This document shows, in pieces, positions 1-64,000 of a DNA stretch of 64,000 bases. The position numbers were made by a program, and so were the translations under genes. The stretch is from the NCBI RefSeq assembly GCF_014773245.1, contig NZ_JACWMX010000005.1, positions 248,001 to 312,000 of the forward strand, given 5' to 3'. This DNA comes from Mucilaginibacter glaciei. Its GTDB lineage: Bacteria; Bacteroidota; Bacteroidia; Sphingobacteriales; Sphingobacteriaceae. Under the pieces are notes generated by a model. The model ran no database searches. It was not told where the DNA came from and worked only from the letters and a program-made list of their open reading frames with translations. Position 1 is the first letter of the stretch; the number at the start of each line of letters is the position of its first letter.

Positions 1-546
1 TTTTTCATCGGGTGATAGCACTGCGGTATGTACATGGGCCTTCTCTTGCCGCTCTTTGTTTGGACCGTGGCCATTATCATGTATAGTCTGTAAGGCAGGG
101 GCAATTGAGCCATCTTTATTAATAGGCAATACGCAAATACTGCCGCCGCTATAGTTTGCTACAAAAAGGCTTTTTTGTGCTTTGTCTATCGATAAGTAAC
201 AAGGGTCGGCACCTAAAGTAGATACTTTATTAATAAAAGTCAAAGCGCCCGATTTGGCGTCAAAGCTAAACGCACTTATTTCGCCTGCGGTACCCTCATT
301 AACGGCATAAACAAATTTGTTATTACTACTTATGCACAGGTACGATGGATTGCTAACATCATCTATCTTATTTAAATAAGCGGTTTTGCCTGTTTCGGCA
401 TAAAAACGATACACGGAAATGCCCTTGCTGCTGCCACTGGTATAAGTGCCCACAACAAGATCGAATGTTTTTGGTGTCATATCTTTTTTCTGTGCAAATA
501 ACAGCCCCGGAATTAGCAACGATGCAGCGAACAGTAAGTTTTTCAT
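1..546 (-). CDS. Lactonase-family beta-propeller protein, N-terminal part
   Basis: The gene runs off the left edge, leaving the first 182 codons with no internal stop. The protein opens with a signal peptide (MKNLLFAASLLIPGLLFAQ) and no lipobox cysteine, so it is probably periplasmic or secreted. Blade-like repeats follow: residues in the pattern VGTYTSGSSKGISVYRF, then SNPSYLCIS..FVYAVNE and ADPCYLSID..LFVANYSGG. These are typical of the YbhE/3-carboxymuconate-cyclase-like seven-bladed propeller family, annotated as 6-phosphogluconolactonase. The substrate of secreted members is not settled, so lactonase activity is inference. The C-terminal half lies outside the window. Confidence 0.85.
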   Translation of the reverse strand, partial: MKNLLFAASLLIPGLLFAQKKDMTPKTFDLVVGTYTSGSSKGISVYRFYAETGKTAYLNKIDDVSNPSYLCISSNNKFVYAVNEGTAGEISAFSFDAKSGALTFINKVSTLGADPCYLSIDKAQKSLFVANYSGGSICVLPINKDGSIAPALQTIHDNGHGPNKERQEKAHVHTAVLSPDEK

Positions 547-617
547 TATTTAAATTTTGGTTTACAGCGCAAGTTAATAAAATGATCAACAGGTTAAGGC
601 AATCTTAATAAGATTGC

Positions 618-1019
618 CTACCAGCCGAAATCAACTGTCTTTTTCAGGTTTTCGTTTAAGCTTACGTGTACCGGGCAGGTAAGGGCGGCACGCTCCAATA
701 TCTTTTGCTCTTTTTCGGAATATTTTTGCGGGAAGCGGAAGTTGATCACAATTTCGCCCACCCTGCGCGGGTCGGCTGCCATTATTTTAGTTACCGAACA
801 CTCGGTATTATCAATATTGATGCCGTGGCTGTTTGCCGCTATGCCCATTATCGTTAGCATACAGCTTGCCAGCGATGCGCTCATCAGGTCGGTAGGTGAA
901 AAAGCTTCGCCCTTGCCGTGGTTATCAACAGGGGCATCCGTGATTATCTTTGTGCCCGATTGCAGGTGCGTAGCTTCGGTACGTAAGCCGCCGAGGTATT
1001 TAGTTTCAATAGTTGCCAT
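618..1019 (-). CDS. OsmC family peroxiredoxin-like protein
   Basis: 133 residues from the ATG at 1019; an upstream in-frame start would add eight residues that look non-native, and the family begins near MATIET. The two cysteines expected for OsmC/Ohr thiol peroxidases are present: C53 in the SASLASCM helix and C115 in the TCPVHVSL segment. OsmC proteins are homodimeric cytoplasmic enzymes that reduce organic hydroperoxides. The length is normal. It stands alone between the lactonase gene and the oppositely oriented lipA. Whether it prefers organic peroxides or another substrate cannot be read from the sequence. Confidence 0.9.
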   Translation of the reverse strand: MATIETKYLGGLRTEATHLQSGTKIITDAPVDNHGKGEAFSPTDLMSASLASCMLTIMGIAANSHGINIDNTECSVTKIMAADPRRVGEIVINFRFPQKYSEKEQKILERAALTCPVHVSLNENLKKTVDFGW

Positions 1020-1154
1020 TTTTAATATGTTTTTGTTAAACAAATCTATGTGTTAAATTTATTTAACGCGGCCTTTAACATCAACAAACTGTAATATTGT
1101 AGTAATAAGATAGCCGGTTTAGTGGGTTAGGCGGAATTTAACTAATTTTGTAAC

Positions 1155-2036
1155 ATGATCGAATTGCCTGTAGTGCCAGTAAGTAACCAGCCACAACGCA
1201 AGCCGGATTGGCTTAGGGTTAGGCTACCTGTAGGGAAGGAATACGCCCACGTTCGCGGCTTGGTTGATGAGCATAAACTGCACACCATTTGCGAAAGCGG
1301 CAATTGCCCAAATATGGGCGAGTGCTGGGGTGCCGGTACTGCTACCTTTATGATATTGGGTAACATATGCACCCGGTCATGTTCTTTCTGCGCTGTTGCA
1401 ACCGGCCGCCCGCTGGCTGTCGATAAAGATGAGCCGAACCGGGTAGCCAACTCGGTGAAATTAATGCAGGTGAAACATTGCGTAATCACATCGGTAGATC
1501 GTGACGACCTTAAAGATGGCGGTTCTATCATCTGGGCCGAAACTATTAACGCTATCCGCAGGGAGAGCCCCGAAACTACTTTAGAAACCTTACTGCCCGA
1601 CTTTCGCGGCATCTGGCCAAACCTGGAGCGTGTATTGGAAACCCGCCCCGAAGTAGTATCGCATAACCTGGAAACCGTGCGTCGCTTAACAAAAGAAGTG
1701 CGCATACAAGCGAAATATGACAGAAGTTTAGAGGCTTTAAGAATCACTTCAAATGCGGGTGTACGCACCAAATCGGGCATAATGCTTGGCTTGGGCGAAC
1801 GCGAAGAAGACGTATTAGAAGCAATGGACGACCTATTAGACGCAGGCGTACATATATTAACGCTTGGCCAGTACTTGCAGCCAACACGTAACCACCACCC
1901 GGTGGTAGACTGGATCCACCCGGATCAGTTTGCCAGCTATAAGGAATGGGGACTACAAAAAGGTTTCAGGTACGTAGAAAGCGGGCCATTGGTACGCTCT
2001 TCTTATCATGCCGAAAAGCATTTGTTTGAAATGTAA
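1155..2036 (+). CDS. lipA: Lipoyl synthase (radical SAM)
   Basis: 293 residues. LipA inserts two sulfur atoms into the octanoyl group on lipoyl-dependent subunits, using two 4Fe-4S clusters. Both cluster motifs are visible: the auxiliary-cluster CX4CX5C (C46, C51, C57 in the [12 protein letters not shown] stretch) and the radical-SAM CX3CX2C (C72, C76, C79 in CTRSCSFC). The conserved C-terminal RSSY segment, whose serine binds the auxiliary cluster, is present. No lipB or lplA lies beside it. A TAATTTTG box ends 4 nt before the ATG, so the transcript may have little or no leader. The ECF sigma gene follows 26 nt later on the same strand. Confidence 0.97.
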
Positions 2037-2062
2037 TTAATCCTTTCTATCTTTCAGGCCAA

Positions 2063-2614
2063 TTGTCACCAAAAAGAAAAATATCACTATCGGAAGAAGA
2101 GCTTGTGCTTGCGTTACGCAACCGCGAAAAGATCGCTGTTGAAGCGTTATACGACATGTACTCGGCCTCTTTATTTGGTGTGATCTCCCGAATTATAACC
2201 GACACGGCCATTGCCGAAGATGTTTTACAAGAAACTTTTGTAAAAATATGGCATTCCTTTTCGGGGTATAGTGCAGAAAAAGGCCGTCTGTTTACCTGGA
2301 TGGTCAATATCGCGCGCAACCTCTCGATCGATAAAATACGTTCCAAAGATTTTAAGAACCAAAACAAAAACCAGGAGCTTGAAAATAACGTAACTTTCAT
2401 AGACGAACAAAGGAACACAGTTTACAAACCTGAGTTGCTGGGCATTAGAGAATTAGTATCTACCCTAAAACCCGAGCAAAAGTCCATCCTTGATCTGGTG
2501 TATTTTAAAGGTTACACTCATGTGGAAGCCGCCGAAGAACTTGGCGTACCACTTGGAACCATTAAAACACGTTTAAGGATGGCTATACAGCAACTTAGAA
2601 AGCATTTTAATTAA
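2063..2614 (+). CDS. ECF-type RNA polymerase sigma factor
   Basis: 183 residues, read from a TTG codon; the first in-frame ATG lies inside sigma region 2 and would destroy the domain. Region 2 covers about residues 18-90 (ALYDMYSASLFGVISR, then EDVLQETFVKIWHSF, the usual core-binding helix) and region 4 about 125-180 (YFKGYTHVEAAEELGVPLGT, the -35-binding helix-turn-helix). It is cotranscribed with a membrane anti-sigma factor starting 4 nt after its stop, the usual arrangement for sensing an envelope signal. The regulon and signal cannot be deduced. In Bacteroidota, sigma/RskA-like pairs often control neighbouring envelope genes. Confidence 0.93.
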   Translation: MSPKRKISLSEEELVLALRNREKIAVEALYDMYSASLFGVISRIITDTAIAEDVLQETFVKIWHSFSGYSAEKGRLFTWMVNIARNLSIDKIRSKDFKNQNKNQELENNVTFIDEQRNTVYKPELLGIRELVSTLKPEQKSILDLVYFKGYTHVEAAEELGVPLGTIKTRLRMAIQQLRKHFN

Positions 2615-2618
2615 AAAA

Positions 2619-3464
2619 GTGGAAAACGTACAGGCATATATCGAATCGGGAATTCTGGAACTTTATGTTCTTGGAGACATATCTCCGGAAGAAAGGTTGC
2701 AGGTGGAAGAAATGGCTGCTAATCACAGCGAAGTGAAGGCAGAGATTGGTGAGATAGAACTATCTATGGAGGCGTTTGCCGAAACACATGCTGTTGAAAC
2801 ATCAGAACTTGTAAAAACTAAAATTTTAAACAGCCTGTTAGTTAATTTAGGCGACGATAAAACATTTACTAAACCACGTAAACATAATAGTGAAGAGGTT
2901 TTTGAAGATGAGGTTGATAACGTAATTGCGTTACCAGCAAGACGAAGCAATTTTTACAAATATGCATTTGCAGCCTGCCTTACACTGTTATTGATAAGTG
3001 TATACGGTATAGTCAATTTATATAGCAAATTACAGGAGTCATCTACCCAGCTTACGGCTATGCAACTGGACAAGCAAAAGATTGCTAACCAGGTAAATGT
3101 AATGGACGATGAGCTTGATATTTACCGCGATACATCTTACAAAGTATTAAAGCTTAAGGGTGTTGCTAAGTCGCCGCAATCTGCAATGACATTGGCATGG
3201 AGCCCGGTTACCAAGAAAGTGGTATTAGATATGCACAGCGTTAAACTGCCGGCACATGATAAACAACACCAATACCAATTATGGGCTTTGGTAGGTGGCA
3301 AACCGGTTGATATGGGTGTATTTGATTTGAACACCGATACAGCAAGCGTTAAACAAATGAAATCTATTGCTATGGCCGATGCCTTTGCCGTGACCCTGGA
3401 GCCAGCAGGCGGTAGCGCAGGGCCAACATTAGACCAAATGGTTGTAATGGGCGGCACTAAATAA
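2619..3464 (+). CDS. Membrane anti-sigma factor, RskA-like
   Basis: 281 residues from a GTG start 4 nt after the sigma-factor stop. Residues 1-70 resemble an anti-sigma zinc-finger/RskA N-domain without the HxxxCxxC zinc motif. One transmembrane helix lies at about 115-136, then a coiled-coil-like stretch (about 137-165), then a periplasmic domain with the RskA C-terminal signature (WSPVTKKVVLDMHSVKLP, QYQLWALVGGKP, GVFDL, AVTLEPAGGS). The role is to hold the adjacent sigma factor at the membrane until a signal releases it. A terminator follows 27 nt after the stop, closing the two-gene unit. Confidence 0.88.
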   Translation: MENVQAYIESGILELYVLGDISPEERLQVEEMAANHSEVKAEIGEIELSMEAFAETHAVETSELVKTKILNSLLVNLGDDKTFTKPRKHNSEEVFEDEVDNVIALPARRSNFYKYAFAACLTLLLISVYGIVNLYSKLQESSTQLTAMQLDKQKIANQVNVMDDELDIYRDTSYKVLKLKGVAKSPQSAMTLAWSPVTKKVVLDMHSVKLPAHDKQHQYQLWALVGGKPVDMGVFDLNTDTASVKQMKSIAMADAFAVTLEPAGGSAGPTLDQMVVMGGTK

Positions 3465-3491
3465 CAAGACACATTATCTATCTGAAAATAG

Positions 3492-3526
3492 AAAAGTCCG
3501 GTTTGCATTAGCGAACCGGACTTTTT
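3492..3526 (+). terminator. Terminator after sigma/anti-sigma operon
   Basis: A 12-bp perfect stem (aaaagtccggtt paired with aaccggactttt) with a 10-nt loop and a T run. It lies directly downstream of the anti-sigma gene. Confidence 0.9.
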
Positions 3527-3669
3527 GTTATCAAAGTAATTTTACCTGTGAGTTAAAACCAAAATAAAAAAATGTTGTTACTGTAACTATAATGTATTTG
3601 ATACGTCATATACATACTTAGTTTGAAGTATTTAGTTCTTTATAAGATCAGTTAATAGTTAATTAAAAG

Positions 3670-3704
3670 AGACGGATGTTTGATACTTACATCCGTCTTT
3701 TTTT
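3670..3704. terminator. Bidirectional terminator at the 3' end of nnr
   Basis: A 10-bp perfect stem (agacggatgt/acatccgtct) with eight T on the plus side and CTCTTTTAATT on the minus side. It abuts the stop codon of nnr and probably ends its minus-strand transcript. The T tract is actually stronger for plus-strand read-through. Confidence 0.8.
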
Positions 3705-5208
3705 ATGCCGTTAATTTTGCCATGGTAAGCGGCAATTGGTTAATGATCTTTGTAGGGAGCACTACATTCAGGCGATTAGGTAGCGCAAGTTCATCACCCG
3801 CCTTGCCGTGAATGTATATACCTAATAAACAGGCCTCCTGCGGCGAATACTTTTGAGCCAGTAGGGAAGTGATAATACCAGTTAACACATCACCCATCCC
3901 GCCTGTGGCCATAGCTGCGTTGCTGGTCGAATTAAAATAGAGTTGCCCGCTTGGTGTGGCAGTAATGGTATAATCGTTTTTGAGGATAATGTTGATGTGA
4001 TATTGGGCCGCCTTTGCTTTCGCCGTTTGCAATCGCTGCCACCAGTTGTCATGCTCGCCAAATAAGCGGTCAAACTCTTTCATATGCGGTGTTAAAATAC
4101 TCTCTGCAGGGATCTTATCTAAAAGCTTCGGATTTTCTGCCAATACATTCAAAGCATCCGCATCAATCACTACGGGCCTCTTGTAATTTTTAAAGAGTGC
4201 TTTAACCAGTTTCAAGGTTGATGGTTCGTTACCCAAGCCAGGGCCAATGCCAATGGCACTAAATTTAGCCCATTCGATATCCGGCAGTTTATCATCGGTT
4301 CGGGTGATAGCCATTACCTCGGGCATCGAACTATTAAGCGCCACTAATCCGCTTTGCGGGATACAAGCGGTAGTTAAACCTGCCCCAGCATGCGCACAAG
4401 CCGACGCGGAAAGTAGTGCAGCACCCATTGTCTCATCTTTACCCGCAATGATCAACGCATGCCCGTAGGTGCCCTTATTGCTGAATTTGTGGCGTGGCCT
4501 GATTAGTTTACGCACGTCTGCTTCCTCTACAAAAAAGTATGTCGTGTTGAGCGACTGAATAAAGGTTTCATTTAAGCCGATATTTACAGCCTCCCAGCAC
4601 CTAATGTAAGGGCCTGATTCAGGTAACAGAAAATTCAGTTTGGGTTGTTGAAAGGTGATCACCAGGTCGGCCTTTAACGCAACAGCATCTTTTGTGATCT
4701 CGCCATCAGCATAAAAACCAGTCGGCACATCAACCGCGACTACGGTTTTTTGTAAGCCGTTCAAGTATTCAACTAAGTTTTTATAATCTCCGGCTAAGGG
4801 TTTATTTAAGCCGCTGCCCAGCAAGGCATCTATAATGATCTCCGCCTTTTCTGCGGGCGGTTTGCTTTTTGTTTTGATCTCGCTGATAGTGATCTTTGTC
4901 TGCCTTAACCTTTTTAGATTCTCCTTAAAACCATCGCTTTCCTTTTCACTAAACCGGGTAATCTTCACATCGATGTTGCAATATCCATGATCGCACAAAA
5001 TACGGGCGACAGCCAAACCGTCGCCACCATTATTGCCAGTGCCGCAATAAATTGTAATGGTTTGTTTTTTATCTTGGAAATGATTGACGAACCAACCCAC
5101 AAAAGCTTTACTTGCCCGCTCCATCAAATCGACAGAACTGATAGGCTCATGGGCAATCGTATAAGCATCCGCTTCGCGGATTTGGGAGGCAACAAGTAAA
5201 GGGAGCAT
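3703..5208 (-). CDS. nnr: Bifunctional NAD(P)HX epimerase/dehydratase
   Basis: 501 residues, the normal length for the fused enzyme that repairs hydrated NADH and NADPH. The N-terminal YjeF_N epimerase domain (about 1-215) carries YCGTGNNGGDGLAVAR and the VDVPTGFYADG segment. The C-terminal ribokinase-like ADP-dependent dehydratase (about 225-495) carries IAGKDETMGAALL, IGIGPGLG and the catalytic-aspartate motif MATGGMGDVLTGI. The start MLPLLVASQIREAD is typical of the family. It lies 40 nt downstream of yoeB on the same strand, possibly transcribed with the toxin-antitoxin pair by position only. Confidence 0.96.
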   Translation of the reverse strand: MLPLLVASQIREADAYTIAHEPISSVDLMERASKAFVGWFVNHFQDKKQTITIYCGTGNNGGDGLAVARILCDHGYCNIDVKITRFSEKESDGFKENLKRLRQTKITISEIKTKSKPPAEKAEIIIDALLGSGLNKPLAGDYKNLVEYLNGLQKTVVAVDVPTGFYADGEITKDAVALKADLVITFQQPKLNFLLPESGPYIRCWEAVNIGLNETFIQSLNTTYFFVEEADVRKLIRPRHKFSNKGTYGHALIIAGKDETMGAALLSASACAHAGAGLTTACIPQSGLVALNSSMPEVMAITRTDDKLPDIEWAKFSAIGIGPGLGNEPSTLKLVKALFKNYKRPVVIDADALNVLAENPKLLDKIPAESILTPHMKEFDRLFGEHDNWWQRLQTAKAKAAQYHINIILKNDYTITATPSGQLYFNSTSNAAMATGGMGDVLTGIITSLLAQKYSPQEACLLGIYIHGKAGDELALPNRLNVVLPTKIINQLPLTMAKLTA

Positions 5209-5248
5209 ACACCCTAAAGATAGGATATTAAGGATTTGTTTTTGGGAA

Positions 5249-5503
5249 TTAATAATGGTAACGGCATTGCAAAATTACAATTGCGCCGTTATCTATCTTG
5301 TAAACTATCCGGTGCTCCAAATTTATCCGGCGTGACCACCAACCAGAAAGGTTATGCTTTAGAGGTTCTGGTTTACCATTACCTTCAAACGGCTCCCTCT
5401 CAATCTCTTTTACTAAAGCATTGATCTTTTTTAATGTGGACTTATCTGTAGACTGCCAGTACAAATAATCATCCCAGGCCTGCTCAAGAAAAACTATTCT
5501 CAT
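5249..5503 (-). CDS. yoeB: YoeB-type mRNA-interferase toxin
   Basis: 84 residues, the exact size of Escherichia coli YoeB. Family signatures are clear: the N-terminal MRIVFLEQAWDDYLYW, the central KINALVKEIEREPFEGNGKP, and the C-terminal end where E/R/H catalytic residues cluster (LSGWWSRRINLEHRIVYKI, then CRYHY with the terminal His-Tyr pair). YoeB binds the ribosomal A site and cleaves translated mRNA. Its ATG overlaps the yefM stop by 4 nt (ATGA), giving translational coupling with the antitoxin. All known catalytic positions look intact, so it should be active. Confidence 0.95.
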   Translation of the reverse strand: MRIVFLEQAWDDYLYWQSTDKSTLKKINALVKEIEREPFEGNGKPEPLKHNLSGWWSRRINLEHRIVYKIDNGAIVILQCRYHY

Positions 5504-5751
5504 TCGTCTATCAGGCTTCTTTCTTTACCTAACCCTTTTTCATAATCCTCTATTCCCTGTAATAAACGCGCAGCATTTTTAGGGCTTTTCAGTAAATAAA
5601 AAGTTTCTTCCATGCTTTCATAATCAGCTTTGGAAAGTACTACAACATCGTCTCCGGTTGCGCTTGTTACAAAAAGCGGCGTATGGCTATTGCGCACCTT
5701 ATCCAGATATGATTTTAGTTGCTGGCGAAAATCTGTGTAAGTAGTTATCAT
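5500..5751 (-). CDS. yefM: YefM-type antitoxin
   Basis: 83 residues of the Phd/YefM family. The N-terminal half (ITTYTDFRQQLKSYLDKV, then VTSATGDDVVVLSKADYESM) is the dimerising, DNA-binding domain. The C-terminal part (ETFYLLKSPKNAARLLQGIE) is the region that wraps and neutralises YoeB. It is the first gene of the pair. The 49-nt gap upstream holds two TGTACA-type hexamers 12 bp apart, matching the known autoregulatory operator of this system. Confidence 0.95.
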   Translation of the reverse strand: MITTYTDFRQQLKSYLDKVRNSHTPLFVTSATGDDVVVLSKADYESMEETFYLLKSPKNAARLLQGIEDYEKGLGKERSLIDE

Positions 5752-5779
5752 AGTTATGAAGATACGGATTTTAATAACA

Positions 5780-5797
5780 TGTACAGCTTTCTGTACG
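5780..5797. promoter_or_regulatory. YefM-YoeB operator (paired TGTACA hexamers)
   Basis: TGTACA at 5780-5785 and TGTACG at 5792-5797, centres exactly 12 bp apart, starting 29 bp upstream of the yefM ATG and ending 4 bp from the uvrA stop. The E. coli yefM-yoeB operator has a long and a short palindrome with TGTACA cores at this same spacing. The match in sequence, geometry and place supports autoregulation; binding itself is inferred. Confidence 0.75.
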
Positions 5798-5800
5798 TAA

Positions 5801-8647
5801 TTATTTTATCCCCATTTCCTTTTTCAAGAACTGGCCGGTGAAGCTTTCTTTTACTTTGCACAAGCCTTCTGGTGTGCCGCTGTAAAGGATTTTGCCACCG
5901 CCCGATCCGCCCTCCGGACCAAGGTCTATCACATGGTCAACTACTTTTATTACATCCAGGTTATGCTCGATAACCAGTACGGAATTGCCTTTATCAACCA
6001 ATTGATTTATTACACCGAGCAACACGTTGATATCTTCGAAATGCAGGCCGGTAGTAGGCTCGTCTAATATATAAAAGGTATTTCCTGTGTCTTTCTTAGA
6101 CAGCTCGGTGGCCAGTTTTACCCGCTGTGCCTCGCCACCGGATAGGGTGGTAGATGATTGCCCCAGCGTGATGTATCCTAACCCAACGTCAAACAACGTT
6201 TTAACCTTGCGGTAAATAGCCGGGATATGCTCAAAAAACGGCGTGGCATCCTCAATACTCATATCCAGCACATCGCTGATGGATTTACCGCGGTAGCGTA
6301 CTTCCAATGTTTCGCGGTTATAGCGTCTGCCTCCACATTCTTCGCAGGGCACCTGCACATCCGGCAAAAAATTCATTTCTATTACTTTTTGGCCCGCTCC
6401 CTGGCAGGTTTCGCAGCGGCCCCCCTTTACGTTGAACGAGAAACGACCGGGTTTATAGCCACGGATGCGCGACTCCGGCAATGCTACAAACAAGTTGCGG
6501 ATATCCGAGAAAACACCTGTATAAGTAGCCGGGTTGCTTCGCGGTGTACGGCCAATAGGTGTCTGGTCTATTTCAATTACCTTATCGATATGCTCCAGCC
6601 CTTCAATTTTATCATAAGGAAGCGGGTGCTTTTTGGCGCGGAAGAAATGGTGGTTAAGGATAGGGTATAGGGTCTCGGTAATTAAACTCGATTTACCACT
6701 GCCCGATACACCGGTAACCCCAATCAGTTTACCTAACGGGAAATCAACCGAAACCTTTTTTAAATTATGGCCTGTAGCCTTTTTTAAAGTTAATGTCTTA
6801 CCGTTACCCTCGCGGCGTTTGGCCGGGATAGCTATCTCGCGCTCGCCGTTAATATATGATGTGGTGAGTGTATGGTGCAGCATCAGTTCGGCCGGTGTGC
6901 CTTGTGCAACTATCTGCCCGCCGTGTACACCTGCTGCCGGGCCCATGTCAATTACATGGTCGGCTTCTAATATCATGTCCTTATCGTGCTCGACTACTAA
7001 AACAGTGTTGCCCAGATCACGCAGGTTTTTGAGTGCGTTTATTAAACGTTCGTTATCACGCTGGTGCAGACCAATACTTGGCTCATCTAAAATGTACATC
7101 ACATTCATTAGTTGCGAACCTATCTGCGTGGCCAAACGGATGCGCTGCGCCTCGCCGCCCGAGAGGGTTTTTGCTGTACGGTCCAAGGTTAAATAACTCA
7201 ACCCTACATCCAGCAGGAAACCTATCCGCGCGCGGATCTCTTTCAAGATCTCTTTAGCTATCACGTTCTGGCGTTCGTTCAAACGGCTTTCCAGATCGGT
7301 GAACCAGGTACTTAACGTAGTGATATCCATCGTTGCCAGTTCGAAGATGTTTTTGGCATCTACCTTAAAGTGCAGCGACTCCTTCTTTAAACGGGCACCA
7401 TCACAAACCGGGCAGGTACGCAATACGCGATAGTTTTCCATATCGTCCATACCTTCGTCGTTACGGCGTTCCTGCTGCTCTTCCAGCATTCGGATGATCC
7501 CGTCGAACGAGATCTGGTAACTTTGTACGTTCCACTTGTTATACTCCACCGCCACGCTGATCATATCCGGCGCGCCGTTCAGGATGAGATCCAGTTGATC
7601 ACGCGTTAACTTTTCTACCGGTGTGCTCAGGCTAAAATCGTATTTCTTAGCCAGCGCTTTCAACACCTGGAAGATCCAGGTCTCACGGTACTCGCCGATG
7701 GGGGCCAGGCCACCGTTCATGATGCTGAGTTTAGGGTTCGGGATCACGGAAGCTTCGTCCACCTCGAAGATATAACCCAGGCCATTACACTTTTCACAGG
7801 CACCGTAAGGCGAGTTGAACGAAAAGGTATTGGGCTGTGGCTCATCATAAGAGATGCCCGATACCGGGTCCATCAAAAACTTACTGAAATAAGCTACGTT
7901 ATTGTCTTTATCCGCAATGCGGATGATGCCTTTCGAGATCTTGAGGGCCGATTGCAGCGAGGTGTAAAGCCTTTTGCTATCAGCTTCGCTCACCACCAGG
8001 CGGTCAACCACGATATCAATATCATGGATCTTGTAGCGGTCTACCTGCATTTTAGGTTCCACATCGGCAACAGCGCCGTCAATGTAAACCTTCAGGTAGC
8101 CCTGCTTGCGGATCTGCTCAAACAATTCGCGGTAGTGGCCTTTACGGGCTTTTACCACGGGTGCTAATATATTTACGGGTTGCCCGTCAAACTTTTCAAA
8201 AATTGTTTTCAGGATCTGGTCCTCGCTCATGCGCTCCATCTTCTCGCCGGTAGTGTAGCTGTAGGCATCACCTGCGCGGGCAAAAAGTAAGCGCATAAAA
8301 TCATAGATCTCGGTAATAGTGCCTACCGTACTCCGCGGGTTTTTGCTGGTGGTTTTTTGCTCGATGGCAATAACAGGGCTCAATCCCGATACCTTGTCAA
8401 CATCCGGGCGCTCCATGCCGCCCATAAACTGGCGCGAGTAGGCCGAAAATGTTTCCATATAACGGCGCTGCCCCTCGGCATAAATGGTATCAAATGCCAG
8501 TGACGATTTGCCGCTGCCGCTTAACCCGGTTATCACAACCAGCTTATTGCGGGGGAACGATACATCGATATTTTTTAAATTATGTACCCGGGCACCATAC
8601 ACTTCTACTTCACTTTGCTCGCCCAGGTCTAACGGTTTTTCAATCAT
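5801..8647 (-). CDS. uvrA: Excinuclease ABC subunit A
   Basis: 948 residues from the ATG at 8647 (MIEKPLDLG); a six-residue longer reading is possible but unlikely. UvrA is the damage-recognition ATPase of nucleotide excision repair. Two ABC modules are seen: Walker A GLSGSGKSSLAF near the N-terminus and GVSGSGKSSLI in the second half, each with an LSGGEAQR signature and an ILDEPS/ILDEPTTGLH Walker B. Zinc-binding CXXC pairs occur as CEKCNGLGY, CPVCDGARL and CETCQGAG with CEECGG. The conserved GGxGGG-rich tail (GPEGGSGGGKIL) is near the end. The full family length is present; uvrB is not in this window. Confidence 0.98.
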   Translation of the reverse strand: MIEKPLDLGEQSEVEVYGARVHNLKNIDVSFPRNKLVVITGLSGSGKSSLAFDTIYAEGQRRYMETFSAYSRQFMGGMERPDVDKVSGLSPVIAIEQKTTSKNPRSTVGTITEIYDFMRLLFARAGDAYSYTTGEKMERMSEDQILKTIFEKFDGQPVNILAPVVKARKGHYRELFEQIRKQGYLKVYIDGAVADVEPKMQVDRYKIHDIDIVVDRLVVSEADSKRLYTSLQSALKISKGIIRIADKDNNVAYFSKFLMDPVSGISYDEPQPNTFSFNSPYGACEKCNGLGYIFEVDEASVIPNPKLSIMNGGLAPIGEYRETWIFQVLKALAKKYDFSLSTPVEKLTRDQLDLILNGAPDMISVAVEYNKWNVQSYQISFDGIIRMLEEQQERRNDEGMDDMENYRVLRTCPVCDGARLKKESLHFKVDAKNIFELATMDITTLSTWFTDLESRLNERQNVIAKEILKEIRARIGFLLDVGLSYLTLDRTAKTLSGGEAQRIRLATQIGSQLMNVMYILDEPSIGLHQRDNERLINALKNLRDLGNTVLVVEHDKDMILEADHVIDMGPAAGVHGGQIVAQGTPAELMLHHTLTTSYINGEREIAIPAKRREGNGKTLTLKKATGHNLKKVSVDFPLGKLIGVTGVSGSGKSSLITETLYPILNHHFFRAKKHPLPYDKIEGLEHIDKVIEIDQTPIGRTPRSNPATYTGVFSDIRNLFVALPESRIRGYKPGRFSFNVKGGRCETCQGAGQKVIEMNFLPDVQVPCEECGGRRYNRETLEVRYRGKSISDVLDMSIEDATPFFEHIPAIYRKVKTLFDVGLGYITLGQSSTTLSGGEAQRVKLATELSKKDTGNTFYILDEPTTGLHFEDINVLLGVINQLVDKGNSVLVIEHNLDVIKVVDHVIDLGPEGGSGGGKILYSGTPEGLCKVKESFTGQFLKKEMGIK

Positions 8648-8886
8648 ATATGCTGTAAAAAACAAGTTAAGTGCGGCTTGGTTTTATCCGGCTGCACTAT
8701 TACTAAAAAAGTTCGCAAATATACGCAAAAACGCCCGGCAATCATAGCGTTAGCCCCGGCGTGGATATGCTCGTTCGTGTAAAATTTAAGCGAAAATAGC
8801 CGGTCACTCAAATTGTTTTAAAGTTAACATTCCGTTTATATGGCAATGCGTCCTTTGCCTATTAACATAACATCAAATTTATTTAA

Positions 8887-10182
8887 ATGAAAAGACCTTT
8901 ACTTGGTATTTTGGCGCTTGCTGCCATCAGCTTTACGGCTTGTAAAAAAAATACAACCGATACGGTAACCCCGGTTGTTTACCCGGATATGGCAGAGGCC
9001 AGCGACCCCGCCCTGCTATTTACCACCAGCTTAGGTGTAAAGGTTTTTAACGGCGGCTTTGGTTCGTCGGTAGCGGCAGACCCTAACGATCCGAATGTTT
9101 TTTACCTGATGACCGACCGCGGGCCGAACGTGGCCGGTACGATACCTAACTCCATAATTTTAGGAAAGGCTGATTTTACCCCGTCGATAGGTAAGTTCCG
9201 TTTAAAGGATGGCAAACTGTTTTTAGAACAAACTATTGAGTTTAAGAACGCCGCCGGGGTTAAGCTTAACGGCCTACCTAACCCTGCGGGGCAAGGTGCA
9301 ACAGGCGAGGTGCCTTATGACCTTAATAATAAGGTGCTGGATACCAGTGCCGACGGGATAGATTCGGAAGGTTTGGTTTTAGCGTCTGATGGCACATTTT
9401 GGGTGAGCGACGAGTACGGGCCGCACATTGTTCACTTTGATGCTACAGGTAAAACTATTGAGCGTATTAACCCATTTGGTAGCGGTACAGGCGGCCGTAA
9501 ATTGCCGCTGGTATTTGCCAAACGCAGGCCTAACCGCGGGATGGAGGGTTTGGCCATCACACCCGATGGTAAAACATTGGTAGGTTTAATGCAATCACCT
9601 ATGTACAACCCATCATCGGCTGCTATCTCGGGCTCGGTGGTGCTACGCATCCTTACCTTTGATATCGCTACAGGTACAACCAAACAGTATGCTTACCTGA
9701 TGGACCTTGCAACGCTTACCGGCTGCAGCGAGATCACCGCGCTTAGTGCAACCACCTTCCTGACCATTGAGCGCGACGGTTTATACGGCGGTGCGCCAAC
9801 TAACCCATCTGCTTTCAAAAAAGTGTTTAAGATCGATATCAGCAACGCGACCGATATTTCTGACGCGGCCAACAGTGCCAACGGAAAATTATTTGGCGGG
9901 AAAACAGTTGAGGAATTGAAAGATGCTGCAGGTTTAACAACAGCCGGTATCATCCCGGTAACCAAAACATTAGTACTGGATCTGTTAAAAGACCTGCCGA
10001 CCATCTACCCGCATGATAAGGCCGAAGGTATTGCGCTGATCAAAGGTAACATCCTGGTGATCTCTAATGATGATGATTTTGGCGTGGTAGATAACGGTGC
10101 CAGCGGTTTTGCCCAAAAGATATTACCATTAAGCAATACCATCGATCATAACCGGTTATATTTCAAAAAGCTGAATTTATAA
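8887..10182 (+). CDS. Phytase-like esterase domain lipoprotein
   Basis: 431 residues. The N-terminus (MKRPLLGILALAAISFTACKKN) is an SPII signal with the lipobox cysteine at C19, so the protein is membrane-anchored outside the cytoplasm. The rest matches the esterase-like-activity-of-phytase family: PNVFYLMTDRGPN, then ADGIDSEGLVLASDGTFWVSDEYGPHI, then NRGMEGLAITPDG and a C-terminal KAEGIALIKGNILVISNDDD. The fold is predicted to be a beta-propeller with acidic calcium sites. Substrate (phosphate ester or other) is unknown. A strong terminator follows; it is a single-gene unit facing away from uvrA. Confidence 0.85.
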   Translation: MKRPLLGILALAAISFTACKKNTTDTVTPVVYPDMAEASDPALLFTTSLGVKVFNGGFGSSVAADPNDPNVFYLMTDRGPNVAGTIPNSIILGKADFTPSIGKFRLKDGKLFLEQTIEFKNAAGVKLNGLPNPAGQGATGEVPYDLNNKVLDTSADGIDSEGLVLASDGTFWVSDEYGPHIVHFDATGKTIERINPFGSGTGGRKLPLVFAKRRPNRGMEGLAITPDGKTLVGLMQSPMYNPSSAAISGSVVLRILTFDIATGTTKQYAYLMDLATLTGCSEITALSATTFLTIERDGLYGGAPTNPSAFKKVFKIDISNATDISDAANSANGKLFGGKTVEELKDAAGLTTAGIIPVTKTLVLDLLKDLPTIYPHDKAEGIALIKGNILVISNDDDFGVVDNGASGFAQKILPLSNTIDHNRLYFKKLNL

Positions 10183-10208
10183 TCTGCTGATTAACCATTA
10201 ATATTTAC

Positions 10209-10236
10209 AAGCCGGCCCCAAGGGGCCGGCTTTTTT
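10209..10236 (+). terminator. Terminator after phytase-like gene
   Basis: GC-rich perfect stem (gccggcccc/ggggccggc) with a very short loop and a TTTTTT tail, 27 nt after the stop codon. Confidence 0.93.
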
Positions 10237-10268
10237 ATTTTATAAGATTACAACTCATTAAAAAACCA

Positions 10269-10306
10269 TGTCATTGCGAGGAGCGATAGCGACGTGGCAA
10301 TCTCAT
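10269..10306 (+). repeat. 37-bp REP-like repeat, copy 1
   Basis: Starts TGTCATTGCGAGGAGCGATA and ends GGCAATCTCA. The same 37 bp occurs exactly, inverted, at 41215-41251 and 41338-41374. It shares its layout with the hairpin repeats at 44275, 46418-47319 and 52303. Confidence 0.85.
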
Positions 10307-10443
10307 AGGATGATTAGGCACCATGCTCAACAGCGGGTGTTGCGGGTAAAAGAAGAAATCTCACCGCGCAGTGTCGCCCAAAAATCGAGCTAATCCCCTC
10401 TTGAGAGGGGCAGGGTATGTTATTTATTGAGCTTTGCAAATTG

Positions 10444-10465
10444 CCACAAGCGGGGACGCTTGTGG
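10444..10465. repeat. Short perfect hairpin in the ispF 3' gap
   Basis: ccacaagcg and cgcttgtgg form a 9-bp stem with a 4-nt loop, 27 nt past the ispF stop on the minus strand. There is no T run, so it is more likely a dispersed hairpin (compare 20909-20929) than a terminator. The remainder of 10237-10491 holds the REP-like copy and no gene. Confidence 0.6.
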
Positions 10466-10491
10466 TAGCGGAGGAGTCACCCAAAATTTAA

Positions 10492-10977
10492 TTACCCCAC
10501 CCGCTCTATCAAACAAACCGCGTAAGCGACAACGCCTTCTTCGCGGCCTATAAAGCCCAGCTTTTCGTTGGTGGTGGCTTTGATAGATATGTCATCTATA
10601 TCGATGCCTGCGGCTTCGGCAATGTTGGCTTGCATGGTGGGTATATGCGGGTTTATCTTGGGTGCTTCCAGGCACACCATCGCATCTATATTGCCTATCT
10701 GCCAGTTCTTTTCGGCTAATAGCTTGATAACATGCTGTAATAAAACAAGGCTGCTGATGCCTTTCCAGCGGTCGTCTGTATTAGAAAAGTGAAAACCTAT
10801 ATCGCGCAGGTTGGCTGCACCTAAAAGGGCATCGCAAATAGCGTGGAGCAGTACATCGGCATCAGAATGCCCGTAGGCACCGCTGGTGTGTTCTAAGTTT
10901 ACACCGCCTAATATAAAAGGATGATCGTGCTTGAGTTGGTGCACATCAAAACCAAAACCTACTTTTATTTTAGCCAT
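10492..10977 (-). CDS. ispF: 2-C-methyl-D-erythritol 2,4-cyclodiphosphate synthase
   Basis: 161 residues. IspF converts CDP-ME-2-phosphate to the cyclic diphosphate in the MEP isoprenoid pathway. The metal ligands are visible as D11 and H13 (GFDVHQL) and H45 (DADVLLHAICDALLGAA). The substrate-binding HSDAD segment, the FHFSNTDDRWKG loop and the C-terminal KATTNEKLGFIGREEG signature are intact. Its ATG overlaps the porV stop as TAATG, so the two are translationally coupled, a coupling with no obvious metabolic reason. Confidence 0.97.
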   Translation of the reverse strand: MAKIKVGFGFDVHQLKHDHPFILGGVNLEHTSGAYGHSDADVLLHAICDALLGAANLRDIGFHFSNTDDRWKGISSLVLLQHVIKLLAEKNWQIGNIDAMVCLEAPKINPHIPTMQANIAEAAGIDIDDISIKATTNEKLGFIGREEGVVAYAVCLIERVG

Positions 10978-12224
10978 TATCGTTGCGAAGGAGGAGTAGA
11001 AGCTGGTGGTGGAATAGTTGCAGGGCCGCTTGGTGCCACAGCAGCCGGTGCCGCTTTTGCGCCACTGCCACGGCCAAAACTGGCCGACAAGGTGAAACGG
11101 ATAGTATTTGCTAATGGGCTGTTTTGTTGACTTGCCGCCAGGTAAGAAAAATCGAAATTAAATTCCTGGTACTTTAAGCCAACACCAAAGGTGGCATAGT
11201 GCCTATTGCCCTTGTTAGGGTTTTCGTAAAAATAACCGGCACGAATGGCAAAACGGTTAGCATAAAGATATTCTACCCCCGGCGAAAACGAATATTCTTT
11301 CAACTCTTCGCTAAAGCCGCCCGGTGCATCACCAAATGATTGAAACAGGCCCGCCGGTACAGAAACATTATCATCATGGCCCGATACGATGTTGCCGTTA
11401 TTATCCCGTATTGGCGGGGTAGGCACCAGCAATTTATTGATATCGAAAGCAACGGTAAACTTGTTGGTGCTATCCAACGCCCAGGTATTGGCTACACCGA
11501 TCTTTAAGTTGGTTGGCAAAAAGTATTTGGTACCCCCATCGCTGTAACTAATCTTTGAACCGATGTTAGAGATGTTTGTACCGAATGCAAAGGTTTTATT
11601 ATCGCCATAAGGTTTATTATAAAACAAGGATACGCCTGCCGATATGGCGTTGCCCGCCTTGTTTTGCTGCCCCCCGCCCGAAACGAACGCCCCGTTAGAG
11701 AAGTTGGAGTAGATATAGCGCATGGTTAAACCCAGTGATAGGTTAGGCCCGAACTTGCGTGCAAATGAGGCATCTAATGAAAACTCACTTGGTTTATAAG
11801 TACCCTGGTCAACCTGGTTCTGGTCGATCAGTTGTATCGACCCTAAGTTAAAATACCTTAACGACGCACCGAAAGTATTCCGATTGTCTAGTTTATGGGA
11901 ATAGCTTAAATAAGCCAGACTAACATCGGGCACCAGGTGCCGTAGCCAGGGGCTGTATGACAGGGAGATATCGTTATTGGTTTCCAAAAAGGCCAGCTTT
12001 GCGGGGTTCCAATAATTGGCGTTAACATCCGGAGATGTAGCTACACCTGCATCGCCCATGGCACCCGCACGTGAATCGGGTGTGATATTTAAAAATGGTA
12101 CGGCCGTTGATATTGCATTTGCACCACTGCCGTTTGTATTGGTTTGCGCCAATGCAAATACAGGTAAGCTAAACAGAATACAAAACGTAAGATTTTTTGT
12201 AGTAAAAAACTTCATTGGGTGCAA
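10977..12224 (-). CDS. porV: Type IX secretion outer-membrane protein PorV
   Basis: 415 residues with a signal peptide (MHPMKFFTTKNLTFCILF...VFALAQ). The family hallmark PFLNITPDSRAGAMGDAGVA follows at about residues 45-65, then a FadL-like beta-barrel with ANYWNPAKLAFLE, SLSYSPWL, and the end pattern YATFGVGLKYQEFNFDFSYL. PorV shuttles type IX cargo with the PorU sortase complex that removes C-terminal sorting domains and attaches A-LPS. The last ~25 residues are Ala/Pro-rich. It faces away from gldJ across a 219-bp gap. A cargo with a matching sorting domain is encoded at 25-29 kb. Confidence 0.92.
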   Translation of the reverse strand: MHPMKFFTTKNLTFCILFSLPVFALAQTNTNGSGANAISTAVPFLNITPDSRAGAMGDAGVATSPDVNANYWNPAKLAFLETNNDISLSYSPWLRHLVPDVSLAYLSYSHKLDNRNTFGASLRYFNLGSIQLIDQNQVDQGTYKPSEFSLDASFARKFGPNLSLGLTMRYIYSNFSNGAFVSGGGQQNKAGNAISAGVSLFYNKPYGDNKTFAFGTNISNIGSKISYSDGGTKYFLPTNLKIGVANTWALDSTNKFTVAFDINKLLVPTPPIRDNNGNIVSGHDDNVSVPAGLFQSFGDAPGGFSEELKEYSFSPGVEYLYANRFAIRAGYFYENPNKGNRHYATFGVGLKYQEFNFDFSYLAASQQNSPLANTIRFTLSASFGRGSGAKAAPAAVAPSGPATIPPPASTPPSQR

Positions 12225-12443
12225 TTTAGTCTTATTATTTAAAATAATAAAAATATGCTTACGTTAAAAAAACATAATTGGTTCCGGCATAAAACCGATA
12301 ATAGATCAAATTAGTGTAACTCATTAAATAAATAATACGTTTAACATAACTTATGCCGATTATCTGTTATTTTAGGTTCGCGAATAGGTTATCATTTATT
12401 AACTGATTTTATTTAGATTTACCTCCAATATATTTTGCAAAAT

Positions 12444-14051
12444 ATGAAAGTACTTTTTACTAATACTGCTTTAGTGTTGCTGGGTTTAGGCGCTTTGTTA
12501 AGCAGCTGCAGTAAACCACCAACGTCGCAAAAAACGGGGTTGAAATATAACGACGCCAAAAACGGTGGTTACGTGCGTTATCGGCAAACACACCCAAGCC
12601 CGGGGCCGGGCCTTATCCCTATCGAGGGCGGTACCTTTGTTTTGGGTGGCAGTGCCGACCAGGACGTAAGTTTTGAATACAACAACGTGCGCCGCAGGGT
12701 AACTGTACCTTCATTTTATATGGACGAAACCGAGGTATCTAACCAGGACTGGCTGGATTACCTGCACTGGATAGCCATTACCTTTCCGGATGATAGGGAG
12801 TACTACTACAATGCTATCCCTGATACTTTAGTATGGCGTAAACCATTATCATACAACGAACCTTACGTAGACAACTACCTGCGCCACCCTGCATTTCAGG
12901 ATTACCCGGTTGTAGGTGTTACCTGGGACCAGATACAGGACTACTGTACCTGGCGTACCGACCGTACCAACGAGAATATTTTACGTGAAGGCGGCCAGTT
13001 AGTAACCTGGAAAGATGCATCAAAAAAAGGCGCGCCTGCTGTTCAAAACACGCAGCCGTTTAACACAGATATTTACCTGAACGGGCAATTGACCGGCCCG
13101 GGTATCGACGGCAAGAAAAGGCCGAAAGACCTGAGCCCTGCAAGGGCAGGTGCTACTGCTGCTGCCACAAAAGGTGGTGCGCGCAGACCAGTACGTTTAG
13201 AAGACGGGATCCTGAAATCGGGCTACCGCTTACCATCAGAGGCCGAGTGGGAATACGCTGCTTTGGCATTGGCCGGCAACACCCAATTTGAAAACATTAA
13301 CGACGGTAAAATTTACCCTTGGAACGGCCTGGGCGTACGCTCGCCAGCTAAAAACACACGCGGTTTAATTTTGGCCAACTTTAAACGTGGCCAGGGCGAT
13401 AACGCAGGTGTTGGCGGTGGCTTGAATGATAAGGCTGATATTACTGCACCCGTGCGTTCATTCCCGCCGAATGATTTTGGTTTGTACAACATGGCAGGAA
13501 ATGTGAACGAATGGGTTGCCGATACTTATCGCCAAACTTCATTTGAAGATGTTGATGATTTTAACCCCTTCCGTGGCAACGAATTTTCTAATAAACGTTT
13601 AGCCGACCCGGTAAAGGGTTTGTATGCTAAAGACAAGTACGGGCGCCCTATTAAAGATGCATCCAAGACAAATAAAAAGTTAAAGTATGCAGATATGATT
13701 GCGCAGCAACAAGGCCTCAACAACGCACCGGCAAACGGCGCAACACCGCCAAGTACTGTTGCGGGCAAAGCCTACACTGCAGATAATAGGGGTTATGGCG
13801 ATACCGTGAACACTGTATTATATGGCACAACCACGTTAGTTAGCGATCACTCTAAGGTTTACAAAGGCGGCTCGTGGAACGATATGGCTTACTGGTTAAA
13901 CCCGGCGACCCGCCGTTTTATGAACCAGGATGATGCTAGTGCCGAAGTTGGTTTCCGTTGTGCAATGACTATGGTTGGCGCACCAGAGATAAACTCGGGC
14001 GGTAAACAGTACTTCCCGGTTAAAAAGGCAAAGAATTATAAGGGGAGATAA
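12444..14051 (+). CDS. gldJ: Gliding-motility lipoprotein GldJ-like (FGE-sulfatase fold)
   Basis: 535 residues from the ATG at 12444; a TTG three codons upstream is less likely. SPII signal MKVLFTNTALVLLGLGALLSSC places it on the outer membrane. The body is a formylglycine-generating-enzyme-like domain: IPIEGGTFVLGG, FYMDETEVSNQDWLDYL, YPVVGVTWDQIQDYCTWRTDR, YRLPSEAEWEYAA, NMAGNVNEWVAD, YKGGSWND and GFRCAM. GldJ is needed for gliding and stabilises GldK, part of the type IX machine. GldJ is preferred to GldK because of the CTWRTDR insert and the length. Only this Gld gene is present here. Confidence 0.87.
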   Translation: MKVLFTNTALVLLGLGALLSSCSKPPTSQKTGLKYNDAKNGGYVRYRQTHPSPGPGLIPIEGGTFVLGGSADQDVSFEYNNVRRRVTVPSFYMDETEVSNQDWLDYLHWIAITFPDDREYYYNAIPDTLVWRKPLSYNEPYVDNYLRHPAFQDYPVVGVTWDQIQDYCTWRTDRTNENILREGGQLVTWKDASKKGAPAVQNTQPFNTDIYLNGQLTGPGIDGKKRPKDLSPARAGATAAATKGGARRPVRLEDGILKSGYRLPSEAEWEYAALALAGNTQFENINDGKIYPWNGLGVRSPAKNTRGLILANFKRGQGDNAGVGGGLNDKADITAPVRSFPPNDFGLYNMAGNVNEWVADTYRQTSFEDVDDFNPFRGNEFSNKRLADPVKGLYAKDKYGRPIKDASKTNKKLKYADMIAQQQGLNNAPANGATPPSTVAGKAYTADNRGYGDTVNTVLYGTTTLVSDHSKVYKGGSWNDMAYWLNPATRRFMNQDDASAEVGFRCAMTMVGAPEINSGGKQYFPVKKAKNYKGR

Positions 14052-14097
14052 TCTCAAATCCGGAATCGTATTTAACGAGATCTGAAACATACAACAC

Positions 14098-14129
14098 ATC
14101 CCGGTTACGAAAGTGACCGGGATTTTTAT
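14098..14129 (+). terminator. Terminator after gldJ
   Basis: Stem atcccggt/accgggat around a short loop containing gaaa, then TTTTTATTT, 47 nt downstream of the gldJ stop. Confidence 0.85.
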
Positions 14130-14229
14130 TTAGGGAATCATCGGAGGGGTGCTATTTAGCACTTAGGAAAACGCAGGTCTTTGTACACCTCTATTATATT
14201 CATTGTTATCTAAGAAGCTGTACTGATAA

Positions 14230-14272
14230 AACACAAAAGCCGCCTGCTGTTTAGCGGCGGCTTTTGTGTTTT
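14230..14272. terminator. Bidirectional terminator between gldJ and lspA
   Basis: A 15-bp perfect stem (aacacaaaagccgcc and its complement) with an 11-nt loop, flanked by A and T on both sides. It sits 31 nt after the lspA stop and closes the ileS operon, while backing up the gldJ terminator. The other ~100 bp here hold nothing recognisable. Confidence 0.88.
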
Positions 14273-14302
14273 GAAATCCTTTACTTAGAGCAGGCGGAAG
14301 TT

Positions 14303-14908
14303 TTATTCCTCTACCATTTCGCTGTTAGGGCTGGATTCTTCTATCGTTTCTTGCTTAAAGTAACGCTTTTGGTTCAGCAGGATCATGATCACACCTACCG
14401 ATATAGCCGAATCGGCCAGGTTAAATACCGGGCGGAAGAAGATGTATTCTTCACCACCCCACACCGGCAACCATTTAGGGAATACGCCCGATAACAGCGG
14501 GAAGTAAAACATATCTACCACACGGCCATGAAATAAGGCAGCATAGTGATAAATAATACCGTAAAAAGCAGAGTCGATAATATTACCCACTGCACCTGCA
14601 AGGATCAGCGCCACCATCATAATTAAACCCCGGTGATACCTGTGTTTGATCAAATGTACCAATCCGTAGCCAATACCACATACAGCAACGATACGGAAGA
14701 GTGTCAACACCAACTTTCCAAAATCGCCGCCTAATTCCATACCGAAGGCCATACCGTTGTTCTCGGTATAATGTAACATGCCCCGGTTGCCCAGCAGGTG
14801 AATTTCTTCGCCCAGTTGCATGTGTGTTTTCACCCAGATCTTAATTACCTGGTCAAGCAGAATAATAATTGCAGCAGTTAAAAAAGGTTTAGTATAAGCT
14901 GCCTTCAT
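14303..14908 (-). CDS. lspA: Lipoprotein signal peptidase (SPII)
   Basis: 201 residues with four predicted membrane helices. LspA cuts prolipoprotein signal peptides before the lipidated cysteine. Conserved blocks are present: LLDQVIKIWV (helix 1), HYTENNGMAFG, LAGAVGNIIDSAFYG with the first catalytic Asp, VVDMFYFP, and FNLADSAISVGVI with the second catalytic Asp. It follows the DksA-like gene with no gap and is the last gene of the ileS operon, an old linkage (ileS-lspA) seen widely. Its many likely substrates in this window include the lipoproteins at 8887, 12444, 19196, 25083 and 61093. Confidence 0.97.
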   Translation of the reverse strand: MKAAYTKPFLTAAIIILLDQVIKIWVKTHMQLGEEIHLLGNRGMLHYTENNGMAFGMELGGDFGKLVLTLFRIVAVCGIGYGLVHLIKHRYHRGLIMMVALILAGAVGNIIDSAFYGIIYHYAALFHGRVVDMFYFPLLSGVFPKWLPVWGGEEYIFFRPVFNLADSAISVGVIMILLNQKRYFKQETIEESSPNSEMVEE

Positions 14909-15292
14909 TTATTGCTTCAGTTTAGCTTCCATGGTTAAGGTGGTGTGCGGTACGGCACGTAAACGTTCCTTAGGGATCAGTTTGCCGGTTTCGCGGCAAA
15001 TACCGTAAGTTTTGTTTTCGATGCGTACCAGGGCAGCTTCTAATTGCTCTATAAACTTCTTTTGGCGGGCGGCCAGTTGGTTTATCTGTTCTTTCTCTAA
15101 CGTTGCAGATCCATCCTCCAGTGTTTTGTAAGTACCGGCTGTATCGTCAGTTCCGTTCGCGTTAGGCGAGCTTAGTGAAGTAGCTAAAGCGTTCAGCTCT
15201 TCTTTTGAGCTGCGCAATTTTTCTAATAACAAATCTTTAAATTCAACTAATTCCGAGTCTGAATATCTCGTTTTTTGTGTTTCTGTGCTCAT
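14909..15292 (-). CDS. DksA/TraR-family protein lacking most zinc ligands
   Basis: 127 residues. Residues about 10-95 form the long coiled coil expected of DksA (SELVEFKDLLLEKLRSSKEEL, then EKEQINQLAARQKKFIEQLEAAL with the DxxA-like tip region between). The C-terminal globular part reads YGICRETGKLIPKERLRAVP, the standard DksA fold signature. Of the four cysteines that normally bind zinc, only the first remains: the second is T and the later pair falls in TTLTME. DksA proteins insert a coiled coil into the RNA polymerase secondary channel. Placed between ileS and lspA, abutting both. Function as a polymerase regulator is inference. Confidence 0.87.
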   Translation of the reverse strand: MSTETQKTRYSDSELVEFKDLLLEKLRSSKEELNALATSLSSPNANGTDDTAGTYKTLEDGSATLEKEQINQLAARQKKFIEQLEAALVRIENKTYGICRETGKLIPKERLRAVPHTTLTMEAKLKQ

Positions 15293-18200
15293 TTAACTTT
15301 TACTAATAGCTATTAAAATTTCATATCCGTCTATCTCTACTTTATCCCCCTCAATTAACTGACTGTCAAGCTCAAAGCTATCAGCTAAAATTTCGGCGCA
15401 AATGTATGATAAATTATTCTTTACTGCTTCGGCAATATATTCGCTGTTGCTGATGCGGACGGTTATCCGGTCGGTAACTTCAAATTCTTTGGCCTTACGC
15501 AAGTTTTGTATCCGGTTGATCAATTCCCGGGATATTCCCTCCTGTATTAATTCATTGGTTAGCGTAACATCTAAAGCAACGGTTAGTTTGCCTAAATTTG
15601 CAACTTGCCAGCCGGGTACGTCTTCGGCAATGATTTCTACATCGGTGGTGAGTAGTGAGTGGTGAGTAGTGAGTAGTTGTAAACTACCCTCATTCTCTAA
15701 CCTTGCTATATCGTCCTGGGTAAGTTTACCAATTTCTTCTGCAACCACTTTCATATCCTTGCCTACCTTAGCACCCAGGGCCTTAAAGTTTGGTTTGATC
15801 TTCTTTTTAATAAAGCCGGCAGTATCGGTAATGTATTCGATGCTTTTAATGTTAGTTTCAGACAAGATCAGTTCTTTCACCTTCTCTATCTGTACCTTAA
15901 AGTTCTGGTCCAGTATCGGCAATAAAATTTTGCTTAAAGGGCGGCGAACAGGGATCTCTATCTTTTTACGTAACGATAATACCAATGACGAAATATCCTG
16001 CGCCATTTGCATGCGCTCTTCTAAGGCAGTATCAACTAAATCGTTATGATACTCCGGGTAGTAGGCCAGGTGTACAGATTCAAATTCCTCTTTATTGGTA
16101 ACGCTGTTCAGATCGGTATATAAACGCTCGGCAAAGAACGGCGCTATAGGCGACATTAATTTGCTGATGGTGACCAAACAGGTATAAAGCGTTTGATAAG
16201 CCGATAACTTATCGTCCGAGTTATCTGAACGCCAGAAACGGCGGCGGCTTAATCTGATGTACCAGTTGCTGAAATGCGCGTCCACAAATTCCTGGATAGC
16301 ACGGGCAGCTTTGGTTGGCTCAAAATCGGCGTAATAACCGTCAACCTCTTTGCTCAGGGTATTTAATAAGGAGATGATCCAGCGGTCAAGCTCGGGGCGT
16401 TTATCCAGGGCTATCTCGGCTTCTTCGTATTTAAACTGGTCGATATTGGCGTATAGCACAAAGAACGAGTAGGTGTTATACAGCGTACCGAAGAATTTAC
16501 GGCGTACTTCGTCCAATCCCTCGATATTAAATTTAAGGTTATCCCACGGCGCCGCGTTACTGATCATGTACCAGCGGGCTGCATCGGCACCAAACTTATT
16601 GATGGTTTCGAACGGATCGATACCGTTGCCTAAACGTTTAGACATCTTGTTACCGTTCTTGTCCAGCACCAGGCCGTTAGATACCACATTGCGGAACGCT
16701 ACACCTTCATTGCCTACAAGCTGGTTAACAGCCTTCACCTCGTCGCTGGCTTCACTCAGCATTACCGCTATAGCATGCAGGGTAAAGAACCAGCCGCGGG
16801 TTTGGTCAACACCTTCGGCAATGAAATCGGCAGGGTAGGCGTTTTGGAATTCTTCTTTGTTCTCAAAAGGGAAGTGCCATTGCGCATAAGGCATAGCACC
16901 GCTGTCAAACCAAACGTCAATCAGGTCGGGCTCGCGGAACATTTTTTTGCCTGCGGCAGATGTTAAAATCACATCATCCACATACGGGCGGTGCATATCT
17001 TCCAGCTTAAAGCCGGCGGGCATAAATCCTGCTGCGATTGATTTTTCAATCTCGGCATTCAATTCAGCTATCGAACCGATGCATTTTTCTTCTGTACCAT
17101 CTTCCTCCCGCCAGATAGGCAGCGGGGTGCCCCAGTAGCGCGAACGCGACAGGTTCCAGTCTACCAGGTTTTCCAACCAGTTACCAAAGCGGCCGGTACC
17201 GGTGCTTTCCGGCTTCCAGTTGATGGTTTTGTTTAGTGCAACTAATTTATCCTTTACGGCTGTAGTACGGATGAACCAGCTATCCAGCGGATAGTACAGG
17301 ATAGGCTCATCACTACGCCACGAGTGCGGGTAGCTGTGTTCGTATTTTTTAACGTCGAACGCTTTATTCTCGGTTTTTAATTTGATGGAGATCAGTACGT
17401 CGGTTGGTTTAAAACCTTCTTCGGCGCGCTCTTCATTGCTGTAATATTCCTCTTTAACGTAACGGCCTGCAAAGTCGGTCACTTCGTCAACAAAGCGGCC
17501 TTGTTTATTCACCAACGGAACTTCCTTGCCTGCTTCGTCATGCACCATTACTGATGGTACGTTGTTTTCCTTACATGCCCTAAAGTCATCCGCACCAAAA
17601 ACAGATGCGGTGTGTACAATGCCGGTACCATCTTCGGTAGTTACAAAGTCGGCAGGGATTACCCGGAAGGCATTGGCTTCGAGGTCGGCATTGGTTACGT
17701 AGGGCATTAGCTGCTCGTAGTGTATACCAACAAACTGCGCACCGGTATAAACGCCTTTATTGACCCAGGGGATAATTTTATCGCCGCCTTTGTAATCTTC
17801 AAAAGAAGCGTTCTCGCCTTCGGCCTTAAAAAATTTGCCCAACAGGTCTTGCGCTAATACGACCGTTACCGGCTCGTAAGTGTAGGGATTAAAAGTGCTG
17901 ATCTTTACATAGCTGATCTTCTCGCCAACGGCTAATGCACAGTTAGCGGGTAAGGTCCACGGGGTGGTTGTCCAGGCTAATATGTATAGCGGCGAATCGA
18001 TATTTTCAAAAAGGAATTCTGAATCCTTGTCGCGTTTAACTTTAAATTGAGCGGTGATGGTGGTATCCTTCACCATTTTGTAAGTACCCGGCTGGTTCAG
18101 CTCATGCGAACTTAAGCCGGTACCCGATTTGGGCGAATAGGGCTGTACGGTATAACCCTTGTACAACCAGCCTTTTTTATACAATTCGCTTAGTATCCAC

Positions 18201-18676
18201 CAAAGGCTTTCAATGTATTCATTCTCGTAGGTAACATAAGGGTTTTCCAGATCTACCCAGTAACCCATCTTTTCGGTCAGGTCGTTCCAAACATCGGTAT
18301 AGCGCATTACCTCCTTACGGCAGGCGTCGTTGTATTCTTTTACCGAGATCTTTTTACCAATATCGTCTTTAGTGATGCCTAATGATTTTTCTACAGCCAG
18401 TTCGATAGGCAGGCCATGGGTATCCCAACCGCCTTTACGTTTAACCTGAAAACCTTTTAATGTTTTGTAACGGCAAAAAATATCCTTGATGCTACGGCCC
18501 ATAACGTGATGGATACCGGGCATACCATTAGCGCTTGGCGGGCCTTCGTAAAACGTGTAGGGTTTACTTGCGGGCCTGCTGGTTATGCTTTTTTCAAATA
18601 TGCCGTTCTGCTTCCAGAAAGCCAGCACATCTTTGCCTGTTTCAGATAGATTTAACTGTTTATATTCCTTGTACAT
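15293..18676 (-). CDS. ileS: Isoleucyl-tRNA synthetase
   Basis: 1127 residues from the ATG at 18676 (MYKEYKQLNLS), preceded by a TATTTTTG box at 18706-18713. Class I signatures: HIGH as GMPGIHHVMG, and KMSKR as NKMSKRLGNGID. The editing (CP1) domain carries WTTTPWTLPANCALAVG and the GTGIVHTA segment; DWNLSRSRYWGTPLPIWR precedes the catalytic half. The long C-terminus fits the eukaryote-like IleS type common in Bacteroidota. Near the C-terminus a low-complexity stretch (LLTTHHSLLTTD) interrupts the domain, encoded by a perfect 14-bp tandem repeat. First gene of an operon with the DksA-like gene and lspA. Confidence 0.97.
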   Translation of the reverse strand: MYKEYKQLNLSETGKDVLAFWKQNGIFEKSITSRPASKPYTFYEGPPSANGMPGIHHVMGRSIKDIFCRYKTLKGFQVKRKGGWDTHGLPIELAVEKSLGITKDDIGKKISVKEYNDACRKEVMRYTDVWNDLTEKMGYWVDLENPYVTYENEYIESLWWILSELYKKGWLYKGYTVQPYSPKSGTGLSSHELNQPGTYKMVKDTTITAQFKVKRDKDSEFLFENIDSPLYILAWTTTPWTLPANCALAVGEKISYVKISTFNPYTYEPVTVVLAQDLLGKFFKAEGENASFEDYKGGDKIIPWVNKGVYTGAQFVGIHYEQLMPYVTNADLEANAFRVIPADFVTTEDGTGIVHTASVFGADDFRACKENNVPSVMVHDEAGKEVPLVNKQGRFVDEVTDFAGRYVKEEYYSNEERAEEGFKPTDVLISIKLKTENKAFDVKKYEHSYPHSWRSDEPILYYPLDSWFIRTTAVKDKLVALNKTINWKPESTGTGRFGNWLENLVDWNLSRSRYWGTPLPIWREEDGTEEKCIGSIAELNAEIEKSIAAGFMPAGFKLEDMHRPYVDDVILTSAAGKKMFREPDLIDVWFDSGAMPYAQWHFPFENKEEFQNAYPADFIAEGVDQTRGWFFTLHAIAVMLSEASDEVKAVNQLVGNEGVAFRNVVSNGLVLDKNGNKMSKRLGNGIDPFETINKFGADAARWYMISNAAPWDNLKFNIEGLDEVRRKFFGTLYNTYSFFVLYANIDQFKYEEAEIALDKRPELDRWIISLLNTLSKEVDGYYADFEPTKAARAIQEFVDAHFSNWYIRLSRRRFWRSDNSDDKLSAYQTLYTCLVTISKLMSPIAPFFAERLYTDLNSVTNKEEFESVHLAYYPEYHNDLVDTALEERMQMAQDISSLVLSLRKKIEIPVRRPLSKILLPILDQNFKVQIEKVKELILSETNIKSIEYITDTAGFIKKKIKPNFKALGAKVGKDMKVVAEEIGKLTQDDIARLENEGSLQLLTTHHSLLTTDVEIIAEDVPGWQVANLGKLTVALDVTLTNELIQEGISRELINRIQNLRKAKEFEVTDRITVRISNSEYIAEAVKNNLSYICAEILADSFELDSQLIEGDKVEIDGYEILIAISKS
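15647..15674. repeat. 14-bp tandem repeat inside ileS
   Basis: ggtgagtagtgagt occurs twice in direct succession. It keeps the ileS frame and encodes the TTHHSLLTT stretch. It looks like an inserted simple repeat in an otherwise conserved synthetase. Confidence 0.85.
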
Positions 18677-18875
18677 CAATATGTTCGCCTGAATTTTAAA
18701 GGTTGCAAAAATACGGAATTTAATATTAAAAAGGGAGTGAATGGCTTATTTATGAGGTTAAGCTTTTGTTGTATTTATGTGCAGGGAATTGTTGGTGTTG
18801 AGAATGAATTGCAGGCGCCGAAGCTGACTCACCCCCTTCCCCTTCTCTGCTGCGCAAAGAGGGGGTGTTTTCTTT

Positions 18876-19008
18876 AGTTTCATTGCCGTTGACTTTAGTC
18901 AACGGATACGCTAAAAGCTAATGGGGCTTTAGCCAAACTGACAGTGCGGCTAAAGCCTGACTTATTAGGCGGTTTATCCGTCCCATGAATGGGACGGCAA
19001 TGAAATTA
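18876..19008. repeat. Composite palindromic element
   Basis: The ends are inverted: tttcattgccgt at 18878 and acggcaatgaaa ending near 19006. Each end carries its own small palindrome (ccgttgac..gtcaacgg and gtcccat..atgggac). A third inner one (ggctttagcc..ggctaaagcc) lies at 18924-18955. On each side are G/C-rich runs with the pattern cccctt..aaagaggggg. The 519-bp gap from ileS to 19196 holds no gene that I can support. Confidence 0.75.
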
Positions 19009-19195
19009 AAAATGGCGGATATTCTATTCGATCCCCCCCCTGCTCCTCAAAGAGGGGGTCTTTTTCCTTTCTTATCTTAAATTTCCTTTCCTACCCTCTT
19101 TGCGCAGCAGAAGGATCGACCAGTCCCGACTATCGTTGGGATTGGGGTGAGTTGTCTTTGATTTTTATACATTTGGTAAACTAACTTTTGCTTTC

Positions 19196-20839
19196 ATGAA
19201 ATATATCAGCCTCATCGCCTTAACCGGCTTTGCCTTATTGGCAAGCTGCTCGTCAAACCCTAAAAAAGAAACTGCCGCAGCTACTACCGATACCGTTTTA
19301 GCCGCCGATATTAAACAGCACATCGCCGTTTTGGCTAACGACTCATTACTGGGCCGTAAACCTTTTACTGTTGGCGAAGAAAAAACTATAGCCTACATAG
19401 CAGCCCAGTTCAAAAAAATGGGATTGGAGCCGGGTAACAAAGGCAGTTACTTTCAGGATGTGCCGATGGTAGAGATCAAATCGAACCCGGCAGATATGAC
19501 GATAGCAGGCAAAGCAACCATGGACTTAAAACCAGGAATGGACTTTGTGGCATCTACCCGCCGCGAGGTACCTGCTATTAATCTTAAAAACTCTCCGCTG
19601 GTATTTGCGGGTTACGGGATTGTGGCCCCCGAATATAAATGGAACGATTACGCCGGATTAGATGTTAAAGGCAAAACTGTTGTGGTGCTGGTGAACGACC
19701 CGGGCTTTCAGTCGCCGGAGAAGTTTTTCAAAGGCGATACCATGACCTACTATGGCCGCTGGACTTACAAGTATGAAGAGGCCGCCCGCCAGGGTGCCGC
19801 GGGTGTATTGATCGTACACCAGACAGAACCCGCCAGCTACGGATGGCAGGTAATTCAAAATAGCTTCTCGGGCTCTAAACTATATTTACAACAGGCCGAT
19901 AAACACATGAACCGCTGCCAGGTAGAAGGCTGGATAAGCGAGGAGGTGGCTAAAAAATTATTAGGCGATGCAGGTGTAACCGGTGATATCCGCGCCTATG
20001 CCCGTAAAAAAGATTTTAAGGCGGTGCCGCTGAACAGCACGGTATCGTTAGCATTAACTACCAAGCTGAAGTACGCCATGTCGCACAACGTAATAGCGAC
20101 CTTGAAAGGCAGCACCACGCCCGACGAGTATGTGTTATACAGCGCGCATTGGGACCATTTCGGGATCAATAAACCGGTTGCGGGAGATAGCATTTACAAC
20201 GGCGCGGTGGATAATGCCAGCGGTGTTGCATCCGTATTGAGTATTGCTAAACTGTTTACGCAGCAAAAGGAAAAACCGAAACGCTCAATCGTTTTCCTGA
20301 GTGTTACCGCCGAAGAGCAGGGCCTGTTAGGATCTGAGTATTACGGCACGCACCCGGTTTACCCGTTAAACAAAACCGTTGCTGACTTAAACCTCGATGC
20401 CTTATCAGACTTTGGCGAAACCAGCGATTTCTCGATCACCGGCAAGGGCCAGAACGACCTGGATGATTACGTGGAAGCTTTAACCAAACCATTAGGCTGG
20501 ACGGTTGTGGGCGATACCAAACCAAGCTCGGGCAGTTACTACCGGTCAGATCATTTTAACTTTGCCAAAGTGGGCGTACCCGCTTTAGACCTGCACAACG
20601 GCGCTAACGCTGTAGGCCATGATACCGCCTGGGGCCAGGCCAAACTGAAGGAATATAACGAGAAGCATTACCACCAGCCATCAGACAGTTACAGCGATAC
20701 CATGAACACCAAAGGCATGGCGCAAACTACCGAGCTGATGTATAAATTGGGTGTAAAACTAAGTAACGAAACCACCTTCCCGGGCTGGAAAGCAGGATCA
20801 GAATTTAAAGCGATCAGGGATAAAGCGATGGGGAAATAA
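19196..20839 (+). CDS. M28-family zinc metallopeptidase lipoprotein
   Basis: 547 residues. SPII signal MKYISLIALTGFALLASCSS. A PA (protease-associated) domain lies at about 125-270 (FAGYGIVAPEYKWNDYAGLDVKG, then EEAARQGAAGVLIVH). The peptidase follows with the expected di-zinc ligands: H in YSAHWDHFG (about 317), D in GAVDNASGVASVL (about 339), the catalytic EE in VTAEEQGLLGSEYYG, D in NLDALSDFG, and the late H in GVPALDLHNG/NEKHYHQPSD. Family members are aminopeptidases or Glu-carboxypeptidase-like enzymes. Surface or periplasmic peptide degradation is likely; the exact specificity is unknown. Single-gene unit. Confidence 0.93.
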   Translation: MKYISLIALTGFALLASCSSNPKKETAAATTDTVLAADIKQHIAVLANDSLLGRKPFTVGEEKTIAYIAAQFKKMGLEPGNKGSYFQDVPMVEIKSNPADMTIAGKATMDLKPGMDFVASTRREVPAINLKNSPLVFAGYGIVAPEYKWNDYAGLDVKGKTVVVLVNDPGFQSPEKFFKGDTMTYYGRWTYKYEEAARQGAAGVLIVHQTEPASYGWQVIQNSFSGSKLYLQQADKHMNRCQVEGWISEEVAKKLLGDAGVTGDIRAYARKKDFKAVPLNSTVSLALTTKLKYAMSHNVIATLKGSTTPDEYVLYSAHWDHFGINKPVAGDSIYNGAVDNASGVASVLSIAKLFTQQKEKPKRSIVFLSVTAEEQGLLGSEYYGTHPVYPLNKTVADLNLDALSDFGETSDFSITGKGQNDLDDYVEALTKPLGWTVVGDTKPSSGSYYRSDHFNFAKVGVPALDLHNGANAVGHDTAWGQAKLKEYNEKHYHQPSDSYSDTMNTKGMAQTTELMYKLGVKLSNETTFPGWKAGSEFKAIRDKAMGK

Positions 20840-20859
20840 GGGTTGATTATGCGGGTCCT

Positions 20860-20950
20860 CGCATCGGAAAGTGTCCACGCTTTACGAAATTCCACCAATG
20901 AGCTTCCACGCTTGCGAAAGACGCAAGCGCGGACGCTTTACCCGGCGGGT
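20860..20950. repeat. Hairpin-rich repeat after the M28 gene
   Basis: Contains the perfect stem cgcttgcg/cgcaagcg (20909-20916 with 20922-20929) and two related copies of the motif gtccacgctttacg/ttccacgcttgcg. The same theme (cgcttgtgg) is seen at 10444-10465. Confidence 0.6.
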
Positions 20951-21116
20951 TGCACTTCTGATATGCTCAAAGGCACGTAAAATTAAATAGTGCAAATTAG
21001 AGATTTTTAGAGGTGATAAATTAATATTTAGGGCCATAAGAGCTCAGTAATTGAAAGTCTGTCCGATATAATAAAGAGAGTCAAATGGCATACCATGTTA
21101 AAATACTTGGGAATGG

Positions 21117-21210
21117 TGTTCCGCTAACCGTTCCGCTGCCTGTTCCGTTTTTTGAAAAGGTGTTCCGCAGTGTTCCGTTTTTAGCGGAACGGAACACTGC
21201 AAACGGAATG
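21117..21210. repeat. GTTCCG hexamer cluster with inverted repeat
   Basis: Five copies of GTTCCG in direct orientation are followed by CGGAACGGAAC in reverse. cagtgttccg (from 21168) pairs with cggaacactg (ending 21200) to form a hairpin. It lies 45 bp upstream of the small membrane-protein gene, so an upstream regulatory role is possible but unproven. Confidence 0.75.
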
Positions 21211-21255
21211 TAAAATACCTGCTTAATTCTTCGCTAATTCTCTTATTTTGCAGCC

Positions 21256-21456
21256 ATGAGAAAACAAGTAAAGCGGACTATTTACATGATCGTTATTTCC
21301 GTAATATTATTTTCGGCATCTATGGCTGTACCGGTGCTTTATCATACCAAGGCACGCGAGTATTTGCAGGGCGCCGCTTTCGGCTTAATGGTCGCCGGCA
21401 TTATTAGCATCGGTATAATTTTATATGATAATTATTTTAAGGAGAATAAAGCGTAA
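21256..21456 (+). CDS. Small two-helix membrane protein
   Basis: 66 residues of unknown function. A basic N-terminus (MRKQVKR) precedes a membrane helix at about 8-28, then YHTKAREYLQGAAFG and a second helix at about 38-57. It resembles the protein encoded at 22258 in length, two helices and the QGxxxG segment joining them (YLQGAAFGLMVAGI against FWQGFSGGIALGSF). The two flank the DUF3667 gene and are probably old paralogues; a tattttg-ending promoter-like stretch lies just upstream. No family name is offered. Confidence 0.7.
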   Translation: MRKQVKRTIYMIVISVILFSASMAVPVLYHTKAREYLQGAAFGLMVAGIISIGIILYDNYFKENKA

Positions 21457-21473
21457 TTTCCCGTTAAAATTTT

Positions 21474-22256
21474 ATGCATCACCAAACCTCGCCTATACGC
21501 ACCAATTGCGCTAATTGTGGTACTACGCTTGCAGGTAAACACTGCCACGAGTGCGGGCAAAAAGCGGGTGTACACCGCTTAACGCTTCACGAGCTGTTTC
21601 ATGAGGTTTGGCACGTATTTACACATACAGATAAAGGCATCCTGCGGCTCATCAAAGATATGTTTACCCACCCGGTAAGCGTTTACGAAGGCTACTTTGG
21701 CGGGCAGCGCAAAAAATATTTTAGTCCGGTGCTTTTCTTTTTGGTAACAGCGGGGATCCTTGCCTACCTGTACCCCCATGTTTTCGACTATGAAGACAGG
21801 GTGACCAATATGCATAACGAATTTGGGCGAGCCATGTATCACATGGTTAAATACCGCGCTTTAATATTGCTTCCGGTTGAGGCCTTGCTGCTATGGCTTG
21901 TTTTTCATAAAAGGTTTAACCTGGCAGAGGTAATGGTTTTTATGCTTTTTTGCCTTGGCTTTACCTATACCATCTGCATTGTGGCAATGCCTGTTTATTT
22001 TTTGTTAATCACGCACAAAGCATTCATAGATAATACCCTCATCATCGTTACCTATCTCATCATATTGCTCCATGGCAGCCTGGTGCTTGCACGGAAGCAA
22101 CCTGCGTACCTACTGGCGATGGTATTATTGGTGAATGCTTTTTACCTGATGGATGGCTTTCTGCAGCTTTACCTCCTATTTGATGATAAAATGCTGGATA
22201 ATCAAAATATACACGGCCTGGACGACGCTATTAAATTAATGTACACTTTCTATTAA
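21474..22256 (+). CDS. DUF3667-type membrane protein
   Basis: 260 residues. The N-terminus has a zinc-ribbon pair, CANCG and CHECGQ (residues about 13-30). Then comes the family signature HELFHEVWHVFTHTDKGIL, DMFTHPVSVYEGYFGGQRKKYF and SPVLFFLVTAG, followed by about five membrane helices. DUF3667 proteins are common in Bacteroidota and have no known function. It follows the 66-codon gene by 17 nt and precedes the second by 1 nt, so the three form one transcription unit. Confidence 0.85.
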   Translation: MHHQTSPIRTNCANCGTTLAGKHCHECGQKAGVHRLTLHELFHEVWHVFTHTDKGILRLIKDMFTHPVSVYEGYFGGQRKKYFSPVLFFLVTAGILAYLYPHVFDYEDRVTNMHNEFGRAMYHMVKYRALILLPVEALLLWLVFHKRFNLAEVMVFMLFCLGFTYTICIVAMPVYFLLITHKAFIDNTLIIVTYLIILLHGSLVLARKQPAYLLAMVLLVNAFYLMDGFLQLYLLFDDKMLDNQNIHGLDDAIKLMYTFY

Positions 22257-22257
22257 T

Positions 22258-22458
22258 ATGACAGACAGAACGCGTTTTATAATTGCCGTAACAGGATTGA
22301 TCCTTTCGGTAATTGTATTTCTTTTATTTACGTTTATCCCTCAACTGGCAGCTTCTGCCAAAGCCGATTTTTGGCAGGGTTTTTCTGGTGGCATAGCGTT
22401 AGGCTCATTCTTAGCGGTGCTGCACTACGGCAACGGATTAAGAAAAAGGCGCGCCTGA
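22258..22458 (+). CDS. Small two-helix membrane protein, second copy
   Basis: 66 residues, two predicted helices (about 7-28 and 41-58) joined by ADFWQGFSGG, with a basic C-terminal RKRRA. It resembles the protein at 21256 and may be a paralogue with the same topology. It starts 1 nt after the DUF3667 stop and almost touches the convergent SDR gene (stop codons adjacent, no terminator seen between). Function unknown. Confidence 0.7.
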   Translation: MTDRTRFIIAVTGLILSVIVFLLFTFIPQLAASAKADFWQGFSGGIALGSFLAVLHYGNGLRKRRA

Positions 22459-23235
22459 TCACATAATGGCCCGGTTAGCGCCGCCATCAACCTGTATGGT
22501 GGTACCGCTGATGTAGCTTGCCTGTTCTGATGCCAGGAAGGTTACCAAAGCCGCCAGTTCTTCCGGTTTACCTATGCGCCCCAAGGGGATGCTTTTTGCC
22601 TTTTCTTTGATGGCCTCATCGGGGTCCATGCCTTTGGGCAAAGTGTGTTTGATGCGGTCGGTTAATATCAGGCCCGGTGCAACATTGTTTACTGTAATGT
22701 TGTAAGGCCCATATTCGTCGGCCATTAATTTTGCCATCCCCACTACGCCCATCCGCATAGCGGTAGATAGTACCGAATTGCCCAACACCGCCTTTACAGA
22801 TCCGCTGATGATATTGATAATGCGCCCGCCGCCAACTTGTTGCATATACGGCAGTACTTGCTTACTCGTACGGGCAAAACTTAATAAGTTAAGGTCAAAC
22901 GCTTTTTGCCATTGCTCATCATCAAAGTTCTCGAATTTATCAAAGGGCGGCCCGCCCGCATTGTTCAGCAAGATATCGATCCGGCCGAATGTATTGCCTG
23001 CCTTTTTTATAAAATCGCTTAGCTGTAAAGCGTCTGATACATCAACGGGGATGGCAACCACTTCATTACCCGTAGCTTTTTTGATCTCGTCAGCGGTTTT
23101 ATTTAGTTGCTCCGCATCGCGAGAGCCAATGATAACTTGAGCACCCTCCTGCGATAAGCTTAGCGCGATGGCCTTTCCCAAACCCTTGCTGGCCGCCAGT
23201 ATTAGGGCAACCTTTCCTGTCAATTTCAGATCCAT
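22459..23235 (-). CDS. Short-chain dehydrogenase/reductase with altered active site
   Basis: 258 residues of the SDR fold. The cofactor loop is LAASKGLGKA (variant of TGxxxGxG), with GSRD after strand 2 and NNAGG at residues 91-95. Serine 144 (NIISGS) of the active site is present. The usual YxxxK is not: the aligned segment at 156-161 reads LSTAMR, giving S157 at the Tyr position and R161 at the Lys position. The C-terminal YISGTTIQVDGG is standard for FabG-like proteins. Some SDR subfamilies have an SNxxR-like site instead, so this may be such a group and not a dead enzyme. Substrate unknown. Confidence 0.88.
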   Translation of the reverse strand: MDLKLTGKVALILAASKGLGKAIALSLSQEGAQVIIGSRDAEQLNKTADEIKKATGNEVVAIPVDVSDALQLSDFIKKAGNTFGRIDILLNNAGGPPFDKFENFDDEQWQKAFDLNLLSFARTSKQVLPYMQQVGGGRIINIISGSVKAVLGNSVLSTAMRMGVVGMAKLMADEYGPYNITVNNVAPGLILTDRIKHTLPKGMDPDEAIKEKAKSIPLGRIGKPEELAALVTFLASEQASYISGTTIQVDGGANRAIM

Positions 23236-23311
23236 AGTTTTATAACGGTGTTTTTGTGGGTTTGTTCAACCCAAAAATGAATACAAATGTGCAGATTTGT
23301 ATATCAATAAC

Positions 23312-23677
23312 ATGAACAAACTCATCCGCAGCTTTGGTTTTGCCTTTAAGGGATTAGGCTATGCCTTTAAAACCCAGCAAAACTTCAGGATCCATTGCTT
23401 CGCAGCCATTTTGGCCTGTGCGTTCGGCTATTTCCTGCATATCACTACCGATGAATGGCAATGGGTAATGCTTTGTATCATGCTGATGATGGTTGCCGAG
23501 TTATTGAATACCGCTATCGAAGCGCTTGTCGACCTGGTATCGCCGGATTATAATGAATTGGCAGGGCGCGTAAAAGATGTGGGCGCGGCGGCGGCATTGG
23601 TGGTGGCTATTTTTTCGCTGGCTACCGGCATCATCATTTTTGTGCCAAAATTACTACTGCTTGTAAATGCTGCATAA
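23312..23677 (+). CDS. dgkA: Diacylglycerol/undecaprenol kinase
   Basis: 121 residues from the ATG at 23312. Three membrane helices and the DgkA signature are present: RSFGFAFKGLGYAFKTQQNF at the N-terminus and the catalytic AELLNTAIEALVDLVSPDYN stretch, with KDVGAAAALVVAI after it. Gram-positive relatives phosphorylate undecaprenol, so recycling of the cell-wall lipid carrier is as likely as diacylglycerol phosphorylation. The recO start lies 11 nt inside the 3' end of this gene, showing tight coupling. Confidence 0.92.
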   Translation: MNKLIRSFGFAFKGLGYAFKTQQNFRIHCFAAILACAFGYFLHITTDEWQWVMLCIMLMMVAELLNTAIEALVDLVSPDYNELAGRVKDVGAAAALVVAIFSLATGIIIFVPKLLLLVNAA

Positions 23678-24392
23678 AACCAGGGGCATTGTTTTTAAAA
23701 CAACCGACTACAGCGAAAGCAGCGTAGTAGTACAGATCTTTACCGAAAAGTTCGGCCTGCAATCATACATCATTAACGGGGCGCGCAAGCCAAAAGCTAA
23801 AATTGGCCGTAATATGCTGCAAACGTTAAGTTTGGTAGATATGGTGGTGTACCACAAAGCGGCGGGTAATATCCAGCGGATCTCAGAATTAAAGAACTTG
23901 CCGCAACTGCAATCCATCCCTTACGATATCATAAAAAGCTGCCTGGCTATGTTCATGAATGAGGTTTTGTATAAGGCGATTAAACAGCAGGTTGCCGACG
24001 AGCAAAGCTTCGATTTTATATTTAACTCCATTGAACTGCTTGACCATGCCGATAAGGGGCTGGCAAACTTCCACCTGGTTTTTTTAATTCAGCTTACGCG
24101 ATATCTTGGGTTTTACCCGCATGGCACCCAGTTGGAAAACGCCAACTACTTTGATATGAAGAACGGCGTGTTTAGCCCCTACAAACCTGATAGCGCATCC
24201 TACCTGTCGCCGCCGCATACCAGCAATTTTTATAACCTGCTCAAAAGTGGTTTCGGCCACATCGAAGAGATCAAACTCCGTAACGACGAACGCCGCTACC
24301 TGATCAGTAAACTACTGGAATACTACGCCTTGCATATAGAGGGTTTCGGCAATATCAAATCGCACGAGGTATTGGAAGAAGTGCTGGGGTAA
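23667..24392 (+). CDS. recO: DNA repair protein RecO
   Basis: 241 residues. The N-terminal OB-fold has the usual start MLHKTRGIVFKTTDYSESS, IFTEKFGLQSYIINGARK and LQTLSLVDMVVYHK. The alpha-helical C-terminal domain contains FHLVFLIQLTRYLGFYPHG. RecO works with RecR and RecF to load RecA on SSB-coated gaps; recF is in the same window at 57751. No zinc-binding cysteine cluster is seen, as in many Bacteroidota RecO proteins. Overlaps dgkA by 11 nt. Confidence 0.95.
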   Translation: MLHKTRGIVFKTTDYSESSVVVQIFTEKFGLQSYIINGARKPKAKIGRNMLQTLSLVDMVVYHKAAGNIQRISELKNLPQLQSIPYDIIKSCLAMFMNEVLYKAIKQQVADEQSFDFIFNSIELLDHADKGLANFHLVFLIQLTRYLGFYPHGTQLENANYFDMKNGVFSPYKPDSASYLSPPHTSNFYNLLKSGFGHIEEIKLRNDERRYLISKLLEYYALHIEGFGNIKSHEVLEEVLG

Positions 24393-24399
24393 TGCAACA

Positions 24400-25083
24400 C
24401 TACTTCACAAAGAAATTCCCCGTACCCGAGTCCGAGATGTTGTTATTAGCATCTACCGTTACAATCCGCCAGTAGTAGGTGGTGTTGGCACTTACCGTAA
24501 CATCGTTCACAAAGCTATCTGTAACGCGCTGACGGAAAACATCCGGGTTAGAATTCGGGCCAAAATAAACTATGTAGCCGGTGATATTATTATCAACCGC
24601 ACTACCTTTCCAGGTCAGGTTTATCTTGGTTGTACCGGAAGGAAGCACTTGCCCGAATGTCGGTGTTAACAGTTCGGCAGGGAATGGGGCATAGGTGGTA
24701 ATCCCAGCTCCGGCATTGTAAAACTTCCAGACTTCGCTATCTGTCTTAGTGTCTGATTTGGACGACTTAGCCGTAACTGACCACGAGTAGGGCGTGTTGC
24801 GCAGCAAGGTAACCGTTGCGTTTGGTGTTGGCGTATTTTGCACAATATCCTTTTGGGTCAGCAGGTTTTTGATGGTAAGGTCGTAGCTTTCCGTATTTTC
24901 GGCTGGGTTCCATGAAAATGCTACCGAACTTTCGGTCGCAGATAATATCACACCAGTGTTGCAGGTAAGGTCTTTAAGCGGCGCTACCAAAGTAGCCTTG
25001 CCGGGTGCAGGGGCCGAATTATTGCCGCCTTTGCCACAGGCCGCAAAAATAAAAACCAGGGCTATTATATATATCCGTTTCAT
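24400..25083 (-). CDS. Lipoprotein with two fibronectin-III-like domains
   Basis: 227 residues. SPII signal MKRIYIIALVFIFAACGKGG. Two beta-sandwich modules follow: about 35-120 (SSVAFSWNPAENTESYDLTI, TPYSWSVTAKS) and about 135-227 (INLTWKGSAVDNNITGYIVY, ANTTYYWRIVTVDANNNISD). These are typical fibronectin-III-like strands. No enzyme signature is present. Its start overlaps the stop of the giant NHL protein as TAATG, so it is probably its surface partner. Adhesion or binding is inference. Confidence 0.8.
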   Translation of the reverse strand: MKRIYIIALVFIFAACGKGGNNSAPAPGKATLVAPLKDLTCNTGVILSATESSVAFSWNPAENTESYDLTIKNLLTQKDIVQNTPTPNATVTLLRNTPYSWSVTAKSSKSDTKTDSEVWKFYNAGAGITTYAPFPAELLTPTFGQVLPSGTTKINLTWKGSAVDNNITGYIVYFGPNSNPDVFRQRVTDSFVNDVTVSANTTYYWRIVTVDANNNISDSGTGNFFVK

Positions 25084-28000
25084 TATTTCTTAATTATTTT
25101 ATAACCACTCTGTTTGTTATCCAGCCCCAGGTTAAGGTAATAGAAACCGTTGGCGATAGCCGACAAGTCGATTTCCAGAATGCCCGATTTGTTGGTATAC
25201 TGTTTATTATACGCCGGTTTGCCATCTGTTAAGCCGACAATATTCACGTTAATATTTTTGATGTTCAGATCGCCGATGTTGACGTACAAAACATTGCTGA
25301 ACGGGTTGGGGAACGGGGTTATCTTATCGCTCAGGTTAATCTCCCGCTCTACTATGCCCTGGCATAAATTATCGGTAGTAATGGTCATTTTATTGGTGCC
25401 GGATAATAGCGGCAAGGTAACATCATGCTGGCTGGTGGTGTATTTGGCACCGTTGAGCATGATGGTAAATGTGCTGCCGCCATCAAGCTGCAGGTTAATG
25501 TTGTTAAGCGTACGGTTCACTACCGAGTAAACCGACAAATCTTTTGGCTCTGTAATGTTAACCTGGTAGCATTGTAAAAACGTTTCGCCCTCTATGGTAA
25601 AACAAACCGAATAGTTACCCGGAGAAAGGCTGTTAATTGCCAAACTATCCGTAAAAGGCAGCGAGGTATTAAAGCCATTACCCGTAACCACTGCCGTATA
25701 TTTAAGCTTTTGCCCTGCTGTAATATGGATAGAACCATTGTTGCTACCTTTGCAGCTTACGCTTACCAAACGCAGTTTAAAGTTATCTGCCGATAGCTTT
25801 AATTGCGCGAGTACATTGGTGTATAGTGAGTAAGTAGTGTATTTATTTGCGGTAATGTTTACGTTGTAAGAACCGGTTTGGGTAGCAGTGAAGGTAGAAT
25901 CCGTAGCACCCGGTATTGGCGTACCATAGAGTGTCCATTGGTATTTATAACCAGATGACGGGCTTGCCTTCAATACAACTGAGCCTCCCTTTACGATAGT
26001 AGTTGAGCCTACCGAGGTGATTACCGGTACAGGGAATACGGTTAATTTACCTGCTACGTAGTTGAAGGAATAATTTGCTGCATCGCCGCCGCTTACAGTT
26101 ATAGGGTAAACACCAACAGCCGTGCCGGTAACTACCGTTGTTTGCGCCACCGGCTTTTTAGTAAGTATGGTGGTGTCCTGCCCGTTCACAAAGCCGTCGT
26201 ATGTAAGTGTTAAGGAAGGATTATCCTTCGCTTCGGTTTTAATAATATCATTGGCGGTAACGGTTAGTATGGCTTTGTTTACCACAAGTGGTTGCTGTAC
26301 CGGGGTAGCCGCAGTATAATTGGCGTCGCCGGCCTGGCTGGCTGTTATGGTTGTTGTGCCTGCGCCAATCAAATGTACTTTATTGTTAACAATGGTCGCT
26401 ACCGCAGCGTTGCTGCTGGTGTAGGTAATGGCTGCCAGCGTATCTGTACCGGTGGCACCGGGGTTAAAATCAGCAATGCCATAAGTTACCGGTGCCGGTG
26501 TTTTAAACGTGATGGTGCGTGTACCGATGGCCACACTTAAATTTACGGTGGTTTTAAAGATACCGCTATTATTATAGGCCGTTACCACATAGTCGGTTGT
26601 CGTAAATTTAATTGTTGGGGTACCGCTTATTACGCCTTTACCATCAATACTTAAGCCAACAGGTAGTTGAGGGCTGATGCTAAAACCGGCAACCGTAACC
26701 TTGCGGATCACACTGTTAAAGGCGTCGGCAATTAACAGGCTGCCCTGACCGTCGAACTTTAAGCCCATATTGCCTTTGTAACCGGCAAGGGTATCTAAGC
26801 CGTCGGTATATGATTTTGACGAGTTGCCGGAGAATGGCACCGTGCCGGTAGGCTTACCATTAGAATTGAATTGTAAAATAGTGTAAGCTTTGGCTGTGGA
26901 AAGGTAGATCCTGTTTAAATTATCAACAGCGATACCTATAGGTTCGTTGTAAATAGTATCTGTAATGGTTTTAACAATACCCGATGGTGTGATACCGCGA
27001 ATACATTTGTTACCCTGATCGGCCACGTAAATGTAACCGGCACTGTTTACAGCCACACTGTAGGGTGCCCTGAATGCTGCTGCCGTGCCTGTGCCATCCC
27101 GCAAACCAGGTGAACCGGAGCCAGCAAGGGTGGTGACCAAACCGGCAGGTGTTATCTTGCGGATAAGGTTATTATAGGTATCGGCAACAATTAAATTGCC
27201 GTCTTTATCTATGGCTACACTATTGGGTAAGGTAAAACTTGCTGCAGTGCCCTGGCCATTTGCGCGGCCTGCATTAAGCTGCCCGGCCAAAGTGGTCACC
27301 AGGCCTGTAGGCGTTATCTTACGGATCATGTTGTTTCCAAAATCGGCTACGTAAACGTTGCCTGCCTTATCAACCGCTATGCCTGCCGGGTAATTGAACG
27401 ATGCCGCAGCACCCTGCCCGTTGGCAGACCCCTTTGTGGGTTGCCCGGCTAAAGTGGTAACCACGCCTGTGGCAGAGATCTTCCTGATCACGTTGGCATT
27501 TGCATCGGCCACATACACATTACCGGTGGCATCGTTAGTAACGCTTAGCGGACTGGAGAATGTGGCGCCTTTAGCTACCACCGTATCTTTACTGCCATAC
27601 AGGCCGCTGCCCGCATAGGTGCTTGTGGTAGCGTAGATCTGGTTAGGTATGTCGCCGCCGTTTGACGCCGGGGTGATGGGTTTAATGGCAACATTTACCG
27701 TGAACGGTGCAATGGCACCGTAGCTGATGGCCGGGCCGTTAAGCGTGGGCTTATTAACCGTTAGCGATTGTGTTACCGGGGTAGCATCGTTATAGTTGGT
27801 GTTACCCGGCTGGCTGGCCGTTATGGTTGTAGCCCCGGGCCCGGTTACATGTATCAGGTTATCTACAATGGTTGCAACAGCTAAATTGCTGCTGGTGTAC
27901 ACAATAGTGTTAAGCGTATCGGTACTGGTAGCACCCGGCGAAAAATAATCGGCATCGCCATAGGTAACGGCGTTGAGTTTATTGAACGTTATAACTTTAG

Positions 28001-29282
28001 ATCCTTTATCCACCGTAAGGTTGATGTTGGTGGTTATAGAGCCATTATTGTTGTAGGCTGTAACCGTATAATTAGTTGCCGGTGATACGATAGTAGGGGT
28101 ACCTGTGATGCCGCCTGCTCCATCGAGGCTTAAGCCTGCCGGTAACCTTGGGGTAATGGCATAACCGTAAATCGCTACCTTACGGATCAGGCCGTTGAGC
28201 GGATCTGTTACCAGTAAGTTATTTTTACCGTCAAACTGTAAGCCCATACTGCCTTTATATTGGCTTAGGGTATCGGTGCTGTTTAAAAATGACTTGTAAT
28301 AACCGCCGGAGAATGGCATTCGGCTTAATCGACCGCCGTTTGCGTCAAACTGTAAAATGCTGAAATCATTTTCGGTAGCCAGGTACAATCTGTTTTGATC
28401 ATCTACTGTGATACTCACCGGGTTTTTATAGATCGTATCGGTAATGGTGGTTACAAAACCCGACGTACTTATTTTACGGATGCAGTTATTTGATTTATCG
28501 GCAACGTAAATATTGCCGTCACTATCGGCAGCCACGCTATAGGGCACCTGGAAAGTCGCTGTCGAAAACGAACCGTCCTTTCTGCCCTGGGCGCCGGTAC
28601 CGGCTACAGTGCTTACATCTCCCGATGGGGTTATCCTGCGGATCAGGTTGTTATAAGAATCGGCGACGATCAAGTTCCCACTTTTATCGATGTTGATACC
28701 GTATGGCAAACTAAAACGGGCTGACAGACCCGGCCCGTTATCTTTACCGCTGTTGATATTACCTGCAAAGGTGGTTACCGCACCTGCGGGTGTAATTTTA
28801 CGGATCATATTATTGCCAAAATCGGCTACAAATACGTTACCTGCCTTATCACACACGATACCCGTAGGGTAATTGAACCTGGCTGCGGTATCCTGGCCAT
28901 TTTTAGCCCCGGCCTTGGTATTCCCTGCAAACGTGCTTACTAAACCTGCTGCCGAAATTTTTCTGATCAGGTTTAAGTTGGCGTCGGCCACGTACAAGTT
29001 ACCATTGCCATCGTACGCCACGTTGATAGGGCTGGCGAAGTTGGCAAATGCGGCTACCGTATCTTTATATCCATACTGGCCGCTACCGGCAATAGTGCTT
29101 GCTTTAGAATATACGTCGGCAGGTATGGCGCCACCGGTCGAGGTTGGTTTGATGGTGCTGGTGGCAACGCCTACTGTTAATTTTTGAGGGGAGGTGTATC
29201 CAATTTTTGGAGCTTGCGCATAGCTGTTCCCGGCAAACAGCATTGAGATCAATAAAAAACACGCAAAGTAAAGTTTAACCAT
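25083..29282 (-). CDS. Giant NHL-repeat protein with type IX sorting domain
   Basis: 1399 residues with a signal peptide (ending SYAQ). Two similar halves, about 40-515 and 530-1005, each hold five or six NHL beta-propeller repeats (for example NLYVADANLNLIRKIS, VADFGNNMIRKITPAG), a putative-Ig segment (LPAGLSLDGAGGITGTPT) and a beta domain ending TTITASQPGNTNYN. An MBG-type module follows (LTVTANDIIKTEAKDNPSL), then Ig-like stretches, and a C-terminal type IX sorting domain (PFPNPFSNVLYV, GFYYLNLGLDNKQSGYKIIKK). So it is secreted through the PorV system and displayed at the surface. Function is unknown; binding of a glycan or other ligand is plausible. Confidence 0.9.
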   Translation of the reverse strand: MVKLYFACFLLISMLFAGNSYAQAPKIGYTSPQKLTVGVATSTIKPTSTGGAIPADVYSKASTIAGSGQYGYKDTVAAFANFASPINVAYDGNGNLYVADANLNLIRKISAAGLVSTFAGNTKAGAKNGQDTAARFNYPTGIVCDKAGNVFVADFGNNMIRKITPAGAVTTFAGNINSGKDNGPGLSARFSLPYGINIDKSGNLIVADSYNNLIRRITPSGDVSTVAGTGAQGRKDGSFSTATFQVPYSVAADSDGNIYVADKSNNCIRKISTSGFVTTITDTIYKNPVSITVDDQNRLYLATENDFSILQFDANGGRLSRMPFSGGYYKSFLNSTDTLSQYKGSMGLQFDGKNNLLVTDPLNGLIRKVAIYGYAITPRLPAGLSLDGAGGITGTPTIVSPATNYTVTAYNNNGSITTNINLTVDKGSKVITFNKLNAVTYGDADYFSPGATSTDTLNTIVYTSSNLAVATIVDNLIHVTGPGATTITASQPGNTNYNDATPVTQSLTVNKPTLNGPAISYGAIAPFTVNVAIKPITPASNGGDIPNQIYATTSTYAGSGLYGSKDTVVAKGATFSSPLSVTNDATGNVYVADANANVIRKISATGVVTTLAGQPTKGSANGQGAAASFNYPAGIAVDKAGNVYVADFGNNMIRKITPTGLVTTLAGQLNAGRANGQGTAASFTLPNSVAIDKDGNLIVADTYNNLIRKITPAGLVTTLAGSGSPGLRDGTGTAAAFRAPYSVAVNSAGYIYVADQGNKCIRGITPSGIVKTITDTIYNEPIGIAVDNLNRIYLSTAKAYTILQFNSNGKPTGTVPFSGNSSKSYTDGLDTLAGYKGNMGLKFDGQGSLLIADAFNSVIRKVTVAGFSISPQLPVGLSIDGKGVISGTPTIKFTTTDYVVTAYNNSGIFKTTVNLSVAIGTRTITFKTPAPVTYGIADFNPGATGTDTLAAITYTSSNAAVATIVNNKVHLIGAGTTTITASQAGDANYTAATPVQQPLVVNKAILTVTANDIIKTEAKDNPSLTLTYDGFVNGQDTTILTKKPVAQTTVVTGTAVGVYPITVSGGDAANYSFNYVAGKLTVFPVPVITSVGSTTIVKGGSVVLKASPSSGYKYQWTLYGTPIPGATDSTFTATQTGSYNVNITANKYTTYSLYTNVLAQLKLSADNFKLRLVSVSCKGSNNGSIHITAGQKLKYTAVVTGNGFNTSLPFTDSLAINSLSPGNYSVCFTIEGETFLQCYQVNITEPKDLSVYSVVNRTLNNINLQLDGGSTFTIMLNGAKYTTSQHDVTLPLLSGTNKMTITTDNLCQGIVEREINLSDKITPFPNPFSNVLYVNIGDLNIKNINVNIVGLTDGKPAYNKQYTNKSGILEIDLSAIANGFYYLNLGLDNKQSGYKIIKK

Positions 29283-29314
29283 GTAATTGATTTAGTGTGT
29301 CAATAATAGCGTTT

Positions 29315-29351
29315 GAAAATAATAATATTTATTGGAAATATTATTATTTTC
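29315..29351. promoter_or_regulatory. AT-rich perfect hairpin upstream of the NHL gene
   Basis: gaaaataataatatt and aatattattattttc form a 15-bp perfect stem with a 7-nt loop. It is 33 nt upstream of the NHL start and 77 nt past the AI-2E gene stop. No T run on either side argues against a simple terminator; a 5'-UTR or protein-binding site is possible. Confidence 0.6.
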
Positions 29352-29427
29352 AGAGGTAATGTGCTAATAATTAGCCACAAACCAACGATATTTTCTTTAC
29401 ACTAAAACTTATAACTAATACTACAGT

Positions 29428-30528
29428 TTAATTACTTTTTGAAAATAAATTGGTGATGAAGTTGCGTTCCTTCTTATCTTTCTTTTTCTCTTTAGGCGGG
29501 CCTATCAAAAAGCCAATATCATTTAACGGCGGGGCATTGTCGCAAATTATTTTGAAAATGCCTAACAGCGGTACGGCCAGTATCATGCCGGGGATGCCCC
29601 AAACAGCCTCGCCTACTACGATGATCAGGATGGTGAACAATGGGTTTATATTGAGCCTGTCGCCCACCACTAAAGGCTCCAGCAGGTAGGTTTGTATCAG
29701 TTGTACACAGCCGTAGGTTATAATTACGCCAATGACTACTTTGGTATCGCCGCTTTGCGCAAGCGCCATTAAAACAGTAATGGATGTACCGGTGATGTTA
29801 CCTGCAAACGGAACCAGTTCTAATATACCGCACAACACGGCAAAGAAAAGGGCGTTCTTAACGCCTACAATACTAAAGCCAATGCCGTACATTACCCATA
29901 GCATCACGATCATGAGGCCTAAACCACCCAAATATTGCTGGGTAACTTTACCCGCATTTTGTAATACCTCGCGCGTAGTGTCCCGATCTTCTGGTTTGAA
30001 CAGGCGCAGGAGGAATTGCTTAAAATGCCCGCGGAAAAAAATGAACAGAAAGGTATAAACCAGAACCAAAATAGCATCGACCATAATGCCTGCCAATGAA
30101 CCAACCAGGCCGGTTACGATGCCAGCTACCTGGCCCATACCGCTGCTTTGCTGCTCTTTGATTATTTTTTGCTGCTCTTGCGCAGAGATGCCGAAATGCT
30201 GCTTTACGTAAGTTTTAAGCCCCCCTAAAATACTATTGAACCTTTCTTCGATCTTCGACAGATCTTCTACCAGATCACTTACCTGGTATTGTAATAAAGT
30301 GATTATCCCGCCCACCAATAGCAGGAGTGCCACTACACTTAATGCTGACGATACCCCGTTACCTAAACCCCGCCCCTGCAGCCAACGGCAAAAAGGTAAT
30401 AGTAACATAGCCAATATAAGGCCAAACGTTAAGGGGATTAATACGGCCCTGCCAAAAAATAGCACGACAAAAACTAATACAAAAAGGGCAAGGATGCGAA
30501 GCGTTTGATTGAGGTAGCTTATACTCAT
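29428..30528 (-). CDS. AI-2E family membrane transporter
   Basis: 366 residues. The family pattern is clear: N-terminal helices (ILALFVLVFVVLFFGRAVLIP, LIPLTFGLILAMLLLPF), a long amphipathic section with coiled-coil tendency at about 90-130, and a helical core with GLGLMIVMLWVMYG, LELVPFAGNITGTSI and the C-terminal GEAVWGIPGMILAVPLLGI. Members are trimeric or pentameric membrane proteins with reported roles in AI-2 or ion transport; the substrate here is unknown. The tail is rich in Lys (PPKEKKKDKKERNF). Confidence 0.92.
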   Translation of the reverse strand: MSISYLNQTLRILALFVLVFVVLFFGRAVLIPLTFGLILAMLLLPFCRWLQGRGLGNGVSSALSVVALLLLVGGIITLLQYQVSDLVEDLSKIEERFNSILGGLKTYVKQHFGISAQEQQKIIKEQQSSGMGQVAGIVTGLVGSLAGIMVDAILVLVYTFLFIFFRGHFKQFLLRLFKPEDRDTTREVLQNAGKVTQQYLGGLGLMIVMLWVMYGIGFSIVGVKNALFFAVLCGILELVPFAGNITGTSITVLMALAQSGDTKVVIGVIITYGCVQLIQTYLLEPLVVGDRLNINPLFTILIIVVGEAVWGIPGMILAVPLLGIFKIICDNAPPLNDIGFLIGPPKEKKKDKKERNFITNLFSKSN

Positions 30529-30592
30529 GAAGAAAGGTTTAGACAGGGTACATAACGATTAAGCCATGTACCCTGTAATTCAAGGTTGATGA

Positions 30593-30835
30593 TTATCCTA
30601 AGATGCGCTTCCTGATATAATCGATGGCAGAGTCTGCCAGGTCATCACCGGAAGTTTGTGCCCAGCTACCGTCAGGCTGAACGGTTAGTACTGCGTTGGT
30701 CTTGTCTTCGATACATACAGTTACCTTATCTTGTTCTTTCACTACGGTGCAGGGCACTTCACGGCCCGAGTAGTGCAGCTGAAATTCGTATTTTCCATCT
30801 TTTTCAGCTGGTGTGGTGTCGTTTTGGTCTTTCAT
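30593..30835 (-). CDS. Conserved-looking 80-residue protein
   Basis: 80 residues, mixed beta-strand and a C-terminal helix (DDLADSAIDYIRKRILG). No signal peptide or membrane helix. The acidic N-terminal tail (MKDQNDTTPAEKD) precedes a short beta unit (YEFQLHYSGREVPCTVV, VTVCIEDKTNAVLTVQPDG). Codon use looks like its neighbours. It has an ATG start and sits alone between the AI-2E gene and the glycan operon. I do not recognise the family. Confidence 0.65.
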   Translation of the reverse strand: MKDQNDTTPAEKDGKYEFQLHYSGREVPCTVVKEQDKVTVCIEDKTNAVLTVQPDGSWAQTSGDDLADSAIDYIRKRILG

Positions 30836-30885
30836 GGTTTAGTTTTTTAGGTTAACACCAAAAAACAAAGCAATGTTTCATGAAC

Positions 30886-30921
30886 AAAAAAAGAGAAAGC
30901 TTTTGGCTCTCTCTTTTTTAC
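30886..30921 (-). terminator. Terminator region of the glycan operon
   Basis: aaaaaagaga and tctctttttt form a 10-bp stem (minus-strand direction ends in T). It lies ~160 nt past the glycosyltransferase stop at 31083. The 160-nt gap in between contains no gene. Confidence 0.65.
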
Positions 30922-31082
30922 ATTTTTTTACTGACCTTATTAAATCATAAAGAACGCGGTGAGTGTTAGGACTGATTTTAACAATTAACCAAATATAATA
31001 TCTGATTGTTAAACTCTTAATAAACAGGCGCCTATACTTATTAACATAGGCATTAATCTGATGGATAAATGTTAACAAGTGC

Positions 31083-32000
31083 TTATTTACTGCTCAAATA
31101 CTTTATCCGTAACTGTTTTACCAGGCGGATGCCACGTTGTAATAATGTGCCCTTTCGGTTTTTAAGGAAATGTTTAATGGCCAGGTAGGCCTGTACATTT
31201 TCCTGCACCTGTGCCGGGAATTTTGTTACGGGCTTATCGGCTACCTGAACCCGGTACATGTGCTCGATGTTGGAATGAACGCCAGAGCCATCATGCCCGA
31301 TGTTGTGGATAAGCGAATGCGACGGGTTAAGCGTTTGCCCGCCCTTTAAAAAAATGGATGCATACCACCTAATGGCCCACGAATTATTTTTGCCTGCTTT
31401 AAAGCCCTGCATCTGTTTCCAGAAATTCATGGTATGGTCTATAGAAAACTGTTTGATCTTCTGCTCATCAAACTGTGCCATCAGTTTATCAATATCCGGC
31501 TCGAAGTTTTTCCATGAACTTGCCCAGGTGGCCCATCCCCAGCTAAAGGCCGCACGAAAAAAGAAGGTTTCGGGCAGTGTTTTATCGGCCAGATCAAACA
31601 TATAGGCGCCAATGTGCATTACCTGCTCTTCATCGGCGTATCGTGTTAGCGCATCGTTAAAGAAGCGGAGCGTGTAAGGGGAGGAGATCAGATCGTCCTC
31701 AAATACAATTACCTTTCCGTAAGTGTTGGTGAGTTGGCTAACCCCGGCAATGATAGAATTGGCCAGCCCCAAATTCTGATCCCTGGCAATAATCTTTACA
31801 GATCTGAAGCCCGTTACATCGCTGATGATCTGCCGTACCTCATCAACCGCCGCCCTGTCGTTGTCCGTCCGCACCCCATCGGAAAAAATAAACAAGTCGG
31901 ACAAATCAGCCAGTTCATTTTTTTGCAAATAGCTTATCGTTTGGCGGGTATGATCGGGCCGGTTATAAACGAAAAGGGCTATGGGAGCGAGAGGGGTCAA
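31083..32000 (-). CDS. Glycosyltransferase (GT-A fold)
   Basis: 305 residues from a TTG directly after an in-frame TAA, the only possible start. The N-terminus MTPLAPIALFVYNRPDHTRQT is a nucleotide-sugar-transferase opening with a Rossmann-like strand. YGKVIVFEDDLISSP carries the acidic EDD metal-binding motif, equivalent to DXD. Next comes FFRAAFSWGWATWASSW, which is typical of GNT-I-like bacterial transferases. The C-terminus is basic. Last gene of a polysaccharide operon with a flippase and two methyltransferases, so it likely adds a sugar to a surface glycan. The sugar is unknown. Confidence 0.88.
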   Translation of the reverse strand: MTPLAPIALFVYNRPDHTRQTISYLQKNELADLSDLFIFSDGVRTDNDRAAVDEVRQIISDVTGFRSVKIIARDQNLGLANSIIAGVSQLTNTYGKVIVFEDDLISSPYTLRFFNDALTRYADEEQVMHIGAYMFDLADKTLPETFFFRAAFSWGWATWASSWKNFEPDIDKLMAQFDEQKIKQFSIDHTMNFWKQMQGFKAGKNNSWAIRWYASIFLKGGQTLNPSHSLIHNIGHDGSGVHSNIEHMYRVQVADKPVTKFPAQVQENVQAYLAIKHFLKNRKGTLLQRGIRLVKQLRIKYLSSK

Positions 32001-32057
32001 TTAACGATTGGGTGAATGAGTGAATATTTTAACACAGCGAACATGTGTTGGTTAACC

Positions 32058-32831
32058 TTAAAATATATCTGCCTGTTTATCGGTTTTGCTGCAAAGTACC
32101 GTGTAGGCGTTGGCCAGTTTCTCGTGCCATTTTTTACCGCCTGCTTTGGCTACGGTGGTTTTGGCAAAATACTCCAGCGCTATCTTCATGCCGGTAACAA
32201 AGCCTTTTGGCTTTTTTTGATTGATGTAGGTATTAAACAGCGTAACCTCGGGTTCTATCATCGAGGTAAGATCTTTTACTACCTCAAATCCCTCGGTTTG
32301 TAACAAGTATCTTAACGATGTTGGCGTGTAAACGTTAATGTGCCCATAGGCCAAAAAGTGCCTGATGCGCTTATCCACCCCCGGTTTATAGTCGATGGGT
32401 ACTTCTATCACAAAACTGCGGCTTACGCGCTTTATCTCGCGCAGCAGCAGGCGTTCATGCTCTACATGCTCCAATACATGCGACAGGATAATGAGGTCGA
32501 AACTATCATCGGCAAAGGGAAGCTTGTAACCGTCAAACTCCTGCACCAGGGTAAGCCCCTTTATCTCGCGCGATTTGATGTGCTTTACCCCGCTATCACT
32601 GATCTCTACCGCCTGATATTCGGGCGCAAAGTTCCAGTCGGAAAGGTACTTCAAAATACTACCATCGCCTGCGCCAACTTCTAAAACCTTTTTAAAGCTT
32701 TGGCCTTTACACACATCAACAATATGCTGTGCTTTGTATTTGGCACCCAGCATGCGCCAGGCTTCGTCATGCTTCTGGTAAAATTCATCGTACGCGGTTT
32801 TTACATTGCCGCTTAGTTTTTGTTGTGCCAT
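32058..32831 (-). CDS. SAM-dependent methyltransferase
   Basis: 257 residues. Class I Rossmann fold with motif I VLEVGAGDGSILKYL (about 50-64), motif II region YQAVEISDSGVKHI, and DSFDLIILSHVLEHVEHERLL (motif IV/post), typical of Methyltransf_11. No membrane segment. It starts 3 nt after the upstream methyltransferase stop and precedes the glycosyltransferase by 57 nt. Methylation of a sugar in the surface glycan is a reasonable inference. Confidence 0.9.
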   Translation of the reverse strand: MAQQKLSGNVKTAYDEFYQKHDEAWRMLGAKYKAQHIVDVCKGQSFKKVLEVGAGDGSILKYLSDWNFAPEYQAVEISDSGVKHIKSREIKGLTLVQEFDGYKLPFADDSFDLIILSHVLEHVEHERLLLREIKRVSRSFVIEVPIDYKPGVDKRIRHFLAYGHINVYTPTSLRYLLQTEGFEVVKDLTSMIEPEVTLFNTYINQKKPKGFVTGMKIALEYFAKTTVAKAGGKKWHEKLANAYTVLCSKTDKQADIF

Positions 32832-32834
32832 AAC

Positions 32835-33488
32835 TTAAATACCCAGGCAGTTTGCAGGTTTATAGAATACCGATGTTGATTTACGATAAAACAGCCCCGG
32901 CGATATACCGCTGAACGGTAAATGCTTAAATCCCTTTGCTACCAGGAAATCAACCCCTTCTTTATAATCGGCTCGTTCAGAATCGTCCAGTACTACTACG
33001 CCTGTTTCGCTCAATGCGTCGACTGCTTGCTTGCAGCAGTTCACACGGTCGCGGCCATCTACAATAATGATGTCGAACTTCTCCTGTAGTTTACCGGGCA
33101 TCTGGCAGTAATCGCCGCCGCGTACCAGTTCGGTATAGATCAGTTCGGAGTTCTCGGGCTTTTTACCGGATTGCTCTATTTTATCAAACCACTCTTTATC
33201 ATGCTCCACAGATACTACCACCCCTGCGTATTTGGCGTAGAAATAAGTAGAATTGCCCGAGCCGAATTCAAAAACGGTATGCGCCTTATTAAGACGGTCT
33301 TTTATAAAATCGATAAAAGAATAGGTAACCCAGGGGATAGGGTTGCCATCACGATCTACCGGTGATTTGCTGTCAAAGGCCTTAAACCAGCCGATATCAT
33401 CCAGATAGCCCTTACTGTTAAAAGACAACAGCGAGCGCAAGTGCGCCGGATTAGTTAATACCTGCAAAAGTGACGAAAATGTACTCAA
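32835..33488 (-). CDS. SAM-dependent methyltransferase of the glycan operon
   Basis: 217 residues from a TTG that overlaps the flippase stop (TTGA), showing translational coupling. HTVFEFGSGNSTYFYAKYA gives the glycine-rich SAM loop, VVSVEHDKEWFDKI the acidic strand-2 end, and FDIIIVDGRDRVNCCKQAV the strand-4 motif. Similar proteins are found in polysaccharide clusters. The target is not known. Lacks a DNA- or rRNA-binding domain. Confidence 0.82.
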   Translation of the reverse strand: MSTFSSLLQVLTNPAHLRSLLSFNSKGYLDDIGWFKAFDSKSPVDRDGNPIPWVTYSFIDFIKDRLNKAHTVFEFGSGNSTYFYAKYAGVVVSVEHDKEWFDKIEQSGKKPENSELIYTELVRGGDYCQMPGKLQEKFDIIIVDGRDRVNCCKQAVDALSETGVVVLDDSERADYKEGVDFLVAKGFKHLPFSGISPGLFYRKSTSVFYKPANCLGI

Positions 33489-34804
33489 CGCTTTATGATT
33501 TTTTTAAACAGTGAAATTAAGAATAATGATTTTAACATCATCACGCCTTGGTTGCTAACTTTAGGAATAAATAAAACAAAAAATGCCGAGCTGGCATAGG
33601 CCACCAGGGTAGCAATCGCCGCGCCCATCATGCCCATTTTAGGGATTAGGATGAGGTTTAGGCCGATATTTACGATTGCCCCAAAGCCCGTACGCAAAAA
33701 GGTAAGTTTGGTGTAGCCTTCGGCGATTAAGTACTGGCTGTTGGCCGCCCCTAAAAATACAAACACGCCCGACCAGATATGTACCGATAGCGTTGGCGCG
33801 GCGTAGTAAAACTCAGGAGTGTATAAAATTTTATAGATAAGCGGTGCCGCAAATGCTACTACGATGGCGGCCGGCAGGCTCAGGTACACCATCAGATCAT
33901 ACAAATTCTGGATGCGCTTTTTATAGCGTTCGGTATCGTCCCTGCGGGCATTCAGTATAGCCGGGAAAAGTGTAGTGACAATAACGGTTGGGATAAAGTT
34001 CCAGGCCTCGCTTAAGGTAGCTACTGTGGCATAAGCTCCCGCCTCTTTTGTACCCGATATATTCTGGATCATCAGCTGGTCTATCTTCATATACAACGAA
34101 ACCATTATACCCGAGATAATGAGCGGCCACGAATAGGTAAGCAGCTTTTTAGCCAGTTGTCCATTATAAGCCCAGTTGAATATGTTGCGCCCCTTACGCT
34201 GATAGGTTAAGTAATAACCCAGGGCCAGTAATATAAAATCTAAAGCGTAGGCGTAAACAAAGGCGATCAAAGGCATTTGGAGATAAATGAGCACCAATTT
34301 AATTGCCGCCGATAACAGGTTGCCCGTTACCTGTACCTGCATAATGTATTTGGATTGCACCTCCGACTGGAAGTACGAGTCGATCACATTGAATGCCTGT
34401 ACAATGCCTATTACCGAAAATATGAGTACGTAGATGTATGGTGTACCCTTAGCCGGATAAAACTGGTAAGCCAACCATACCAGCGGGATACAGGCAATGC
34501 CGCCTGCCACCTTCATCCAAAAAGATGTGCCTAAAATGCTATCGCGGTTTTTGGGGAACTGGTGCAGCTCTTTCACGATGAACTGATCTAACCCGAGGGT
34601 GGCGAAGGCCGAAAAAAGATAAATATAGGTGATCCCCCCGGTGATGATACCCAGCTTATCCTTACTTAAGTACCGCGCAACGGCAATGCTAACCAGCATT
34701 TTAATGAGCAGGCTACCTACTTTGCCCACAAAAGACATCCCCGTATTTTTAAAATACTTTTCTAAGGCCTGCTGGTCAAATCCTGGGATGGTGGGAATAC
34801 GCAT
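33485..34804 (-). CDS. Wzx-like polysaccharide flippase
   Basis: 439 residues from the ATG at 34804 (MRIPTIPGFDQQ); a 24-residue upstream extension has no family-like character. About 12 membrane helices spread through the protein. Typical MOP/PST-family segments are seen: KNTGMSFVGKVGSLLIKMLVSI, ARYLSKDKLGIITG, and GIMVSLYMKIDQLMI. It moves lipid-linked oligosaccharide units across the inner membrane. A CAAAGATA (TATCTTTG on the coding strand) promoter box lies 10 nt before the start. First gene of the four-gene operon. Confidence 0.9.
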   Translation of the reverse strand: MRIPTIPGFDQQALEKYFKNTGMSFVGKVGSLLIKMLVSIAVARYLSKDKLGIITGGITYIYLFSAFATLGLDQFIVKELHQFPKNRDSILGTSFWMKVAGGIACIPLVWLAYQFYPAKGTPYIYVLIFSVIGIVQAFNVIDSYFQSEVQSKYIMQVQVTGNLLSAAIKLVLIYLQMPLIAFVYAYALDFILLALGYYLTYQRKGRNIFNWAYNGQLAKKLLTYSWPLIISGIMVSLYMKIDQLMIQNISGTKEAGAYATVATLSEAWNFIPTVIVTTLFPAILNARRDDTERYKKRIQNLYDLMVYLSLPAAIVVAFAAPLIYKILYTPEFYYAAPTLSVHIWSGVFVFLGAANSQYLIAEGYTKLTFLRTGFGAIVNIGLNLILIPKMGMMGAAIATLVAYASSAFFVLFIPKVSNQGVMMLKSLFLISLFKKIIKR

Positions 34805-34888
34805 GATTATTTGCAAAGATAGTAGAAATAAAATGTGAGAGAAGAGGAGCGGGGAGCGGGGTTGGAGGTGTGGCAACGGGCAATTGTC

Positions 34889-34979
34889 TGAACCTTGATT
34901 TATAGGATTAACTGATTTCCTTGATTCCTTTTACAATTTCAAATCGTGGTAATCCTAAAATCAAGAAAATCATGGTTCA
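34889..34979. repeat. CTGAACC-type palindromic repeat
   Basis: ctgaaccttgatttatagga at the left pairs with the complement of aatcctaaaatcaagaaaatc ending atggttcag. A relative with gtctgaatca ends is at 55214-55379. Confidence 0.65.
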
Positions 34980-34992
34980 GAAAAAAGTGTTC

Positions 34993-35071
34993 TTGTCCGT
35001 CCGCAACCTGAGCGGACAAAGCGGACAAGATCTTGTCATCCCGAGGGAAGCGCAGCGACGAGGGATTTTCC
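34993..35071. repeat. GTCCG repeat plus CCGAGGGAAGCG repeat
   Basis: ttgtccgtccg faces cggacaaagcggacaaga (34993-35030). Then the half-element catcccgagggaagcgcagc follows (35037-35071). The same two modules occur together, in swapped order, at 37771-37992. Confidence 0.75.
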
Positions 35072-35129
35072 GGGGTTGTTAGTGCTTCGTTAGGGATGGG
35101 TTTGTAGTGCTTTGTTAGGGGTGGTTTTG

Positions 35130-35545
35130 GTTTATGAACGTCAGTGGATGTCACTTTCTTTTTCCGCAAAAGAAAGTAACCAAAGAAAACTCTGCGGCCG
35201 TGCCTTGTCCTGTTAAAGTTAGTGCTGCTGCACGGTCACTGCTACCCGTACAAACCAATGCCGCATTTGAGGATTCGGTAACGTTCGGTTTGTCAGGCTT
35301 TGTCATTTCTCTTTGTCAGACAGAACAGCTTTGGGTGATAGCGGGTAGAACGTGTTGGCCTTGCGCTGAAGGAAAGGGGAATTAGCGGATTTTGCTGAAG
35401 CGGTGGAAAAAGCGTTAGGGCAAAAGTAGCCGCCCCGTGGTTCTGCCCGGTTTGCAGGGCAAAGGCCTTGTGCGGCAAAAAAGCCTTTCTGCTGACTTGA
35501 TCTTTTGCTTCTTTTGTATCAAGACAAAAGAAGTAGCCATCCGCG
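35130..35545. repeat. Composite hairpin-bounded element (~400 bp)
   Basis: One end has the hairpin actttcttt..agaaagt (35152-35180) and the other has cttcttttg..caaaagaag (35508-35533). Between them lies DNA open in several frames with no convincing protein. The 34805-35702 gap contains this element and the two families above, and no gene that I can support. Similar terminal sequences are common as dispersed repeats in Bacteroidota, from memory. Confidence 0.55.
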
Positions 35546-35597
35546 GCAATGAGCGGGCTGACATTGATAAAAGTACCAACCTTTCCTATTAAGAACA

Positions 35598-35694
35598 CTT
35601 CGCTTGGGATTACTTCGTTCCTCGCAATGACGCGCTGAGATGCGTTGTTTTGTCCGTCCGTAACCTGAGCGGAATAATAGAACAAAGCGGACAA
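35598..35694. repeat. REP-like half unit and GTCCG repeat
   Basis: cttcgttcctcgcaatgac (35616-35634) matches the end of the 37-bp repeat. It is followed by ttgtccgtccg facing acaaagcggacaac (35650-35694). This is a further copy of the pair seen at 34993 and 37771. Confidence 0.65.
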
Positions 35695-35702
35695 CCAACC
35701 AA

Positions 35703-35738
35703 CAAAAAAAGGCTGCCAAATAAATGACAGCCTTTTTA
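35703..35738 (-). terminator. Terminator after typA
   Basis: aaaaaggctg and cagccttttt make a 10-bp-plus stem with an 11-nt loop; the minus-strand read ends in a T run. 55 nt downstream of the typA stop. Confidence 0.88.
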
Positions 35739-35792
35739 ATATGATTCAAAATAGGTCTTGATTCCTGATTCTTTTATCTTGATTCCAACAGC

Positions 35793-37604
35793 TTACTGGC
35801 TTTGGAATTTTTTAGCGTTGATACGGCGTTCGTTCTCGTTCAGATAGATCTTACGCATACGGATGCTTTGCGGTGTAACCTCAATATACTCATCGGCCTG
35901 GATGTACTCCATTGATTCCTCTAACGAGAATTTGATGGCCGGTGCAATACGCACGTTGGTATCGCTACCAGATGCACGCATGTTGGTTAACTGCTTGCCC
36001 TTGGTTAAGTTAATAACCAAATCGTTATCGCGGATGTGCTCGCCTAATACCTGGCCTTCGTAAACATCAACTCCCGGATCGATGTGGAAACGACCACGAT
36101 CCTGCAATTTATCAATAGCGAAAGCAGTAGTTTTACCGGTATCCATAGATACCAATACACCATTTAAACGACCAGGGATCTGGCCTTTCCATGGCTCGTA
36201 TGCTTTAAAGCGGTGGGCCATGATAGCCTCGCCACCTGTTGCAGTCAATACGTTGTTACGTAAACCGATGATACCACGTGCAGGGATATCAAACTCCAGG
36301 TGCTGTAAATCGCCTTTAGGCTCCATTACCAACAGGTCGCCTTTGCGCTGTGTAACCAGCTCAATAACCTTACCTGCTACTTCGCCCGGTACATCAACGA
36401 TCAGGGTTTCAACCGGCTCGCATTTAACACCGTCAATTTCTTTAACGATAACCTGTGGCTGGCCTACCTGTAACTCGTAACCCTCGCGGCGCATGGTCTC
36501 GATCAGTACCGATAAATGGAGGATACCACGGCCGTACACCAGGTATGAATCAGGCGATTCGGTTTCAACAACCTTTAATGCCAGGTTTTTCTCCATCTCT
36601 TTGTACAAACGGTCACGTAAGTGGCGTGATGTTACAAACTTACCCTCTTTACCAAAGAAAGGTGAAGTGTTGATGGTGAACAACATGTTCATGGTAGGCT
36701 CGTCGATATGGATAACTTCCAGTTGTTCCGGCTTATCAAAATCGGCAATGGTATCGCCAATATCAAAACCGTCGATACCTACAACAGCACAAATATCACC
36801 TGCGCTAACCGAGGTAGCTTTAACCTTTCCTAAACCTTCAAAGGTGTATAATTCTTTAATACGTGATTTTTGGATAGTGCCATCGCGTTTTACCAACGAT
36901 ACCGGCATGTTTTCTTTGATAGTACCTCGTGCCACACGGCCAATTGCAATACGGCCCACGAAAGATGAGTAATCTAACGAGGTGATCTGCATTTGCAATG
37001 TACCTTCACTAATTGGCGGCGGTTGTATGTTTGCTAAAATAGCATCCATCAACGGGAAGATATCTTCTGTTGGTTGTTTGTAATCTGTGCTCATCCAACC
37101 TTGTTTAGAAGAACCGTAGATAACCGGGAAATCCAGTTGGTCTTCGGTAGCCTCCAGGTTGAAGAATAATTCGAAGATCTGCTCGTAAACCTCTTCGGGG
37201 CGGCAGTTCTCTTTATCCACCTTGTTTACCACCACAATAGGTTTTAAGCCTAAAGCCAAAGCCTTTTGGGTAACAAAGCGGGTTTGAGGCATAGCACCTT
37301 CAAACGCATCACATAATAATAAAACGCCATCGGCCATTTTCAATACACGCTCAACCTCACCACCAAAATCGGCGTGACCAGGGGTATCGATGATGTTGAT
37401 CTTAACATCCTTATACATTACCGAAACGTTTTTTGATACGATGGTAATACCACGCTCACGCTCCAGGTCATTGTTATCCAATATTAATTCACCAGTTTCC
37501 TGCCCATCACGGAAGATAGCGCAGCTGTGTAAAATTTTGTCAACCAATGTGGTTTTACCGTGGTCAACGTGTGCGATGATCGCTATATTTCTTATTTTTT
37601 GCAT
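35793..37604 (-). CDS. typA: Ribosome-associated GTPase TypA/BipA
   Basis: 603 residues. The GTPase domain shows P-loop AHVDHGKTTLVD (about 10-21), RGITIVSKNVS (switch I), DTPGHADFGGEVERV (switch II) and NKVDKE. The EF-G-like domains and the BipA C-terminal domain with the GDLQHLEFDIPARGIIGLR and KGKQLTNMRASGSD segments follow. TypA helps late 50S assembly and stress adaptation. A TATCTTTG box (37629-37636) lies 24 nt before the start. Isolated gene. Confidence 0.97.
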   Translation of the reverse strand: MQKIRNIAIIAHVDHGKTTLVDKILHSCAIFRDGQETGELILDNNDLERERGITIVSKNVSVMYKDVKINIIDTPGHADFGGEVERVLKMADGVLLLCDAFEGAMPQTRFVTQKALALGLKPIVVVNKVDKENCRPEEVYEQIFELFFNLEATEDQLDFPVIYGSSKQGWMSTDYKQPTEDIFPLMDAILANIQPPPISEGTLQMQITSLDYSSFVGRIAIGRVARGTIKENMPVSLVKRDGTIQKSRIKELYTFEGLGKVKATSVSAGDICAVVGIDGFDIGDTIADFDKPEQLEVIHIDEPTMNMLFTINTSPFFGKEGKFVTSRHLRDRLYKEMEKNLALKVVETESPDSYLVYGRGILHLSVLIETMRREGYELQVGQPQVIVKEIDGVKCEPVETLIVDVPGEVAGKVIELVTQRKGDLLVMEPKGDLQHLEFDIPARGIIGLRNNVLTATGGEAIMAHRFKAYEPWKGQIPGRLNGVLVSMDTGKTTAFAIDKLQDRGRFHIDPGVDVYEGQVLGEHIRDNDLVINLTKGKQLTNMRASGSDTNVRIAPAIKFSLEESMEYIQADEYIEVTPQSIRMRKIYLNENERRINAKKFQSQ

Positions 37605-37770
37605 AAAATGCGGCCTCTAAATTTGGCGCAAAGATAGCGTTTATAAATGGGATTTAAAAACGCGGCTTGCATTTAACAATTGTTTAACATGGAGCGGGCG
37701 GCGAATATGCAGATATGCGAATGTGCAGATATGCAGATGATTAGGAATGATACACACAAACAGGCAAGTT

Positions 37771-37992
37771 ACCACCCTGTCATTCCGAGGGAAGCGCAGC
37801 GACGAGGAATCTTCTGCGAGGAGTGAGTAGGCTATCGGTTTGTCCATCCGTTAATGGTGCGGACAAGGCGGACAAGATGTTTCGTACCACCCATTCATTC
37901 CGAGGGAAGCGCAGCGACGAGGAATCTTCTGCGGGGGGTATGTAGGCTACCGTGTTTGTCCGTCCGTTAATGGAGCGGACAGGGCGGACAAG
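37771..37992. repeat. Two tandem ~107-bp composite repeats
   Basis: Unit 1 at 37771-37876 and unit 2 at 37886-37992. Each is catTCCgagggaagcgcagcgac..., then a spacer, then a GTCCG module (tttgtccatccg...cggacaaggcggacaaga). The units differ by a few bases. The rest of 37605-38142 has no gene. Confidence 0.9.
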
Positions 37993-38142
37993 AACAGCGC
38001 GTTAAAACACGCGCGGCACGCATGCGCCAGCGGGGAAAAATGTTTTATTTGACGACTGGATATAGATTTAAGAGTTTTAAATTCGTAAAATCATGAGTGC
38101 AAATATCAAATTCCCCTAAATTTGAAACCATTTTTCTCTCTT

Positions 38143-39312
38143 TCATAAATTCGTATAAACATGTATGGTCTTTTTTCCTAATAAATCACCAACAAAATAA
38201 TAAGGATATAAAAGTACACCTGGTATTGTTAAGGGATTATTAGCCCTATTTACGTCTTCTTCTAATATTTTAATGTTTTTTTCAAATTTTTTGAAGTCTT
38301 GTAGGTAGACATCATCAATGACATATTCCTTTGTTTCCTTCAAAACCAGCCCTGTTTTGTGATTTGAAATAACCTGAGATTTAATTAAGCAAGTGTCGCA
38401 TGCGGGATAATCAAAATATGTATTTATCAAAAAATAAAAATCACGCAGTGGCTTTAAGACATGTTTTGTTCTGTTAAACTTAGCAACTTTTATAATCGAA
38501 TCGATTTTGCGGACGTTAATCTTCGCCATATGCCGATAAAGATTGACACCTTCCTGACCAAAGTGAGTTAATGTATCATTATTTAAGATTGAAATACTAT
38601 CAATTCGTTTCTTTCCCAGTTCAACTATTGTCGTTCGTGTGTATATAATACCTGGATAAGATTTTAAATCAGGCAGGATGCCGTTAATTTCATTTACTAT
38701 TGGATCAAAGCCAATTCCGTCATGTCTTTCTTCCCCAATATTGATAAAGCTTAATGCAAACATTAGTACGTTAAGCAAAATCAAACTTAGACAAAACGCT
38801 GCAAGTATTCTAAGTGGCTTTGCGTGGATAATAAACCAAAAGAAGCAAAATGTAAATACAATAGATACAGAATTAAAAATATTTGCGATGTAGAGAAATG
38901 TGTAGTCTTCATTTTTTATAAAAATCCATGTGAACAGAAATGCTGGAGTTAGCCATAATAAAAATGATATATAACTAAATGAAATAGAGCGAATAGCGAC
39001 TAAATGATCAAAGCGAAGTATGGTTGCCGCTAAGTAAATTATTGTGGATATGGGCACTGTAATAAAGAATAATGAAATCACAATTCTTGCAGTTTCCATT
39101 GTTTCTGACCCAGTGAATACCACAATAATTACTATAAATAGCAAAATATATAAAATACATTGTTTTACCCTATCAGATACATTTTGAGAATAAAAGTCCG
39201 TAAAAAAACGCAAAGGCTTGATATAGAAAGTCATCAAAGATTGAAGCCAAAATCCAATTTTAGATATAGGTGTTTCGTTTATAAAGTTTTGAATCGGCTT
39301 TGGAAGTTCCAT
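38143..39312 (-). CDS. Orphan AT-rich membrane protein
   Basis: 389 residues from the ATG at 39312 (MELPKPIQNF). About five to six helices at the N-terminal half (residues about 55-215, e.g. ILYILLFIVIIVVF, LVAIRSISFSYISFLLWL), then a ~170-residue soluble part with a pattern of FDYPACDTC and lysine-rich strands. The first helices resemble a Yip1-like multi-pass domain only loosely. Base composition is markedly AT-rich against neighbouring genes, and dispersed repeats lie on both sides, which suggests recent transfer. I do not recognise a family and give no function. Confidence 0.7.
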   Translation of the reverse strand: MELPKPIQNFINETPISKIGFWLQSLMTFYIKPLRFFTDFYSQNVSDRVKQCILYILLFIVIIVVFTGSETMETARIVISLFFITVPISTIIYLAATILRFDHLVAIRSISFSYISFLLWLTPAFLFTWIFIKNEDYTFLYIANIFNSVSIVFTFCFFWFIIHAKPLRILAAFCLSLILLNVLMFALSFINIGEERHDGIGFDPIVNEINGILPDLKSYPGIIYTRTTIVELGKKRIDSISILNNDTLTHFGQEGVNLYRHMAKINVRKIDSIIKVAKFNRTKHVLKPLRDFYFLINTYFDYPACDTCLIKSQVISNHKTGLVLKETKEYVIDDVYLQDFKKFEKNIKILEEDVNRANNPLTIPGVLLYPYYFVGDLLGKKTIHVYTNL

Positions 39313-39637
39313 ATTTCGCGTGAATTTAATGAAATTGTTCAACTTAGATTGTATAATACCACATGACAAGATTATTGGTATTCAACTTTTACAATAACAT
39401 TTAATTTACAAGAACACTACCCCCCCCCTTGTCCGTCCACCCCCTCCCCGAACATCCCGAACAAGGCGGACAAACCTACACAAACACCACATCACTAATA
39501 TCTGCACCGGTTTTGCGGTCATGTGTCAAGCTTGTAAAACACTTCTTTTCAGCAAAGTTCAAAGATGCTTCACTATCGTTCAGCATGACAAGATTTCCGC
39601 TGTGTCACCGATTGCTTTTTTATCAACCCCCCCCTAA
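39313..39637. other. Repeat-bearing gap
   Basis: No gene seen. Holds a 9-C run (39420-39428), a GTCCG module (39429-39472) and a half-unit of the 46-kb repeat in reverse: agatgcttcactatcgttca followed by gcatgaca (39563-39590). Confidence 0.7.
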
Positions 39638-40402
39638 TCACCTCACCAACGGCATCCTGTTCAATGCCTGCGCCAGTATCAGTATCGCGATAGCGGTGTA
39701 GACTACACCCGCCAGCAGCGTCAGCCTTATATCTTTAAGAAGATAGTAGGCCAACAGGGGCAGCACCTGCAGGGCGTGCATGCCTACAAAGTGCGCTATG
39801 CGTGCATCGCCAAATTTACGGCTCCAGTTCAGGAAGGGGAGGCCGCTGCCACCGTCAGGCCCGCCGATGGTATGGGCGTTGGTGCCGCCCATTAACGCCC
39901 CTTCAAACGCGAAGATCACAAACAAAAAGATGCTTGAACGGATACTGAGCAGGTAATAATCGGGCAGTTGGGGGAAACTGCGGCTGCAAAACAATATGCC
40001 CATGTATGCGGTGTGCAAAGCAACGGCGGTTGCTGCAAAAGCCATCCCTGTGTATAAGACCGAGTAGAGCGGCGTACTGCGGTTAAAGTGCGATTGCTGC
40101 CCGCGCCCTGCCTGGTAGGTAATGTACAACAGTTCAAAAGCCAGTAAAATAATAGTGGCCCAATTGTACAGTGTTACCTGGCCGGGCATTTGCAGGTACC
40201 AGCAAAACCACCCCATGGTCCAGCAAAATACGCCGATGGAGAGCGCAAATTTGATAGGCTTGTCCCAGGCGTTGGTGCCCGTAACCTGGAGCTGGCTTGC
40301 CCGGGCAACGGGCACTAAAACCAACGCGGTTAACAGGCAAAGCAGGCCGAAATAAAATAAAGGTTCGTTACGATACCTGAGGGTGTTTAGAAAATTATTC
40401 AT
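39638..40402 (-). CDS. Seven-helix membrane protein of unknown function
   Basis: 254 residues, about seven membrane helices. Notable conserved-looking blocks: the KPIKFALSIGVFCWTMGW segment after helix 1 and the loop HTIGGPDGGSGLPFLNWS followed by GDARIAHFVGMHALQVLPL, which has several histidines and may bind metal or haem. No signal peptide. It starts 66 nt downstream of the TetR gene on the same strand, with an AATGAACA half-site in between, so it may be the target of that regulator. Function unknown. Confidence 0.75.
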   Translation of the reverse strand: MNNFLNTLRYRNEPLFYFGLLCLLTALVLVPVARASQLQVTGTNAWDKPIKFALSIGVFCWTMGWFCWYLQMPGQVTLYNWATIILLAFELLYITYQAGRGQQSHFNRSTPLYSVLYTGMAFAATAVALHTAYMGILFCSRSFPQLPDYYLLSIRSSIFLFVIFAFEGALMGGTNAHTIGGPDGGSGLPFLNWSRKFGDARIAHFVGMHALQVLPLLAYYLLKDIRLTLLAGVVYTAIAILILAQALNRMPLVR

Positions 40403-40468
40403 GACGTTGTTGTTTATTGATCTATGTTTATTATTTGAATTATGTTCATTAAATGGGCAAAAAAAAGG

Positions 40469-41086
40469 TTATAGTTTTTTCAATATCAGTATAAATTCTT
40501 CAAAGCCTGCGGGTACCATGCCCGCGGCATTATCAAGGCGTACGCCGGTGATACGGTTACTGATGTGCAGGCTGCACATGCCATGCACCAGGCTCCAGAT
40601 CATAAACGTTAGTGCATCGGGCTGATGGCCTTTAAAATGCCCCGTGCTTATACATTCCAGTACCGTGGCCTTTAAAAAAGTAAAGGCATTTATCCCTTGC
40701 TTCCATTCTTCGTCATCAGCTTCGTTCAGAGCCTCCATAGGGGCCTTCAGGGTAAACATCAACTCATACATCTCGGGGTTGGCCATAGCAAACTCAATAT
40801 ACAGCCGGCCCATGGCAATCAGCCGTTCCATCGGGTTGGCCACATGCCGTAGTACCTCAAATTGTATGCTAAGTTGTGCAAAGCCTTGTATGTGCAGCTC
40901 GTTCAGAATGGCGTTCTTATCTTTAAAGTACACGTAAACGGTGCCCACGCTGTAGTCTATATGCTGTGCAATGCTTCGGATAGTGGTTTGCTCTACGCCT
41001 TTAATTAAAAACAGTTTTTTGGCGCTGTCTAAGATCAGCGCTTTCAACTCTTCTTTTTCCTTTAATTTACGGTTGGCTGTAGTCAT
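40469..41086 (-). CDS. TetR/AcrR family transcriptional regulator
   Basis: 205 residues from the ATG at 41086 (MTTANRKLKEKEELK). N-terminal helix-turn-helix about 14-60: LILDSAKKLFLIKGVEQTTI, SIAQHIDYSVGTVYVYF, KDKNAILNELHIQGF. A C-terminal ligand-binding helical domain of unknown ligand follows (TetR_C-like, FEVLRHVANPMERLIAMG). A 17-bp palindrome just upstream (41108-41124) is probably its own operator. The membrane protein at 39638 lies downstream in the same direction. Confidence 0.93.
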   Translation of the reverse strand: MTTANRKLKEKEELKALILDSAKKLFLIKGVEQTTIRSIAQHIDYSVGTVYVYFKDKNAILNELHIQGFAQLSIQFEVLRHVANPMERLIAMGRLYIEFAMANPEMYELMFTLKAPMEALNEADDEEWKQGINAFTFLKATVLECISTGHFKGHQPDALTFMIWSLVHGMCSLHISNRITGVRLDNAAGMVPAGFEEFILILKKL

Positions 41087-41107
41087 TTGCTTTGTTGATG
41101 CAAATAA

Positions 41108-41124
41108 AATGAACATTGTTCATT
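41108..41124. promoter_or_regulatory. TetR autoregulatory operator
   Basis: AATGAACA-T-TGTTCATT, a perfect 17-bp palindrome, centred 30 bp upstream of the tetR ATG. A single AATGAACA half-site is found again (as tgttcatt) near 40442-40449, between tetR and the downstream membrane-protein gene. Confidence 0.7.
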
Positions 41125-41160
41125 AAATGAAATCTTTTTAATAAAAGTTTTGTTCCGCAT

Positions 41161-41374
41161 GTCCGGGCAAGGAGCGGACGGACAAGGTTGATAAGCACGC
41201 GGCGACCTGTCCGCTGAGATTGCCACGTCGCTATCGCTCCTCGCAATGACACGTCTTTAAATGCTTGTCCGCTTTGTCCGGCTTGTTCGGGCAAGGTGCG
41301 GACGGAGAAGGCAATAAGCACCTGGCGACCTGTCCGCTGAGATTGCCACGTCGCTATCGCTCCTCGCAATGACA
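41161..41374. repeat. Two tandem ~90-bp composite repeats
   Basis: Unit 1 is 41161-41251 and unit 2 is 41285-41374. Each begins with a GTCCG module (gtccgggcaaggagcggacg, or gttcgggcaaggtgcggacg) and ends with an exact inverted copy of the 37-bp REP-like repeat. The 34-bp link between carries another GTCCG stretch. Confidence 0.9.
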
Positions 41375-41382
41375 TGGTTTTA

Positions 41383-42204
41383 TTAGATCACCGTCCTGCC
41401 GAAGGCCCATTGTAAAAACTTGGGCATGGCTTTGCCCCAGGTGTCGGGGTCATGGGTGCCGCCTAAAACTTCCAGGTACTGGATATCGGCAGGGCGTTCG
41501 TAACCTTTGGCCAGCAGCTCTTTGATCACGTCGATGGTATCGTCAATCGAGTCGATGATGCCGTTCTTGTTACGGTCGGCAGTTTCATCTTTGGTACCCG
41601 TTTGCAGCCAGAATTTTACGTCGGGTTTGCCGGGTGTGTTTTTGATCATAGTGTGCATAAGTCGGTCAATATCGGTATAGCCTTTAGCAAGGTCTTTTCC
41701 CCTCCACCAAAACGATGCAGAGAATGCGCCCACCCGGTCAAACAGATCAGGGTGATTCCAGGCAACATCCATAGCGGTTAACCCACCTAAAGAGCATCCC
41801 GCGAAAGCGGTACTTTCAAAATGTTCTATCCCGGTATGTTGGGTAATAAAGGGCAGCAGTTCGGTAATAATAAACTGGGTGTACAGATTGGCTTTTGCAC
41901 CGCGCTTTTTAAAGTCGGGCTGGCCGGCAATGCCATACTCTTGTATGCGCTCGTCGCCGGCATGTATGGCCACTGTGAGCAGGGGTTTGATACAGTTGCG
42001 GGTGTACAGGTTTTCGAGGGTATCAATTAGCTTCAGGTTTTCCAGTTCCTGGCCATCGTTCAGTAAAAGCAGGTTCAGTGGTTCGGCAAAAGCGCCTTCT
42101 TCGGGCATCAGCAGGGTGCAGGTAACGTCGCGGATTAAATGGGCCGATGTGAGGATGATCTCCTGCTCTGCTATCTTCATTTCAGTATCTGTACTATGGT
42201 ACAT
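41383..42204 (-). CDS. Esterase of the IroE/Fes-like family
   Basis: 273 residues from the ATG at 42204 (MYHSTDTEMKIAEQEI). Alpha/beta hydrolase with nucleophile elbow GCSLGG (about S137), an acidic and a late histidine region (LGGTHDPDTWGKAMPKFLQWAF). No signal peptide, so it is cytoplasmic. Fes- and IroE-type esterases cleave siderophore esters, but the same fold is used for other esters. It diverges from the next esterase with a TACTTTTG box at 42230-42237. It borders an ATP-grasp, GCS2 and amidotransferase cluster, so it may process the ester- or peptide-like product. Specificity unknown. Confidence 0.85.
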   Translation of the reverse strand: MYHSTDTEMKIAEQEIILTSAHLIRDVTCTLLMPEEGAFAEPLNLLLLNDGQELENLKLIDTLENLYTRNCIKPLLTVAIHAGDERIQEYGIAGQPDFKKRGAKANLYTQFIITELLPFITQHTGIEHFESTAFAGCSLGGLTAMDVAWNHPDLFDRVGAFSASFWWRGKDLAKGYTDIDRLMHTMIKNTPGKPDVKFWLQTGTKDETADRNKNGIIDSIDDTIDVIKELLAKGYERPADIQYLEVLGGTHDPDTWGKAMPKFLQWAFGRTVI

Positions 42205-42336
42205 GGTCAAGTTAAAAATAATAAGGGTACAAAAGTAGGGTTATACTTTTATTTAATTAGCCAAAACAGAATTATTTGGCTTGTTGTTGACATTTACGGG
42301 CAATCCTGCTATCTTACCCTCTTATAAAACAACAAT

Positions 42337-43044
42337 TTGACTGAGCAATATCACCGCTGGCATTCGCCGAATTTAAATACCGACCTGGAGATGCTGGTTT
42401 TCGGCGACCGTGGTTACCCGGTTATCCTGTTCCCGACTACTAAGGGCCGTTTTCATCAGAATAAAGATTTCGGGCTGATAGAAGCCGCCAAATGGTTTGT
42501 TGACGAAGGCCTGGTAAAAATTTACTGCCCCGATACGATAGACGACCGCAGCTGGTACGACAAGGGCATCCACCCGGCAGATCGCGCCCGTAATTACACA
42601 TGGTACGATAAAATGCTTATCGACGAGCTGATCCCCTGGGCACAGCACGAGACCGGGGTGGGCAAAGTAGCTGTAGCGGGCTGCAGTTTTGGCGGTTACC
42701 ATGCGGCTAACTTCGCCTTTAAACACCCCGAAAAGGTGGCCCACCTGTTCACGATGGGCGGTGCATTCGACATTAAAATGTTTACCGACGGCTTTTATAA
42801 CGACGATATATTTTACAATAACCCGGTAGATTTTATGCCCGGAAGCAATAAGCACGAGCTTTGGCAGATGAACATCATCCTGGGCACGTCAGAACATGAT
42901 ATGTGCAAGGATTATAACATCACCATGTCGAACATATTGAACGCGAAGGGTATTAACCACTGGCTGGACATACGCCCCTACGCCAATCACGATTGGCCGA
43001 TATGGAAGGAAATGTTCCCGCATTATTTGAGCACGATAAAGTAG
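42337..43044 (+). CDS. Second esterase-like alpha/beta hydrolase
   Basis: 235 residues from a TTG start; the next in-frame ATG is 18 codons in and would remove the first strand. A weak TATCTTAC box sits 20 nt upstream. The nucleophile elbow is VAVAGCSFGGYHAANFAF and the final HDWPIW provides the probable catalytic histidine. The N-terminus YHRWHSPNLNTDLEMLVFG is typical of small esterases of this group. First gene of a run of four plus-strand genes whose products include two ligases and an amidotransferase, so a role in that pathway is likely. Confidence 0.83.
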   Translation: MTEQYHRWHSPNLNTDLEMLVFGDRGYPVILFPTTKGRFHQNKDFGLIEAAKWFVDEGLVKIYCPDTIDDRSWYDKGIHPADRARNYTWYDKMLIDELIPWAQHETGVGKVAVAGCSFGGYHAANFAFKHPEKVAHLFTMGGAFDIKMFTDGFYNDDIFYNNPVDFMPGSNKHELWQMNIILGTSEHDMCKDYNITMSNILNAKGINHWLDIRPYANHDWPIWKEMFPHYLSTIK

Positions 43045-43108
43045 GGCGGGCAAGAGTAAAGAATCAAGACACAAAAACAGAAAATCTACACGACATAACC
43101 ATCATACC

Positions 43109-44179
43109 ATGAAAAAAATAGGCATCTTATTCGGGCAGGAAAATTCATTCCCCCAGGCATTTGTTGATCGGATCAACGAGAAAGCTGAAAAAAACATCAG
43201 CGCAGAATTTGTACGCATCGACAAGATGATGCAGGGCGAGCCGTTGGGCTATTCTGTAATTGTCGACAGGATCTCGCAGGATGTTCCTTTTTACCGGGCA
43301 TCTTTAAAAAACGCAGCCATCACCGGCACGGCGGTTATCAACAACCCCTTTTGGTGGAGTGCCGACGAGAAATTCTTTAACAACGCATTAGCCGTTAAGC
43401 TGGGCGTACCGGTACCAAAAACAGCGTTACTGCCCTCTAAAGATCACCCGGACAGCACTACCGACAGGTCGTTCCGTAACCTGGCCTTCCCTTTAGATTG
43501 GGATGCGATATTTGATTACGTGGGCTTCCCGGCATACATGAAACCGTTTGACGGTGGCGGCTGGCGCGATGTTTATAAGATCAGTGATAAAGAAGACCTG
43601 TGGGCAAAATTTGCCGAAACCAAGCAACTGGTAATGCTACTGCAGGAAGAGATCATTTTTGACGATTACTTCCGCTGCTATTGCATTGGCGGCAAGCACG
43701 TGCGTATTATGCAATACGAGCCACGCAACCCACACCACCTGCGTTACGAGCATGGCAAAGCCCCGGCATCTAAAAAAATGCTGGATACCATCACCAAATA
43801 CGTTTTGCAGCTTAACCAATATTTAGGTTACGATTTTAACACGGTAGAATTTGCGGTACGCGATGGTATCCCTTACGCGATTGATTTCTGTAACCCTGCA
43901 CCAGATGCCGAAGTTACCAGCGTAGGCCAGGATAACTTTGAGTGGGTGGTGGAGACTGCTGCCAGCTACGCTATAGAACGCGCCAAAGCACAAAATGACG
44001 ATAAGGATAACCTAACCTGGGGCGAATATGTACGTACAGGCGTTAACGGAAAGCCTTTAGTGACCGCAGCAAAAGCAAGCAAAGCAGATGTAAGCGCAGG
44101 CACAGTAGACCACGCTATTACCGAAGAAGCTAAACCGAAGAAGAAAGCGGCTGCACCTAAAAAGGCGGCTAAGAAATAG
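43109..44179 (+). CDS. ATP-grasp ligase, RimK/glutathione-synthetase-like
   Basis: 356 residues. ATP-grasp blocks are visible: PAYMKPFDGGGWRDVYKI with the ATP-contact lysine (about 145-165), LLQEEIIFDDYFRCYCIGG, and the magnesium-binding VEFAVRDGIPYAIDFCNPAPDAE stretch. The C-terminal ~40 residues are Lys/Ala-rich and low complexity (EEAKPKKKAAAPKKAAKK). ATP-grasp enzymes join a carboxylate to an amine or thiol with ATP. Substrate unknown. It is followed by a GCS2-type ligase and a glutamine amidotransferase, which suggests a peptide-like product. Confidence 0.87.
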   Translation: MKKIGILFGQENSFPQAFVDRINEKAEKNISAEFVRIDKMMQGEPLGYSVIVDRISQDVPFYRASLKNAAITGTAVINNPFWWSADEKFFNNALAVKLGVPVPKTALLPSKDHPDSTTDRSFRNLAFPLDWDAIFDYVGFPAYMKPFDGGGWRDVYKISDKEDLWAKFAETKQLVMLLQEEIIFDDYFRCYCIGGKHVRIMQYEPRNPHHLRYEHGKAPASKKMLDTITKYVLQLNQYLGYDFNTVEFAVRDGIPYAIDFCNPAPDAEVTSVGQDNFEWVVETAASYAIERAKAQNDDKDNLTWGEYVRTGVNGKPLVTAAKASKADVSAGTVDHAITEEAKPKKKAAAPKKAAKK

Positions 44180-44274
44180 GAATTATAAAGCTGTCCGTAA
44201 TAGATTTTGTCCGCATTGTCCATTAGTATAACGGACGGACAAAGACGGCTGTAAAGAAATAGAAGCATAATAAC

Positions 44275-44377
44275 TGTCATTTCGAACGAGCAATAGCGAG
44301 GAGAAATCCTCTGTGAACAAAAGGTATAAACTATTACCTTAAAGAAGATTTCTCCTCGTACCTCGTTCGAAATGACA
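44275..44377. repeat. REPIN-like inverted repeat
   Basis: Left arm (44275-44311) begins tgtcatttcgaacgagcaat and the right arm (44345-44377) ends tcgttcgaaatgaca. Both share the TGTCATnnCGA...GAAATC layout of the 37-bp and 88-bp repeats. A GTCCG module precedes it (44191-44246). Confidence 0.85.
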
Positions 44378-44414
44378 TTTGTTTTTAAAGAACAATCCAA
44401 ACCCCTAACCAATT

Positions 44415-45512
44415 ATGAACGAGTTTACCTTAGGTGTTGAAGAAGAATTTATGGTGATAGACCCCGTTACGCGGGAGCTGAAATCGCATGAGCAAAAGAT
44501 TGTGGATAGCGCGCAAAAGATCCACGAAGACCAGGTAAAAGCCGAAATGCACCAGGCCGTGGTTGAGGTGGGTACCCACATTTGCCGCAATACCGATGAA
44601 GCCCGTAAAGAGGTGGGCAAGCTGCGCACTACCGTAGCCCAGCTTGCCGGCGATATTGGCCTGCGTATTGGTGCAGCGGGTACGCACCCTTTCTCGCACT
44701 GGCAGCACCAGCTGATCACCGATCACCCCAGGTATTTCGAGATAGTGGATGAGTTGCAGGAAGCTGCCCGCTCCAACCTCATCTTTGGGCTGCATGTGCA
44801 CGTAGGCATCCAGTCGCGGGATATGGCTATCCATATTGCCAACCAGGCGCGCTACTTTTTGCCGCACGTTTACGCGCTCAGCACCAACTCGCCGTTTTGG
44901 GAGGGCCGTAATACTGGTTACAAATCGTTCCGTACCAAAGTGTTCGACAAGTTCCCGCGTACGGGCATTCCCGATTATTTTGCCAGTATTGAAGATTACG
45001 ACAACTATGTAAAGCTGTTGGTGAAAACTAACTGTATAGATAATGCTAAAAAGATCTGGTGGGATCTGAGGGTGCATCCTTTCTTTGAAACCATCGAGTT
45101 CCGTGTATGCGATTGCCCGATGCTGGTTGATGAAACCATGACCTTTGTGGCCTTGTTTCAATGTATCTGTGCCAAGCTGTACAAATTGCGGTTGAGCAAT
45201 ATGAAGTTTATCACTTATAACAGGGCATTGATCAACGAGAACAAATGGCGGGCTGCCCGTTACGGTATTGACGGCAAGATGATCGACTTTGGTAAAGAGC
45301 TGGAAGTAAACACCCGTGCCCTGATCCTGGAACTGCTGGATTTTATTGATGATGTGGTTGACGACCTGGGCTGCCGTGACGACCTGCAGTACGTGCACAA
45401 GATACTCGAGAACGGTACCGGTGCCGACAGGCAGTTGGCTATTTACAACCAAAACAATAACTTTGAAGACGTTGTAGATTATATCACATCACAAACGTTA
45501 AAGGGGATATAG
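44415..45512 (+). CDS. Carboxylate-amine ligase of the YbdK/GCS2 family
   Basis: 365 residues. The family start FTLGVEEEFMVIDP is diagnostic for YbdK-type glutamate-cysteine-ligase-2 proteins, with the metal-binding EEE. Other blocks: AEMHQAVVEVGTHIC, FGLHVHVGI with two histidines, FWEGRNTGYKSFRTKVF, and IEFRVCDCPM. The reaction joins an amino group to a glutamate-like carboxylate using ATP; the partner is not known. It is the second ligase of the cluster, between the ATP-grasp gene and the amidotransferase. Confidence 0.93.
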   Translation: MNEFTLGVEEEFMVIDPVTRELKSHEQKIVDSAQKIHEDQVKAEMHQAVVEVGTHICRNTDEARKEVGKLRTTVAQLAGDIGLRIGAAGTHPFSHWQHQLITDHPRYFEIVDELQEAARSNLIFGLHVHVGIQSRDMAIHIANQARYFLPHVYALSTNSPFWEGRNTGYKSFRTKVFDKFPRTGIPDYFASIEDYDNYVKLLVKTNCIDNAKKIWWDLRVHPFFETIEFRVCDCPMLVDETMTFVALFQCICAKLYKLRLSNMKFITYNRALINENKWRAARYGIDGKMIDFGKELEVNTRALILELLDFIDDVVDDLGCRDDLQYVHKILENGTGADRQLAIYNQNNNFEDVVDYITSQTLKGI

Positions 45513-45567
45513 AGGGTAGCCAAGCCGTTCTTTACATAGGGGAGGCGAACCTAATTTAGATTGGATT

Positions 45568-46410
45568 ATGACAGATAAAACCGAAATTAAGATAGCCATA
45601 TTGGATTTGTATGATGGCGTTGCGAATGAGGGTATGCGTGGTTTCCGTGATATACTGGAACGCTATAAGGTTAAACACAACCTTAATTTAAGTTACCAGG
45701 TGTTTGATGTGCGCAAAAAGGCACAGGTACCGGGTTTGGAGTTTGATGCCTATATCTCGAGCGGCGGGCCGGGTAGTCCGTTGGAAAGTGAAGGCACCGA
45801 GTGGGAAAAGAAGTATTTCCAATTGATGACCAAACTGGAGGCGCACAACAAAAGTGAAGCTGCCAATAAAAAACACGTATTTTTTGTATGCCATTCGTTC
45901 CAATTGATGTGCCGCTGGTATGGTCTGGGTCAGATCGGGTTAAGGCGTTCGCCGTCATTCGGTATTCTCCCCGTACACATGACAGAGGCCGGCAAAAAAG
46001 AAGATGTTTTTGAAGGATTGGCCGAGCCGTTTTACACGGTAGATTCGCGCAGCTGGCAGGTTATCAACCCGGACATGGATCAGCTTGATCGGTTGGGAAT
46101 GACTTTACTGGCCTTAGAGAAAGAACGCCCCTATGTTGATCTGCCGCGCGCCATGATGGCTATCCGCTTTAGCGAATACTTTATCGCTACTCAATTCCAT
46201 CCCGAAGCAGATGCCATAGGTATGAAATTACTTTTAGAACGGGAAGACAAAAAACAGGAAGTGATAAATGAGCACGGCGAAGGCAAATACCGCGAAATGA
46301 TTGAGCGACTGGAAGACCCTGACAAGATTATGCACACGCAAAGTACCATGATCCCCAACTTTTTAGACGAAGCGATTTTGAAGTATCAGCGGGTGGAAGC
46401 AGGAGATTAA
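45568..46410 (+). CDS. Class-I glutamine amidotransferase-like protein
   Basis: 280 residues. The GATase triad is visible: C108 in FVCHSFQLMCRWYG, H and E near residue 210 in TQFHPEADAIG. KAQVPGLEFDAYISSGGPGSP is the class-I oxyanion-strand area. The C-terminal ~70 residues extend beyond the usual domain (RMIERLEDP, MIPNFLDEAIL). It may supply ammonia or hydrolyse a gamma-glutamyl bond. It comes 55 nt after the GCS2 gene, so it belongs to the same unit. Confidence 0.88.
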   Translation: MTDKTEIKIAILDLYDGVANEGMRGFRDILERYKVKHNLNLSYQVFDVRKKAQVPGLEFDAYISSGGPGSPLESEGTEWEKKYFQLMTKLEAHNKSEAANKKHVFFVCHSFQLMCRWYGLGQIGLRRSPSFGILPVHMTEAGKKEDVFEGLAEPFYTVDSRSWQVINPDMDQLDRLGMTLLALEKERPYVDLPRAMMAIRFSEYFIATQFHPEADAIGMKLLLEREDKKQEVINEHGEGKYREMIERLEDPDKIMHTQSTMIPNFLDEAILKYQRVEAGD

Positions 46411-46417
46411 GAAGTGT

Positions 46418-46507
46418 TCCATGCTGAGCGATAGCGAAGTATCTTCCAACAGGCCATGATAAAGCGGCGACTGAACGCGGAAAGATTCTTCGTGCCTCAG
46501 AATGAAA
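46418..46507 (+). repeat. 88-bp hairpin repeat, unit A
   Basis: Left arm catgctgagcgatagcgaag..., spacer aacaggcc...aacgc, right arm gattcttcgtgcctcagaat. First of a six-unit array around the GIY-YIG gene. Confidence 0.9.
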
Positions 46508-46520
46508 ACTAAACCTTACT

Positions 46521-46608
46521 TGTCATGCTGAGCGATAGCGAAGCATCTTCCAACAGGCGATAACTAAGCGGTTAAACGCGGAAAGATTCTTCGTGCCTCA
46601 GATTGACA
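46521..46608 (+). repeat. 88-bp hairpin repeat, unit B (reference copy)
   Basis: Left arm tgtcatgctgagcgatagcg at 46521, right arm gcctcagattgaca ending 46608. The arms pair over ~28 nt with a few mismatches and a ~33-nt spacer. Confidence 0.92.
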
Positions 46609-46622
46609 AACTAAAACTTACT

Positions 46623-46653
46623 TGTCATGTTGAGCGATAGAGAAGCATCTTCC
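46623..46653 (+). repeat. Left arm of a split repeat unit (unit C)
   Basis: tgtcatgttgagcgatagag then aagcatcttcc. This left arm is complete to the same base as the arms in units B and E, but instead of the spacer the GIY-YIG gene follows. Its partner tip gattgacaaa is found at 46989-46998, at the far end of that gene. Confidence 0.85.
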
Positions 46654-46674
46654 GATAAGTTAATGAAACGATAT

Positions 46675-47007
46675 ATGAAACAGCATAATTATTTTACATA
46701 TATCTTAACTAATTATAACCGTGAAGTTCTCTACACTGGTGTTACGAATGATCTTAATATTCGCTTGCAGCAGCATTACTTTGGAACAGGGCAAAACAAT
46801 AGTTTCACCGCAAAATATAAGTGCTATAATTTAGTGTGGTATGAAAGGCATCAATATGTTAATCATGCTATCGAACGCGAAAAGGAAATTAAAGGTTGGA
46901 TCAGGGCAAAAAAGATAACTTTAATAGAACAAGAGAATCCTAACTGGACATTTTTAAATGTTACAATAATGGATTGGCCGCCAACTGCGATTGACAAACC
47001 GGACTAA
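46675..47007 (+). CDS. GIY-YIG nuclease nested in a repeat unit
   Basis: 110 residues from the ATG at 46675 (MKQHNYFTYIL, the usual start of this family). Codons further upstream (46627, 46663) would translate the repeat arm itself and are less likely. GIY is TYI at 8-10 and YIG is YTG at 20-22; the conserved Arg is R30 (DLNIRLQQH) and the Glu E69 (AIEREKEIKGW), so the single-domain nuclease looks intact. There is no extra DNA-binding domain. The last residues (AIDKPD) are encoded by the right-arm tip gattgacaaaccggac. It is flanked by two repeats before and three after, and breaks the amidoligase cluster. Codon use is AT-richer than its neighbours. Mobility is inferred. Confidence 0.88.
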   Translation: MKQHNYFTYILTNYNREVLYTGVTNDLNIRLQQHYFGTGQNNSFTAKYKCYNLVWYERHQYVNHAIEREKEIKGWIRAKKITLIEQENPNWTFLNVTIMDWPPTAIDKPD

Positions 47008-47020
47008 GATTAAAACCTAT

Positions 47021-47112
47021 TTATCATGCTGAGCAATAGCGAAGTATCTTTAAACAGGCGATGATAAAGCGGCGATTGGACGCAGGAAGATTCTTCGTAA
47101 CTTAGAATAACA
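47021..47112 (+). repeat. 88-bp hairpin repeat, unit D
   Basis: ttatcatgctgagcaatagc at the left; right arm ends cttagaataaca. Most diverged of the five complete units, still in the same orientation. Confidence 0.85.
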
Positions 47113-47127
47113 AATTATAACCTTACT

Positions 47128-47215
47128 TGTCATACTGAGCGATAGCGAAGTATCTTCCAACAGGCGATAACAAAGCGGTTAAACGCGGAAAGATTCTTCG
47201 TGCCTCAGAATGACA
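47128..47215 (+). repeat. 88-bp hairpin repeat, unit E
   Basis: tgtcatactgagcgatagcg ... cctcagaatgaca. Nearly the same as unit B over its whole length. Confidence 0.92.
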
Positions 47216-47229
47216 AATTTGTTTTCTTT

Positions 47230-47319
47230 TCGTGCTGAGCGATAGCGAAGCATCTTCCAACAGGCGATGATAAAGCGGCGATTAAACGTGGAAAAGATTC
47301 TTCGTTCCTCAGAATGACA
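47230..47319 (+). repeat. 88-bp hairpin repeat, unit F
   Basis: tcgtgctgagcgatagcgaa ... cctcagaatgaca. Last unit of the array, 35 bp before the next gene. Confidence 0.88.
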
Positions 47320-47353
47320 AATTTAATATTGGAAGCCAAAATAACCTACCACC

Positions 47354-48550
47354 ATGAACCCATTAGCCAGAAAAACCCATAACGAAACCTTTTCAGCAGA
47401 AAAGTATGCTGATTTTTTGGTAGACCTTAACACCGGGCTAAAAGATCCCATAGAGTTCCGTATTGCAGAAACGCCCGTTTATTTAACTGACGATTTCAGG
47501 GATAAACTCATTAAGGCGGGTAATGAAATTGTAGCCACCATCCTTAAACCCGGTTTCAAAGAATTAACCGAACGCGCTATACCCGATCAATGGCGCGTAG
47601 CCAATGAGAACGATCACTCCCACTTTATCGCGTTAGATTTTGGCGTTTGTAAAGATGATGCAGGCAATGTCGTACCCAAGCTGATAGAAATGCAGGGTTT
47701 CCCGTCGTTATACGGGTTCCAGGTACACCTGGCAGAAAATTATCGGCATACCTTTAACATTCACGGTAACCAAACCATATTCTTCAACGGGTTAAGCAAA
47801 AGCGGATATCTGGATTTGCTTAAAAAAACCATCATCGGCCCTTACCAGCCGGATGAGGTGGTGCTGATGGACGTAGATGCGCCCCACCAAAAAACTGCCG
47901 TAGATTTTTACATTACAGAGGGTTACATCGGTACGCCGGTGGTGTCCCTTGCCGATCTGATACAGCAAGGCGACCAGTTATTTTACAAAATTGCCACAGG
48001 CGAATTGAAACGAATCCGCAGAATATATAACCGGTTGATATTTGATGAAATAGAAAGCGACCCGGAGATTTTTGAAAAGGTAGTGGATATTCGCCAGCCG
48101 CTTGATGTGGAGTGGATAGCCCACCCCAACTGGTTTTACCGCATCAGCAAATTTACCATGCCTTTTTTAAATGGCGAGTATATCCCTAAAACACAGTTCC
48201 TGCACGAGTTAACGGAGGTGCCCGAGGATTTGCAGAACTATGTGCTTAAGCCTTTATTTAGCTTTGCAGGCCAGGGTGTGATCATCGATATAATGGATGG
48301 CGATATCGAAAAGATCAAAGATCCGGAAAATTGGATCTTACAGGAAAAAGTTAATTACGAGCCTGTGCTTCAAGCGCCTGATGGTGGCGTTAAGGTAGAG
48401 ATACGGCTGTTGTACCTGTGGCCCGATGGTGACGCCGAACCAACCCTTGCCATTAACCTGGCGCGCTTAAGCCGTGGTAAAATGATAGGTGTGAGGTATA
48501 ATAAGAATTTTGATTGGGTGGGCGGTGCAGTGGCGTTCATGCATAAATAA
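47354..48550 (+). CDS. ATP-grasp-like protein of the amidoligase cluster
   Basis: 398 residues. No signal peptide. Blocks such as NENDHSHFIALDFGVCKD, PKLIEMQGFPSLYGFQ, then NYVLKPLFSFAGQGVIIDI with the candidate ATP-binding lysine, WILQEKVNYEPVL and the terminal VRYNKNFDWVGGAVAFM fit a divergent ATP-grasp protein. LKPLFSFAGQGV is the strongest point. It is separated from the amidotransferase by the repeat array, but lies on the same strand and fits the cluster's theme. Product unknown. Confidence 0.75.
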   Translation: MNPLARKTHNETFSAEKYADFLVDLNTGLKDPIEFRIAETPVYLTDDFRDKLIKAGNEIVATILKPGFKELTERAIPDQWRVANENDHSHFIALDFGVCKDDAGNVVPKLIEMQGFPSLYGFQVHLAENYRHTFNIHGNQTIFFNGLSKSGYLDLLKKTIIGPYQPDEVVLMDVDAPHQKTAVDFYITEGYIGTPVVSLADLIQQGDQLFYKIATGELKRIRRIYNRLIFDEIESDPEIFEKVVDIRQPLDVEWIAHPNWFYRISKFTMPFLNGEYIPKTQFLHELTEVPEDLQNYVLKPLFSFAGQGVIIDIMDGDIEKIKDPENWILQEKVNYEPVLQAPDGGVKVEIRLLYLWPDGDAEPTLAINLARLSRGKMIGVRYNKNFDWVGGAVAFMHK

Positions 48551-48680
48551 AGTTTGTTGGGTCCGGGTTTACTTCGGCCATGCACATTACCTAATCGCCA
48601 ACCGTTAAATTGCATTAAATTAACCTTATAATATATCAGCCATCTTAACGTATAATATAATTGTATTAATTTTGCACCCA

Positions 48681-48845
48681 ATGAACATACAGGCAATTAT
48701 TATATTATTACTATTTGCTGCAGCTACATTTTACGTTGGCCGGATGCTTTACAAAAGTATTTTTGTAAAAAAAGGCTGTGGCAGTAATTGTAAATGTGGC
48801 GTCGATTTTTCAAATATCGATGCCGTTAAAAAGGCCAATTCATAG
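48681..48845 (+). CDS. FeoB-associated Cys-rich membrane protein
   Basis: 54 residues. One membrane helix (IIILLLFAAATFYVGRML, about 6-23) is followed by a basic turn and a cluster KKGCGSNCKCG (C33, C37, C39), the mark of the small FeoB-associated family. The position TAATTTTG at 48667-48674 gives a promoter box 6 nt upstream of the ATG. No feoA or feoB is in the window, so a link to ferrous iron is from family alone. It is short enough to be missed by length-filtered gene finding. Confidence 0.8.
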   Translation: MNIQAIIILLLFAAATFYVGRMLYKSIFVKKGCGSNCKCGVDFSNIDAVKKANS

Positions 48846-48904
48846 TAATATATTGCCTAATATTGTTCAGGTTAATATCAACTTAAATAGCATAATCACC
48901 CTTC

Positions 48905-51900
48905 ATGTCTAAACAGGTCTTTCAAGCTGATAACCCCGGCCGGTGGAACCGTTTCAAATGGCTTAGCCGTATCATAATTATCATATTGGTTGTAGGTGCA
49001 GTAGCAGCCGCAATTACAATTACTTCAACAGAATACCCAATACTTCCAAATCTTGACCCTGTTCCTAAAAAGATCTCGAAAGAGGAACTGGAAACCCTCA
49101 AAAAGTCAAAAAAATACAAAGATTTTAAAATAGAAAAAGCAGAGATTGAGCAGTTGGCCCGTGCGCGCCGCCAGCATCAGTTAAAGCACCCTAACAACGC
49201 CAATCGAATTAATGCCGCTTTTTACAAAGCCTGGGAAGCACAAGCCTATAACTCATTGCTGGCCTATATGCCGCACCTGGATATGGTGGTTACCGAAGGT
49301 TTTTCTTTTGCCAGAGGTACCGATAGCCTGAAGGTGTCGATTGATACCGGGCTCATCAACCTCAACAAAAAGTATCACAAACAGATCCTGGTTACCCTTT
49401 CCAACTATGTAAACATTGATAATACTCACGGCGAGTACGACAAAAAAGATGTAGACCGCATTTTTAAAAGCAAAAAACTGCGTACTGCCTTTATCAATAG
49501 TATGGGCGATAAGCTGGCCTATTACAAATTCAATGGCATCAATGTTGATTTGGATGATATCAAAAACCGTAACACTAAGGAATACATCGCTTTCCAAAAT
49601 GAGTTGTATGCCAACTTCCATGCAAGGGGCCTGCTGGTAACCCAAAACGTTATCCCCCGCGACGACGAGTACGACCTGAAACGGTTACAGAACGTAAACG
49701 ATTTTCTGTTTGTAATGGCTATAGATGAGCATACTGATACCAGTAACTCTGGTGATGTGGCCAATCAGCATTGGGTAGAAGAGATTCTTGACGAGATATG
49801 CGCACAGATCCCCAGTGAAAAGGTAATCCTCACTTTTGCCGCCGGCGGGTTCGACTGGCCGGAAAACAGCCTGGGTACACCCGTTGGTTATGCCGGTGCC
49901 ATTAGTATGGCGCAGCAGAAGAAGGCTACAATTAAGTATAATCCTATGTCGGCCAATCTAAATTACAATTATACGGGTAACGATGGGTTTAACCACATTG
50001 TATACTTTGCCGATGCCGCTACTAACTTTAATGCCATCCGCATGGCAGATGATTGGGCTACCGGTGGTGTTTGCCTTTGGCGTTTAGGTGCCGAAGATCC
50101 GCGCCTGTGGACCTATTTCCAAAAGAACCTTTCTATAGATTCACTACGAAAAACAGGCCTGGATGTTAAACGGCTCACTACCGTAGGCCTGAATAATAAA
50201 ATTGATTATGCCGGAGAAGGTGGCGAAGTGCTGGATCTGATTACAGTTCCGCATACCGGTAAAATTGATGTGAGTTTAGATACCGCCACCTACACCATTA
50301 CCAACCAAAAATATATCGACCTGCCTACCAAGTACGTTATCCGTAGGTATGGATATAATAAGGGTAAGGTAGTTTTAACGTTTGATGATGGCCCCGATCC
50401 TGATTTTACACCCCGGATTCTTGATATCCTTAAAAAGGAGAAAGTACCCGCCTCTTTCTTCGTTGTAGGATCAATGGTGGAGAAGAATATTCCGCTCCTG
50501 CGCCGTATTTATGATGAGGGCTATGAAATAGGTAACCACACCTACCTGCACCCCGATATTTCGACCATTAGCGTAGAGCGTGTGAAACTGGAATTGAATG
50601 CTACGCGTAAGCTGATCGAGTCGATAACCGGGCGCAGTACCATCCTGTTCCGCCCGCCGTTCAATGCAGATGCAGAGCCGCAGACCCTTGCCGAGGTGGA
50701 GCCCGTGGCCGAAAGCCGTAAGCAAGGCTACATCACTATTGGTGAATCTATTGACCCCTGGGATTGGCAGCCCGGTGTAACCGCCGATAGTATAGTTGCC
50801 CGCGCCATCAAACAACGCGATGCAGGCTCCATGATATTGCTGCATGATGCCGGTGGTGATACTCGCGAAGAAACCGTAAAGGCCCTGCCGGAGATCATCC
50901 ATTATTTTAAAAGCCACGGCTATCAGTTTACCACCATTGCCGATATTTTAAATAAAAGTAAAGACGACCTGATGCCGTTGCCCACCAGCGACGATAAAAC
51001 CGTTTGGGGCCGCTTTTATGATGTAGTGGTTGTAGGTTTTTTCATTGGTAATAAATTCATCTTTTACCTGTTCCTTTCGGCTATATTTTTAGCGATGGGC
51101 CGTATAATTTTAATAGGCATCCTGGCAGTTAAGCAATTCAGGGATAACAAAACCATAAAGCTTGACCATCAGCCGGCAATGCCCGCGGTAAGTATCATCG
51201 TACCTGCTTATAACGAAGAGGTTACGGCTATTAAAACTATCCAAAGCCTTTTGAAGACTGAGTACCCAGATTTTGAGATCATTTTTGTGGACGACGGGAG
51301 TAAAGACAGCACTTACGATGTTGTTTCTAAAGCATACCACAACCACCCGCTGGTAACCGTTTTTACCAAGCCTAACGGCGGCAAGGCATCGGCACTGAAC
51401 TTTGGTATCACTCATGCAAAAAGCGATTACGTGATATGTATTGATGCCGATACCCAACTGAAGGATGATGCGGTTTTTCAGCTGATGACCTACTTTACCG
51501 ATGATGAGATCGGCGCAGTAGCCGGTACAGTTAAGGTATTGAACGAAACCAACATCATTACCCGCTGGCAGTCGATAGAGTATATCACCGCGCAAAATAT
51601 GGATCGCAGGGCGTTTGATCTGATCAATAGCATTACGGTAGTGCCGGGTGCGATAGGTGCTTTCCGCAAGGCAGCTATCTTCCGTGCAGGTGGGTTTACT
51701 TATGATACCCTTGCCGAGGATTGCGATTTAACCATGCGTATACTCAAGCAGGGCTACATCATCCGTAACTGTGCAGAGGCGATTGCTTACACCGAAGCAC
51801 CCGAAAGCCTGAACATGCTGCTGAAACAACGTTTCCGCTGGAGTTTCGGGGTGATCCAAAGCTTTTGGAAAAATAAGGATGCGCTGTTTAACAAAAAGTA

Positions 51901-52273
51901 CAAGTTCTTTGGGATGGTGGGCATGCCCAATATCCTAATCTTCCAGATCATACTGCCGCTGTTCTCGCCACTTGCCGACCTTATGATGATTGCCGGTTTG
52001 TTTGGCCCCAAGCCCGAGAAGATGCTGGTTTACTATGTAGCGTTTGTACTGGTAGATTTTCTGGTGGGGATGATTGCCTTTAAAATGGAGAAGGAAAGTT
52101 ACAAAAAGCTGATCTACATTATCCCGCAGCGTTTTATATGGCGCCAGTTGATGTATTATATCCTGTTTAAATCTATCCGCAAAGCCATGAAAGGCGAACT
52201 CAGCACCTGGGGCGTATTAAAACGCACCGGTAACTCCACCATCAAAAAAGGTGACTTGGTAAGTGATGATTAA
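48905..52273 (+). CDS. GH18-like / NodB deacetylase / GT2 fusion protein
   Basis: 1122 residues. One N-terminal helix (about 21-40). Residues about 90-440 form a GH18-like barrel whose active-site line reads FNGINVDLDDI where DxxDxDxE is usual. About 485-690 is a NodB deacetylase with LTFDDGPDPDF, GNHTYLHPD, FRPPFNAD, DPWDWQPG and LLHDAGGD intact. After a helix pair (~700-745), residues 757-1060 form a processive GT2 with VPAYNEE, DDGSKDS, DADTQL, AEDCDLTM and QRFRW, and C-terminal helices. The set suggests one protein that makes, deacetylates and trims an extracellular poly-N-acetylhexosamine-like glycan. Such fusions are known. The sugar is not proven. Confidence 0.9.
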   Translation: MSKQVFQADNPGRWNRFKWLSRIIIIILVVGAVAAAITITSTEYPILPNLDPVPKKISKEELETLKKSKKYKDFKIEKAEIEQLARARRQHQLKHPNNANRINAAFYKAWEAQAYNSLLAYMPHLDMVVTEGFSFARGTDSLKVSIDTGLINLNKKYHKQILVTLSNYVNIDNTHGEYDKKDVDRIFKSKKLRTAFINSMGDKLAYYKFNGINVDLDDIKNRNTKEYIAFQNELYANFHARGLLVTQNVIPRDDEYDLKRLQNVNDFLFVMAIDEHTDTSNSGDVANQHWVEEILDEICAQIPSEKVILTFAAGGFDWPENSLGTPVGYAGAISMAQQKKATIKYNPMSANLNYNYTGNDGFNHIVYFADAATNFNAIRMADDWATGGVCLWRLGAEDPRLWTYFQKNLSIDSLRKTGLDVKRLTTVGLNNKIDYAGEGGEVLDLITVPHTGKIDVSLDTATYTITNQKYIDLPTKYVIRRYGYNKGKVVLTFDDGPDPDFTPRILDILKKEKVPASFFVVGSMVEKNIPLLRRIYDEGYEIGNHTYLHPDISTISVERVKLELNATRKLIESITGRSTILFRPPFNADAEPQTLAEVEPVAESRKQGYITIGESIDPWDWQPGVTADSIVARAIKQRDAGSMILLHDAGGDTREETVKALPEIIHYFKSHGYQFTTIADILNKSKDDLMPLPTSDDKTVWGRFYDVVVVGFFIGNKFIFYLFLSAIFLAMGRIILIGILAVKQFRDNKTIKLDHQPAMPAVSIIVPAYNEEVTAIKTIQSLLKTEYPDFEIIFVDDGSKDSTYDVVSKAYHNHPLVTVFTKPNGGKASALNFGITHAKSDYVICIDADTQLKDDAVFQLMTYFTDDEIGAVAGTVKVLNETNIITRWQSIEYITAQNMDRRAFDLINSITVVPGAIGAFRKAAIFRAGGFTYDTLAEDCDLTMRILKQGYIIRNCAEAIAYTEAPESLNMLLKQRFRWSFGVIQSFWKNKDALFNKKYKFFGMVGMPNILIFQIILPLFSPLADLMMIAGLFGPKPEKMLVYYVAFVLVDFLVGMIAFKMEKESYKKLIYIIPQRFIWRQLMYYILFKSIRKAMKGELSTWGVLKRTGNSTIKKGDLVSDD

Positions 52274-52302
52274 TAGGTAGATGTGCGGATAAAATCCTGC
52301 CC

Positions 52303-52385
52303 GTCTTTGCGAGGCACGAAGCAATCCCCGACAGAAAAGTCGGCGACAGGCATGATGGGGATTGCTTCACTACGTTCGCAATGAC
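52303..52385. repeat. REPIN-like hairpin downstream of the GT2 fusion
   Basis: tttgcgaggcacgaagcaat at the left and ggattgcttcactacgttcg ending caatgac at the right pair over about 25 nt. It contains a small nested hairpin (ccgac..gtcgg). Confidence 0.85.
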
Positions 52386-52412
52386 GCTCTTGATAAGAAA
52401 CGTGACCCGACA

Positions 52413-52444
52413 CTGGTCTAAGTTTAGCATAGCGTAACTTAGAC
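52413..52444. repeat. GGTCTAAGTT inverted repeat
   Basis: ggtctaagtt and aacttagacc form a 10-bp perfect stem around a 10-nt or so loop. Adjacent to the larger palindrome at 52472. Confidence 0.7.
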
Positions 52445-52471
52445 CTAAAATCTTGAAGCTTTCAGCTTCTG

Positions 52472-52588
52472 CACTCGCTCAGCTCTTGCCGAGTGAGGTA
52501 TATTATACGGCCTCCGGCCGCGGTTTTAACAGGTCTCGTCGGCCGGAGGCCGTAAGATAATCGTCACTCGGCAAGAGCCGAGCGACTG
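52472..52588. repeat. Large inverted repeat, 49-nt arms
   Basis: Left arm 52472-52520 contains gctcttgccgagtga and cggcctccggccg. Right arm 52540-52588 has their exact complements in reverse order, with only a short stretch of mismatch between. Loop is 19 nt. The 52274-52712 gap holds these hairpins and a terminator but no gene. Confidence 0.9.
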
Positions 52589-52652
52589 CTGTGCTAACCA
52601 AAGATAATTTTACTTTCAGAGACCCCCGGATTTAGAGACAGCAAAGCCAACA

Positions 52653-52685
52653 AAAAAAGCCAACCCATGGGGTTGGCTTTTTTAA
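52653..52685. terminator. Bidirectional terminator
   Basis: aaaaagccaaccc and gggttggcttttt, a 13-bp stem with a 3-nt loop, between the convergent GT2 fusion and the lytic transglycosylase gene. Confidence 0.9.
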
Positions 52686-52712
52686 GTGCTCCGTAATATA
52701 AAATTACTTTTT

Positions 52713-53507
52713 TTAGTTGTTGAATGCCACTAAAGGCAGTTCGGGCATTTTTTGCTGATAGCTATAAAAATTCTTGTAGCCATACTTGCCGGGATGATTG
52801 ATCACCTCTTTCATCGCAATTATTTTGTACAGGTATGAACCGGTTTCGCGGTTCAGGGTCATCCTGAAATAATTGTCTTCGTTTTGCTTGTTGATGGCCC
52901 GCTCCAACTTGATAGAACCGTTGTTGTAGGCAGCGGCCGCAAGCGTCCAGCTGTTAAACTCGGCATACAATTCTTTGATGTACTTGCAGGCTGCAATGGT
53001 CGATTTACGCGTATTCAGGCGGTCATCAATACCTTTGCCAACCCTTAGGCCATAGCTGCGCGCGGTACCCGGCATAAATTGCCAGATACCCTTAGCGCCT
53101 TTCGGCGATGTGCCTCCGTTTAACCCCGATTCAACAAGGGGGATAAACTTAAAATCTTGCGGGATACCGTAAAATTTTAAGATAGGCTCTATAACAGGGA
53201 ATAGCTTATCTGCTTTAGCGTGTAAAATATTCGACTGAATATTTTTAAACTTATGCTTTGCTAAAGACTTTTTTAATTTAAAATTAACCCTTTGGTCATT
53301 TACAGGCAGTGCCTCGTTGGCAAAGTTGTAGTCCATTTCGGCCTCTTCTACAGGTTTTGCGAAAAGGATATCAGCGTGGGTAATGGCCGCTGTTTTTACC
53401 GTAAAAACAGGATTAGTACTGAAAATGTTAAGTCTGGAAATGATAACCAGCACAAATATTACGGAGCACGTAATTAAGTGTTTTTTAGTCATTTCAAATT
53501 TACTCAT
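52713..53507 (-). CDS. Lytic transglycosylase (MltD-like SLT domain)
   Basis: 264 residues with a signal anchor (HLITCSVIFVLVIISRL) near the N-terminus. The SLT catalytic region is FKFIPLVESGLNG, with the catalytic E126, and then SPKGAKGIWQFMPGTARSYGL. A later AAAAYNNG is also typical. No LysM repeat is present. It cleaves peptidoglycan glycan strands to give anhydromuropeptides. TTG-N19-TACCTTTG lies 28-57 nt upstream of the start. Two starts (residue 1 and M6) are possible; the longer is used here. Confidence 0.92.
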   Translation of the reverse strand: MSKFEMTKKHLITCSVIFVLVIISRLNIFSTNPVFTVKTAAITHADILFAKPVEEAEMDYNFANEALPVNDQRVNFKLKKSLAKHKFKNIQSNILHAKADKLFPVIEPILKFYGIPQDFKFIPLVESGLNGGTSPKGAKGIWQFMPGTARSYGLRVGKGIDDRLNTRKSTIAACKYIKELYAEFNSWTLAAAAYNNGSIKLERAINKQNEDNYFRMTLNRETGSYLYKIIAMKEVINHPGKYGYKNFYSYQQKMPELPLVAFNN

Positions 53508-53534
53508 TAATTAAACCTTTGGTATGATGTGCCG

Positions 53535-53564
53535 CAAAGGTACTGATATAAAGCAGAATGTCAA
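53535..53564 (-). promoter_or_regulatory. Promoter of the lytic transglycosylase gene
   Basis: On the minus strand: TTG (53564-53562), a 19-nt spacer, then TACCTTTG (53542-53535). It matches the Bacteroidota primary-sigma pattern TTG-N19-TAnnTTTG exactly. Confidence 0.8.
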
Positions 53565-53726
53565 GTATTTACCATATCCTTAGTGTTTAAATCCAGTACA
53601 CTAACCCCAAAAATCGACGTTTAAAACGATTTAAAGCGTGTTTTTGAACCGGTCAAAAAATTTCATTTTTTCATGAAAAAGTTGTACTTTTGACCCTCAC
53701 GCTGCGAAAGCGCAAAACAAAAAAAT

Positions 53727-55211
53727 ATGGTATTTAAGAGACCAACCGGTAGTCGCGACGACAAACCAAACAGAGGATCAGGCGGCCCGAAAAGCGGTGC
53801 TGACAGATCAAACAGATCATCTTCCTCATCAGCAGGAAAATCATTCGGCACAGGCGGCCGCTCAGACAATAAAAAAACTTTCTCGACAGATAAAAGACAA
53901 TCTTCGGCAGGATACGCTAAACCCGATGGTGACAGCGACAGGCCAAAGAAAAGCTACGGCGGTGGTTCATCATCATCATTTAGCGGTGGCGAAAAAAAGG
54001 CATTTGTACCTAAAGGCAGGCCGTACACCGGGAGGCCCGCAGACAGCGACCGCCCTAAACGCAGCTTTGGTGATGCACCGGCAGGCGACCGTAAAAGCTT
54101 TACCCCAAGGGATAAGCCATACAGCGGCCGTGCCGAATCATCAGAAGGTGGTGAGCGGCCTTACCGCAAACCAACTTTAGGCCAGTCATCATTCGCAAAA
54201 AAAACATTTACACCCAAAGATAAACCTTACGGCACCCGCCCGTCATCGGCAGGTGAAGGCGACCGCACCAAACGCAGTTTTGGCAGCGACGAAAAACCGA
54301 AAAGGGCTTTTGGTGATACCAGCGGCGAACGCAAGCCGTATAACCGCACGCCTAAACCGGGCAGCGGCACCGGTAAAAAAGATTTTGCCAACACCACATC
54401 GGGTTTCAAAAAACGCGAAGAGGGCGAAAGTGATAAGCCGAAAACCACCATGCGTGGCCGTAAAAACCCGGTTGCTAAGACTAAGGACGACGGCCTGATC
54501 AGGTTGAACCGTTATATTGCTAACGCAGGGATCTGTAGCCGACGTAAGGCCGATGAGCTGATTGCGGCTGGCGTAGTTTCTGTAAACGGCGAGGTGATCA
54601 ACGAACTGGGCCACAAGGTTGACCCAATGAAAGATTTGGTACGTTACAATGGCGAAGCCTTAAAACGCGAAAAGAACGTTTACGTACTGCTGAACAAACC
54701 GAAGGACTACATTACCACTACCGACGACCCTCAGGAGCGCCGTACCGTAATGCACCTGGTTGATAAGGCCAGTAAAGAACGTATTTACCCGGTAGGCCGC
54801 TTAGACCGTAATACAACGGGTTTAATACTGATGACCAACGACGGCGATCTGGCCGATAAATTATCGCACCCGCGTAACAGCGTTACCAAGCTTTACCTGG
54901 TAGAGCTAAATAAGGCGCTTACACAAGGTGACATGAACAAGATAGGCTTTGGCTTAGAGCTGGAGGATGGTTTGATTAAACCCGACAGTATATCTTACGT
55001 TACAGGTGGCACTAAAAAAGAAATAGGCATCCAGATCCATAGCGGTAAGAACAGGATTGTTCGCCGTATCTTTGAATCTTTAGGGTATGATGTGGTAAAG
55101 CTTGACCGGTCGGTTTATGCCAACCTAACCAAGAAAGATCTTCCCCGTGGTCGTTGGAGATATCTGGATGAAAAAGAAGTTATCCAGTTAAAGCACTTGA
55201 TTCAATCATAA
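53727..55211 (+). CDS. RluB/RsuA-type 23S/16S pseudouridine synthase with long head
   Basis: 494 residues. Residues 1-245 are low-complexity, rich in Gly, Ser, Lys, Arg and Pro, with repeats of the style DRPKRSFGD and FTPKDKPY; they carry net positive charge. An S4 RNA-binding domain follows (about 253-300, IRLNRYIANAGICSRRKADELI) and then the pseudouridine synthase domain with GRLDRNTTGLILMTNDGDL (catalytic Asp near 360) and GIQIHSGKNRIVRRIFESLG. RluB modifies helix 89-region U2605 of 23S rRNA; RsuA modifies 16S U516. Which one this is cannot be told. The head is unusually long. Confidence 0.9.
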   Translation: MVFKRPTGSRDDKPNRGSGGPKSGADRSNRSSSSSAGKSFGTGGRSDNKKTFSTDKRQSSAGYAKPDGDSDRPKKSYGGGSSSSFSGGEKKAFVPKGRPYTGRPADSDRPKRSFGDAPAGDRKSFTPRDKPYSGRAESSEGGERPYRKPTLGQSSFAKKTFTPKDKPYGTRPSSAGEGDRTKRSFGSDEKPKRAFGDTSGERKPYNRTPKPGSGTGKKDFANTTSGFKKREEGESDKPKTTMRGRKNPVAKTKDDGLIRLNRYIANAGICSRRKADELIAAGVVSVNGEVINELGHKVDPMKDLVRYNGEALKREKNVYVLLNKPKDYITTTDDPQERRTVMHLVDKASKERIYPVGRLDRNTTGLILMTNDGDLADKLSHPRNSVTKLYLVELNKALTQGDMNKIGFGLELEDGLIKPDSISYVTGGTKKEIGIQIHSGKNRIVRRIFESLGYDVVKLDRSVYANLTKKDLPRGRWRYLDEKEVIQLKHLIQS

Positions 55212-55213
55212 CC

Positions 55214-55379
55214 GTCTGAATCAGAATTTACAGAATTAGAGGATTTTCAGAATACAGAGAGGCAACAAGTGATTGTCGCCTTTTTTTTTAACCATAATTT
55301 TCGTGATTTAGAATTAGCAGGATTAGACCCTTGGAAAGAATCAGGAAAATCTTCTACTCCTATAAATCATGATTCAGAC
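55214..55379. repeat. Inverted pair of GTCTGAATCA repeats around a terminator
   Basis: gtctgaatcagaatttacag opens at 55214; the complement aaatcatgattcagac closes at 55379. The arms (~40 nt) pair imperfectly. Related to the repeat at 34889-34979. Confidence 0.8.
55261..55289 (+). terminator. Terminator after the pseudouridine synthase gene
   Basis: ggcaacaa/ttgtcgcc stem with one mismatch, then nine T. Confidence 0.85.
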
Positions 55380-55384
55380 AATAA

Positions 55385-55413
55385 TAAAAAAGGCGACAAT
55401 TACTTGCCGCCTT
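55385..55413 (-). terminator. Terminator after ytxJ
   Basis: aaggcgacaa/ttgccgcctt with one mismatch; minus-strand read ends TTTTTTTATT. 63 nt beyond the ytxJ stop. Confidence 0.8.
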
Positions 55414-55475
55414 CCTTTTATATCTTGTGAAGCTTATTCTTCTTATATCTTTTGTCTAAAATTCTTATGTATGAT

Positions 55476-55805
55476 CTATGCCAGCACGCTTAATGCTTCA
55501 TCTACGGAGATAGCGCCATGCGATTGATCTAATATACACTCACCATCCTTAATTAAAAGCATTTGCGGAGACTCGTGATGTACCTGGAAGTCTGAAGCTA
55601 CTTTAGCCGATAGATCGCGGTGTTTGATCAGGTCTAAAAAGTAAAGGGGCATATCGGCAGGCAGGTTATCCCAATCCAGCTCAAAGCGCCTTTTTGCCAT
55701 CATACTGATAGAGCAGCGGGTGCTGTGTTTAAAAATAAGGCTGTAGCCTTGGTCTTGTTTGATATTATCTATCTGATTAGCCGTGTCCAGTTGTGTCCAT
55801 TCCAT
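55476..55805 (-). CDS. ytxJ: YtxJ, bacillithiol-system monothiol redox protein
   Basis: 109 residues with a thioredoxin-like fold. The active-site motif is FKHSTRCSISMMAKRRFE, with one redox Cys and Ser at the second position, as in YtxJ proteins. YFLDLIKHRDLSAKVASDFQVHHESPQ carries the cis-proline turn. It reduces protein-bacillithiol mixed disulfides in bacteria that make bacillithiol, which fits Bacteroidota. A TACTTTTG box ends 4 nt before the ATG. No other bacillithiol gene is nearby. Confidence 0.93.
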   Translation of the reverse strand: MEWTQLDTANQIDNIKQDQGYSLIFKHSTRCSISMMAKRRFELDWDNLPADMPLYFLDLIKHRDLSAKVASDFQVHHESPQMLLIKDGECILDQSHGAISVDEALSVLA

Positions 55806-55899
55806 AGTTCAAAAGTAATTGTATAAACTTTATTTAAAGTAAATACAATGTAAAACTCGGTTAAGTTTTAAGATAATTTATAAAGTACGGTAAGAAAAA

Positions 55900-56007
55900 T
55901 TATCTGCTACGCGGGTATGAACCGTAGGCCGGGCACAACTTATTTGAGCATGATGCGATGCTGCCTAATGCCAATGCGATAACTGCTATGTATACTATTT
56001 TTTTCAT
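55900..56007 (-). CDS. Tiny lipoprotein with CPAYGSYP tail
   Basis: 35 residues, missed if length cut-offs are used. The first 20 (MKKIVYIAVIALALGSIASC) form an SPII signal peptide with the lipobox cysteine. The short mature part (CSNKLCPAYGSYPRSR) has a second cysteine and a run of aromatic/Pro residues. ATG start at 56007 on the minus strand. Small Bacteroidota lipoproteins with CPAY tails are known to me from genomes, but I cannot give a function. It lies between ribH and ytxJ. Confidence 0.6.
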   Translation of the reverse strand: MKKIVYIAVIALALGSIASCSNKLCPAYGSYPRSR

Positions 56008-56038
56008 GCTGTTGGTCAACTTGCTTTTTATACGTTAA

Positions 56039-56536
56039 TTATTGCTCCAATGTTGCTGCCAATTTAGCCATTTTTATGGCAGTTACAGCAGCCTCGTCAC
56101 CTTTATTTCCGTGTTTGCCGCCTGCCCTATCAATGGCCTGTTGCTGATTGTCAGTGGTTAACACACCAAATATAACAGGTTTTGAATATTTTATGGCAAC
56201 ATTTGTTACGCCATCGGCCACGGCAGCGCAAATAAAATCAAAGTGGCGGGTTTCGCCTTGTATCACACAGCCCAGGCAAATAACGGCATCAAACTTACCG
56301 GTCTTTAATAAAAGCTCGGCACCTGTGGTAAGCTCAAAACTGCCCGGAACAGGGTAGGAGTGGATGTTATCTTCCTGTGCGCCGTATTTGATCAGGCTGT
56401 TATAGGCACCTTGGTAAAGAGCATTGGTTATCTCGGCGTTCCACTCGGCCACCACAATACCAAACGTAAACGCCGAAGCATCAGGGATGGCGGTAGCAGT
56501 GGAAAAATCGGACAGGTTTTTTAATTGAGTAGCCAT
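56039..56536 (-). CDS. ribH: 6,7-dimethyl-8-ribityllumazine synthase
   Basis: 165 residues. RibH condenses the ribitylamino-uracil with dihydroxybutanone phosphate, the last step before riboflavin. Motifs: FGIVVAEWNAEITNALYQGA, VPGSFELTTGAELL, CLGCVIQGETRHFDFICAAVADG with the conserved TRHFD histidine, and VIFGVLTTDNQQQAIDRAGGKHGNKG. It is a single-copy rib gene here; other riboflavin genes are not in the window. An AT-rich hairpin follows the upstream TPR gene. Confidence 0.98.
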   Translation of the reverse strand: MATQLKNLSDFSTATAIPDASAFTFGIVVAEWNAEITNALYQGAYNSLIKYGAQEDNIHSYPVPGSFELTTGAELLLKTGKFDAVICLGCVIQGETRHFDFICAAVADGVTNVAIKYSKPVIFGVLTTDNQQQAIDRAGGKHGNKGDEAAVTAIKMAKLAATLEQ

Positions 56537-56594
56537 GGTGTAAAGTTATAAAAGTTGGATTGGTTATTAAAGGTTAAAAAGCAGATAAAAAATA

Positions 56595-56642
56595 AAGGGT
56601 TGAAAATATCGAAGTATAACACTTACGACCTTTTCAACCCTT
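56595..56642 (-). terminator. Possible terminator between the TPR gene and ribH
   Basis: aagggttgaaaa and ttttcaaccctt give a 12-bp perfect stem with a 24-nt loop, 25 nt after the TPR stop. A long loop and weak T run make this uncertain. Confidence 0.45.
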
Positions 56643-56666
56643 AAAACCTTTTAAACGTATCGGTAA

Positions 56667-57341
56667 TTATTGCGCTTCGCTGCGGCCAATATACGCGTCA
56701 ATGTTCTGAGCCTCGGCACTGTCAGGATATTCTGTTTTGATTTTCTTGTAAGTTTCGGCCGCTGCCTTCTTATCATTTTTAGCTTCGTAAACCAAGCCTA
56801 ATTTTTTAAGATATAAAGGAGCAAGAAATTTGTTGTTAGCCTTATCAACCGCTTTTTTGAAATAGGTTTCGGCCTTGTCCATATCTTTCAACTCTACATA
56901 AGCATCACCTACGCTGCCTAAAGCCTCTGCTGCAACCATTGCATCGTCGCCACGGTAGCTGTTCAGGTTATCAATCGCTTTACGGTATTCGCCTTTATTC
57001 AAATAAGCAGTGCCTAAATAAAAATAAGCCAAGTTAGCCACTTTGGTATTGCTGTAATCGGTAATAATCTTTTCTAAACCAGGGTAACCGGCATCGCCCT
57101 TAATAGCTTTGTCCCATTCTTTTTTGGCCCAAAAATCTTGCGCTACATAAAACTGGCTTGCAGCACTGGCTTCCCTGGGTGCAAGGTAAACTTTAAGGTA
57201 TGCAATATAACCTACCACCATTATAACAATGGCCGCGGCTATAAATAACAAGCTTTTTTGGTTCTCTTGTACAAAGCTACCACTCTTCACAATTGGCTTA
57301 TTCTCTGTTGTGGTATTTGCTTTAACCTCGGTTGCTGACAT
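56667..57341 (-). CDS. Membrane-anchored TPR-repeat protein
   Basis: 224 residues. One membrane helix (about 27-49: KSLLFIAAAIVIMVVGYIAYL) with a short cytoplasmic head. The rest has about four tetratricopeptide repeats (NLAYFYLGTAYLNKGEYRKAI, AAEALGSVGDAYVELKDMDKAETY, FLAPLYLKKLGLVYEAKNDKKAA). The topology resembles YfgM-type or BamD-like scaffolds, so a role as a periplasmic protein-protein adaptor is inferred. Promoter TTG-N19-TATTTTTG lies 23-52 nt upstream. It precedes ribH by 130 nt on the same strand. Confidence 0.85.
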   Translation of the reverse strand: MSATEVKANTTTENKPIVKSGSFVQENQKSLLFIAAAIVIMVVGYIAYLKVYLAPREASAASQFYVAQDFWAKKEWDKAIKGDAGYPGLEKIITDYSNTKVANLAYFYLGTAYLNKGEYRKAIDNLNSYRGDDAMVAAEALGSVGDAYVELKDMDKAETYFKKAVDKANNKFLAPLYLKKLGLVYEAKNDKKAAAETYKKIKTEYPDSAEAQNIDAYIGRSEAQ

Positions 57342-57363
57342 CTGTATTTAAAAATTAAGTTTG

Positions 57364-57393
57364 CAAAAATACGGTTTTCAAAACTTTTAACAA
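57364..57393 (-). promoter_or_regulatory. Promoter of the TPR gene
   Basis: On the minus strand: TTG (57393-57391), 19-nt spacer, TATTTTTG (57371-57364). Exact match to TTG-N19-TAnnTTTG, 23 nt before the ATG. Confidence 0.82.
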
Positions 57394-57582
57394 ATTAAAT
57401 ATTTGCTTAAATAGGAAGTGTAGCACACGTGTCGATACATGCGCTTTCTGGTTGATTAGAAAGCGATTAGTTACCCACTGGTGGTAGCCACTTTTTGTGA
57501 TAAATCGATATGCGAGATAATCGGCGTTAAACGATTAGTTGTAAAAATTTGAGGTTCTTAAAGATTTTTAACGCTGTTTTTT

Positions 57583-57663
57583 GGGCGTTGCCTGCGGCCG
57601 GGCTTTCCGCTCATACTGCACAGGCCTTAGTCACGGGCCGGTATCCGCTGCAATCCCTAACGC
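57583..57663. repeat. Bounded GCGTT...AACGC repeat upstream of recF
   Basis: Begins gggcgttgcctgcggccggg and closes gctgcaatccctaacgc. Contains the pair cgggctttccgc / ggtatccgctgcaatccc. It reads open in one frame (57549-57734) but looks like a dispersed element I recall from other Bacteroidota genomes. The rest of 57394-57731 holds no gene. Confidence 0.55.
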
Positions 57664-57750
57664 AATTTCTCTTGATTTGCAAACTATCTACCATTGAACA
57701 AATGAACTACCGAACTAATGAACCAATTGCGTAAATTTGCCCTCCCGAAT

Positions 57751-58851
57751 ATGTATCTGCAGCAACTGTCGTTTCTTAACTTTAAAAATTATTCCGAGGC
57801 CGAGCTAACGCTAAGTCAAGGGGTAAATGCCTTCGTGGGTAACAACGGGGCGGGCAAAACCAACCTGCTGGATGCGGTGCATTACCTGTCGCTTTGTAAA
57901 AGTTACTTTAACCCTATCGATAGTCAACAGATAAAACAGGGGGCCGACTTCTTTATGATCAACGGCGTTTTTGAAAAGAACGGCAATAAAGAGGTAGTGG
58001 CCTGTGGGGTTAAGCGCAATCAAAAAAAACAGTTTAAACGGAACAAAAAGGATTACCAGCGCCTGGCCGATCATATAGGATTTTTGCCGTTGGTCATGAT
58101 CTCGCCGTATGATATCAGTATCATTATAGAAGGGAGCGAGGAGCGGCGTAAGTTTATAGATAACGTGATCTCGCAAACCGACCATAGTTACCTGGATGAA
58201 CTGATTGGCTATAACAAGGTGCTTGCCAACCGCAACGCCCTATTAAAGCAAATTGCCGATACCGGTCGGTACGACCCGGAGTTACTATCGATATTTGACG
58301 AGCAGCTGGTGAACAGCGGCACCCGGATCTTTGAAAAACGACGCGCTTTTATGGAGGGTTTTACCGCCATATTTAACGGGCACTACCGATTTATCAGCGA
58401 AGATGCCGAGCAGGTGGAGTTAAAGTATGAATCGCAATTGATCGAGAATAGCCTTGCCCAATTGTTGGCGAAGGCCCTGGAGCGCGATAGGATACTGGAG
58501 CGTACCACAGCAGGCATTCATAAAGACGACCTGCAATTCAATATACATGGTATGCCCATGAAGAAATTCGGGTCGCAGGGGCAGCAAAAATCTTTCCTGA
58601 TTGCGCTAAAGCTGGCGCAATATACCTTTCTGACTCAAAAGAATGGATTTAAGCCTTTACTGTTGCTTGATGATATTTTTGATAAGCTTGATGATGGCCG
58701 CGTTACCAAGCTGATGCAGATGGTATCTAATAACGATTTCGGGCAGGTTTTTATAACCGATACCAGCATGGCCCGGGTTAAGGGTATTTTTGATCAGATC
58801 AATGTCGACCTGAAATTATTTAAAGTTGCGGAGGGCAGCATCGATGCGTAA
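57751..58851 (+). CDS. recF: DNA replication/repair protein RecF
   Basis: 366 residues from the ATG at 57751 (MYLQQLSFLNFKNYSE), preceded by a TAAATTTG box at 57732-57739. Walker A VGNNGAGKTNLLDAVHYL (about 30), SMC-like signature FGSQGQQKSFLIALKLAQ and Walker B LLLLDDIFDKLDDGRV. RecF binds gapped DNA and helps RecO/RecR load RecA. recO is 34 kb away in this window. It overlaps a DUF721 gene by 8 nt, and this recF-DUF721 pairing is common. Confidence 0.97.
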   Translation: MYLQQLSFLNFKNYSEAELTLSQGVNAFVGNNGAGKTNLLDAVHYLSLCKSYFNPIDSQQIKQGADFFMINGVFEKNGNKEVVACGVKRNQKKQFKRNKKDYQRLADHIGFLPLVMISPYDISIIIEGSEERRKFIDNVISQTDHSYLDELIGYNKVLANRNALLKQIADTGRYDPELLSIFDEQLVNSGTRIFEKRRAFMEGFTAIFNGHYRFISEDAEQVELKYESQLIENSLAQLLAKALERDRILERTTAGIHKDDLQFNIHGMPMKKFGSQGQQKSFLIALKLAQYTFLTQKNGFKPLLLLDDIFDKLDDGRVTKLMQMVSNNDFGQVFITDTSMARVKGIFDQINVDLKLFKVAEGSIDA

Positions 58852-59134
58852 AACAAACGATAAATCGCTTAAAGAGGCAATTGAGCAAATGCTTAACGTT
58901 TACAAGATAAAGCGTAAGTACGATGAAACGGCTATTGTAACGCTCTGGCCTGACCTGGTGGGGAAATCCGTAGCTAACCGTACAAAGGAATTGTTTATCC
59001 GCGACAAGAAATTGTTTCTTCGGATAGAATCGTCGGTGATAAAAAATGAATTGGTTTTAATGCGTAGCCAGATCATCAAAAAAATAAACGACGAGGCGAA
59101 AACTGAATTGGTGGCCGATATCGTGTTTTTGTAA
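58844..59134 (+). CDS. DUF721 (DciA-like) protein
   Basis: 96 residues from the ATG at 58844 (MRKTNDKSLKEAIE), inside the end of recF. ALIVTLWPDLVGKSVANRTKEL is the type of pattern seen in DUF721 (IVTLWPDLVGKSVANRT here), with a C-terminal strand-helix LFLRIESSVIKNELVLMRSQII. DUF721 includes DciA, the ancestral loader of the DnaB helicase; in Bacteroidota this role is plausible but not proven here. Translationally coupled to recF. Confidence 0.88.
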   Translation: MRKTNDKSLKEAIEQMLNVYKIKRKYDETAIVTLWPDLVGKSVANRTKELFIRDKKLFLRIESSVIKNELVLMRSQIIKKINDEAKTELVADIVFL

Positions 59135-59135
59135 A

Positions 59136-59336
59136 CTACCTGAATTTAGGGTGGCGAACGTGTTTAGCGATATTACGAACGGTGTCGTCCATGATCTTCG
59201 AAAAAACTACCAGGAAAATGCCGGGAAATATGAATGCGAACTGCGCTTCAGGATGGTCTCTGAAAATATTCAGGGAAATTATCAAGATAGTAACCATTAC
59301 CAGCGAGTAGATCAAGTACTTGATTAATAATTTCAT
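59136..59336 (-). CDS. Small membrane protein with a Shine-Dalgarno site
   Basis: 66 residues, two membrane helices (about 5-25 and 32-48) and a basic C-terminal tail (RNIAKHVRHPKFR). The minus strand reads GGAGG about 9 nt before the ATG at 59336, a strong ribosome-binding site, which is rare in this phylum. Convergent with DUF721, stop codons adjacent. No family recognised. Confidence 0.65.
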   Translation of the reverse strand: MKLLIKYLIYSLVMVTILIISLNIFRDHPEAQFAFIFPGIFLVVFSKIMDDTVRNIAKHVRHPKFR

Positions 59337-59420
59337 TTGAGGGCCTCCTAAACGTTTGATTTTGAACTAAGAACGTAAAGTTAAACAGTATTATTATATA
59401 ATACAAGTAAAACCTAAACA

Positions 59421-59462
59421 ATAAAAGGATATGCCACGGTTTTCGTCACACATCCTTTTATT
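59421..59462 (-). terminator. Terminator after ndk
   Basis: aaaaggat/atcctttt stem with a 21-nt loop and a T-rich minus-strand tail, 12 nt past the ndk stop. Confidence 0.65.
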
Positions 59463-59473
59463 ATACTTTTAAT

Positions 59474-59893
59474 TTAGAATCTTTCAAATGCCGAGAAAAA
59501 GAAATTGCCTTCAATTTGTGCGTTCTCATCAGAGTCAGAACCGTGTACGGCGTTAGCATCAATAGACTTGGCAAACAAATTACGGATGGTGCCGGCATCA
59601 GCTTTAGCCGGGTCTGTAGCACCTATCAACTTACGGAAATCTTCAATTGCATTATCTTTCTCCAAAATTGCAGCCACAATAGGGCCAGATGACATGAAAG
59701 AAACCAAATCTTTGTAAAAAGGGCGTTCGCTGTGTACAGCGTAAAATTCACCTGCTTTTTCTGGCGTTAATGCAGTGTATTTAAAAGCGACAAATTTAAA
59801 ACCTGCTTTGCTTATCTGGTCTAAAATTGCACCAATGTGCCCGTTCGCTACCGCATCGGGCTTTATCATTGTAAATGTTCTGTTGGTTGTCAT
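59474..59893 (-). CDS. ndk: Nucleoside-diphosphate kinase
   Basis: 139 residues. The active-site histidine is H117 in [14 protein letters not shown]. Other motifs are [17 protein letters not shown] at the N-terminus and [21 protein letters not shown]. Ndk transfers the gamma-phosphate from ATP to NDPs. A TACTTTTG box (59974-59981) lies 80 nt upstream; the ~180-bp gap to the divergent DHH gene contains boxes on both strands. Normal length. Confidence 0.98.
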
Positions 59894-60072
59894 ATCGATT
59901 ATTATTTATTAACCCCAATTTAACAGGACTCAGCATCCTTTTATTATCGGGCTTTTATGTTTAAAATTTGGCGCAAAAGTAGCTTTTTTTAACCGTTATT
60001 TAAAGCAATTGCCGTAAATATGCTCTACGTATTTAATTAATTTACTTAGCTTTGCGGCTCTTTTAAAATTTG

Positions 60073-61083
60073 ATGTTGGATTTAGCCTCGCTTACTGAAC
60101 TTTTAGCTCAGCCCAAAAAAATAGTTATTACCACCCATCATAAACCTGATGGAGATGCTATGGGGTCATCTTTAGGGTTATATCATTACCTGGTGCAGTT
60201 GGGCCATCACGCTAAAGTGATTGCCCCTACAGACTATCCTGACTTTTTAGCCTGGATGCCTGGTAACGAAGAGGTGATTATTTACACCGAAAACTTGCAG
60301 CAATCTGCTACGCTTATCGCCGAAGCCGACCTGATCTTCTGCCTTGATTTTAACGCGCTTGGCCGTATCAATGAAATGGGCGAGCTGGTTCGCCAAAGCA
60401 GCGCCTATAAGGTGATGATTGACCATCACCTTGACCCCGAAGATTTTGACGATTACCGCCATTGGGATATCAGGGCCTGTGCTACCGCGCAGCTGGTTTA
60501 TGATTTTATTGCCGATGTGCTCAATAAAAAAGAGCTGGTATCTAAAGATGTGGCTACCTGCCTATATACCGGCATCCTTACAGATTCGGCCTCTTTCCGT
60601 TTGCCCAATACAACATCGGCAGTGCACCGCATAGCGGCCGATCTGATAGACGCAGGCGCGGTAAACTGGAGGATCCATGAATTGATATACAATAGTTCGT
60701 CAGAGAACCGTTTACGTTTCCTGGGGCATTGCCTGGCCAACCGTTTAGAGATCCTGCCTGAATTTAATACAGCTATTATCTGGGTAACCAAAGCCGATTT
60801 AGATCAATACGACTCTAATACCGGCGATACCGAAGGGATAGTGAATTACGCGCTTTCTATAGGCAGCATCAAACTGGCAGCGTTTATTGTTGACAGGAAG
60901 GATAAAGTGAAGCTATCGTTACGCTCTAAAGGCGAATTCCCTGCTAATGATATTTGCAAGCGTTACTTTGAAGGCGGCGGCCATCGCAATGCAGCGGGTG
61001 GGCAATCGGCAGATACGCTTGAAGGAACAATCAATAAATTTAAATCAATATTACCCGAGTACAAAAAACTTTTAATACAGTAA
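60073..61083 (+). CDS. DHH-family phosphoesterase, NrnA-like
   Basis: 336 residues from the ATG at 60073. The DHH domain shows ITTHHKPDGDAMGSSLGLYH at the N-terminus, CLDFNALGRI, the family motif VMIDHHLDPEDFDDY, and TGILTDSASFRLPN. The DHHA1 C-terminal domain has the GGGHRNAAGGQS motif. NrnA degrades short RNA oligomers and 3'-phosphoadenosine-5'-phosphate. A TAGCTTTG box (60047-60054) is upstream. Two FKBP genes follow in tight succession (9 nt to the first). Confidence 0.95.
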   Translation: MLDLASLTELLAQPKKIVITTHHKPDGDAMGSSLGLYHYLVQLGHHAKVIAPTDYPDFLAWMPGNEEVIIYTENLQQSATLIAEADLIFCLDFNALGRINEMGELVRQSSAYKVMIDHHLDPEDFDDYRHWDIRACATAQLVYDFIADVLNKKELVSKDVATCLYTGILTDSASFRLPNTTSAVHRIAADLIDAGAVNWRIHELIYNSSSENRLRFLGHCLANRLEILPEFNTAIIWVTKADLDQYDSNTGDTEGIVNYALSIGSIKLAAFIVDRKDKVKLSLRSKGEFPANDICKRYFEGGGHRNAAGGQSADTLEGTINKFKSILPEYKKLLIQ

Positions 61084-61092
61084 AGAAACAAA

Positions 61093-62049
61093 ATGAGAAA
61101 AAACTTAATGTTTATTGCACTTGCAACCATAGGTTTAGCAAGTTGTAAAGGTGGCTTTAAAAAAGGCGACGGAGGGATGTTGTATAACATCCACGTGGAT
61201 AAACCGGGTACTAACTTACAGGCCGGGGATTTTATTAGTTTGAACTTAACCCTTAAAAACGAAGCAGATTCTGTATTGGGCAGCACCTATGACCTGGGCC
61301 ACCCAATTAACAACATTATGCAAAAGCCACAGGCTAAGGGTGATATATCTGCAGCATTTTTAATGTTGAGCGAAGGTGATAGTGCTACCATCAAATTAAG
61401 CATCGATACGATGTTTAAAAAAGGTACACCACGCCCGCCGGGCATGAAGGGTAAATACATTATTTACGAAGTTAAGGTAGAAAAAGTGATACCTAAGGGT
61501 ACACAAACTGATGCCGTTTTCCAGGCTAAGGTTGCCGATTACTTTAAAGTACAAGCAGAGGCCGTTAAAAAAGCAGAGCCGGCCAAGATTGAGAAGTTTT
61601 TAGCTGAAAAAAGCTTAAAGCCAACTAAAACCGCATCAGGCTTATTATATGTTATTACAAAAACAGGTAGCGGTGCAACACCGGTTAACGGCGATACCGC
61701 AGTAGTAAACTACACCGGTAAATTGCTTAACGGTAAGTTTTTTGACAGTAGCTTAAAAGAAGAAGCTGTTAAGGCAAAACAACCGATGGACCCACGCCGT
61801 ACTTTTGCCCCAATACGTATAGCTGTTGGCGAAGGCAAGGTAATTAAAGGTTGGGACGAAGGCTTGTTATTGTTAAACAAAGGTGCTAAGGCAACTTTTG
61901 TGATCCCTTCAAGCTTAGGCTGGGGCGAGCAAGGTTTCCCGCCTGCAATTGGCCCGTACACACCGGTTTGGTTCGAGGTTGAATTGGTTGATATTGTTAA
62001 ACCAAACCCTAACGCTCCAAAACCACCGGTAATGCCGGCAGTTAAATAA
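61093..62049 (+). CDS. FKBP-type peptidyl-prolyl isomerase lipoprotein
   Basis: 318 residues with SPII signal MRKNLMFIALATIGLASCKGG. An N-terminal degenerate FKBP-like domain (about 25-135) precedes a helical linker and a second, canonical FKBP domain (about 195-308) with VNYTGKLLNGKFFDSS, VIKGWDEGLLLLNKGAKATFVIPS and the end VWFEVELVDI. It assists folding or quality control of outer-membrane or periplasmic proteins. It probably shares a transcript with the DHH gene (9-nt gap). Confidence 0.92.
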   Translation: MRKNLMFIALATIGLASCKGGFKKGDGGMLYNIHVDKPGTNLQAGDFISLNLTLKNEADSVLGSTYDLGHPINNIMQKPQAKGDISAAFLMLSEGDSATIKLSIDTMFKKGTPRPPGMKGKYIIYEVKVEKVIPKGTQTDAVFQAKVADYFKVQAEAVKKAEPAKIEKFLAEKSLKPTKTASGLLYVITKTGSGATPVNGDTAVVNYTGKLLNGKFFDSSLKEEAVKAKQPMDPRRTFAPIRIAVGEGKVIKGWDEGLLLLNKGAKATFVIPSSLGWGEQGFPPAIGPYTPVWFEVELVDIVKPNPNAPKPPVMPAVK

Positions 62050-62066
62050 TTTAGAATACTTTATTG

Positions 62067-62097
62067 GCCTTCCGGATAATTCCCGGAAGGCTTTTTT
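62067..62097 (+). terminator. Terminator between the two FKBP genes
   Basis: gccttccgg/ccggaaggc, a 9-bp perfect stem with a 7-nt loop and a TTTTTT tail. Confidence 0.9.
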
Positions 62098-62104
62098 ATG
62101 TCAT

Positions 62105-63088
62105 ATGAAGAATATTTTTTATACCATACTACTTGTTTCTGTCGCTGGTTTATCTGCTAATGCCCAAACAGGCATGCAGCGCAACGCAAAAGGGGTGCAG
62201 TACCAGCTGATTAGTAAGAACGCGGGCGAAAAGATCAAACAGAACGATGTGATCACCTTCCAGGCGGTGCAGCGTACCGATAAAGATTCGATACTCTTTA
62301 GCACTTATTTACAAGGGCAGCCGGTAAAGGCACAGGTACGCCCTTCAACCAATATTGGCGATCTGATGGATATATTCCCTTTAATGGGCGCAGGCGATAG
62401 CGCAGTTGTAAAAGTGCCTATCGATTCTATTTTTAAGGGACATGAAGAGGCCCGCCCACCGTTTTTACTAAAGGGAGGTAATTTGGTGTTCAATATCAAG
62501 ATTGTACAGGTGCAATCCTTAAACGAAGCCATGGCCGAGCGGAACGCCGCTTTCGAAAAAATGAAGATGACTGAAAAAGCCGGTGCGGATACTTATATTA
62601 AAAGCCATAACCTTGCCGTGACAACCACGCCATCGGGCTTGCGTTATATCATCACCAAAGTGGGCACCAAGCCTAAGCCATTAACTGGCGATACATTGAC
62701 TATTAATTACGTGGGCCGTACCTTAGATGGCAAACTTTTCGATACTAGTATCGAATCGGTTGCTAAAGCCGGTGGTACTTATATGGAGGGCCGCCCTTAT
62801 GAACCTATCCAGTTTCCGCACAACATGCAAAAGGTTATCGCCGGTTGGGATGAGGCCTTATCGCTTCTAAACGAAGGGTCGAAGGCTACGCTGATCATCC
62901 CTTCTAACCTGGCCTATGGCGAACGGGGCAGCGGTGAAAAGATCCCGCCATTTAGCACATTGGTTTTTGATGTAGAAATGGTAAAAGTAAATCGCGTCAA
63001 GCATACAGCAGTTGCTGCGAAGACGGGAGCCAAAAAGCCGGCAAAGACACCGCTTAAAAAGCGTGCCCCGTTAAAAAAGAAAAATTAA
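62105..63088 (+). CDS. FKBP-type peptidyl-prolyl isomerase, periplasmic
   Basis: 327 residues with a type-I signal (MKNIFYTILLVSVAGLSANAQ). The same two-domain design as the preceding gene: a degenerate FKBP-like N-half (residues about 30-140) and a canonical FKBP domain (about 195-300: INYVGRTLDGKLFDTS, VIAGWDEALSLLNEGSKATLIIPS, FSTLVFDVEMVKV). The tail is rich in Lys and Ala (TPLKKRAPLKKKN), which may contact nucleic acid or membrane. A tandem paralogue pair, differing in lipidation. Confidence 0.92.
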   Translation: MKNIFYTILLVSVAGLSANAQTGMQRNAKGVQYQLISKNAGEKIKQNDVITFQAVQRTDKDSILFSTYLQGQPVKAQVRPSTNIGDLMDIFPLMGAGDSAVVKVPIDSIFKGHEEARPPFLLKGGNLVFNIKIVQVQSLNEAMAERNAAFEKMKMTEKAGADTYIKSHNLAVTTTPSGLRYIITKVGTKPKPLTGDTLTINYVGRTLDGKLFDTSIESVAKAGGTYMEGRPYEPIQFPHNMQKVIAGWDEALSLLNEGSKATLIIPSNLAYGERGSGEKIPPFSTLVFDVEMVKVNRVKHTAVAAKTGAKKPAKTPLKKRAPLKKKN

Positions 63089-63095
63089 AATGACA

Positions 63096-63130
63096 TTAAA
63101 AGCCTTCTGCACAGCAGAAGGCTTTTTTAT
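63096..63130 (+). terminator. Terminator after the second FKBP gene
   Basis: aaaagccttctg/cagaaggctttt stem with a 5-nt loop and T run, overlapping the promoter box of tatD. Confidence 0.9.
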
Positions 63131-63139
63131 TTTTGCCGC

Positions 63140-63907
63140 ATGGTATTAACAGATACACATACCCATTTATATTATGAAACCGATGCTGCGCTGCGCGGGC
63201 AGCTGATGCAGCGCTGTTTTGATAACGATGTAAGCCGTTTATTTCTGCCGAATGTTGATGCGACATCCATCCCGTTGATGTTTAATTTGCTGGAGGCATA
63301 CCCTGATAATTGTTACCCCATGCTGGGCCTGCACCCCTGCTCGGTAAAGGCGGATTGGGAACATGAGCTGATGTTGATGCAGCCTTATTTGCACCAGCAT
63401 AAAATGTATGCCATTGGCGAGATAGGGATAGACCTTTACTGGGATAAAACCTTTTTAACGGAACAGGTACAGGCATTTAAATTACAGATCAAATGGGCTA
63501 AACAGATGGATCTGCCCATCGTAATTCACTGCCGCGACGCTTTTGATGAGGTTTATCAGGTATTGCTCGACGAAAACGACGAAAAGCTGAGAGGTGTTTT
63601 CCATTGTTTTGGCGGTGCGCTTGACCAAGCTGAAAAAATTATCGCTTTGGGTTTTTATTTGGGTATTGGCGGCGTAGTTACCTACAAAAAGGCAGGGCTT
63701 GACAAAATTTTACCACAAATTGATTTACGGCATATCGTGTTAGAAACAGATTCTCCGTATCTTTCGCCCGTTCCGTACCGGGGTAAACCAAATGAAAGTT
63801 CTTATTTGATATATATTGCCCAAACGGTTGCAGAACTGCATCAAACATCTGTAGAAAACGTGGCCAATATCACCACAGAAAATTCCAAAAAGATATTTGG
63901 TGTATAA
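63140..63907 (+). CDS. TatD-family metal-dependent hydrolase
   Basis: 255 residues, TIM-barrel metallohydrolase. Metal ligands are visible in order: TDTHTHLYYE (two His), GEIGIDLYWDK (Glu), IVIHCRDAFDE (His), FHCFGG (His), and VLETDSPYLSPVPYRGKPNE (Asp). TatD proteins have 3'-exonuclease or D-aminoacyl-tRNA deacylase-like activity. TATTTTTG lies 4 nt before the ATG, so the message may be leaderless. 33 nt upstream of the asparaginase gene. Confidence 0.95.
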   Translation: MVLTDTHTHLYYETDAALRGQLMQRCFDNDVSRLFLPNVDATSIPLMFNLLEAYPDNCYPMLGLHPCSVKADWEHELMLMQPYLHQHKMYAIGEIGIDLYWDKTFLTEQVQAFKLQIKWAKQMDLPIVIHCRDAFDEVYQVLLDENDEKLRGVFHCFGGALDQAEKIIALGFYLGIGGVVTYKKAGLDKILPQIDLRHIVLETDSPYLSPVPYRGKPNESSYLIYIAQTVAELHQTSVENVANITTENSKKIFGV

Positions 63908-63940
63908 AAAAACTGTATTTTTATAGATAAACCTATTTTC

Positions 63941-64000
63941 ATGAGCCAGATATTGATCATCTATACCGGAGGGACAATTGGTATGATGAGCGACCCAGTT
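63941..64000 (+). CDS. Asparaginase, first 20 codons
   Basis: The gene runs off the right edge. The opening MSQILIIYTGGTIGMMSDPV matches type-I bacterial L-asparaginase; the conserved TGGTIGM loop carries the first catalytic Thr. It starts 33 nt after tatD, likely in the same operon. The rest is not in the window. Confidence 0.85.
   Translation, partial: MSQILIIYTGGTIGMMSDPV

Follow-up and report, generated by a model that had tools for sequence, protein, structure and literature searches.

Introduction

What is a gene for a small GIY-YIG nuclease doing within an array of hairpin repeats, and could its product be the enzyme by which such repeats are spread? The question is raised by positions 46417-47319 of the window (the whole stretch of 64,000 nucleotides analysed here, from the 4.6 Mb genome of Mucilaginibacter glaciei), where a unit of a repeat array is split by such a gene.

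Repeats of the CGTC REP superfamily are defined by a CGTC tag, often TGTC, by a complementary AT at the first two stem positions and by their arrangement in tag-outward dimers (PMC3733652). The superfamily includes dRS3 of Neisseria and RPE-4/RPE-6 of Rickettsia, and Bacteroidetes are among the phyla reported (PMC3733652). In 2013 Di Nocera et al. described these REPs as elements that 'apparently lack a dedicated transposase', no CGTC repeat having been found to adjoin Y1 or other transposase genes, a few fortuitous cases aside (PMC3733652). It should be emphasized that their search was made for transposase genes, and that their list of intragenic REPs omitted hypothetical ORFs under 120 aa (PMC3733652); this may be the reason why a GIY-YIG gene was missed.

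Results

Organization of the repeat array

The coordinates bear out the preliminary description in that five complete units of about 90 bp with inverted arms stand here in one orientation, together with a sixth that is split by the GIY-YIG gene. On the forward strand they comprise REP dimer unit 1 (46417-46507, arms TTCCATGCTGAGCG... / ...CTCAGAATGAAA), unit 2 (46521-46608, TGTCATGCTGAGCGATAGCGAAGCATCTTCC...GGAAAGATTCTTCGTGCCTCAGATTGACA), the left REP arm of the split, gene-bearing unit (46623-46653), the single-domain nuclease gene (46663-47007), the remnant tip of the right arm of this split unit (46989-46998), and units 4 (47022-47112), 5 (47128-47215, also among the top matches of the REP covariance model) and 6 (47228-47319). 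The array copies are 88-90 bp long, with identities of up to 96%. The right-arm tip, gattgacaaa, does encode the last residues of the nuclease (...AIDKPD), as had been claimed. It measures about 10 nt and agrees with the tip of unit 2 over about 11 nt; moreover, two relatives (L110 and L111) possess the complete two-armed version of the unit, with a full right arm 3' of the nuclease stop codon. Because of this match and of the complete arm in the relatives, the tip in the window can soundly be read as the rest of a deleted arm.

A stem detector requiring six perfect pairs recovered no stems in the window, probably since the stems contain mismatches, and complementarity tests were used in its place. 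Window-type repeats without the gene were found on five other contigs of the genome, including a four-unit array on contig C21; copy numbers per REP type in the genome were taken from sequence searches. Chance could be excluded as the origin of the array, since there are copies of up to 96% identity, dispersed genomic copies and a flank association with p about 1e-24 (see below).

Further single REP arms of the TGTC/CGTC type are present in the window at 35607-35632 (-), 39562-39590 (-) and 52302-52327 (+). The array breaks a run of genes (43109-48550) resembling an ATP-grasp gene, a glutamate-cysteine-ligase-like gene, a class-I glutamine amidotransferase and a second ATP-grasp-like gene, possibly a peptide or amide biosynthesis cluster, of which only the amidotransferase was confirmed. 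A Pfam search of the 398-aa ORF at 47354 gave no match.

Identity of the repeats

The arms are members of the known CGTC/TGTC-tagged REP superfamily, a point absent from the earlier reading. Every arm by itself forms a hairpin that bears a tag and has a covarying stem: the three bases beside the tag-proximal AT were complementary to the inner bases in 119 of 170 arms, compared with 23.5+/-4.2 when the inner halves were swapped between loci, twelve stem triplets being covered. GTCAT/ATGAC is invariant in 33 aligned dimers, and the outer base pair is either T-A or C-G (tag TGTC or CGTC). The unpaired end tag and the AT-opening stem of the superfamily are both found here, and tag-outward dimers with many intergenic copies are represented by the window array, by its dispersed copies and by the matches of the covariance model in 111 of 198 genomes.

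Properties of the nuclease

The ORF is open from 46627 to 47007 and matches PF01541 (Pfam, E=1.6e-13); judging from the extent of the domain and from the relatives, the true start more likely lies outside the left arm, at 46663 or 46675. The nuclease is a single-domain protein of 110-126 aa, in which Pfam recognized the GIY-YIG domain only and no added DNA-binding domain, and the closest named relatives of the window protein belong to Mucilaginibacter. The key positions Tyr24, Gly26, Arg34 and Glu73 are conserved (29 homologues), the AlphaFold model reached a pLDDT of 88.8, and in fold comparison UPF0213 (1zg2) was the nearest solved structure and Slx1 the next. Stand-alone domain, catalytic residues and fold all agree with membership in the Slx1-like family. 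Slx1 is a structure-specific nuclease on branched DNA, an activity that would suit a hairpin substrate. There is also weak similarity to group I intron endonucleases.

Specificity of the association

In order to quantify the association we scored inverted matches between the 400-nt flanks of a gene, with at least 15 as threshold. This score was reached in 52 of 78 GIY-YIG loci, against 5 of 135 other ORFs in the same loci (3.7%; Fisher p=3.7e-24), none of 28 HU genes and 0.7% of 286 offset intervals. The 78 loci come from named, mostly Bacteroidota genomes and were not sampled at random, being those relatives of the query that scored best; in about one third of them this test revealed no strong inverted flanks. 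Where both arms stand at most 150 nt away, the median unit measures 466 nt (359-614). When flanks were permuted among the copies of seven multi-copy genomes and the window's own, the observed sum was never reached in 10,000 trials (p about 1e-4). REPs are common in these genomes, and it could be supposed that, being dense in intergenic DNA, they adjoin any small gene; to such a coincidence we give practically no credence. It is refuted by the same-locus genes, by the HU genes, by the offset intervals and by the mispaired flanks, which own pairs surpassed.

A genome may hold several divergent nuclease copies, each accompanied by a repeat type of its own, and some copies are frame-broken. In many loci the gene is located between complete dimers and not inside one. 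At one locus (L037) a gene-less neighbour agrees almost completely with the gene-bearing unit over about the first 50 nt of the latter, a stretch that takes in subterminal sequence inside the arm; this is expected of internally deleted copies. At another (L247, G126:C86) three near-identical arm-GIY-arm units stand in tandem, which suggests amplification of the whole unit.

The genome of the window itself was searched with PF01541, and eight places were found. Two are long proteins without inverted flanks, UvrC and a fusion of Pol III epsilon and UvrC-like parts. The remaining six places hold single-domain genes, of which two are frame-broken, and every one of the six is bounded by inverted arms of a repeat type that is different for each, including TGTCCTTGCGAGCGATAGCGTGGCAATCT, TGTCATTTCGAACGAGCGATAGCGAGGAGAAATC and CGTCTTTGCGAGGTACGAAGCAATCC; in the 6x6 matrix of upstream against downstream flanks each own pair tops its row. 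The fusion (L026), in which a DNA polymerase III epsilon-like exonuclease is joined to a UvrC-like GIY-YIG domain (Cho-like), is a natural non-REP control.

With two Y1 transposase genes in the same genome, it is conceivable that Y1 (RAYT/TnpA-REP) transposases mobilise the repeats and that the GIY-YIG link is secondary. Both Y1 genes, however, carry untagged inverted repeats of their own that are unrelated to the GIY-YIG arms, and the survey of CGTC repeats cited above likewise speaks against Y1 partners. We hold the Y1 explanation to be very improbable in general, and have rejected Y1/RAYT as the partner in this genome. The two Y1 loci (L185 and L186) have different flanking repeat families, one of them CGCGAGTTTAGCGCAGCGTAACTCGTG; in one relative a Y1-type-like repeat (L109, about 1358-1500) fills the same intergenic site as the GIY-YIG array of the window.

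Distribution among genomes and phyla

Among 128 genomes with the gene, 88 were found to carry REPs; among 70 that lack it, the number was 23 (odds ratio 4.5, p=1.4e-6, Spearman 0.41). The preliminary description had named equal abundance in genomes without the nuclease as an observation that would refute the link; this is not what was found, although the dependence is not strict. The presence of REPs was judged by a covariance model of dimers with only 22 candidates scored per genome, and some REP types were missed: two genomes (G248 and G214) have the gene and no model match, yet tagged arms were found in them. Thirteen REP-bearing genomes in which the first search had not found the gene were searched again; 12 yielded only long UvrC/Cho-type domains, by which strict co-occurrence is rejected, and the thirteenth (G077) one single-domain match without obvious REP flanks. 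Genuine TGTC dimers were found (L237-L244) in five genomes (G069, G070, G112, G143, G181) in which no single-domain GIY-YIG gene was found; these may be relics of a lost gene or point to another mobiliser. REPs can thus be present, or at least be retained, where the gene is missing.

On the nuclease tree (133 proteins, stem type known for 90) the REP stem type changes 42 times, against 60.4+/-2.1 for shuffled labels. This fit is in part species relatedness, an effect of which the within-genome pairing test is free. A further explanation can be weighed here, namely that a free-standing, homing-type endonuclease invades REPs which owe their own spread to a different enzyme or to slippage during replication. 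It could draw on the similarity to group I intron endonucleases, weak as it is, on the REP-bearing genomes without the gene and on the many loci where the gene stands between complete dimers. Against it, the repeat type tracks both the phylogeny and the copy of the nuclease, REP presence correlates with the gene, and Pfam finds nothing but the GIY-YIG domain, with no added DNA-binding domain; we consider invasion of this kind quite unlikely.

Flanking repeats at GIY-YIG homologues elsewhere, the absence of which would have refuted the proposal, are present in several phyla. Outside Bacteroidota 12 of 16 loci, found by protein search of annotated plasmid-collection records (some of them chromosomes), lie clearly between CGTC/TGTC arms. 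REP-bounded GIY-YIG genes were seen in Azospirillum lipoferum, Sinorhizobium meliloti, Sphingobium, Neorhizobium, Rhizobium sp. CIAT894 and Shinella, as well as in Aeromonas caviae, Planktothrix agardhii and Neisseria gonorrhoeae, where the repeats are dRS3. This does not hold for a Rhizobium tumorigenes-type locus (two records), nor for Photobacterium, where the only REP lies downstream; in Sinorhizobium K101 the repeats are CCTC-tagged and differently arranged. On a Planktothrix plasmid (L168, 1995-2279) a REP-flanked GIY-YIG gene stands between an MmeI-type restriction gene and drmA of the DISARM defence system. The units of Azospirillum (L170) and Shinella (L181) both lie between sufB and sufC, the latter judged from its sequence only.

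Comparison of corresponding sites

Of 34 same-genus genomes that were searched and have the neighbouring gene, 5 (the window's own included) carry the nuclease gene at the site of the window, with 70-77% identity. Being common to five species at this identity, the gene is old at the site and no recent insertion. Of the remaining genomes, where readable, several have a dimer of another REP type and several have neither. It had also been asked whether the gene predates the repeats: arms flank it in all five species and nothing shows the gene to be older, but the order could not be polarised.

Both filled and empty sites, for which a comparison of strains had been proposed, were found in other genera, together with reduced ones. 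In A. lipoferum a REP-GIY-REP unit lies between sufB and sufC, and no such unit is found there in A. ramasamyi, A. oryzae or strain B510 (95-97% identity). The site between fnrL and a response regulator in Sphingobium is filled in TomMM7A, TomMM15 and TomTYG46, is occupied by a single REP palindrome only in TomTYG64 and TomTYG74, and contains neither unit nor palindrome in TomTYG72. The single palindrome looks like a junction at ACCCCGGG, which is common to both arms. In the alignments of filled and empty sites the unit is visible, with no clear target-site duplication and no demonstrated precise excision; the Azospirillum boundaries are blurred by intergenic divergence, and the direction is not polarised.

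These sites bear on the possibility that a housekeeping or domesticated, hairpin-processing enzyme manages the repeats, for instance by trimming cruciforms, and that the repeats are kept for regulation and not moved. Such a role would be in line with a fold nearest to UPF0213 and Slx1, structure-specific nucleases, and with the vertical inheritance of the gene in five species at the window site. Filled and empty sites, divergent copies with their own repeats, frame-broken copies and the tandem array, on the other hand, look like the dynamics of an element, and we regard the housekeeping role as unlikely, if worth keeping in mind.

Discussion

The best explanation of these results is an element of about 0.4-0.5 kb, consisting of the nuclease gene between two inverted TGTC-tagged hairpins, of which the scattered dimers are short derivatives or substrates. 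The locus of the window is probably a decayed copy of such a REP-GIY-REP element amid gene-less REP-dimer derivatives, the REPs and the unit being spread, as we infer, by the nuclease. With less assurance, we are slightly inclined to believe that one-domain GIY-YIG proteins mobilise CGTC/TGTC REPs across several phyla as autonomous elements of about 0.4-0.5 kb, and that these form a second, independently evolved system of enzyme and hairpin repeat beside RAYT/REPIN. We observed the arm-gene-arm architecture and its recurrence across phyla, the match of repeat type and copy, the covarying hairpins and the presence or absence of the unit. Enzymatic mobilisation of the repeats, including a putative structure-specific cleavage of hairpins by the nuclease, is inferred from these observations. 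Accordingly, the original proposal that the repeats are derivatives or substrates of a GIY-YIG element holds as to the association, which is supported by pairing, flanks and filled or empty sites, but its mobilisation part remains an inference. The GIY-YIG gene is a strong candidate for the enzyme spreading CGTC REPs.

As for a possible mechanism, the nuclease might recognise its own tagged hairpins during replication, either as single-strand hairpins or as cruciforms, and would nick at or near the tag; host replication or repair could then copy the segment with its hairpin ends to another place or join it there, and in this way full units as well as gene-less dimers would spread. GIY-YIG enzymes act by hydrolysis of DNA and, unlike HUH transposases, are not known to join the strands again, and for this reason a copy-in or homing-like route appears more likely than cut-and-paste.

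If this proposal is true, DNA is moved by a class of nuclease that is not known to power a bacterial transposon by itself, and a function is provided for a large set of genes whose only annotation is 'GIY-YIG nuclease family protein' or, erroneously, 'excinuclease ABC subunit C'. The dRS3 repeats of Neisseria and RPE-4/RPE-6 of Rickettsia have been reported without a dedicated enzyme, and a partner gene with a fold, an active site and cognate hairpins makes their spread testable. A search of the published literature gave no report linking GIY-YIG to REPs; preprints and most subscription papers lay outside it, and priority of this link cannot be claimed with certainty.

Several known systems can be compared with the proposed element. 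It shares with the CGTC superfamily the CGTC/TGTC tag, the AT-opening stem, the tag-outward dimers and the intergenic position, and differs in that a GIY-YIG gene is located between the repeats, where the 2013 paper reports no dedicated transposase gene. The Slx1-like family (UPF0213: 1zg2, 1ywl; PMC1564403) resembles it in the stand-alone GIY-YIG domain and provides the best match in sequence and fold. No association of this family with palindromic repeats was found in the searched passages of the survey of Dunin-Horkawicz et al. 2006 (PMC1564403), and the REP-linked proteins (FTxKY...LVYYE...NPxW) seem to form a subfamily of their own. GIY-YIG homing endonucleases and Penelope-like elements are alike in the selfish use of a GIY-YIG nuclease, but in our case there is no intron, no NUMOD domain and no reverse transcriptase, and the gene is REP-bounded and intergenic. 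MITEs and deleted insertion sequences offer a parallel in their short non-coding derivatives, which keep the ends and subterminal sequence of a gene-bearing unit as seen in L037; here, in contrast, neither a DDE transposase nor a demonstrated target-site duplication is present. A transposase with known strand-transfer chemistry is absent, the unit encoding the GIY-YIG nuclease alone. The comparison with REPIN/RAYT (TnpA-REP) reveals the same scattered, tagged pairs of inverted hairpins, a low-copy nuclease gene with cognate flanks and a repeat type that tracks the enzyme. RAYT, however, is an HUH tyrosine (Y1) transposase with a GTAG tag, whereas here a GIY-YIG nuclease goes with a TGTC/CGTC tag, and the two enzymes are unrelated; if the proposal is true, the REP-GIY-REP element would be the convergent counterpart of RAYT/REPIN.
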